DNA from: an uncultured Ectothiorhodospiraceae bacterium
GTDB taxonomy: Bacteria > Pseudomonadota > Gammaproteobacteria > Nitrococcales > Nitrococcaceae
Length of the DNA stretch: 43,751 bases
Direction: 5' to 3'
NCBI GenBank assembly: GCA_913056315.1
Contig: CAJXMZ010000006.1
Span: 1 to 43,751 of the forward strand
Shown here: positions 1 through 43,751 of the stretch, in pieces
How positions within the stretch are numbered: the first letter of the stretch is position 1
Layout of the letters: each line of letters opens with the position of its first letter
Translations under genes and position numbers: made by a program
Notes under the pieces: generated by a model
The model's database searches: none
What the model saw: the letters and a program-made list of their open reading frames with translations, nothing else
What the model was told of the DNA's origin: nothing

Positions 1-1368
1 GGCCACCCCCAGTATCGGGCCTATTACGCAGATGTTGAGCGTGCCGAGGTTATCGATGCGCAAACAATCGTCTTTCACTTTGCTACTGCGCAAAATAGTG
101 AGTTACCGCTGATCATCGGACAGTTACCGGTATTGCCCGCGCATTATTGGGAAGGACGCGACTTTAGCGCGACCACCCTTGAACCACCGCTTGGTAGCGG
201 GCCCTATCGCGTGGCGGAGGTTGAGCCGGGTCGCCGTGTGGTCTATGAACGGGTTGATGATTACTGGGCGGCTGATTTGGGTCTAAAGCGCGGCCGGCAC
301 AATGTCGATCGGATTCATTACGATTATTACCGCGATGGCACCGTGGCTTTGCAGGCGCTAAAAGCCGGCGAATACGACTTGCGCCAAGAAAATGTCGCGC
401 GTAATTGGGCGCGCGCTTACGACACCGCTGATGTGGCCGCCGGGCGGCTTAAACTCGATGCCATTGCGCATGACCGGCCTGCCGGTATGCAGGGGTTTTT
501 CTTTAACACCCGACGCGCGATTTTTGCTGACCCAAAGGTGCGTGAAGCGCTGAGCTACGCGTTCGACTTTGAATGGACGAATGAGAATTTGTTCTACGGG
601 GCGTATGAGCGCACCCGCAGCTATTTTGAAAACTCCGAGCTCGCCGCCACCGGTCTGCCGTCAGAGGCTGAGCTTGCGTTGTTAGCGCCGTATCGTGATC
701 AGCTGCCCTCACGGGTGTTTAATCAGGCTTATGCCCCGCCCAGCACACAGGCCAACAGCTTGCGCGACAACCTGCGCCAAGCGTTTGCTTTGCTCAATGA
801 AGCCGGTTGGGCCGTCAGCGATGGTGTGCTGACCCATCAACAAAGTGGCCAAGCGATGGCGTTTGAGATTTTGCTCGTTAGCCCTTCATTTGAGCGTGTG
901 GTGTTGCCGTTTAAACGCAACTTGGAGCGTTTGGGTGCGCAGGTTGCGGTACGTACCGTCGACCCCACTCAGTATCAAAATCGCATGGATAGTTTTGATT
1001 TTGATATGACCGTTCATGTTGCGCCGCAGTCACTGTCACCCGGTAACGAGCAACGGGATTTTTGGAGCTGCGAGGCCGCTGCTATCGGCGGCAGTCGCAA
1101 TGTCGCTGGGGTGTGTGATCCGGTGGTTGAGGATCTGGTGCAGGCATTGATTGATGCGCCCAATCGCGATGCCTTAGTCACCCGTGCCCGAGCGCTAGAC
1201 CGGGTGCTGCAGTGGAGCTTTTACGCCATTCCTAATTGGTATATCGATCGCTTTCGAGTGGCGTATTGGGATCGCTTTGGACGCCCGGCGCAAAACCCGC
1301 CGTATGGTTTGGCGCTGGATACCTGGTGGGTTGATGCCGATAAAGCCGCCCGGCTTGATGGTCGTTAG
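1..1368 (+). CDS. yejA: ABC transporter extracellular solute-binding protein, YejA-like (5' end outside window)
   Basis: Frame 1 is open from base 1 ([27 protein letters not shown]...), so the listed start at 133 is an internal TTG. SBP_bac_5-type sequence directly upstream of yejBEF-like genes. Confidence 0.85.
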
Positions 1369-1379
1369 AGGGTAAGTCG

Positions 1380-2450
1380 GTGTACGCATATATTGCGCGA
1401 CGTCTCCTGCTGATGATCCCCACGCTATTGGGGGTATTGCTGATCAATTTTATTATTGTGCAGTTTGCCCCGGGGGGTCCGATCGAGCAGGTCATGGCGC
1501 AAGTCCAGGGCACGGCCGAATTATCGACTTCTCGCTTTTCAGGCGTTGCCGCGGACGAAGTGGCCAGCGAAAGCCGCGGAGGACGGGGGCTTGATCCTGA
1601 ATTTATTGCCGAGCTTGAAGCACAGTTTGGTTTTGATCAGCCGGCACCGGTGCGCTTTGGCAAAATGTTGGTGGATTACGCGCAATTAGATTTTGGTGAG
1701 AGCTTTTATCGCGATGAAACGGTGTTAGCACTCATCGCTGACAAGCTGCCGGTATCCATCTCACTGGGTTTGTGGACATTGCTCATTACCTACTTAATTT
1801 CCATCCCGCTGGGTGTGCGCAAAGCCGTGCGTGATGGCACGGCGTTTGATGTATGGACCAGTGCTGTGGTGATTGTGGGTTATGCCATACCGGGGTTTTT
1901 GTTCGCCATTATGCTCATTGTGGTGTTCGCCGGTGGCAGCTATTTGGATTGGTTTCCGTTGCGCGGCTTAGTCTCTGAGGATTGGGATACGCTGAGCCTG
2001 CCGGGGCAAATTTTGGATTATCTCTGGCATTTGGTATTGCCCGTGCTGGCCATGGTGATTGGCGGGTTCGCGGGGCTTACCATGCTGACCAAGAACTCGT
2101 TTCTTGAAGAAATTAATAAACACTACGTTATGACCGCACGGGCCAAAGGCGTGACGGAGCGGCGCGTGCTCTATGGCCATGTCTTTCGCAATGCCATGCT
2201 CATTGTTATCGCCGGGTTTCCGGCCGCGTTTGTCGGTGTGCTGTTTACCGGGGCATTGCTCATTGAAGTGATTTTCTCGCTCGATGGTCTTGGGCTGCTG
2301 GGCTTTGAGTCAGTCGTTAACCGGGATTACCCCGTGGTGTTCGGGAGTTTGTTTATTTTCACGCTCATTGGCTTGGTGCTGAATTTGCTGGGCGATTTAA
2401 TGTATGTGTTAGTCGATCCGCGCATCGACTTCGATACACGAGAAGGCTGA
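1380..2450 (+). CDS. yejB: Microcin C/peptide ABC transporter permease YejB
   Basis: GTG start; [38 protein letters not shown]-terminus typical of YejB; about 356 aa; gene order. Confidence 0.92.
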
Positions 2451-2457
2451 GCGCGCT

Positions 2458-3498
2458 GTGTTAAGCCTTAATCCCATCAATCAACGCCGCTGGGCGCAGT
2501 TTCGGGCTAACCGGCGGGGCTGGTGGTCGCTGTGGCTATTTTTGCTGTTATTTGGGGTGTCGCTATTCGCTGAGCTCATCGCCAATGAGCGGCCGCTACT
2601 CGTGAGCTATGCCGGTGATCTGTATGTGCCGGTGTTGGTCAGTTACCCCGAGACAACCTTTGGTGGCGACTTTCCCACCGAAGCAAACTACCGCGACCCG
2701 TTTGTCGCGCAGATGATTAATGCCAATGGGTGGATGCTTTGGCCACTCATTCCATTTCACCATTCCACGGTTAACTACGCGAGCGAGCAGGCCGCGCCGG
2801 CACCGCCATCGGCACAAAACTGGTTGGGTACCGATGATCAGGCGCGTGATGTATTGGCGCGGCTCATTTATGGGTTTCGCATTTCGGTGTTATTTGGGCT
2901 GGTGTTAACGCTGGCCAGCTCGGTTATTGGCGTGCTGGTGGGCGCGGTACAAGGGTATTTTGGCGGCCGAGTTGATTTGCTGGGTCAGCGCTTTATCGAG
3001 GTCTGGGCGGGGCTGCCGGTGCTGTACTTGCTGATCATTATGGCGGGCTTTGTCCAACCTAATTTTTGGTGGCTGCTGGCGATTATGCTGTTGTTTAGCT
3101 GGACGCAGCTGGTGGGGGTGGTGCGCGCAGAATTTTTGCGGGTGCGTAATTTTGATTATGTGACCGCGGCTAAAGCCCTTGGGGTGGGTGATACGGTGAT
3201 TATCGTGCGTCATGCGCTTCCTAACGCCATGGTCGCCACCGTGACGTTTATGCCTTTTATTCTCACCGGATCGATCACAACACTGACCTCGCTGGACTTT
3301 TTGGGCTTTGGTCTGCCGCCGGGCTCGCCCTCCCTGGGTGAGCTCTTGGCGCAAGGCAAAGCCAATTTACAAGCACCATGGCTGGGGTTAACGGCGTTTT
3401 TCACGCTGGCCATTATGCTGTCGTTATTAGTGTTTATCGGTGAAGCCGCGCGCGATGCGTTTGATCCGCGCAAGACCTTCGCAGGGCCAAACTCATGA
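2458..3498 (+). CDS. yejE: ABC transporter permease YejE
   Basis: Permease with ...NWLGTDDQARDVLARLIYGFRISVLFG...; follows yejB. Confidence 0.92.
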   Translation: MLSLNPINQRRWAQFRANRRGWWSLWLFLLLFGVSLFAELIANERPLLVSYAGDLYVPVLVSYPETTFGGDFPTEANYRDPFVAQMINANGWMLWPLIPFHHSTVNYASEQAAPAPPSAQNWLGTDDQARDVLARLIYGFRISVLFGLVLTLASSVIGVLVGAVQGYFGGRVDLLGQRFIEVWAGLPVLYLLIIMAGFVQPNFWWLLAIMLLFSWTQLVGVVRAEFLRVRNFDYVTAAKALGVGDTVIIVRHALPNAMVATVTFMPFILTGSITTLTSLDFLGFGLPPGSPSLGELLAQGKANLQAPWLGLTAFFTLAIMLSLLVFIGEAARDAFDPRKTFAGPNS

Positions 3499-5102
3499 CG
3501 GCGCCGCTGCTGAGCATTGATAACTTGAGCGTGGCGTTCGGTCACGGGAGCCAACAAAAAACGGTGGTGCAAGGCGTGAATTTGCATTTGAACGCCGGTG
3601 AGACGTTGGCTTTGGTCGGTGAGAGCGGCTCAGGTAAGTCAGTAACCGCGCTTGCGATTGCGCAGTTGCTGCCTTATCCCCAGGCGCACCACCCCAGTGG
3701 TGAAGTCAGGCTGCACGGCGAGGCATTGTTCAAGGCTTCGCCCCGGCGTTTGCAGGCTCTACGTGGCGGTTCATTTGGCATGGTCTTTCAAGAGCCGATG
3801 ACCTCGCTTAACCCGGTGCACACCATTGAAAAACAAATTGGTGAGACATTGCGCATTCACCAAGGGCTAAGCGTTAGCCAAGCCCGAGAGCGAAGCGTTG
3901 ATTTGCTTGAGCAGGTGCGCTTGCCCGAGGCGGCGGCACGCTTAGGGGCTTTCCCGCATCAGCTCTCGGGCGGCCAGCGCCAACGCGTGATGATTGCCAT
4001 GGCGATTGCCAATGGTCCTGAGCTGTTGATTGCCGACGAGCCAACCACCGCGTTGGATGTGACGATTCAGGCTGAAATTTTGGATTTGTTGGCCGATCTG
4101 CAGCGCCGCTTGGGTATGGCCATGCTTTTTATCAGTCATGACTTCAATGTCGTGCGCCGTATTGCGGATCGCGTGGCTGTTATGCAAAACGGCCGGGTGG
4201 TTGAGCAAGGTGATCGTACGGCCGTGTTAACCCAGCCCAGCCATGATTACACGCGCATGCTGCTCGCTGCTGAACCGACTGGCCAGCCCGCCGCACTTAC
4301 CGCTCAGTCGCCGGTGCTGCAGACACGCGATTTACGCGTGTGGTTTGCTCAACGCGGTGGCTTGTTAAAACGGGTTCGTGGTCATTTAAAAGCGGTTGAT
4401 GGAGTCGATTTAACGGTTCATGCCGGCGAGACCCTGGGCGTGGTGGGGGAGAGCGGGTCGGGTAAAACCACCCTCGGGATGGCCTTGCTGCGCTTGCAAT
4501 CAGCCACTGGCGCGATTGATTTTGAAGGCCAAGATATTACGCAGCTTAAGCCCAAAGATTTACGCCCATTGCGACAGCGTTTGCAGGTGGTCTTTCAAGA
4601 CCCCTACGGCAGTTTGAGCCCACGCATGTCGGTGGAGCAGATTATTAGCGAGGGGCTCGCGGTCCATGGGCGGGGTGGCAGTGTGGCGGGCAGGGCGCAG
4701 TTGGCTCGCGATGCGCTAACTGAAACTGGGTTGTCAGCTGAGCTTGCGCAGCGCTTTCCACATGAGCTCTCTGGCGGTCAACGCCAGCGTGTGGCCATCG
4801 CGCGGGCGATTGTATTGCGGCCGCGCTTAATTGTGCTCGATGAACCGACATCGGCGCTTGATCGCTCGGTTCAAGCACAACTCGTTGATCTGCTGCGCAC
4901 GCTCCAGGCGCGTCATGGACTGGCCTATGTATTTATTAGCCATGATTTAAAAGTGGTTCGCGCGATGAGTCACCGCGTGGTCGTGATGCAGTCAGGCCGT
5001 GTCTTAGAATCGGGCTTGGCCGAACAAATTTTTACCGCACCGCAACACCCCTATACCCAGCGTTTGCTCAATGCTGCGCTCGATGGCGCGCAATCGGTGT
5101 AA
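3495..5102 (+). CDS. yejF: Duplicated-domain ABC ATPase YejF
   Basis: Two Walker A motifs ([16 protein letters not shown]) and two LSGGQRQR signatures; 4-bp overlap with yejE. Confidence 0.93.
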
Positions 5103-5141
5103 AGCCACCCGCGCTGGGTCTACGGCTGCTATTATTTACTC

Positions 5142-6572
5142 ATGAAACAACCGGTCATTGCTTTGGTGGGACGGCCTAATGTCGGCAAGTCCACGCTATT
5201 TAATCGTTTAACCCGTAGCCGAGACGCCCTAGTTGCCGACTTTCCCGGGCTGACGCGGGATCGCCAATATGGCATCGGTAAAGTCGGGCATAGCCCCTAT
5301 GTGGTTGTCGATACCGGTGGCTTGGGCGATCCGGATGACGAGACCTACCACCATATGCAGCGTCAGGCGCTACGAGCGCTGGATGAAGCCGATGTTATTT
5401 TGTTTTTGGTCGATGCCCATGCGGGCGTTACCCCAGGCGATGAAACCCTAACCCAACAGTTGCGCCAACGCGGCAAACGGGTGTGGTTGGTTATGAATAA
5501 AGTCGACGGCGTTGACCCAGTGATGGCGGCGGCTGACTTTCATGCCTTAGGGCTAGATACGCCTTGGCCGATTGCCGCGGTGCATAACCGCGGTGTCCCG
5601 GCGCTAATGGATCGGGTGCTGGCTGATGTAGGGGCTGAGCCGCCATTAGACGAAGAGGCACAATCGCCCCCGTCGCCGCAGGTGCCTTCAGATACTCAGC
5701 GTCACGGCCCGATCGAAGTGGCTATTATTGGCCGACCGAATGTGGGCAAATCAACGCTGGTCAATCGCCTGATTGGTGAAGAGCGCGTGCTGGTCTACGA
5801 CATGCCGGGCACCACGCGCGATGCCATTCGTGTGCCATTCGAGCGCGACGGTCAGGCGTTTGAATTAATCGACACCGCTGGTATTCGCAGGCGCAGTCGC
5901 GTTAAAGAAAGCATTGAGAAGTTCAGCATTGTGAAAACCCTGCAAGCCATTGATGCCGCGCAGGTGGTGATTATGGTACTGGATGCCCAACAGCAGATCT
6001 CAGAGCAAGATGCGCACTTAATCGGTCATGTAATTGATGCCGGGCGCGGTTTGGTGTTAGCCGTTAACAAATGGGATGGGCTTGAGCCGGGCGCACGCGA
6101 TCGCATACGCCGTGAGTTAGACGTCAAGCTAGGCTTTCTAGACTTTGCCCAGCCGCGATTTATTTCCGCGCTGCACGGCACGGGGGTCGGTCGATTGCTC
6201 GAGGCCGTGATTCGGGTGGATACGGCTGCGCGGCGCGAAATGCCAACGCCGCTGCTCAACCGGATTCTGGCTGCTGCTACGCAAGCGCATGAACCGCCTT
6301 TGGTACGCGGGCGGCGTATTAAGCTGCGCTATATTCACCAAGGTGGGCGTAATCCACCGACGTTAATTTTGCATGGCAACCAAACCGCTTCCCTGCCGGC
6401 GGCCTATCGGCGTTACCTTATTAATCGATTTCGGCGTGAGCTCGGTTTATGGGGTACACCGGTGCGGCTTGAACTGCGGACCGGCGAAAACCCCTTTGCC
6501 GGTCGACGCAATAAACTCACGCCACGGCAGCAAAAAAAGCGCGAACGCATGGTTCGCCGCAATCGACATTAG
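5142..6572 (+). CDS. der: Ribosome biogenesis GTPase Der (EngA)
   Basis: Tandem G domains: [48 protein letters not shown]-like C-terminus. Confidence 0.97.
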
Positions 6573-6583
6573 GCAGGTTAATC

Positions 6584-7150
6584 GTGGGTGAACTCAGTTT
6601 TCCGCGCGTCCAACAGATTCGCTTTGGTTACTCTAACCTCGAAGATCGTTTGTCGATTATGCTGACAATGGCTTCAGGTGAAGGGCGAGTCGCGTGGTTA
6701 TCGCGTCGCGCGCTGGGCGGGCTTATGCAGCATATCAATACAGTGCTTAAGCAAAGTCATCCAGCCGGAGAAGGCCAAGATGCGCATGATGCGGTGATGG
6801 CGCTTGAGCACATCGGTGCGCGCTCACAAGTGGCCGCGCAGCGCGATCAAGAAAAGCGTGAAGCCGATGATCAAGCCATCGCCAAGCCCAACGAATGGAC
6901 GCATTATCTTGTCACCGAGGCGCGGGTTGAGGCGCAGGGAGAAGCCGGTGCGACCATTGTTGTGGCGCTTATGGGGCAGCCGCTGCCAGGTGCGCCCGAT
7001 CAGCGCTTTGAGCCTGCGGCGATTGCCGGGTTAGCGTTAACGCGCGCCCACGCCCATGAAATCCTGCGGCTCATGCGAGCCAATGCCGATCAGGCCCAAT
7101 GGCAGCTCGATGCCTCGATTGGCTGGTTGGGTGGGTCATCAGAACAATAA
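6584..7150 (+). CDS. Uncharacterised 188-aa protein
   Basis: GTG-start ORF 11 bp after der, same strand; MGELSFPRVQQIRFGYSNLEDRLSIMLTMASGEGRVAWLSRRALGGLM...; no family recognised. Confidence 0.7.
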   Translation: MGELSFPRVQQIRFGYSNLEDRLSIMLTMASGEGRVAWLSRRALGGLMQHINTVLKQSHPAGEGQDAHDAVMALEHIGARSQVAAQRDQEKREADDQAIAKPNEWTHYLVTEARVEAQGEAGATIVVALMGQPLPGAPDQRFEPAAIAGLALTRAHAHEILRLMRANADQAQWQLDASIGWLGGSSEQ

Positions 7151-7151
7151 A

Positions 7152-7228
<77 letters not shown>

Positions 7229-7268
7229 GGCGCTAAGGGGCAGTCGTTTGCTGGAGTGCAAAGATGAA

Positions 7269-7344
<76 letters not shown>

Positions 7345-7450
7345 AAATCAAAAACAACCCAAAGTGTAGCATCCGAGGTTTTGCCGGTGCCACATTCACG
7401 CGTGGCGTTGGTATGATGGGGTTATTGTTTGTCTTATGCGGAGTCTTACC

Positions 7451-7606
7451 ATGATCAATCGACCAGCCCGACGCATCTTGCGCACCACGCTGGTGCTAAT
7501 GATTGCCGCGATATTGCTCAGTGGCTGCAACACCATGGAGGGATTGGGTAAAGATATTCAATCCGCCGGCCGCATGCTTGAGAAGACCGCCGACCGCGAT
7601 GATTAA
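7451..7606 (+). CDS. Entericidin A/B family small lipoprotein
   Basis: Absent from the supplied ORF track (51 aa). Translation MINRPARRILRTTLVLMIAAILLSGCNTMEGLGKDIQSAGRMLEKTADRDD* has lipobox LSGC and the entericidin core CNTMEGLGKDIQSAGRMLE. Confidence 0.9.
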   Translation: MINRPARRILRTTLVLMIAAILLSGCNTMEGLGKDIQSAGRMLEKTADRDD

Positions 7607-7617
7607 TTAATCGGTAG

Positions 7618-7704
7618 TGGTGCCGGGGGCGGGAATCGAACCCGCACTCTCTTTCGAGAACCGGATTTTGAATCCGGCGCGTCTACCAGTTCCGCCACCC
7701 CGGC
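7618..7704 (-). tRNA. tRNA-Leu (anticodon CAA), CCA encoded
   Basis: Reverse complement GCCGGGGTGGCGGAACTGGTAGACGCGCCGGATTCAAAATCCGGTTCTCGAAAGAGAGTGCGGGTTCGATTCCCGCCCCCGGCACCA; class II long variable arm; loop TTCAAAA. Confidence 0.96.
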
Positions 7705-7719
7705 CAGAACAGGCCATAG

Positions 7720-7728
7720 ATTATAACA
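7720..7728 (-). promoter_or_regulatory. Candidate extended -10 promoter for tRNA-Leu(CAA)
   Basis: Minus strand reads TGTTATAAT (TGnTATAAT) about 16 nt upstream of the tRNA 5' end. Confidence 0.5.
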
Positions 7729-7735
7729 GGCAACA

Positions 7736-9888
<2,153 letters not shown>

Positions 9889-9917
9889 TGCCGGCCTTTT
9901 AATCCGAGGAGATTGCC

Positions 9918-10307
9918 ATGGACTTTTTAATTAGTGATGCCTTCGCTCAGTCTGGCGAGCCAACTGCTGGCTTAACCGGGCTTATCTTTCCAATCGCGTT
10001 AATCGTGATTTTTTACTTTTTGCTCATTCGCCCGCAGCAAAAGCGTGCAAAAGAGCACAAGAAGTTGGTGCAAAACTTAGGCAAGGGTGATGAGGTTTTG
10101 ACCACCGGTGGCATCGTCGGGCGCATCACCGATGTTGGCGATACTTTCTCTACGCTCGAGTTGGCTGATGGGGTTGAGGTGCGGTTGCAAAAGTCAGCGG
10201 TCGCGCAAGTTCTGCCCAAGGGCTCATTAAAAGGGGGGCTGGATAAAGCGGATGCCGCTGGCGAAGAGCCTGCCAAAATCAGCAAGGACAGCAAGAAGTC
10301 TAAGTAG
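9918..10307 (+). CDS. yajC: Preprotein translocase subunit YajC
   Basis: FYFLLIRPQQKRAKEHKKLVQNLGKGDEVLTTGGIVGRI; position between tgt and secD. Confidence 0.97.
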   Translation: MDFLISDAFAQSGEPTAGLTGLIFPIALIVIFYFLLIRPQQKRAKEHKKLVQNLGKGDEVLTTGGIVGRITDVGDTFSTLELADGVEVRLQKSAVAQVLPKGSLKGGLDKADAAGEEPAKISKDSKKSK

Positions 10308-10313
10308 CCCGTA

Positions 10314-12170
10314 ATGAATCGTTATCCGTTGTGGAAATATATTCTGCTCGTGGTGGTTATCGCGAGCGGGTGCTTGTATGCCCTGCCTAACGTGTTTGGG
10401 CAAGACCCGGCATTGCAAATTACCAACGCGGATAGCGGCGTGCCGAGCCCGCGCGAACAAACTCGGATCGTAGAAATACTGGCAGGCCAAGATATTGCGG
10501 TGCGTGGTACCGAGCAAACCGATGAGCATCTGCTGCTCAGGCTAGCCAGTGCCCAGGCGCAAACGCGGGCTGCCGATGAGCTCGAGGTAAGGCTGGGCCG
10601 TGATTACACGGTGGCGTTGAATTTGGCCCCGTCGACACCGGGTTGGCTGCGTAATTTGGGCGGTCAGCCCATGTATTTGGGGCTGGATCTGCGCGGTGGT
10701 GTGCATTTTTTAATGCAAGTGGACACGCAAGCGGTTCTCGAGCAAACGGTCTCGCGCTATAGCGATGAGTTTCGGCGGTTGTTGCGTGAAGCCGATATTC
10801 GCTACCGCGACGTGCGCACCGGGGAGGGTCGGTTAAGCCTGGCCTTTGCCAGCCAAGAGCGGCTTGACCAAGCGCTCGATGCGTTGCGGCCGGAATACCT
10901 AGAGCTTGAATTTAACGCGAACAACGACGTAACGCCGCCACGACTCGAGGCGGTACTAACCGATGATGAGCGCACCAAAGTGCGCAACTTTGCCGTTGAA
11001 CAAAACATGACCACGCTGCGCAACCGCGTGAATGAGCTGGGCGTTGCTGAGCCGGTGATTCAGCGTCAGGGCTTAGACCGCATTGTGGTGCAATTACCCG
11101 GTGTTCAAGATACCGCGCGAGCCAAAGACATTATCGGCGCGACCGCGACCCTTGAATTTCGAATGGTTGATGCCGGCAATTTCCCCTATCGCGGCGGCCC
11201 CGATGCAACCCCACCGCCGGGTACCGAGCTATTCCCTGAGCGCGAGGGCGGTTATGTCTTGCTCGAGCGCGAAATTATCATCACAGGCGATGCGATTACC
11301 GACGCCCAGTCAGGCATTGACACCCAGACCGGTCAGTCCGAGGTCAATATTCGCTTGAGCGGTGCCGGCGGCAGCATTATGAGCCGTGTCACCCAAAACC
11401 GAGTGGGCGACCACATGGCGGTGGTGTTTAAAGAAACCGAGCTGCAGGCACGCCGGGTGAATGGCGAGGTCGTGCGGGAGCAAGTGGTTGTTGAAGAGGT
11501 GATTAACATCGCCCGCATTCAAGAGCAGCTTGGGAGTCGTTTTCGTATCACCGGGTTGGATAGCGGCCAAGAAGCGCGTGATCTATCGCTGCTTCTGCGC
11601 GCGGGATCGCTGGCCGCTCCGATGCAAATTGTCGAAGAGCGCACAATTGGGCCAAGCCTAGGCCAAGAGAACATTAATCAAGGCCTAGCAGCGGTCGTGA
11701 TTGGTTTTGCATTGGTGGTGGCCTTTATGGCGTTTTACTACCGGGTCTTTGGCTTGTTTGCCAATCTCGCTTTGCTCGCTAACCTGGTGCTGATCGTGGC
11801 GGTGTTGTCGGTCTTGCAGGCCACGTTAACGCTGCCGGGTATTGCCGGTATTGTGCTCACGGTGGGCATGGCGGTAGATGCTAACGTGCTAATTTTTGAG
11901 CGTATTCGCGAAGAAATTCGCGCGGGCAGCAACACGCAAAAAGCGATTGAAGCCGGTTATGGGAAAGCGCTATCAACGATTGCCGATGCCAATGTGACCA
12001 CCTTGATTGCAGCGGTGGTGTTGTTTGCCTTTGGTACCGGGCCGATTAAAGGCTTTGCTGTGACGCTTTCAATTGGCATTGTCAGTTCGATGTTTACCGC
12101 CATCCTGGGCACGCGTGCCTTGGCCAATTTGGTTTATGGCGCGCGTCGCGGCGCCCGGCTGTCGATTTAA
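10314..12170 (+). CDS. secD: Protein translocase subunit SecD
   Basis: LGLDLRGGVHFLMQVD, GMAVDANVLIFERIREE; 618 aa. Confidence 0.98.
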   Translation: MNRYPLWKYILLVVVIASGCLYALPNVFGQDPALQITNADSGVPSPREQTRIVEILAGQDIAVRGTEQTDEHLLLRLASAQAQTRAADELEVRLGRDYTVALNLAPSTPGWLRNLGGQPMYLGLDLRGGVHFLMQVDTQAVLEQTVSRYSDEFRRLLREADIRYRDVRTGEGRLSLAFASQERLDQALDALRPEYLELEFNANNDVTPPRLEAVLTDDERTKVRNFAVEQNMTTLRNRVNELGVAEPVIQRQGLDRIVVQLPGVQDTARAKDIIGATATLEFRMVDAGNFPYRGGPDATPPPGTELFPEREGGYVLLEREIIITGDAITDAQSGIDTQTGQSEVNIRLSGAGGSIMSRVTQNRVGDHMAVVFKETELQARRVNGEVVREQVVVEEVINIARIQEQLGSRFRITGLDSGQEARDLSLLLRAGSLAAPMQIVEERTIGPSLGQENINQGLAAVVIGFALVVAFMAFYYRVFGLFANLALLANLVLIVAVLSVLQATLTLPGIAGIVLTVGMAVDANVLIFERIREEIRAGSNTQKAIEAGYGKALSTIADANVTTLIAAVVLFAFGTGPIKGFAVTLSIGIVSSMFTAILGTRALANLVYGARRGARLSI

Positions 12171-12179
12171 GGGGTCAGC

Positions 12180-13115
12180 GTGAATTTTTTCAAGCGCGAT
12201 ATTCAAATTGACTTTATGACCCACCGCATCCGTGCGGCGCTACTCACTGCGGTGTTAATTGTCGCGTCGCTCGGGTTTTTATTTTTTCGTGGGCTGGATT
12301 TAGGTTTGGATTTTACCGGCGGTACGCTGGTTGAAGTTGGCTATCCGCAGGCGGTTGATTTAGGCCAAGTGCGCTCCACCTTAGAAGCCGCAGGCTATGA
12401 CGATGCGATTGTGCAAACCTTTGGTTCGGCACGCGATGTCATGATTCGGCTGGCGCCTAACGCGGGCGCGGGTGATGCATTGAGCAACGCCGTGCTGGAT
12501 ACCCTGCGCGCGGATAACGCGGATGCCGAATTGCGCCGGGTGGAATTTGTGGGGCCTCAGGTAGGTGAAGAGCTAGCGGAAAAAGGCGGTCTGGCCTTGC
12601 TCTATGCCCTGGGGGGCATACTGATTTATGTGGCGTTTCGGTTTGAGTACCGCTTTGCCATTGGCGCGGTGGCCGCCGTTGTTCATGATGTTGTGGTCAC
12701 GCTGGGTATTTTTGCCGCCATTGGTATGACCTTTGATTTAACGGTGCTTGCCGCGTTACTGGCCGTTATTGGCTATTCACTCAACGATACCATTGTGGTG
12801 TTTGACCGGGTTCGGGAAAACTTTGTGCGGGTGCGTAAGGGCAGCGCCCCAGAAATCACCAATTTATCGATTAACCAGATGTTGCCGCGAACCTTGGTCA
12901 CTAGTTTAACGACGTTATTGGTCTTACTGGCCTTGGTTGCGTTGGGGGGCGAATTGATTCGCGGATTCGCACTCACGCTGATTATTGGGGTTTTAGTCGG
13001 CACCTATTCGTCTATTTATGTTGCTAGCTCTGCTGCCCTTGGCCTGGGGGTGAGCAAAGAAGATTTGGTCCCGCCACCCAAGGAGGGCGAGGATTCCGAC
13101 GAGTTGGTGCCTTAG
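12180..13115 (+). CDS. secF: Protein translocase subunit SecF
   Basis: LGLDFTGGTLVEV, IGYSLNDTIVVFDRVREN; follows secD. Confidence 0.98.
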   Translation: MNFFKRDIQIDFMTHRIRAALLTAVLIVASLGFLFFRGLDLGLDFTGGTLVEVGYPQAVDLGQVRSTLEAAGYDDAIVQTFGSARDVMIRLAPNAGAGDALSNAVLDTLRADNADAELRRVEFVGPQVGEELAEKGGLALLYALGGILIYVAFRFEYRFAIGAVAAVVHDVVVTLGIFAAIGMTFDLTVLAALLAVIGYSLNDTIVVFDRVRENFVRVRKGSAPEITNLSINQMLPRTLVTSLTTLLVLLALVALGGELIRGFALTLIIGVLVGTYSSIYVASSAALGLGVSKEDLVPPPKEGEDSDELVP

Positions 13116-13187
13116 ACGGCCCGATCGTCATCACCTGTTCATATTCACCACTTACCCTCTGGCAAAACTTGGCAAAGGGAAACCTGT

Positions 13188-14000
13188 ATGACTGATGTCC
13201 GCCAACTCAAGCCGCTTCGTTATCGCTCCATTTTTATCTCTGACACCCACCTTGGCTTTCGCGGTGCGCGCGCTGACTACCTGCTCGATTTTTTAGAATC
13301 GGTTGAATGCGAAACCCTGTATTTAGTCGGCGACATTATTGATATTTGGGAAATGCGTCGGCGTGGACTGCGGTGGCCGGACTCGCATAACGCCGTTATC
13401 CAAAACGTTCTCAAGCGTGCGCGCAATGGGACGCGGGTAATCTACATTCCGGGCAATCACGATGAGATGATGCGCGACTATGCGGGTATGTCGATTGAAG
13501 GGGTGAGTATTGAGCTCAGAGCCATTCACGAGTGCGCGGATGGGCGGCGCTTGCTGGTGCTGCATGGTGATGAATTTGACACGGTGGTGCAGTGCAGCCG
13601 TCTAGTGGCTATTTTGGGTAACCGAATGTATGCCTGGTTAATTCGCGCCAACCACTGGGTTAATCGGCTGCGCCAAGCGTTTAATCAGCCCTACTGGTCG
13701 CTGGCCGCTTATTTAAAGCAGCGCACCAAAAATGCCATGCGCTACATTGCTAACTACGAAGAGGCCTTGGTACACGAGGCCCGTGAAGCGGGGGTCGATG
13801 GGCTGGTGTGCGGGCATATTCATCATGCCGAGATGACCGAGCGTAGCGATATTCTCTATTGCAATGATGGCGATTGGGTGGAGAGCTGTACCGCCCTAGT
13901 CGAATCGCACCAAGGCGGGCTTGAGCTGATCGCTTGGGCCGATGTGCGCGAGACGCTAAAAACCTGCGAGCAGGCGAGCGCGAACGCGCGTGCCGCATAA
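13188..14000 (+). CDS. UDP-2,3-diacylglucosamine diphosphatase-like metallophosphoesterase (LpxH-related)
   Basis: FISDTHLGFRG, VGDIIDIWEM, GNHDEMM, LHGDEFD, CGHIHHAEM calcineurin-like motifs. Confidence 0.85.
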   Translation: MTDVRQLKPLRYRSIFISDTHLGFRGARADYLLDFLESVECETLYLVGDIIDIWEMRRRGLRWPDSHNAVIQNVLKRARNGTRVIYIPGNHDEMMRDYAGMSIEGVSIELRAIHECADGRRLLVLHGDEFDTVVQCSRLVAILGNRMYAWLIRANHWVNRLRQAFNQPYWSLAAYLKQRTKNAMRYIANYEEALVHEAREAGVDGLVCGHIHHAEMTERSDILYCNDGDWVESCTALVESHQGGLELIAWADVRETLKTCEQASANARAA

Positions 14001-14003
14001 GGG

Positions 14004-14801
14004 CTAGGCGCGGATACCCTCAACCCGGTGCGGACCAATAGTGCGCACTAAATCGGCAAATAGTTTAGGACTGCCGGCAATAATGTTGCCGGTGTCTAAG
14101 TACTGATCACCGCCGGCAAAATCACCAACGATGCCGCCGGCCTCGCGAATCATTAGCGCGCCGGCACCGATATCCCACGGTTTCAGGCCAATTTCCCAAA
14201 ACCCATCAAGCCGCCCGCAGGCGACATAGGCTAAATCCAGTGCCGCCGCACCCGCGCGTCGCAAATCACCGGCGCGCCGAAAAACATCGCCAAACATCCC
14301 TAAGTAGGCGTCATGAAACTCGCGTGAGCGCAGCGGAAAGCCCGTGCCCAGAAGCGCATTATCAATGCTGGGTCGTGGGTAGATGCGCATACGCCGGCCT
14401 TCGAACGAGCAGCCGCCACCGCGGTTAGCGGTCCAGAGCTCTTGGCGGATAGGGTCATAAATTACCCCCGCTTCGAGCGCACCGCGGTACTTCAGGGCAA
14501 TAGAAACCGCGCAGTGTGGAATCCCGCGCAAAAAGTTGGTGGTGCCATCCAACGGATCCACTAACCAAACATAGTCGGCATTTTCAACACCACCACGCTC
14601 TTCGCCCACCACGGCATGATCGGGGTAGGCTTGTTGCAATATGGCCCGAATTTCATCTTCGGCCATGCGGTCGACTTCGCTAACAAAGTCGTTGTCGCCC
14701 TTGGCTTCGATGGTCAGCCGGTCAAGCCGATCCATGTGGCGGGTGATAATATTGCCGGCGCTTCGCGCTGCGCGCACAGCGATGTTAACCATGGGGTGCA
14801 T
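14004..14801 (-). CDS. suhB: Inositol-1-monophosphatase family protein SuhB
   Basis: WLVDPLDGTTNFLRGIPHCAVSIAL and C-terminal WDIGAGALMIREAGG. Start set at MHPMVNIAVRAARSAGN; the listed ORF to 15122 is over-extended. Confidence 0.95.
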   Translation of the reverse strand: MHPMVNIAVRAARSAGNIITRHMDRLDRLTIEAKGDNDFVSEVDRMAEDEIRAILQQAYPDHAVVGEERGGVENADYVWLVDPLDGTTNFLRGIPHCAVSIALKYRGALEAGVIYDPIRQELWTANRGGGCSFEGRRMRIYPRPSIDNALLGTGFPLRSREFHDAYLGMFGDVFRRAGDLRRAGAAALDLAYVACGRLDGFWEIGLKPWDIGAGALMIREAGGIVGDFAGGDQYLDTGNIIAGSPKLFADLVRTIGPHRVEGIRA

Positions 14802-14866
14802 TGGAGCGTCCTGAACTGGGCCGAGCGTGTCGCCACCCTTAGCCGTAAAAACAGGCCATAGAATAA

Positions 14867-14882
14867 CAGTATTCGAGTACTG
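14867..14882. promoter_or_regulatory. 16-bp imperfect dyad in the divergent suhB/trmJ intergenic region
   Basis: CAGTATTCGAGTACTG; half-sites CAGTATTC and GAGTACTG match as reverse complements except for one position. Confidence 0.35.
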
Positions 14883-14894
14883 GGAGACGATGGA

Positions 14895-15623
14895 TTGGTC
14901 AAAAATAACGCAAACAATTGTCGATTCGCCCTCGTGGGCACGACCCACCCAGGCAATATTGGTGCCGCCGCCCGGGCTATGAAAACCATGGCCATTGAGC
15001 AGCTTGATCTTATTGCGCTTGAGTGCGCGGTGGATGCGCAAGCCTATGCCATGGCCGCGCATGCCGATAATGTCTTGGACAATGCCCGGCATTTTCCACA
15101 GCTTGATCAAGCCCTCGAGCAAAGCACCCTGACGTTGGGCCTGACCGCGCGTGCGCGGCGCGATGGTGTGCCGGCGCTAAGCCCGCGTGAAGCCGCGGCG
15201 ATGATTGCGCTTGAACCCGGTCCGGTGAGCGTTTTGTTTGGCCGCGAGCGCACCGGGCTGACCAATGATGAACTCGGCGCCTGTCAGCGTTTGGTTCACA
15301 TTCCGGCCAATCCCGACTACCCGGCGTTAAATGTGGCCGCTGCTGTGCAGCTAATGGCCTATGAAATCTACGTCGCGGCACTTGAGCATCAGCCGGATCT
15401 CGCACCCGCGCAAACGCAGGATCCTGATCAGCAATTGGCCAGTGGTGCGCATTTAGAGGGTTTGCATCGGCAGATCGAAGCCATGGTCGAGTACAGCGGC
15501 TATTCAGCGCGCCAACCGCGTGAAGTGCTGATTCGGCGGTTACGTCATTTTATTAATCGTGCGCGCCCGAGCATCGAAGAAGTCAATTTGCTGCGCGGGG
15601 TCATTAAACGCCTACTGCCCTGA
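14895..15623 (+). CDS. trmJ: tRNA (cytidine/uridine-2'-O-)-methyltransferase TrmJ
   Basis: SPOUT motifs: FALVGTTHPGNIGAAARAMKTM, VLFGRERTGLTNDEL, IPANPDYPALNVAAAVQLMAYE; TTG start; next to suhB. Confidence 0.95.
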   Translation: MVKNNANNCRFALVGTTHPGNIGAAARAMKTMAIEQLDLIALECAVDAQAYAMAAHADNVLDNARHFPQLDQALEQSTLTLGLTARARRDGVPALSPREAAAMIALEPGPVSVLFGRERTGLTNDELGACQRLVHIPANPDYPALNVAAAVQLMAYEIYVAALEHQPDLAPAQTQDPDQQLASGAHLEGLHRQIEAMVEYSGYSARQPREVLIRRLRHFINRARPSIEEVNLLRGVIKRLLP

Positions 15624-15707
15624 GCCTAGGCTGGCTGCAGGCAATTGGCCGGGCGTATACTAACGCCACATGATGAGAGTTTAAGTATTACCAAGCGAGT
15701 GGGAAGC

Positions 15708-16508
15708 ATGTTCCAGCGGCTTAGAGAAGATATTAGTTGCGTGTTTGAGCGTGACCCAGCAGCGCGTAACTACTTTGAGGTGCTAACCAGCTACCCAGGC
15801 GTTCATGCGCTCATCTTCCACCGCGCTAATCATTGGTTATGGCGACATAAGATGCGCTGGCTCGCGCGCTTTTTGTCGGTGTTTGCACGCTTGCTTACGG
15901 GCATCGAAATTCACCCGGGGGCATCGATTGGCCGACGCTTTTTTATCGATCATGGCTTGGGTGTTGTGATTGGTGAGACGGCTGAAGTGGGGGCCGATTG
16001 CACGCTCTATCAAGGCGTTACCCTTGGCGGCACGTCGTGGGCGCCTGGTAAGCGTCATCCAACGCTGGCTGATGATGTAGTGGTTGGGGCGGGTGCGAAA
16101 GTACTTGGTCCGATTCAGGTGGGTACGGGCGCGCGCATCGGCTCGAATGCGGTGGTGGTTAAAGACGTGCCCGATAAGGCCACCATGGTGGGTATTCCTG
16201 CCCGTGTGGCAAAAATTGCGAGCGAGGCTACTGAGCCCACACAAGCTGATCAACGCCGTGCTGAAACCGCTCGCCGAATTGGTTTTGAGGCTTATGGGGC
16301 AACCCGCGACATGCCTGATCCGGTGGCCAATGCCATTAATGCCATTCTTGATCATGTGCACCACACCGATGCGCGGCTGCAAGAAATGTGTGCGGCATTG
16401 CGTGCATTGGGCGCCGAGGTGAATACCAGCGCGATCCCGGATCTTGAACACTGCGCAATTAACGATGAGACCACGGCGGTGGATTCGGCCTCATCCAAGG
16501 ACACTTAA
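15708..16508 (+). CDS. cysE: Serine O-acetyltransferase
   Basis: Hexapeptide repeats [42 protein letters not shown]. Likely start [21 protein letters not shown] at 15708 (listed ORF starts at 15645). Confidence 0.95.
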
Positions 16509-16513
16509 AGCCC

Positions 16514-17731
16514 GTGTCTGCCCAGCCTTATCTCGACTACGCGGCCACCACGCCACTCGATGCGCGAGTCGCGGCAGTAATGCGCCAATTTCACGGGCCA
16601 GAGGCGCATTTTGCTAACCCGGCCAGTCGCCACCCCGCCGGTCGCAAAGCCGCCGCTGCAGTGGCCGAGGCCGAAGCGCAGATGCTCAGCATGCTGGGCG
16701 CGCCGGGCTATCGAATCACCTGGACTAGCGGTGCCACCGAAGCTGATAACTTGGCGATATTGGGCTTTGCGCGGGCGTTGGCCAAGCGCGATAGCGCCCG
16801 GCGACGCATTCTAGTTGGCGCCGCTGATCACTCAGCGGTGCTGGCCGCAGCGAGCGCTTGCCGTGAGTACGGCTTTGATGTGGTGTCATTGGGCGTTGAA
16901 GCGGACGGCCGATTAGATATTGATGCGCTCAAAGCGCAACTGGATGACACCGTGGCGTTGGTTTCGATTACGCACGTGAACAATGAAACCGGCGTGATTG
17001 AGGATATTGCCGCGATTAGCGAATGGGTGCACGCACATGGCGCCAAATTACACGTCGATGCCGCACAAAGTGCCGGACGGATACCATTAGCTGCGAACGC
17101 CATGCAGGCGGACTTCATTTCGCTCTCGGCGCATAAATTCTATGGCCCCAACGGTATTGGTGCACTTTGTCATCACCCAGCGGTGCGCCTTGAGCCCCTT
17201 TTGCATGGGGGTGGGCAACAACGCGGATTGCGTTCCGGCACGTTGCCGGTGGCTTTAATTGCTGCCATGGCGCAAGCCTTCCAGCTGGCCGATGATGCCG
17301 CGGAGCAAGCGCGTCAGCGAGCGTTGCAAACGCGCTTACGCGAGGGGCTTGGCAACTTAGGTGGCGTGGTGCTCAATGGCCGCCGCGATGGCTCGGCGCA
17401 TATCTTAAATGTGTCCTTCGCTGGGGTGCATGGCGCTGCATTACAAAGCGCACTGGCGGATTTGGCGGTGGGGTTTGGCTCGGCGTGCTCAAGTCATCAT
17501 GGTCCATCGCATGTCTTGCGCGCGATGCGCCGGCCTGATGCGCTTGCGCATGCGGCGGTGCGATTGAGTTTAGGTCGGTTTACCCAGCCCGATGATATTG
17601 ATCAAGCCATCGAGTTCATTAGCCGTGTGGTCAGCGAACTGCGAGCAAGCTCACCGGTTTGGCGCGAAATTGACCAAGGTGAATCCGTCGCGAGTGTCTA
17701 CGCTGTCACAACGCCTTTGGAATTTGCTTGA
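16514..17731 (+). CDS. iscS: Cysteine desulfurase, IscS/NifS-like
   Basis: LDYAATTPLD, TSGATEADNLAI, HVDAAQSAG, SAHKFYGPNGIGAL (PLP Lys), GSACSS (catalytic Cys); 5 bp after cysE. Confidence 0.9.
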   Translation: MSAQPYLDYAATTPLDARVAAVMRQFHGPEAHFANPASRHPAGRKAAAAVAEAEAQMLSMLGAPGYRITWTSGATEADNLAILGFARALAKRDSARRRILVGAADHSAVLAAASACREYGFDVVSLGVEADGRLDIDALKAQLDDTVALVSITHVNNETGVIEDIAAISEWVHAHGAKLHVDAAQSAGRIPLAANAMQADFISLSAHKFYGPNGIGALCHHPAVRLEPLLHGGGQQRGLRSGTLPVALIAAMAQAFQLADDAAEQARQRALQTRLREGLGNLGGVVLNGRRDGSAHILNVSFAGVHGAALQSALADLAVGFGSACSSHHGPSHVLRAMRRPDALAHAAVRLSLGRFTQPDDIDQAIEFISRVVSELRASSPVWREIDQGESVASVYAVTTPLEFA

Positions 17732-18098
17732 AAGCATGGCTAGGGAAGCGGACGATGAACGGTATGCGTATTTGGGCGCACCCAGTGATTCAACCGGGTG
17801 GCAGTATGGTCAAGCCGGATCGGTTGGCGCTGATTTGCGCATCGATTGTTGGCTCGATGTGCGTGATGCGACCATTCAGCGGGCCCGCTTTGAGGTGTTT
17901 GCTGGCGAACAGGCGCGCTGTGCTGCGCTAGCCCTCGCGCAATGGCTCGAAGGCCGTGATTTGGAGCAAGCGCGCGCGGTTAATGGCCTGGATATTGCTG
18001 CAATGGCTGACATGGCCGACGAGGCCCGCAGTCAGGCATTATGTATAGAAGATGCCTTGCAGGCAGCAATGAATGCGACACGGACTGACAGGAGGTAA
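17694..18098 (+). CDS. IscU/NifU-N-like Fe-S scaffold homologue, degenerate (canonical Cys ligands absent)
   Basis: VGADLRIDCWLDVRDATIQRARFEVFAGEQARCAALALAQWLEGRDLEQARAVNGLDIAAM...ALCIEDALQAAM aligns by eye to IscU [57 protein letters not shown]...HCSILAEDAIKAAI. Start uncertain: GTG 17694 or ATG 17736. Confidence 0.75.
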   Translation: MSTLSQRLWNLLESMAREADDERYAYLGAPSDSTGWQYGQAGSVGADLRIDCWLDVRDATIQRARFEVFAGEQARCAALALAQWLEGRDLEQARAVNGLDIAAMADMADEARSQALCIEDALQAAMNATRTDRR

Positions 18099-18106
18099 AT
18101 GCGGTT

Positions 18107-18433
18107 ATGAGCATTGAAGTAACACAACGAGCCGCTGAACACATTCGGCAAGCCCTGGCCCGCCATGGTGGCGGCGTTGGCATGCGCTTAGGTGTGCGCA
18201 CTTCCGGTTGTTCTGGGTTTAAGTACACCGTCGCCTATGCTGAAACTGTCGGCGATGACGACACTTTAATCGAGCAACATGGCGCGCGGGTGTTAATCGA
18301 CCGCAAGAGCCTGCCGTTTCTCGAGGGCCTAGAAGTGGATTTTGTCCGCGATGGCTTGAACGAGCGCTTTAGCTTTCGTAACCCCAACGTCACCGCTGAA
18401 TGCGGTTGCGGCGAGAGCTTTGCGGTGCAGTGA
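18107..18433 (+). CDS. iscA: A-type Fe-S carrier, IscA-like
   Basis: MRLGVRTSGCSGFKYTVAYAE ... NPNVTAECGCGESF; all three conserved Cys present. Confidence 0.93.
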   Translation: MSIEVTQRAAEHIRQALARHGGGVGMRLGVRTSGCSGFKYTVAYAETVGDDDTLIEQHGARVLIDRKSLPFLEGLEVDFVRDGLNERFSFRNPNVTAECGCGESFAVQ

Positions 18434-18483
18434 TTGCTGCTGCTTGAATCATTAATTAAACAAACCCCTACGGAGAATTTTGC

Positions 18484-18912
18484 ATGGCCCTTCAGCGCAC
18501 CCTTTCCATTGTTAAGCCCGACGCCGTGGCCGGAAACCACATTGGCGAGATTTATCGTCGGTTTGAGACGGCCGGTCTGACAATCATTGCCGCGCGCATG
18601 ATGCATTTAAGCCAAGATCAGGCCGAGTCGTTCTACGCGGTGCACCGCGAGCGCCCCTTCTTTGCTGACTTGGTTAAATTTATGACCTCGGGTCCGGTGA
18701 TGGTGCAAGCCCTAGAGGGGGATGAGGCCATTCGCAAGAATCGCGAGATTATGGGCGAGACCAACCCGGCCGAAGCCGCCGCTGGCACGATTCGTCACGA
18801 TCTAGCCGAAACGCTTGATGCCAACGCGGTGCACGGGTCTGATGCGCCAGAAACCGCGCGCGAGGAAATCGCCTTTTTCTTTGGTGACGATGAGCTCCAC
18901 AGCCGCCGCTGA
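18484..18912 (+). CDS. ndk: Nucleoside diphosphate kinase
   Basis: [39 protein letters not shown]; 142 aa. Confidence 0.98.
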
Positions 18913-20017
18913 GACGCGGCCGCTTACCGCCGCTGGGCGGGTCAACCTGCTCGGCCTTGACGAGGCCGGCTTGCAGGCGTGGTTAACTGAGCTTGGCGAA
19001 AAGCCTTTTCGCAGCAAACAGCTTCGCCAGTGGTTGCATCAACGCCGGGTTTTCGACGTTGATGTCATGACTGATCTGAGCAAAGGGTTGCGTGCGCAAA
19101 TCGCCGAGCACACGGACTGCCAAGTGCCCAGCGCGGTGTTTGACCGTGAATCGAGCGACGGAACCCGCAAATGGCTCGTCGGGCTGGAAAGTGGTAATGC
19201 AGTCGAGACGGTCTATATCCCGGAACGAGACCGAGGCACGTTGTGTGTGTCCTCACAGGTCGGATGTGCGCTCGATTGTGGTTTTTGCTCAACGGGTAAG
19301 CAGGGGTTTAACCGCAATTTAAGCGCGGCCGAAATTATTGGCCAATTGCATTTTGCCACCCAGGCGCTAGCGGCTGAGGGCCGGGATCGGCGCATTACCA
19401 ATGTCGTCATGATGGGCATGGGTGAGCCGCTGGCAAACTTTCGCAATGTGGTTGCCGCGACCAATTTAATGGTCGATCCCTATGCCTGGGGCTTATCGCG
19501 ACGGCGGGTCACCCTATCAACGGTGGGTTTAGTACCCGCGCTGTATCGTTTTGCTGAGCACAGCAATATTAGTTTGGCGGTGTCTTTGCACGCGGCTAAC
19601 GACCGAGTGCGCGACGAGATCGTGCCGATTAATCAAAAATACCCGTTGGCCGAGCTATTGCCGGCGTGCGAAAACTATGTCGCTAAAACCCCGCATCACT
19701 GTATCTATTGGGAATACGTCATGCTCGATGGGGTTAATGACAGCCTTAGTGATGCCAAACAGCTGGTGAAATTGCTCTCGCATATCCCCTCTAAGATCAA
19801 TTTAATTCCCTTTAATCCGTTTCCGGGGACACGCTACGAGGCCTCGCCTCGTGATCGGATTTTGCGCTTTGCTGATGTGCTACAAAAAGCCGGTTTTATC
19901 GCAACGATTCGCCGGACACGCGGGCAAGACATTGATGGCGCCTGCGGTCAGTTGGTGGGCCAAGTGATTAATCGTCGCAATCAGGGCAAGCGCGGAGCCA
20001 CGCCGGCCAAGGCCTAA
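18890..20017 (+). CDS. rlmN: Dual-specificity 23S rRNA/tRNA adenine-C2 methyltransferase
   Basis: Radical-SAM [41 protein letters not shown]. Start [11 protein letters not shown] at 18890 overlaps ndk by 23 bp. Confidence 0.96.
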
Positions 20018-20023
20018 AAGCGT

Positions 20024-20764
20024 ATGCGTGCGCTATTCTTGGGGCTGTGGGTAGCGGGCTTGCTCGGGTGTGCTGCACCCGCACCCGCGCCTTTGAGTGA
20101 CCAGCAAGCGACTCAAGCAGCGCGTGCAAATACCGATCTGGCCATTCATTATTTGCAAGACAATGCCTTGCCATTAGCCTCGACAAAAATCGAGCGGGCG
20201 CTGAGCCAAAATCCTCAATTATTGGATGCCCACTTGGTGGCCGCTGAAGTGAGTGTGCGTTTAAATGAACCTCAACGCGCCGAGCGGCACTATCGCAACG
20301 CGTTAGACATTAATGCGAGTAGCGGGGCTGCGCTGAATAATTACGCGGCTTTTTTATGCCAGCAAAACCGCCCAACGCGCGCCCTAGATTTATGGGAGAT
20401 GGCCGCAGCCAACCCGCGGTATGCGCGGGCTGCAATGGCGCTGACTAACGCGGGTGATTGTCTCGAGCGGGCCGGGCGTAGCGATCAAGCCGGTATTTAT
20501 TGGCGCCGGGCGCTGGATCAGCAGGCAACATTTGCCCCCGCGCTGCAGGCATTGGCCGCGCAAAGCCTCTCACAAGGACAGTTAGATTCCGCGAATGCCT
20601 ATTTTTCGCGCTACACTGCAGCCTCGAATGAGACGCCGGCTTTGCTTTGGCTCGGGGCACGACTCGCCAAGGCGCAAAATAATGCCGAGCGCTATGCACG
20701 GTTTGTGCAAAGGCTAAGACAAGCGTTTCCCTTGTCGGATCAAGCCTTACAACTGAGTGAGTGA
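20024..20764 (+). CDS. pilW: Type IV pilus biogenesis/stability TPR lipoprotein PilW (PilF)
   Basis: Lipobox GLLGCA; TPR pattern (DLAIHYLQDNALPLASTKIERAL, ALNNYAAFLCQQNRPTRALDLWEMA); rlmN-pilW-rodZ order. Confidence 0.85.
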   Translation: MRALFLGLWVAGLLGCAAPAPAPLSDQQATQAARANTDLAIHYLQDNALPLASTKIERALSQNPQLLDAHLVAAEVSVRLNEPQRAERHYRNALDINASSGAALNNYAAFLCQQNRPTRALDLWEMAAANPRYARAAMALTNAGDCLERAGRSDQAGIYWRRALDQQATFAPALQALAAQSLSQGQLDSANAYFSRYTAASNETPALLWLGARLAKAQNNAERYARFVQRLRQAFPLSDQALQLSE

Positions 20765-21707
20765 CACGATAATGGCCGAGACAGATACTAATAAAGCGGC
20801 TCTAGATAGCGAACAGGGCACGCCCTCCTCAGGGCCGGGTGCAATGCTGCGCGAAGCGCGTCTGCGCGAAAAAATGACCCTCGAGCAAGTGGCAGAAGCC
20901 CTTTACTTAAGTCGCCATGTGATTGAGCAAGTTGAACAAAACAATTTTGATGCACTGCCGCCACTGACATTTGTGCGCGGGTATGTGAAGTCTTATGCCG
21001 CGCTGCTTGGGCTCGACGAAACACCGCTACTCGCGCGTTTTGATCATCTTGATGAAGCCTCGCAAAGCCCGTTGGTCGGCTCGCTCGGCAAGCTCGAGTC
21101 GATGGGCAGAAGCAAACCTAAGCCAGTGAGTCGTAGCCCGGGATTATTGGGCGTAGGGATTGTCTTGGCTGTGTTATTGGTGGGCGTTGCCGCGGCCACC
21201 TGGTGGCTGACTCGCGACCAAGCGCCCACAGCTGAACCAACAACACAGTCCGCCGCACCGACCGACCAAGCAATCGACGCCCAAGCGCCCACGCCAGCGC
21301 CCGCTGAATCACCAACTTCAAGTGATAGCGACTCGGTGTCTAGCGCGATCGATAATTCGCGCAATAACGCCTCGGCTGCCAGCGCTTCTGAAAGCACGCC
21401 TTCTAAACCCGCGATCAGTGATGCGGCGAGTGCGACTGAATCGATTGACCCTGCGCTGGCCAGTCGGCTGCAGGCATTAACCTTTGAATTCTCGGGTGAT
21501 TCGTGGATGGAAGTCAGCGATGCGCGAGGCGAGCGTTTACTGTTCGATATGATGCGCCCGGGCGATGAGACGCTTCGCGGCGTGCCACCGTTTGAAATTG
21601 TGGTGGGCAATATTCAGAACGTCTTGCTGACCTATCAAGGTCAGGTCGTTGACCTAGAGCCACATGCGCGCGGTGATGTGGCCCGGCTAACTTTGGGTGA
21701 TTCCTAA
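20757..21707 (+). CDS. rodZ: RodZ-like HTH cytoskeletal protein
   Basis: N-terminal HTH (LREARLREKMTLEQVAEALYLSRHVIEQVEQNNFDALPPLTFVRGYVKSYA), TM segment, C-terminal DUF4115-like domain. Start may be 20757 or 20772. Confidence 0.9.
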   Translation: MSDTIMAETDTNKAALDSEQGTPSSGPGAMLREARLREKMTLEQVAEALYLSRHVIEQVEQNNFDALPPLTFVRGYVKSYAALLGLDETPLLARFDHLDEASQSPLVGSLGKLESMGRSKPKPVSRSPGLLGVGIVLAVLLVGVAAATWWLTRDQAPTAEPTTQSAAPTDQAIDAQAPTPAPAESPTSSDSDSVSSAIDNSRNNASAASASESTPSKPAISDAASATESIDPALASRLQALTFEFSGDSWMEVSDARGERLLFDMMRPGDETLRGVPPFEIVVGNIQNVLLTYQGQVVDLEPHARGDVARLTLGDS

Positions 21708-21751
21708 CTCGATCGTAGGTTGACCCCCTACAAAGCAATCACGGAAAGACA

Positions 21752-23026
21752 TTGACTATCTCGATTCAAAATATTCGTGGATTTAGCGACGTGCTGCCGG
21801 ATGAAAGTCCGGCATGGCAATTTGTCGAGCAAACCTTTCGGCATGAGCTCGAGCGCTACGGTTTTGACGAAATTCGACTGCCGATTGTTGAGAAAACGGC
21901 TTTGTTCTCCCGCTCCATCGGTGAAGTCACTGACATTGTCGAAAAGGAGATGTATACCTTCACCGACCGTAATGGCGATAGCCTGACTTTGCGTCCGGAA
22001 GGCACCGCCGGTTGTGTGCGTGCAGCCCTACAGCGGGGGTTGTTGCATAACGCTCAGCCTCGGCTGTGGTATGCCGGGCCGATGTTTCGACATGAAAGAC
22101 CGCAAAAAGGGCGTTATCGGCAGTTTCATCAAGTCGGCGCTGAAGCCTTTGGGGTGCCGGGTCCGGATGTGGATGCTGAGCTGATTCTATTATCCGGGCG
22201 CATTTTGCGCGCCCTAGGTCTTCGCGATGTCACGCTTGAAATCAACAATTTAGGCACCTCAGAGACGCGCGCGCGGTATCGAGACGATTTGATCAAGCAT
22301 TTTCAAGCGCACGCTGAGCACTTAGATGACGATGCCCGTCGACGTCTGCACAGCAACCCACTGCGTATCTTGGATAGTAAAAACCCCGCGATGGCTGAAG
22401 TGATCGCCAGCGCGCCGGATTTGCTCGATTACATGGACGCTGAGGCCCAAGCCCATTTTACTGCTGTCCGGGCCATGCTGGAGGCCACCGGGCAAGCCTA
22501 TCGGGTGAATTCAAGATTGGTTCGAGGCTTGGATTATTATGGCAGCACCGTATTTGAGTGGGTGAGCGAGCATTTGGGCGCGCAAGGTACTGTACTGGCT
22601 GGGGGGCGCTACGATGCGCTCGTGGAGATGATGGGCGGTCGTGCAACCCCGGCGATTGGTTTTGCCGCTGGCATCGAGCGCTTAGTTTCGTTGGTCGAAG
22701 CGGCCGGGAGCGTGCCCGACAAGACAACGACGCAGGCGTATCTCATTATGACGGAGCCGACATTGGCGCAAAACGCTTTGGCGATTGCTGAGTCGTTGCG
22801 TACGCAAATGCCCACATTGCGCGTGCAGGTGAATATGGGCGGTGGCTCAATGAAAAGCCAGCTGCGCCGGGCCGATCGAAGCGGCGCGGCATTCGCCCTG
22901 ATTTTGGGCCCGAGTGAGGCAGCCGCGGGCGAGATTAATATTAAAGACCTGCGTGGGGAGACCGAGCAGTACACGGTGGCCATCGACCGCCTTCCAGCGG
23001 TACTCTCGTCGTTTGATTCACGCTAA
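21752..23026 (+). CDS. hisS: Histidyl-tRNA synthetase
   Basis: IQNIRGFSDVLPDESP, RPEGTAGCVRA, VRGLDYYGSTVFEW; TTG start. Confidence 0.98.
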   Translation: MTISIQNIRGFSDVLPDESPAWQFVEQTFRHELERYGFDEIRLPIVEKTALFSRSIGEVTDIVEKEMYTFTDRNGDSLTLRPEGTAGCVRAALQRGLLHNAQPRLWYAGPMFRHERPQKGRYRQFHQVGAEAFGVPGPDVDAELILLSGRILRALGLRDVTLEINNLGTSETRARYRDDLIKHFQAHAEHLDDDARRRLHSNPLRILDSKNPAMAEVIASAPDLLDYMDAEAQAHFTAVRAMLEATGQAYRVNSRLVRGLDYYGSTVFEWVSEHLGAQGTVLAGGRYDALVEMMGGRATPAIGFAAGIERLVSLVEAAGSVPDKTTTQAYLIMTEPTLAQNALAIAESLRTQMPTLRVQVNMGGGSMKSQLRRADRSGAAFALILGPSEAAAGEINIKDLRGETEQYTVAIDRLPAVLSSFDSR

Positions 23027-23044
23027 GTGCATAGGACCTAGATC

Positions 23045-23676
23045 GTGGCATATGAAGATGAAGAACAACTCGAGGCGCTAAAGGTTTGGTGGCAACGCAA
23101 TGGCCGGGTGGTCATTATCGCCGCTGTGCTGGGTATTGCTTCGGTGCTGGGCTGGCAACAGTGGGGCAGCTGGCAAGCACGTCAGGCAGCCAATGCGGCG
23201 GCGGACTACCAAGCGGTGATGGGCGCGCTCAATAGGGCCGATCGTGAGGTGGCGATTAATCGCACCAAGCAGCTCCAAGATACCTATGCGCAAAGCCCCT
23301 ATACGGTTTTGGCCAGTCTCGCGGTGGCGAGTGCGGAAATGGCAGAGAATCAGCCACAACAAGCCGCCGACCTGTTGGCATGGATTACCCGCTCGCAACC
23401 GCAAAGTCCCATGGCAGCGGTTGCTCGGCTACGTCAGGCTGAAGCCCTAATGGCCGCTGGTGACAATCAGGCCGCTTTAACGCTGCTTGAGCCCCCGGCA
23501 TCTGGACCCTTGGCTGCTCGGTACCAAGAGCTCATCGGTGACTTGCAGGCCGCAAGGGGTGATCGCGAAGCGGCGATTAGTGCTTATCGCGCGGCGCTAC
23601 AACGATCAGCTGGCCAGCGACGCGCGCTGGTTGAAGTGAAGTTGTTTGATTTAGGCGCCACCGTTGAGGAGACCTC

Positions 23677-23680
<4 letters not shown>
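23045..23680 (+). CDS. yfgM: YfgM-like ancillary SecYEG/TPR protein
   Basis: YEDEEQLEALKVWWQRNGRVVIIAAVLGIASVLGWQQW; between hisS and bamB. Confidence 0.93.
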
Positions 23681-25510
<1,830 letters not shown>

Positions 25511-25547
25511 TGGGAACCCAAGCCTTGGCGTGGTGATCTCAACGGGT

Positions 25548-26885
25548 ATGAAATACCTTGCTGCCACGCTTTTGCTTTGTCTTACAACGCTGCCAGCCTT
25601 TGCCCAAAGCGTTCATCAACTCACCGTTGATGGGCCGATCGGTCCGGCCAGCGCCAATTACCTGATTGATGGGCTTGAACAAGCCGCCGATGAGCAGGCG
25701 CAAGCCGTTGTGATTCGCCTGGATACGCCGGGTGGGCTTGATCAGTCGATGCGCGATATTGTGCAAGCAATCCTTGGCTCACCTGTACCGGTGATTGGTT
25801 ATGTCTCACCAGCGGGTGCGCGGGCGGCGAGCGCGGGCACTTATATCTTGTACGCAACCGATGTTGCGGTCATGGCGCCTGGCACGAATTTAGGGGCGGC
25901 AACACCGGTACGCGTGGGCGGTGGCGGCTTGCCGGGTCAGTCCGACTCGCAACCTACGCCCGAGGCTGACAGCCAAGGCGACGCGCAAGAAACCGTCGAT
26001 GATGCGGCTGAAAAAAGCGCGAGTGAGCGCAAAATGGTGAATGATGCGGTGGCCTATATCCGTTCTTTGGCGGAGTTGCGCGGACGCAATGCCGATTGGG
26101 CTGAACAAGCGGTGCGCGAGTCAGTCAGCTTATCGGCGCAAGCTGCGTTAGAGCGAGGCGTGATTGATCAGGTGGCACCGAGCATGCCAGCGTTGTTGAA
26201 GCAGGTAGCTGCGATGGATATTGGGCTTGAGGCGCAGGCTGTTATTGATGATCGCCCGCCGAATTGGCGGCATGATTTGCTTGCTACCATTACCAATCCG
26301 AATGTGGCCTATATTTTATTGCTCATTGGCATCTATGGGCTTATTTTTGAGCTCGCTAACCCCGGCGCACTCGTACCCGGTGTCATTGGGGGCATTGCGC
26401 TATTACTTGCGCTATTTGCCTTGCAGGCTTTGCCAATTAATTTGGCTGGGTTGGGGCTGGTGGCGTTGGGCATTCTATTTATGCTCGCCGAGGCGCTGGT
26501 GCCGTCGTTTGGTGCCTTAGGCGTGGGGGGCGTTTTAGCCTTTGGTTTGGGGTCGTTATTGCTGTTCGACACCGAAGGCCCCGGCTTTGAGCTGTCGATG
26601 TTATTGGTCGCTGGCGTAACCGCGGCAAGCTTAGTGATATTTTTAGGCACGGCCACTTTGGCATTGCGGGCCTTTCGGCGTCGCGGTGTGGCGGGGCTTG
26701 CGCATATGCGCGGCGCCGAGGGTGAGGTGATTCGCACCGAGCCGACATTGCGGGTTCGTGTTGAGGGCGAAAACTGGCAGGCCAGCACGCAAAGCCCATT
26801 AGTGCCTGGCGATGCCGTTCGGATTATTGATGTCGATGGACTGACCCTCGAGGTTGAGCCCCAAAAAGGAGATAACGCGACGTGA
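25548..26885 (+). CDS. NfeD-family membrane-bound serine protease (ClpP-class/SppA-like)
   Basis: Signal peptide MKYLAATLLLCLTTLPAFAQ; VIRLDTPGGLDQSMRDIVQAILGSPVPVIGYVSPAGARAASAGTYI; C-terminal TM and OB region. Listed start 25422 is over-extended into adk. Confidence 0.92.
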   Translation: MKYLAATLLLCLTTLPAFAQSVHQLTVDGPIGPASANYLIDGLEQAADEQAQAVVIRLDTPGGLDQSMRDIVQAILGSPVPVIGYVSPAGARAASAGTYILYATDVAVMAPGTNLGAATPVRVGGGGLPGQSDSQPTPEADSQGDAQETVDDAAEKSASERKMVNDAVAYIRSLAELRGRNADWAEQAVRESVSLSAQAALERGVIDQVAPSMPALLKQVAAMDIGLEAQAVIDDRPPNWRHDLLATITNPNVAYILLLIGIYGLIFELANPGALVPGVIGGIALLLALFALQALPINLAGLGLVALGILFMLAEALVPSFGALGVGGVLAFGLGSLLLFDTEGPGFELSMLLVAGVTAASLVIFLGTATLALRAFRRRGVAGLAHMRGAEGEVIRTEPTLRVRVEGENWQASTQSPLVPGDAVRIIDVDGLTLEVEPQKGDNAT

Positions 26886-27478
26886 GTGAAGAGTATTATA
26901 CGGTCGCGATCGATCGGTTTATTGAGTGGCTAGACGCCGCTCGCGCCCACGAGCGCATCGATGAACCAACGGCCATGACCTTGGCAACGGCCAGTGCCGA
27001 TGGCCGGCCCAGCGCGCGCACGGTATTGCTAAAGGCCATTGATTACGAGGGTTTTGTCTTTTATACCAACATGCGTAGCCGTAAAGGCCAGCAGTTACAG
27101 GCCAATGCGCGTGCGGCGTTAACGTTTTTTTGGGCGCCATTAAGCCGCCAAGTGCTCGTAGAAGGCGCCGTGCAAACAGTCAGTGATGCGCAGGCTGACG
27201 CGTATTTTGCGACCCGACCGCGTTTGAGCCAAATTGGTGCATGGGCGTCGCAGCAGTCGGAACCACTGGCCGAGCGCGTTGATTTTGATGCCCAAGTTGA
27301 AGCGGTCGAGGCCCGGTTTGGTGATTCACCTATTCCACGACCGCCCCATTGGACGGGGTTTCGTGTACGCCCTGACATGATCGAGTTTTGGCATGGTCGT
27401 GATGGCCGCTTGCACGACCGCGAGCGCTATTACCGCGGCCAAGCGGGTGAGTGGGCTTGGACCCTACTGAATCCCTAA
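26882..27478 (+). CDS. pdxH: Pyridoxamine 5'-phosphate oxidase
   Basis: PTAMTLATASADGRPSARTVLLKAIDYEGFVFYTNMRSRKGQQL; EFWHGRDGRLHDRERYYR...WTLLNP. Confidence 0.96.
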   Translation: MSEEYYTVAIDRFIEWLDAARAHERIDEPTAMTLATASADGRPSARTVLLKAIDYEGFVFYTNMRSRKGQQLQANARAALTFFWAPLSRQVLVEGAVQTVSDAQADAYFATRPRLSQIGAWASQQSEPLAERVDFDAQVEAVEARFGDSPIPRPPHWTGFRVRPDMIEFWHGRDGRLHDRERYYRGQAGEWAWTLLNP

Positions 27479-27481
27479 GGG

Positions 27482-28717
27482 TTATGCTTGCCCTTGGTAC
27501 TCAAGCCATGGCTGTAAGTGGGCCGGTTCGCCGCTGGCGGTGATATTGCCCGGGCGCTCGATATGAAAAGTCGCACCGGTTGCGCCGGCTTGGGCTTGCC
27601 AGTGTTCGACAATGGCATCGATGCCATGCGCTTGCGTTGGGTAGTCATTCACTAACCCCAGCAATGTCCCGTCGGGCGCTTGCACCAAAGCGGTGTATGC
27701 GATGGTTCCTAGCGCGTTGGTGAGATGCTCGGTGAGCGTCACAACGGCTGTGTCGTGCTCGCCATCCGGTGCGACGATGGTCTCGCGATACCAGGGTATT
27801 TGATCATCCAAGTGATGCGCTTTGGCAATGCTCAAGGCCACTTCGGCCTCTTGTGCATAAACCCCCGTGAGCGGCTCGACAATGTGTAGGCCGATGCCGT
27901 GACTGGCCAGCCCCGCCATTGTTTGTCGTTGGGCTTGCGCCCATTGCGCGTACTGAGCTTGCGTGTCAGCCGAGTTGGTTTGTTGTTTTTGGGCTAGGCC
28001 ATCGAATGTTAGCCACGGTGTCCACACTTCGCCAGCGTAGCCAATAAAGCGATTGCCCGGTTCTAAATCCACCACATGGATTTCATCAGGCTGATATAAA
28101 GCCGCTTCAATGAGCTGCCAAAGTCCCCCTAATTCCGCATGTTCGAGTTGAACTTTCATTAACGCCGAGAGGTCGTGAAAAGTCGCATAACTCAAATGCA
28201 CGGGTTCGACCCCCATTAATTGCCTGACCGCCCGATCAGTAGCAAGGCTAGCGCGACCTTTTTCAAGCAAAACGCTTTCGATGGTTTGGCGAATTGGATC
28301 AAGCTGTTCACCGGGTGCGACCAAGGCAAATGGTAAGGCTAAAAGTGGCCCTGAACCTAATGCACGTTGTGGCGCAATAGAAGCCTGCGGAAAACGCCCA
28401 CCGGCGCTTCCAATGGCGAGCAGTTGGGGCTGGAAAGGCCCACCGCGCAGGCTGCCTCGGTAAATATCCAATAACGCTTCAACCATTGGTAATCCGGGTT
28501 GCAGTAATTCAGTGAGGTCATACAGCGCGGCCGGAAAGATCAATCCGGCATCCGCGACTGATTCACCCACGATTCGGCGCAGGTCATCCGCAATGGGCCC
28601 AGCGAGCAGATCAGCGCTATCACGGCTGAGTGGCTCGGGTGGGCGTGATTGCATAATGGCACTGGGCTCGAGTTCGATGGTTAAAACGGCCGGTGTTGCA
28701 GACAGCGCAGATGACAT
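27482..28717 (-). CDS. Uncharacterised 411-aa protein, no Cys seen
   Basis: Long intact ORF, convergent with pdxH and divergent from the H-NS-like gene; no family recognised. Confidence 0.8.
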   Translation of the reverse strand: MSSALSATPAVLTIELEPSAIMQSRPPEPLSRDSADLLAGPIADDLRRIVGESVADAGLIFPAALYDLTELLQPGLPMVEALLDIYRGSLRGGPFQPQLLAIGSAGGRFPQASIAPQRALGSGPLLALPFALVAPGEQLDPIRQTIESVLLEKGRASLATDRAVRQLMGVEPVHLSYATFHDLSALMKVQLEHAELGGLWQLIEAALYQPDEIHVVDLEPGNRFIGYAGEVWTPWLTFDGLAQKQQTNSADTQAQYAQWAQAQRQTMAGLASHGIGLHIVEPLTGVYAQEAEVALSIAKAHHLDDQIPWYRETIVAPDGEHDTAVVTLTEHLTNALGTIAYTALVQAPDGTLLGLVNDYPTQAHGIDAIVEHWQAQAGATGATFHIERPGNITASGEPAHLQPWLEYQGQA

Positions 28718-28780
28718 TATCGACAGTCCTCAGCAATCAAACTAAACATCATGATTGATCGCTTATTTTGTGAATTGAGT

Positions 28781-28810
28781 TTGTTTTCTCAACAGGTAAT
28801 GGATTATATT
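28781..28810 (+). promoter_or_regulatory. Candidate sigma70 promoter of the H-NS-like gene in an AT-rich tract
   Basis: TTGTTT (28781-28786), 18-bp spacer, TATATT (28805-28810); flanking DNA is far more AT-rich than the rest of the window. Confidence 0.5.
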
Positions 28811-28855
28811 ATAAAGGCTTAAATAAGCATTTAACTTAATTATCAAGAGGAAATT

Positions 28856-29167
28856 ATGGATCTCTCCAATTATACGACCCAGCAGCTTAATGCGCTGAAA
28901 AAAGATATCGATAAGGAAATCAACGGTCGGCGCAAGGAGGATGCCAAAAAAGCGCAGCAGGAGCTCAAACAAGTTGCCGAGCGTTATGGCTTTACCCTGA
29001 GCGACTTGGTGACAGGACAATCGGGCAAAGTTCGTGCGAAAGCGAAAGTGCGCTTTCAACACCCTAGCGATGCCAGCATGACGTGGTCTGGCCGGGGCCG
29101 TAAGCCAGCGTGGGTGAAAGACTGGGAAACCTCGGGTCGATCACTCGAAGAGCTGCGCGTCGATTAA
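28856..29167 (+). CDS. H-NS family nucleoid-associated protein
   Basis: C-terminal VRFQHPSDASMTWSGRGRKPAWVKDW (TWSGRGRxPxW) with N-terminal coiled coil; AAGAGGAAATT RBS. Confidence 0.95.
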   Translation: MDLSNYTTQQLNALKKDIDKEINGRRKEDAKKAQQELKQVAERYGFTLSDLVTGQSGKVRAKAKVRFQHPSDASMTWSGRGRKPAWVKDWETSGRSLEELRVD

Positions 29168-29177
29168 TCGAGCCGCG

Positions 29178-30470
29178 TTAGCGATAGGACTGCGCGAGTT
29201 CCTCGCGCAGGGCCTTTAATTGCGGCGAAAGGCTCACGCGGTGTTGACCGGGCGTACGCAATTGCTTCAACGGCGCGGGTAATGTTGCCAGCGCTTTTTC
29301 ACATCGCGCCCGAGCGCAGTCAAGATCACCACTGGCCGGCATTTTTAAACGCTTGCCATCACGCATGACCGGTTCGAGTAGGGCGTCGCCTTCCAAATTC
29401 TCGTCCAGCAAACCCAGTGTGTCCTCGCTTAACAGCCCATCGGCATCGTAGTGCCGAAAGACTTGTTTGCGCCCAGGCAGATCGGTTTTACCCTCGGCAT
29501 GCTTACCGCGCGGGCGATCGCGAAAATAATGTAGCTTATAAGCTGAATCGAGAAACGGTGAGTCCGCCGAGGTATCGACATTTGACCCCACGCCCACACC
29601 ATCGATGGGGGCACCCTCAGCCATTAGGGTCTCAAGGCGATACTCGTCTAAACCACCACTGACAATGATGCGGGTTTTCGTCAAACCACCGCGGTCGAGG
29701 ATGTCGCGGGCAATTTTGGCGTTGGCTGCTAAGTCACCGCTGTCGATGCGTACCCCATGCACCTGCAAGCCCTCTGCAGCAAGCGACTGGGCCACCTCGA
29801 CAACGCGTTGCGCACCGCGTTTTACATCATAGGTATCAATGAGCAGCACTACATTGTCTGGATGACTACGCGCAAAACGCTCGAATGCCTCGGCCTCACT
29901 GTCGTGGGCTAAAATAAAGGCATGGGCCATCGTCCCGGAAGCCGGGATATTATAGCGAGCACTGCTCAAGCAAGTGGCTGTGGCGCTAAATCCTGCCATG
30001 TAGCATGCCCGTGCTGCCCACAAGCCCGCTTCGCCACCGTGTGCGCGGCGCATACCAAAATCGATAACAGGCGTACCGTTGGCGGCCAGCGTGCAGCGAG
30101 CGGCTTTGCTAGCGATGAGCGTTTGATAGTGCAGAATGTTCATTAGCCGTGACTCAATGAATTGAGCTTCGGGTAACGGCGCGACAATTTGAACGAGCGG
30201 CTCTTCGGCAAAAAACACGCTGCCCTCGGGTAGCGCGCGAACTTCGCCGGTAAATCGAAAGCGTTGCATGCGCTCGATAAAGGCATTCGAAAAAAGCCCA
30301 GTGTGTTGCATCCACTCAAGCTCGCTTGGGCCGAACTCAAGCTGGCTGAGCCATTCCAGACCTTGCTCAAGGCCGGCGGCAACAAAAAAGCCCCGCTGCG
30401 GCGAGCGCCGCATAAAAAGCTCAAACACGGCCTCTTCGGTCATGTCATGCTCGTAATAGGCCTGCAGCAT
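29178..30470 (-). CDS. pncB: Nicotinate phosphoribosyltransferase; annotated start lies after an in-frame stop within the family's conserved N-terminus
   Basis: IDFGMRRAHGGEAGLWAARACYMAGFSATATCLSSARYNIPASGTMAHAFI, VHGVRIDSGDLAANAK, GVGSNVDT. Same-frame upstream sequence reads MTMNLEQTPLLTDL*ELT-MLQAYY from 30524. Confidence 0.92.
   Translation of the reverse strand: MLQAYYEHDMTEEAVFELFMRRSPQRGFFVAAGLEQGLEWLSQLEFGPSELEWMQHTGLFSNAFIERMQRFRFTGEVRALPEGSVFFAEEPLVQIVAPLPEAQFIESRLMNILHYQTLIASKAARCTLAANGTPVIDFGMRRAHGGEAGLWAARACYMAGFSATATCLSSARYNIPASGTMAHAFILAHDSEAEAFERFARSHPDNVVLLIDTYDVKRGAQRVVEVAQSLAAEGLQVHGVRIDSGDLAANAKIARDILDRGGLTKTRIIVSGGLDEYRLETLMAEGAPIDGVGVGSNVDTSADSPFLDSAYKLHYFRDRPRGKHAEGKTDLPGRKQVFRHYDADGLLSEDTLGLLDENLEGDALLEPVMRDGKRLKMPASGDLDCARARCEKALATLPAPLKQLRTPGQHRVSLSPQLKALREELAQSYR
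29190..29210. terminator. Candidate hairpin at the H-NS-like/pncB convergent junction
   Basis: CTGCGCGAG-TTC-CTCGCGCAG, perfect 9-bp stem inside the pncB 3' end; followed on + by GGCCTTTAATT (weak T-run). Confidence 0.4.
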
Positions 30471-30540
30471 GGTTAGCTCTTAGAGATCGGTGAGCAGCGG
30501 CGTTTGTTCAAGGTTCATAGTCATCAATGAGGTATCCCGC

Positions 30541-31332
30541 TCAGCTGCGCAGGCCGGTGCCGCGGTTGAGTAACCACAGGCTCAGCAACGTGCCGGCTGT
30601 AATAAACCCGATAATGAGGGTGTAGGCAATGCCTAGCGGAATGTCTGAGCTACCGAGTATGCCGTAACGAAAGGCATTGACCATATATAAAATCGGGTTT
30701 GCGAGCGAGAGTTTTTGCCAAAATTCAGGCAGTAGCGATATGGAGTAAAACACCCCGCCTAAGTAGGTTAGCGGCGTGAGAATAAACGTGGGCACGATCG
30801 CAATGTCATCAAACTTCTTGGCAAAGACCCCGTTAATAAATCCCCCCAGCGAGAACAGCACAGCGGTTAAGAACACCACTGATACCGTGATGGGGATGCT
30901 ATGAATACGTAAATCAGCGAAGAAGCTGGCAATAATGGTGACAATTAATCCGGTAAACAGCCCGCGACCGACACCGCCGGCGATATAGCCAGCCAAGATG
31001 ACGTAGTTGGGTGTGGGTGAAACCAGCAGCTCTTCGATATGGCGTTGGAATTTGGCACCAAAAAACGAAGACACCACGTTGGTATAGGAGTTAGTAATGA
31101 CCGCGATCATGATGATCCCCGGCGCAATAAACTCCATAAAACTATAGCCATCCATCGGTCCAACGCGTGAACCAATCAAACTGCCAAAAATAATAAAATA
31201 TAAAGACATAGTAATCGCCGGCGGAACCAGCGTTTGTACCCAAATGCGCAAGTACCGATGCGTTTCTTTCCACACCAGTGTGCGTAGGGCAATGAATGTT
31301 TGCCGAGGGTAAGCTGGATAGAGCGATGCCAT
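30541..31332 (-). CDS. yadH: ABC-2 type exporter permease, YadH-like
   Basis: LVWKETHRYLRIWVQTLVPPAITMSLYFIIFGSLIG; FIAPGIIMIAVITNSY; adjacent to ATPase. Confidence 0.88.
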   Translation of the reverse strand: MASLYPAYPRQTFIALRTLVWKETHRYLRIWVQTLVPPAITMSLYFIIFGSLIGSRVGPMDGYSFMEFIAPGIIMIAVITNSYTNVVSSFFGAKFQRHIEELLVSPTPNYVILAGYIAGGVGRGLFTGLIVTIIASFFADLRIHSIPITVSVVFLTAVLFSLGGFINGVFAKKFDDIAIVPTFILTPLTYLGGVFYSISLLPEFWQKLSLANPILYMVNAFRYGILGSSDIPLGIAYTLIIGFITAGTLLSLWLLNRGTGLRS

Positions 31333-32271
31333 TTAGCGAGTCCTTGGCGTGGTTTTTTGCGCGCGATTATCAAGCATACGAACAAACAATTCCTCAAGCC
31401 GGTTGGATTTGTTCTTCATACTGGTGACGTCGACTCCCGCGGCATTAAGTTGGGCAAATAAGTGGCTCAAGGTTTGATCGCCATACACTTCCACTTCCAT
31501 GGTCCGCTCGCCCACGGGCACCGCATGAAATTCGCTGAGTGTGGGGAAGTCGCTGACTGACCCGGCGATGTCGAGAATAAAACTCTGACTTTTCAGTTTG
31601 GCTAACAGCGAGCGCATATCGGTGTTTTCGATAATTCGGCCGCCATCAATAATGCCAATGTTGCGGCACAGCGACTCGGCTTCTTCCAGGTAATGCGTGG
31701 TCAGAATGATGGTCGTGCCGCGCTCATTCATGCCGCGTAAAAAATCCCACATTGAGCGTCTCAGTTCGATATCAACGCCCGCTGTGGGTTCATCCAAAAT
31801 GAGCACTTGCGGCTCATGAATCAGTGCCCGCGCGATCATGAGGCGGCGCTTCATGCCGCCGGAGAGCTCGCGTGAATTCGCATCGCGCTTGCCCCACAGG
31901 TCGAGCTCGCGCAAATAGCGCTCGGCGCGCTCCAAGGCAGTTCGCCGATCAATTCCGTAATAGCCGGCTTGGTTGAGCACAATTTGGCTCACCGTCTCGA
32001 ACTGATTGAAATTAAACTCCTGGGGAACCAGACCGATATTCGATTTGGCTTGCCAAGCATCGGTCAAAATATCGTGACCGAATACCTCGACGCGGCCGCT
32101 CGTGGGGCGTACTAAAGAGGCAATGATGCCAATGATGGTGGTTTTGCCGGCTCCATTGGGACCGAGTAACCCAAAAAAGTCGCCAGGCGGGACTTCTAGA
32201 TCAATATCTTGAAGTGCCGTGACGCCGCCAGCATAGGTTTTGTTGAGTTGGCGCAAAGAAAGCGCATTCAT
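31333..32271 (-). CDS. yadG: ABC exporter ATP-binding protein, YadG-like
   Basis: GPNGAGKTTIIGI, LSGGMKRRLMIARALIHEP, LILDEPTAGVD. Likely start MNALSLRQLNKTYAGG at 32271; the listed start 32526 would run through the carA leader. Confidence 0.9.
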   Translation of the reverse strand: MNALSLRQLNKTYAGGVTALQDIDLEVPPGDFFGLLGPNGAGKTTIIGIIASLVRPTSGRVEVFGHDILTDAWQAKSNIGLVPQEFNFNQFETVSQIVLNQAGYYGIDRRTALERAERYLRELDLWGKRDANSRELSGGMKRRLMIARALIHEPQVLILDEPTAGVDIELRRSMWDFLRGMNERGTTIILTTHYLEEAESLCRNIGIIDGGRIIENTDMRSLLAKLKSQSFILDIAGSVSDFPTLSEFHAVPVGERTMEVEVYGDQTLSHLFAQLNAAGVDVTSMKNKSNRLEELFVRMLDNRAQKTTPRTR

Positions 32272-32344
32272 GATTGCGTGAACCGGATCGAGGACCGCCG
32301 GACGGCAGTCAAAGGCGATAAAGGTATCCCCTTGAGCCGGTTCG

Positions 32345-32410
32345 ATGCAAGGGCGGTGGTCCCGCGCGAGGCGGGCGGTTGTATTGGACACATTCCGGGG
32401 GCGGGCGTAA
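32345..32410 (+). CDS. Hypothetical Arg-rich leader peptide upstream of carA
   Basis: ATG CAA GGG CGG TGG TCC CGC GCG AGG CGG GCG GTT GTA TTG GAC ACA TTC CGG GGG CGG GCG TAA = MQGRWSRARRAVVLDTFRGRA*. Six Arg of 21; weak RBS. Confidence 0.25.
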   Translation: MQGRWSRARRAVVLDTFRGRA

Positions 32411-32433
32411 ACTTCGCGCATTGTTTTACTCGG

Positions 32434-32464
32434 CGGGAGGGTTCTGCGGATCCCTCCCGTTTTT
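32434..32464 (+). terminator. Intrinsic terminator-like hairpin in the carA 5' leader (possible attenuator)
   Basis: CGGGAGGG-TTCTGCGGAT-CCCTCCCG-TTTTT: 8-bp perfect GC-rich stem plus T5, 22 bp before the carA GTG. Confidence 0.75.
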
Positions 32465-32486
32465 GCGAGCAGATGAGGGTTAAAGT

Positions 32487-33638
32487 GTGACCGACACGGC
32501 GATATTGGCGCTCGAGGATGGCTCAATTTTTTATGGCACGGCGTTAGGGGCTCGCGGCCAAAGCGCAGGCGAAGTTTGCTTTAACACCGCCATGACCGGC
32601 TACCAAGAGATTTGCACCGACCCGTCGTATTTCGGCCAGATGGTGACGCTGACCTATCCGCACATCGGTAACACCGGTGTTAATGCCCTGGATGAAGAGG
32701 CGGATGGTCCGCAGTTATCCGGGCTTATCGTGCGTGACACGCCGATTCGAATGAGTAGCTGGCGCGCGCAAGAAGACTTACCCGATTATTTAGCCCGGCA
32801 TGGAGTCGTGGGTATCGCGGACATTGATACCCGACGGCTGACTCGGGTACTGCGCGAAAAAGGCGCGCAGCGCGGCTGCATTATCTCAGGTGGCCAACCC
32901 GATGCGGATCAAGCCGTTGCCGCGGCCTGCGCGCATCCTGAGCTAACCGGGCGCGATTTGGTCAAAGCCGTCACGACCCAGCAATCCTATGAATGGCGTT
33001 TGGGCAGTTGGGCCCTTGAGCGCGGTGAGCAAGAGCCTGCCGCAAGCGCCGATGCGGACTTGCCTTGGCATGTCGTCGCCTATGACTTTGGCGTAAAGCG
33101 CAATATCCTGCGTCGCTTGGTCGATAGCGGTTGTCGGGTCACCGTGGTTCCTGCGCAGACCACCGCTGATGAGGTGCTCGCCCTCAATCCCAATGGGGTG
33201 TTTTTGTCGAATGGCCCAGGCGATCCTGAGCCGCTCGATTACGCGATTGCGGCAACGCAGCAGCTATTAGCTTCGGGCATACCCGTGTTTGGTATTTGTT
33301 TGGGGCACCAAATACTCGGGTTAGCCGCGGGCGCGCAAAGTCTTAAAATGAAGTTTGGTCATCATGGCGCCAACCACCCGGTGCTCGATGTGGACGCCGC
33401 GCGGGTCATGATTTCAAGCCAAAACCACGGTTTTGCTATTGACGCCCAAACGCTGCCCGATAACGTCAAAGTGATTCATCGCTCGTTATTTGATCAATCG
33501 CTGCAGGGGATTCATTTAACCGATCGCCCGGCGTTTAGTTTTCAAGGCCACCCCGAAGCGAGCCCCGGTCCGCACGATGTCTCGCCCTTATTTGCCCATT
33601 TTGTCGAGTTGATGGCCGCGCACAAACCCGCGGCTTGA
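32487..33638 (+). CDS. carA: Carbamoyl-phosphate synthase small subunit
   Basis: [22 protein letters not shown]-type N-terminus (here [22 protein letters not shown]), [15 protein letters not shown] start with GAGGG RBS. Confidence 0.97.
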
Positions 33639-33660
33639 CCTAGCAGGTGATTACCCGACC

Positions 33661-36600
33661 ATGCCAAAGCGCACTGATTTAAAAAGCATCCTGATTATTG
33701 GCGCCGGGCCGATTGTGATCGGTCAGGCCTGTGAGTTTGATTACTCTGGCGCGCAAGCATGTAAAGCGCTGCGTGAGGAGGGATATCGCGTCATCTTAGT
33801 CAATTCCAATCCGGCAACGATTATGACCGACCCGGAAATGGCGGACGCGGTGTATATCGAACCGATTGAGTGGCGAGTGGTTGCCAGCATCATCGAGCGC
33901 GAACGCCCGGATGCGGTGCTGCCCACGATGGGCGGGCAAACAGCGCTTAACTGTGCGCTCGATTTAGACCGTCACGGGGTGCTGGCGGAGTATGGCGTCG
34001 AGATGATTGGTGCCAGCAAAGCCGCTATTGATATGGCCGAAGATCGTGAGGCCTTTCGCCAAGCCATGGCGCGTATTGATCTTGAGACCCCCGCCGCGCG
34101 GGTGGCTCACAGCATGGAAGAGGCGAACGCAGCACAGCGCGAAATCGGCTTTCCAACGATTATTCGGCCCTCGTTTACGCTGGGTGGCAGCGGTGGCGGA
34201 ATCGCTTACAACGCCGAGGAGTTTGCCGAGATTTGCGACCGCGGTCTCGACTTATCCCCAACCAATGAGCTGCTCATCGAAGAGTCTGTGCTTGGTTGGA
34301 AAGAGTTTGAGATGGAGGTGGTTCGTGATCGTGCCGATAACGGCATCATTATTTGTGCGATTGAAAACCTCGATCCGATGGGCGTGCACACGGGGGACTC
34401 GATTACCGTGGCGCCGGCGCAAACGCTGACCGACAAAGAATATCAAATCATGCGCGATGCCTCGTTGGCGGTGTTGCGCGAAATTGGTGTCGAAACCGGT
34501 GGCTCCAACGTTCAATTTGCGATTAATCCAGATAATGGCCGTTTGGTGGTTATCGAGATGAACCCCCGTGTGTCGCGCTCATCAGCGCTCGCCTCTAAGG
34601 CGACCGGGTTTCCCATTGCCAAAGTGGCGGCCAAGCTTGCGGTGGGCTACACCCTGGATGAGCTGCGCAACGAGATCACCGGTGGCCTAACGCCGGCCTC
34701 CTTTGAGCCCAGCATTGATTATGTCGTCACCAAAATTCCGCGCTTTACGTTTGAGAAGTTCATGCGCACCAAGCCGGTGCTAACAACGCAAATGAAGTCG
34801 GTTGGCGAGGTGATGGCGATTGGCCGAACCTTTCAGGAATCCTTACAAAAAGCGCTGCGCGGACTTGAAAATGGGCTGGAGGGTCTTGACCCGCGGGCTG
34901 ATCACGCACGCACTGATGCCGCCACCCAGGTCACTCAGGAGTTGCGTTTGCCCGGGCCGGAGCGCCTGCTCTGGGTTGCTGATGGGTTTCGTCACGGCTT
35001 AAGCCTAGATGATCTATTTGGGCATACTTGGATTGATCCTTGGTTTTTGGCGCAAATCGGTGATTTGGTTGCTCGTGAGCAGGCTTTGATGGGGCAATCG
35101 CTGGATACGCTTGATGCCCAGGCGATGCGTGCGCTCAAACGCTGTGGCTTTTCTGATGCGCGCATTGGCCGACTCATTGGCTGCGATGAGCACGCGGTGC
35201 GCTTGCATCGCCGTGGGCTGGGAGTACGGCCGGTATACAAGCGGGTTGACTCCTGTGCGGCTGAATTTGGCACGGCAACGGCCTATCTCTACTCAACCTA
35301 CGAACAAGAGGACGAGGCCGCGCCGAGCGACCGGCGTAAGGTAATGATTCTTGGCGGTGGCCCGAATCGCATTGGTCAAGGCATTGAGTTTGACTACTGC
35401 TGCGTGCATGCCGCGCTGGCGCTGCGTGAAGATGGGTTCGAGACCATCATGGTCAACTGCAACCCCGAGACGGTTTCAACCGACTACGACACCTCAGACC
35501 GGCTCTACTTTGAGCCCCTGACCTTGGAAGATGTTTTAGAAATTGTTGAAACTGAGCAGCCCGAAGGCATTGTGATTCAGTACGGCGGTCAGACCCCGCT
35601 TAAGCTGGCCCGAGATCTCGAAGCGTTTGGTGCCCCCATCATTGGCACGACGCCTGACTCGATTGACTTGGCCGAAGACCGTGAGCGTTTTCAGGGACTG
35701 ATTAGCGCCGCGGGTCTTGAGCAACCCCCCAACCGCACCGCTAGCAGTGCCGAGCAGGCCTTTCGCCTAGCCAATGAAATTGGTTATCCATTGGTGGTGC
35801 GACCATCCTATGTACTGGGCGGTCGGGCGATGGAGATCGTCTACCAAGAATCCGAGCTGGCGCAGTACATGAACGAGGCGGTTAAAGTCTCGAATGAATC
35901 GCCCGTGCTCCTAGATCGCTTTTTGGATGACGCCATTGAGGTTGATGTCGATGCCATTTGTGATGGCAAAGACGTGCTGATCGGCGGGATCATGGAGCAC
36001 ATTGAGCAAGCCGGTGTGCACTCCGGTGATTCGGCCTGCTCGCTGCCGCCGTATAGCCTCTCGCCCCAAGTCAGCGATCGATTACGCGCACAAATGCGTG
36101 AAATGGCCCTGCGTCTGGGCGTTGTGGGCTTGATGAATGCGCAGTTCGCGGTCAAAGGCGATGCGATTTATGTCATCGAAGTCAATCCACGCGCCTCTCG
36201 AACCGTGCCTTTTGTGTCTAAAGCCGCGGGCATCGCGCTGGCGAAGATTGCCGCGCGCTGCATGGTTGGTAAGACACTGGCTGAACAGGGTTACACCCGC
36301 GAGGTGGTACCCAGCAGTTACTCGGTGAAAGAAGCGGTGTTTCCGTTTATTAAATTCCCCGGCGTTGATCCCATTTTGGGCCCCGAGATGAAATCAACCG
36401 GCGAGGTCATGGGCATTGGCTATACTTTTGGCGAAGCGTATGCCAAGTCACAATTGGCGGCGGGTGTTGAACTGCCGACCGGTGGACGAGTCTTTATTAG
36501 CGTGCGTGATGCGGATAAACCAGCAATCGCTGGCATTGCCCGCGATTTAGTTCGTCATGGCTTTGAATTGGTGGCGACCGCGGGTACAGCGGCGGTTTTG

Positions 36601-36882
36601 CGTGACAATGCCATTGAGTGTGGCTTTATTAATAAAGTCGCGGAAGGCCGGCCGCATATTGTTGATGCCATTAAAAATGCTGAAATCGCATTAATCATCA
36701 ACACCACCGAGGGGCGACAAGCCATCGCCGACTCGTTTTCCATTCGCCGTGAAGCGCTGCATCAAAAAGTTTGCTATACCACAACACTGGCGGGGGCTCG
36801 GGCGACCTGTCAGGCCCTGGACTATTTAGAGGCAACGGATGTGCGCTCGCTCCAAGATTTGCATAAGGAGGCAAGGGCATGA
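33661..36882 (+). CDS. carB: Carbamoyl-phosphate synthase large subunit
   Basis: 1073 aa; [30 protein letters not shown]; second half [26 protein letters not shown]. Confidence 0.99.
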
Positions 36883-37355
36883 GCAAGACACCGCTGACTG
36901 TTCGGGGTGCCGAGCAGCTTCGTGATGAGCTCAATCGGCTTAAAGGCGAGGATCGCCCCAAGGTTATTAAAGCCATTGCCGAGGCGCGTGCGCACGGCGA
37001 TCTTAAAGAAAATGCCGAATATCACGCCGCCAGAGAGCAGCAAGGTTTTATCGAAGGGCGTATCGCGGAAATTGAATCCAAACTATCGAACGCGCAGGTG
37101 ATTGACGTCACCACCTTGCCGGCGACTGGCAAAGTCGTGTTTGGAACAACAGTGGTGCTGGCTGACGAAAGCGATGGCACCGAGAAGACGTATCAAATTG
37201 TTGGTGAGGATGAGGCGGATATCAAATCCGGCCGTATTTCGGTGCAATCTCCTATTGCCCGGGCACTCATTGGCAAAGAAGAGGGCGAGGTCGTTGAGGT
37301 TCAAGCCCCTGGAGGCCAGCGTGCGTATGAAATCGTCGAGGTCCGCTACGAATAA
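36879..37355 (+). CDS. greA: Transcription elongation factor GreA
   Basis: [22 protein letters not shown]...[27 protein letters not shown]; 4-bp overlap with carB. Confidence 0.98.
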
Positions 37356-37560
37356 CCCCAGCCAGCCGCTTGATGCGGTGAAGCTTGAGTTGGCGATCGT
37401 CATTGGGTTGGCCATTGGGGTGTTGCTTGTGGTGTGGCGCTTAGACGCTGGGCATTGGGTGGAGCTGGGTTTGCTGGCTGCCACGGGATTTGGTGCTGGC
37501 GGCTGGTTAGCGTTTCGAACGCGTCGCGCGGTGAACCGTCTGACCGGCCAACAGGACTAG
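37327..37560 (+). CDS. Small uncharacterised membrane protein
   Basis: [77 protein letters not shown]; two hydrophobic segments, basic C-terminus. Start uncertain (ATG 37327 or GTG 37378). Confidence 0.6.
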
Positions 37561-37564
37561 CCCA

Positions 37565-38185
37565 GTGGGGCGTAGTCGAACGAGCCAGCGTTGGCTCAAA
37601 GAGCACTTTAGTGACGTGTTCGTGCGTGAAGCGCAACGTCGGGGCTTACGCTCGCGGGCGGCGTTTAAATTAGAAGAAATTGACCAGCGCGATGGGCTGT
37701 TGCAGCCGGGGCAACGCGTGGTTGATTTGGGCGCCGCGCCGGGTGGCTGGAGTGAGTATGCCGCCGCTCGTGTGGGTACGCGGGGTCAGGTCATTGCGAT
37801 TGATCTACTCGCCATGGATGCGCTGGCCGGTGTGCAGTTTGTTCAAGCCGACTTTAGCGACGATGCGGGCCTGTCGCAGCTAGATCAATTGCTCGCAGGT
37901 GAAGGGGTAGACCTTGTATTATCCGACATGGCCCCCAATCTCTCAGGACATAAGGCAGTCGATCAGCCACGCGCCATGTTGCTCGCTGAGCTTGCCCTAG
38001 ATTTTTGCCAGGCGCGCTTGAACCCCGGTGGTGGGCTGTTGGTCAAAGTATTTCAAGGACAAGGCTTTGATGCGCTACTGGCATCAATGCGACAACAGTT
38101 TGATCGGGTTCAAAGTCGTAAGCCCGAGGCATCGCGCGATCGCAGTCGAGAAGTCTATCTGCTAGCCCGTGGCTTTCGGGCATAG
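37565..38185 (+). CDS. rlmE: 23S rRNA (uridine-2'-O-)-methyltransferase RlmE (FtsJ)
   Basis: [62 protein letters not shown] start. Confidence 0.97.
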
Positions 38186-38225
38186 TAGGCTAGATCCATA
38201 ACACTACGTTTTGAGGTAAGCCATT

Positions 38226-40157
38226 TTGAACGACATGGCCAAAAATCTAATCCTTTGGGTCGTCATCGCTGTTGTGCTGATGTCGGTCTTTAGTAACTTC
38301 CAAAATCAGGGCACAACCACGCAAGAATTGCCGTATTCGCAGTTCTTGGGTGAAGTGGAAACCGGCCGTATTGAGTCGGTCACCATGAAAGGTCCGGTCA
38401 TTCGTGGAACACGCTCGGATGGGTCGAACTTCAGCACGTATAGCCCTGAGACCGATAACAACGCGCTCATTGGTCAGCTGATGGATAGCGGCGTCAACAT
38501 TCGCGCCGAAGCCCCAGAAGGGCGCAGCATGTTGATGCAGATCATAATTTCCTGGTTCCCCTTCCTGTTGCTTATTGGTGTGTGGATCTACTTCATGCGG
38601 CAAATGCAAGGCGGTGGCGGTGGCCGCGGGGCCATGTCATTCGGTAAAAGCCGCGCCAAAATGATGTCGGATGAACAGGTCAAGGTCACCTTTAAAGACG
38701 TCGCTGGTGTCGAAGAAGCCAAGCAAGATGTGGTTGAGCTGGTTGAGTTTTTGCGCGATCCATCCAAGTTTCAGCGCCTTGGCGGCAGCATTCCGCGCGG
38801 CGTGCTGATGGTGGGCCCACCGGGTACGGGTAAGACGCTGCTCGCCAAGGCGATTGCCGGCGAAGCGCGCGTGCCATTTTTCAGCATTTCGGGCTCAGAT
38901 TTTGTGGAAATGTTTGTTGGTGTGGGTGCCTCGCGAGTGCGCGATATGTTTGCCCAAGCCAAAAAGCAGGCTCCCTGCATTATCTTTATTGATGAGCTTG
39001 ATGCGGTGGGGCGCCAGCGTGGTGCAGGACTAGGCGGCGGCCACGATGAGCGTGAGCAAACGCTCAACCAAATGCTCGTCGAAATGGACGGCTTTGAGGG
39101 CAGTGAAGGGGTGATTGTTATCGCAGCCACCAACCGGCCTGATGTGCTCGACCCTGCGTTGCTGCGCCCAGGCCGATTTGATCGCCAAGTCGTGGTGCCA
39201 TTGCCGGATGTGCGCGGGCGAGAGCAGATTTTAAAAGTGCACATGAACAAAACACCGCTGGCGGACGACATCGATGCGCGAACGATTGCGCGCGGTTGCC
39301 CGGGTTTTTCGGGTGCGGACTTGGCCAACTTGGTCAATGAGGCGGCGTTGTACGCTGCTCGCCGTAACAAGCGGGTGGTTGATCAGCAAGATTTTGAAGA
39401 CGCTAAAGATAAAATCATGATGGGCGCTGAGCGCAAGTCCATGGTCATGAGTGAGGATGAAAAGCGTCTCACGGCCTATCACGAAGCCGGCCATGCCATC
39501 GTTGGGCTAAAGGTTGTTGAGCATGATCCGGTGCATAAGGTGACAATCATTCCGCGTGGTCGGGCCTTAGGCGTAACCATGTTTTTGCCCGAAGAAGACC
39601 GCTACAGCTACACCAAGCAGCGCCTCAATAGTTCGATTTGTGGTTTGTTTGGCGGGCGTATTGCCGAGGAAATGATCTTTGGCGCCGATCGGGTTACCAC
39701 AGGTGCGCAAAGTGACATCCAGCGCGTGACTGAAATTGCGCGCAATATGGTGACCAAGTGGGGTCTGTCCGACAAAATGGGGCCGTTGGCCTACGGTGAA
39801 GACGAGGGCGAGGTCTTTCTGGGCCATCAGGTAACGCAGCATAAGACGATTTCGGATGAAACCGCGCATGCGATTGATGAAGAGGTTCGTCGTATCGTTG
39901 AAGAGAACTACTCGGTTGCCAAGCGGGTGCTCGAAGAAAACGTCGATATCTTGCATGCCATGTCTGATGCGCTGATGAAGTACGAAACCATTGATCGCGA
40001 TCAGATTGATGATGTTATGAACGGTCGGCCACCCCGGCCACCAAAAGACTATGACCGGCCAACGGGCTCGGCCCCGAGTGGTGAGGGCGACGCAGCGGAG
40101 GGCTCGACGTCGAGCGAAGACGCCGGCGATGCCGGGAAACCTGCCAGCGAGCACTAG
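38226..40157 (+). CDS. ftsH: ATP-dependent zinc metalloprotease FtsH
   Basis: [41 protein letters not shown]; start TTG 38226 or ATG 38235. Confidence 0.99.
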
Positions 40158-40160
40158 GCC

Positions 40161-41021
40161 ATGGAACGCGTGCTGGATTGCGCGGGGCGGGCACTTGACT
40201 TAAGCCGTCCCTGCGTAATGGGCATTCTCAACGTCACCCCCGATTCCTTCTCGGACGGGGGTGATTTTGTTGGTGCCGATGCGGCTATTGCCCATGCGCT
40301 GGCAATGCAAGCCGCCGGTGCCGCCATTATTGATGTGGGTGGTGAGTCAACCCGGCCGGGTTCACAAGGCGTGAGCGTGGCCGAGGAGTTGGCACGCGTC
40401 ATTCCGGTTCTAGAAGCGCTCTCCCAAGTCGTCAACGTGCCGCTGTCGGTCGATACCTCCAAGCCTGAGGTCATGCTAGCGGCGTGGCGTGCAGGGGCTG
40501 GGTTGATTAACGATGTCATGGCTTTGCGCCGTGACGGGGCGTTGGAAGCGGCTAAGCAAACGGGGCTACCGATTTGTTTGATGCATATGCAAGGCACCCC
40601 CCAGACCATGCAGCAGCGGCCGCATTACACCGACGTGGTAGGCGAGGTGCGGGCGTTTTTGCGCTCGCGCATTGCCGCGGCAAGCCAAGCGGGCATCGAT
40701 TCCAATCAGCTGATACTCGACCCCGGATTTGGCTTTGGTAAGACAGATCCGCACAATGCCGCCTTGCTCGCGGGGCTTTCGCAGTTAACTGATTTGGGCC
40801 CGCCGGTATTGGCTGGGTTGTCGCGCAAGTCATTGGTGGGGCGCGTGTTAGGCCGCGATATGCCCGACCGGCTTGCCGGTAGCGTTGCCGCTGCTGCATT
40901 AGCCACGCGTAACGGCGCACGAATAATTCGCGCCCACGATGTGGCCGAAACGCTGGACGCGGTTCGGCTTACCGACTATGTAATGAGCGCGGCCGATGCG
41001 GTGCCGTTCGAACAGGGATAG
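40161..41021 (+). CDS. folP: Dihydropteroate synthase
   Basis: VMGILNVTPDSFSDGGDF, DVGGESTRPGS, LDPGFGFGKT, GLSRKSLVGRVLG. Confidence 0.98.
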   Translation: MERVLDCAGRALDLSRPCVMGILNVTPDSFSDGGDFVGADAAIAHALAMQAAGAAIIDVGGESTRPGSQGVSVAEELARVIPVLEALSQVVNVPLSVDTSKPEVMLAAWRAGAGLINDVMALRRDGALEAAKQTGLPICLMHMQGTPQTMQQRPHYTDVVGEVRAFLRSRIAAASQAGIDSNQLILDPGFGFGKTDPHNAALLAGLSQLTDLGPPVLAGLSRKSLVGRVLGRDMPDRLAGSVAAAALATRNGARIIRAHDVAETLDAVRLTDYVMSAADAVPFEQG

Positions 41022-41033
41022 GAAAGCGTAGCG

Positions 41034-42404
41034 ATGAGCACAAAGCGTTATTTTGGCACGGATGGTATACGCGGCCACGTCGGCGTCCCACCGATTACGG
41101 CGGATTTTGTGCTCAAGCTAGGTTGGGCTGCCGGTCAGGTGCTCGGCGATCGAGCGGGCTCGGGCAAAGTGCTCATTGGCAAGGACACGCGGTTGTCCAA
41201 CTACATGTTTGAATCGGCGATTGAGGCAGGGCTGTCCGCATCGGGCATGAATATTCAGCTGCTCGGTCCCATGCCCACGCCCGCGATTGCCTATTTAACG
41301 CGAACCTTGCGCGCCAACGCCGGTATTGTCATCAGCGCCTCGCACAACGGCCATCAAGACAATGGCATTAAATTCTTTTCGGCCGATGGCTTTAAGCTCG
41401 ATGACGCCGCCGAGCTTGCGATTGAAGCCCAGCTTGAAAAGCCGCTCAAAACCGTTGATTCAGCGGCGTTAGGCAAGGCCAGTCGGCTATTAGATGCGCC
41501 TGGGCGATACATCGAATTTTGTAAACACTCGGTTGTACCGGGCGTTAGCCTCAAGGGCCTGACGTTGGTGGTGGACTGCGCCAACGGTGCGGGTTACCAA
41601 GTCGCCCCAGCGGTGTTCGAAGAGCTTGGCGCGCGGGTTATCCGCTCTGGCACCTCGCCGGATGGGCTCAATATTAATGTCGACTGTGGTTCGACCCACC
41701 CGCAAAGCTTGCAAGCACTAGTTACAGCGCACGGCGCCCATGCGGGTATTGCCTTGGATGGTGATGGCGATCGGGTGGTAATGGTTGACGAGACCGGCGC
41801 GGTGCTTGATGGCGATCAGTTGCTGTGGATTATTGCGCGCGCTCGCCAACGCGTCGGGCAATTACAAGGCCCGGTGGTGGGTACGCAAATGAGTAACCTA
41901 GGCCTTGAGCTGGCGTTATCCGGGTTGAGCATCCCGTTTAAGCGTGCGCGTGTGGGTGATCGCTACGTACTCGAGATGCTGCAAGCGCATAACGGCCTGC
42001 TTGGGGGAGAGTCATCCGGGCATATTGTGTGTTTAGACCGCACGACCACCGGTGATGGGGTGGTGTCGGCGTTGCAAGTGCTAGCAGCCGCCATCGAGCA
42101 AGGACAAACCCTGAGCGCAGCGGCATCGGGCATGGATAAGCTACCGCAGCATATGATTAATGTGCCGATTGCTCGTGGCGTCGATGTGATGAGTGATGAG
42201 CGTGTAGGCCAGGCAGTGAGCGAGCTTGAGAGCCGTTTGGGCGCAACAGGTCGGGTTTTGTTGCGACCCTCGGGGACCGAGCCGGTGCTGCGCGTAATGG
42301 TGGAAGGCGAGGATGCGGTCGTTGTGCAGCAACACACCCAAGCGCTTGCCGAGCGGGTGAGTGAAATCTTTGCCAGCGCGCGGTCTGCCACAACCAGCGA
42401 TTGA
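41034..42404 (+). CDS. glmM: Phosphoglucosamine mutase
   Basis: [56 protein letters not shown]. Confidence 0.97.
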
Positions 42405-42457
42405 TTCAATCCGCCTCGACAAGTAACCTCAGCATCCTCTTAATACGGATTAGATAG

Positions 42458-43219
42458 ATGATGCGCACGCCACTGGTGGTGGGTAATTGGAAAATGAACG
42501 GCCGATTGGCCGATGCACGCGCGTTAGCCAACGCCGTGGTTGAGCAAACCGCGGGTTTTGCCGCGGTAGAGCGGGCGGTCTGCCCCCCCTTTGTGCATTT
42601 GCCGGCCGTGTCTGAAACGCTCGCGGGCACTGACGTAGGTTTGGGTGCGCAAAATTGTGCCGATACCCCACCGGGTGCCCACACGGGTGAGGTGGCCGCG
42701 GAGATGCTCAGCGATTTGGGCGTTGGCTATGTGATCTTGGGCCATTCTGAGCGTCGCCAGTTCGACCATGAAGAAGAAGCCGGCATTGCCGCACGCTACG
42801 CCCAAGCGCTCGAACAGGGGCTGCGCCCGATTTTGTGTGTTGGCGAAAGCCTCGAGGTGCGCGAAGCGGGTGCTACCGATCGCCTAGTGGCTGATCAAAT
42901 AACCGGCGTGTTGGATCGGCTGGGTGCGCAGGGACTGGGCGATGGCGTGATTGCGTATGAACCGATTTGGGCGATCGGGACCGGGCTAACGGCCACCGCC
43001 GATCAAGCGCAAGCTGTACACGCGAGCATTCGGGCGCTATTGGCCAGGCATATCGGTCAAGCAGCCGACAAAGTGCGTATTATTTACGGGGGCAGCATGA
43101 AAGCCGCTAACGCGCAGGCGCTTCTAGCGCAACCTGACGTCGATGGTGGGTTGATTGGCGGGGCGTCACTCAAAGCGGAAGAATTTGCGGCCATTTGCGC
43201 TGCAGCAGCGCGGGGCTGA
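42458..43219 (+). CDS. tpiA: Triosephosphate isomerase
   Basis: VVGNWKMNG, LGHSERRQ, AYEPIWAIGTG, IIYGGSMKAANA. Confidence 0.98.
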   Translation: MMRTPLVVGNWKMNGRLADARALANAVVEQTAGFAAVERAVCPPFVHLPAVSETLAGTDVGLGAQNCADTPPGAHTGEVAAEMLSDLGVGYVILGHSERRQFDHEEEAGIAARYAQALEQGLRPILCVGESLEVREAGATDRLVADQITGVLDRLGAQGLGDGVIAYEPIWAIGTGLTATADQAQAVHASIRALLARHIGQAADKVRIIYGGSMKAANAQALLAQPDVDGGLIGGASLKAEEFAAICAAAARG

Positions 43220-43243
43220 TACCCCGCAGCAACAAGAGTCAGA

Positions 43244-43612
43244 TTGATGTATACGCTGGTTTTAGTCGTTCACTTGGGACTTGCTTTGGTGTTGATTGGC
43301 GTGGTGCTGATGCAGCACGGCAAAGGCGCCGATGCCGGCGCTGCGTTTGGTAGCGGTGCATCAAACACGGTGTTTGGGGCGCGTGGTTCTGCCTCGTTCC
43401 TTGGCCGTTTGACCGGGTTTTTGGGGGTGGGCTTCTTTGTCACCAGCCTCACACTCGCCATTATGGCCGGCACCTTTACCAGTTCGGGCGATAGTGTGGT
43501 TGAGCAAACAGCACCGCCTGCCACGCAGACCTCCGATATCGCGCCAGCGCCGGATAATGCCACCGCGAGTGACGGGGCTGCCGAGCCGGCTCCAGCCCCA
43601 GCGCCGGATTGA
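43244..43612 (+). CDS. secG: Preprotein translocase subunit SecG
   Basis: VLMQHGKGADAGAAFGSGASNTVFGARGSASFLGRLT; Ala/Pro-rich acidic C-terminal tail. Confidence 0.97.
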   Translation: MMYTLVLVVHLGLALVLIGVVLMQHGKGADAGAAFGSGASNTVFGARGSASFLGRLTGFLGVGFFVTSLTLAIMAGTFTSSGDSVVEQTAPPATQTSDIAPAPDNATASDGAAEPAPAPAPD

Positions 43613-43708
43613 TTAAGCCCCGGCGCGAAGCGCTTATTGACGCCCGATTCGCGTTGTTCGCCCCGCGCCATGCTGGTAACATTACATCTGATCAATGACT
43701 ACCGTTAC

Positions 43709-43751
43709 GCGGATGTGGTGGAACTGGTAGACACGCTGTCTTGAGGGGGCA
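43709..43751 (+). tRNA. tRNA-Leu (anticodon GAG), truncated by window edge
   Basis: GCGGATGTGGTGGAACTGGTAGACACGCTGTCTTGAGGGGGCA matches the 5' half of tRNA-Leu; loop TTGAGGG. Confidence 0.93.

Follow-up and report, generated by a model that had tools for sequence, protein, structure and literature searches.

The window analyzed here is a stretch of 43,751 nucleotides, contig 6 of the draft genome of an uncultured gammaproteobacterium (G000; 134 contigs, 86.5% complete). Its minus strand carries a gene for nicotinate phosphoribosyltransferase, pncB (29178..30524), that runs from an ATG at 30524 to a terminal TAA at 29180-29178; a single TAA within the frame breaks it at codon 15 (30480..30482, minus strand). 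Upstream, on the same strand, lies a gene of 263 aa (30541..31332) that is intact, collinear in relatives, and 88% identical in the congeners G008 and G009. The minus strand from 30524 to 30468 was re-read and matched exactly the reading given in an earlier note on this DNA: it opens with ATG ACT ATG and continues in a single frame to GAT CTC TAA GAG CTA ACC ATG.

The stop divides pncB into a 14-codon 5' fragment (MTMNLEQTPLLTDL; 30483..30524, minus strand), which in relatives forms the conserved N-terminus of the enzyme itself, and a 430-aa open frame (29178..30470, minus strand), a potential reinitiation product that begins at the conserved Met of the motif PLLTDLYELTM and is without the first 18 residues, including the motif Thr, Asp, and Tyr. 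Because of the in-frame TAA (30482-30480), a mechanical ORF caller begins pncB at the ATG at 30470. The earlier note had described a 14-codon upstream ORF; this length applies when counting from ATG 30524, and it becomes 12 codons from ATG 30518, the start (MNLE...) common to relatives. At six homologous loci (L007, L010, L013, L017, L018, and L020), the usual start position holds CTG, ATT, TTC, TTA, or CTA in place of ATG, and start sites therefore differ within the family.

With the TAA read as Tyr, the protein gave a full-length match to the NCBIfam equivalog for nicotinate phosphoribosyltransferase (NF006696) at 595.6 bits (cut-off 503 bits), and the frame after the stop alone scored 568.5 bits. 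The N-terminal, central, and C-terminal NAPRTase domains of Pfam (PF17767, PF04095, and PF17956) were found in the read-through protein. In its full-length match, its PLLTDLYELTM motif, and its domains, the gene agrees with PncB-type NAPRTases (NF006696, NF009131, and TIGR01513; PDB 2F7F and 4YUB), and it differs from them in that the assembly has a single TAA where they encode the motif Tyr.

That position aligns with Tyr21 of the solved human NAPRT (4YUB), which is named as an active-site residue in two papers (PMC9318686 and PMC9320560), one of which assigns it to chain B of the dimer. The active-site role ascribed to the motif Tyr in the earlier note is thus borne out by the alignment together with these papers, as that of a residue from the partner chain. 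NAMPT, a related enzyme, has Tyr18' as its ring-stacking residue (PMC3019212), and Y18C, a point mutation of this Tyr, has been discussed as weakening inhibitor binding (PMC7235340); by our reading, NAMPT Tyr18 is the positional equivalent of the motif Tyr in pncB. Where PncB has its N-terminal active-site Tyr, the assembled copy has TAA, and this bears on the predicted activity of that copy, not on its descent.

The earlier note had also placed the TAA on the motif Tyr and had proposed a comparison of this codon with relatives. The position was confirmed, and the codon was TAC or TAT in 43/43 homologous loci, with the stop shared by none. These loci comprise 29 from the genus, family, and order and 14 from genomes of many phyla, and they include L031, whose contig equals that of L004 in length (34,006 bases), so that the two are possibly one record. 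The nearest pncB to the window's copy was only 76% identical among the genomes searched. A stop conserved in relatives was rejected as an explanation; the TAA within pncB of G043, a draft genome from another family of the same order, sits elsewhere. In that genome (G043:C157; L076 1297-1299, minus strand), a single in-frame TAA follows FLRWLD and precedes LQFTGDVYA, and it appears to be an isolated event of the same kind. No near-identical sequence was matched in viral contigs, and the literature searched by titles and abstracts held nothing on point about pncB stops or the NAD needs of Spiribacter.

A TAA read as an amino acid, whether through a suppressor tRNA, an altered code, or read-through at this site, would account for a frame open on both sides of a stop that falls exactly at the Tyr codon. 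As in known stop-codon recoding, the in-frame stop stands between two conserved coding parts; unlike in such systems, it is limited to a single gene, is found in none of the relatives read, and occurs where TAA is otherwise a terminator and no suppressor tRNA was found. TAA is the commonest terminator in G000 (ending 97 of the 213 conserved genes checked) and also terminates pncB itself, and the aligned G000 genes contain 2,044 TAT/TAC codons. Given that TAA serves as a terminator and TAC/TAT as Tyr throughout, the code is not reassigned, and a genome-wide TAA reassignment was rejected. No UUA anticodon was present among the readable tRNAs that ARAGORN identified in this 86.5% complete genome (one match at the edge of contig 18 was unreadable); given that ordinary tRNA-Tyr was likewise not found, this tRNA test is limited by the missing part of the genome. 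Recoding of the TAA is scarcely credible in light of these observations.

If the TAA is real, ribosomes could alternatively terminate once 12-14 codons have been translated and start again at ATG 30470, which lies only 9 nt past the stop at the head of an intact frame, and the 430-aa enzyme so produced would be trimmed and of reduced activity. The NAMPT mutation Y18C (PMC7235340) offers a hint by analogy that loss of the Tyr need not abolish activity and that the residue is perhaps not absolutely needed in NAMPT. Against reinitiation, the product would be without the motif Thr, Asp, and Tyr; partner-chain Tyr21 lines the human active site, and all 43 loci keep the Tyr. The AAGAG that had been put forward as an RBS-like reinitiation signal did not withstand comparison, as it is simply the TAA joined to the motif GAG codon, and ATG 30470 encodes the conserved motif Met. 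An ATG occupies the equivalent position in every relative read, and the Glu codon is GAG or GAA in most, so that what looks like a start site consists of ordinary Met and GAG motif codons found in relatives. With AAGAG a by-product and the Met conserved, neither therefore shows a designed reinitiation site. Reinitiation at ATG 30470 is physically possible, and the sequence gives no sign of selection for it; we consider it improbable.

Signs of decay were sought along the length of the gene. In the protein tree, the end branch of the window's pncB was 0.27 vs 0.25 for its nearest relative, and at sites invariant in 16 relatives it carried two private changes vs zero to four in congeners. Its differences to relatives were mostly at third codon positions (pairwise dN/dS, with silent sites close to saturation, was given no weight). 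Besides the TAA, no lesion was detected in pncB, neither a further stop nor a frameshift, in agreement with the earlier description of the gene as otherwise intact. A long-decayed pseudogene is ruled out by the ordinary branch length and invariant-site counts. Given this lack of decay, pncB either remains under ordinary constraint or lost it only very recently.

Other sources of NAD were looked for in G000 and across the 14 genomes of the genus (G000-G013). Neither nadA nor nadC was detected in G000 (86.5% complete), and its nadB-like match was sdhA (succinate dehydrogenase flavoprotein), not nadB; de novo NAD synthesis that would make pncB dispensable was accordingly rejected. A second pncB or nadV copy with the same effect was not found either: none of the genus genomes holds a second PF04095 gene (NAPRT/NAMPT-like), and PnuC was found in 0 of the 14, G000 included. 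Nicotinamidase, present in some of the genomes without nadA/nadC, was not found in G000. The 100% complete genome G005 is also without detectable nicotinamidase. The gene nadE was above the cut-off in 13/14 genus genomes and is present in G000.

Only 4 of the 14 genomes carry nadA and nadC together, and these carriers form a supported clade (99/97) with G000 outside it. In G001, nadA and nadC sit slightly downstream of a uvrB-like gene, and at the orthologous site in G000 the stretch from the uvrB-like gene to a thrS-like gene is occupied by other genes on one unbroken contig (the uvrB-like and thrS-like genes are presumably uvrB and thrS, as recognized from their sequence). Five congeners that are at least 90% complete (G004, G005, G008, G010, and G011) are without nadA and nadC and seem to depend on pncB. 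In G000, pncB is probably the sole NAD route, and a true null would therefore be hard to sustain. Given that no alternative route was detected, a null pncB would be lethal in G000 unless such a route lies in the unassembled part, and the missing part of this 86.5% complete genome could hold one.

In order to place the stop in the context of its assembly, the other genes of the window were compared with three congeners, and none had a stop inside its conserved part. A wider survey aligned 787 kb of G000 (about half of the genome) with 1.27 Mb from a complete congener and yielded 471 aligned segments with ~163,000 codons. Within this half of the genome, the pncB TAA was alone among premature stops in having in-frame conserved coding sequence, with near-identical residues, both before and after it. 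No clear gene of the surveyed 787 kb showed a frameshift. The other stops in the alignments were judged by eye from their flanks to be upstream extensions before the true start or shadow or out-of-frame stretches. At L189 12674-14800, an 893-aa protein of G008 aligned to G000 contig 18 in two same-frame pieces, with ~187 residues of the G008 protein unmatched between them (a variable linker, an insertion, or a deletion).

One stop in this sample corresponds to ~6e-5 wrong bases per base (95% range 1.5e-6 to 3.4e-4), and 0.17 stops would be expected at an error rate of 1e-5. An error rate of ~6e-5 is plausible in a draft consensus, and by this estimate one erroneous consensus base in half of a draft genome is nothing unusual. 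The pncB error, if it is one, was picked out by virtue of making a stop. With no second stop in the survey, the assembly is not visibly error-ridden, which counts against reading the TAA as an error.

A real and very recent nonsense mutation, in a strain that lives on an unassembled NAD route or belongs to a transient lineage, would suit a TAA in an assembly that otherwise looks clean, and the absence of decay is what a fresh stop would be expected to show. In addition, some genomes of the order yielded no pncB. Against such a mutation stand the presence of pncB in 14/14 genus genomes searched, the failure to detect a second NAD entry route in G000, and the five congeners named above, which seem to live on pncB without nadA and nadC. 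On balance, we view a recent nonsense mutation as rather unlikely. The earlier note had listed error, inactivation, recoding, and reinitiation without ranking them; the options can now be ordered, with an error or minority variant favored first, a recent nonsense mutation after it, and reinitiation and recoding lower.

The TAA is best explained as a consensus error or a minority variant in a functional pncB, to which we assign a probability of about 0.6. Under this explanation, the locus would hold an ordinary conserved pncB whose codon 15 was assembled with a single incorrect or minority base (TAC/TAT to TAA), arising either as a draft consensus error or from a variant present in few cells. 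Living cells of the population would most probably make the full-length enzyme, which is predicted to convert nicotinate and PRPP to NaMN, toward NAD, with NadE completing the route. Single-base errors and nonsense variants in draft metagenome assemblies present the same picture, an isolated stop in an intact, constrained gene of a multi-contig draft, and at pncB no observable difference from them was found. The gene carries a single TAA, unique in the survey, its remainder is intact and unrelaxed, and G000 has no other detectable NAD route. We infer that pncB is essential and therefore that the TAA base would not be representative.

The consequences depend in part on which of these explanations is correct. 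If the TAA is an error, it calls for caution only: annotation would label pncB trimmed or broken and conceal what is apparently the only NAD route of the cell. Should the TAA instead be real and fixed, the cell would have an apparently essential enzyme that functions despite lacking an invariant active-site residue or that recodes it; that the sole NAD-entry enzyme is made in this way, by reinitiation without the Tyr or by local UAA read-through, strikes us as very improbable. Whatever the cause of the TAA, most of the genus appears to be without de novo NAD synthesis and reliant on PncB.
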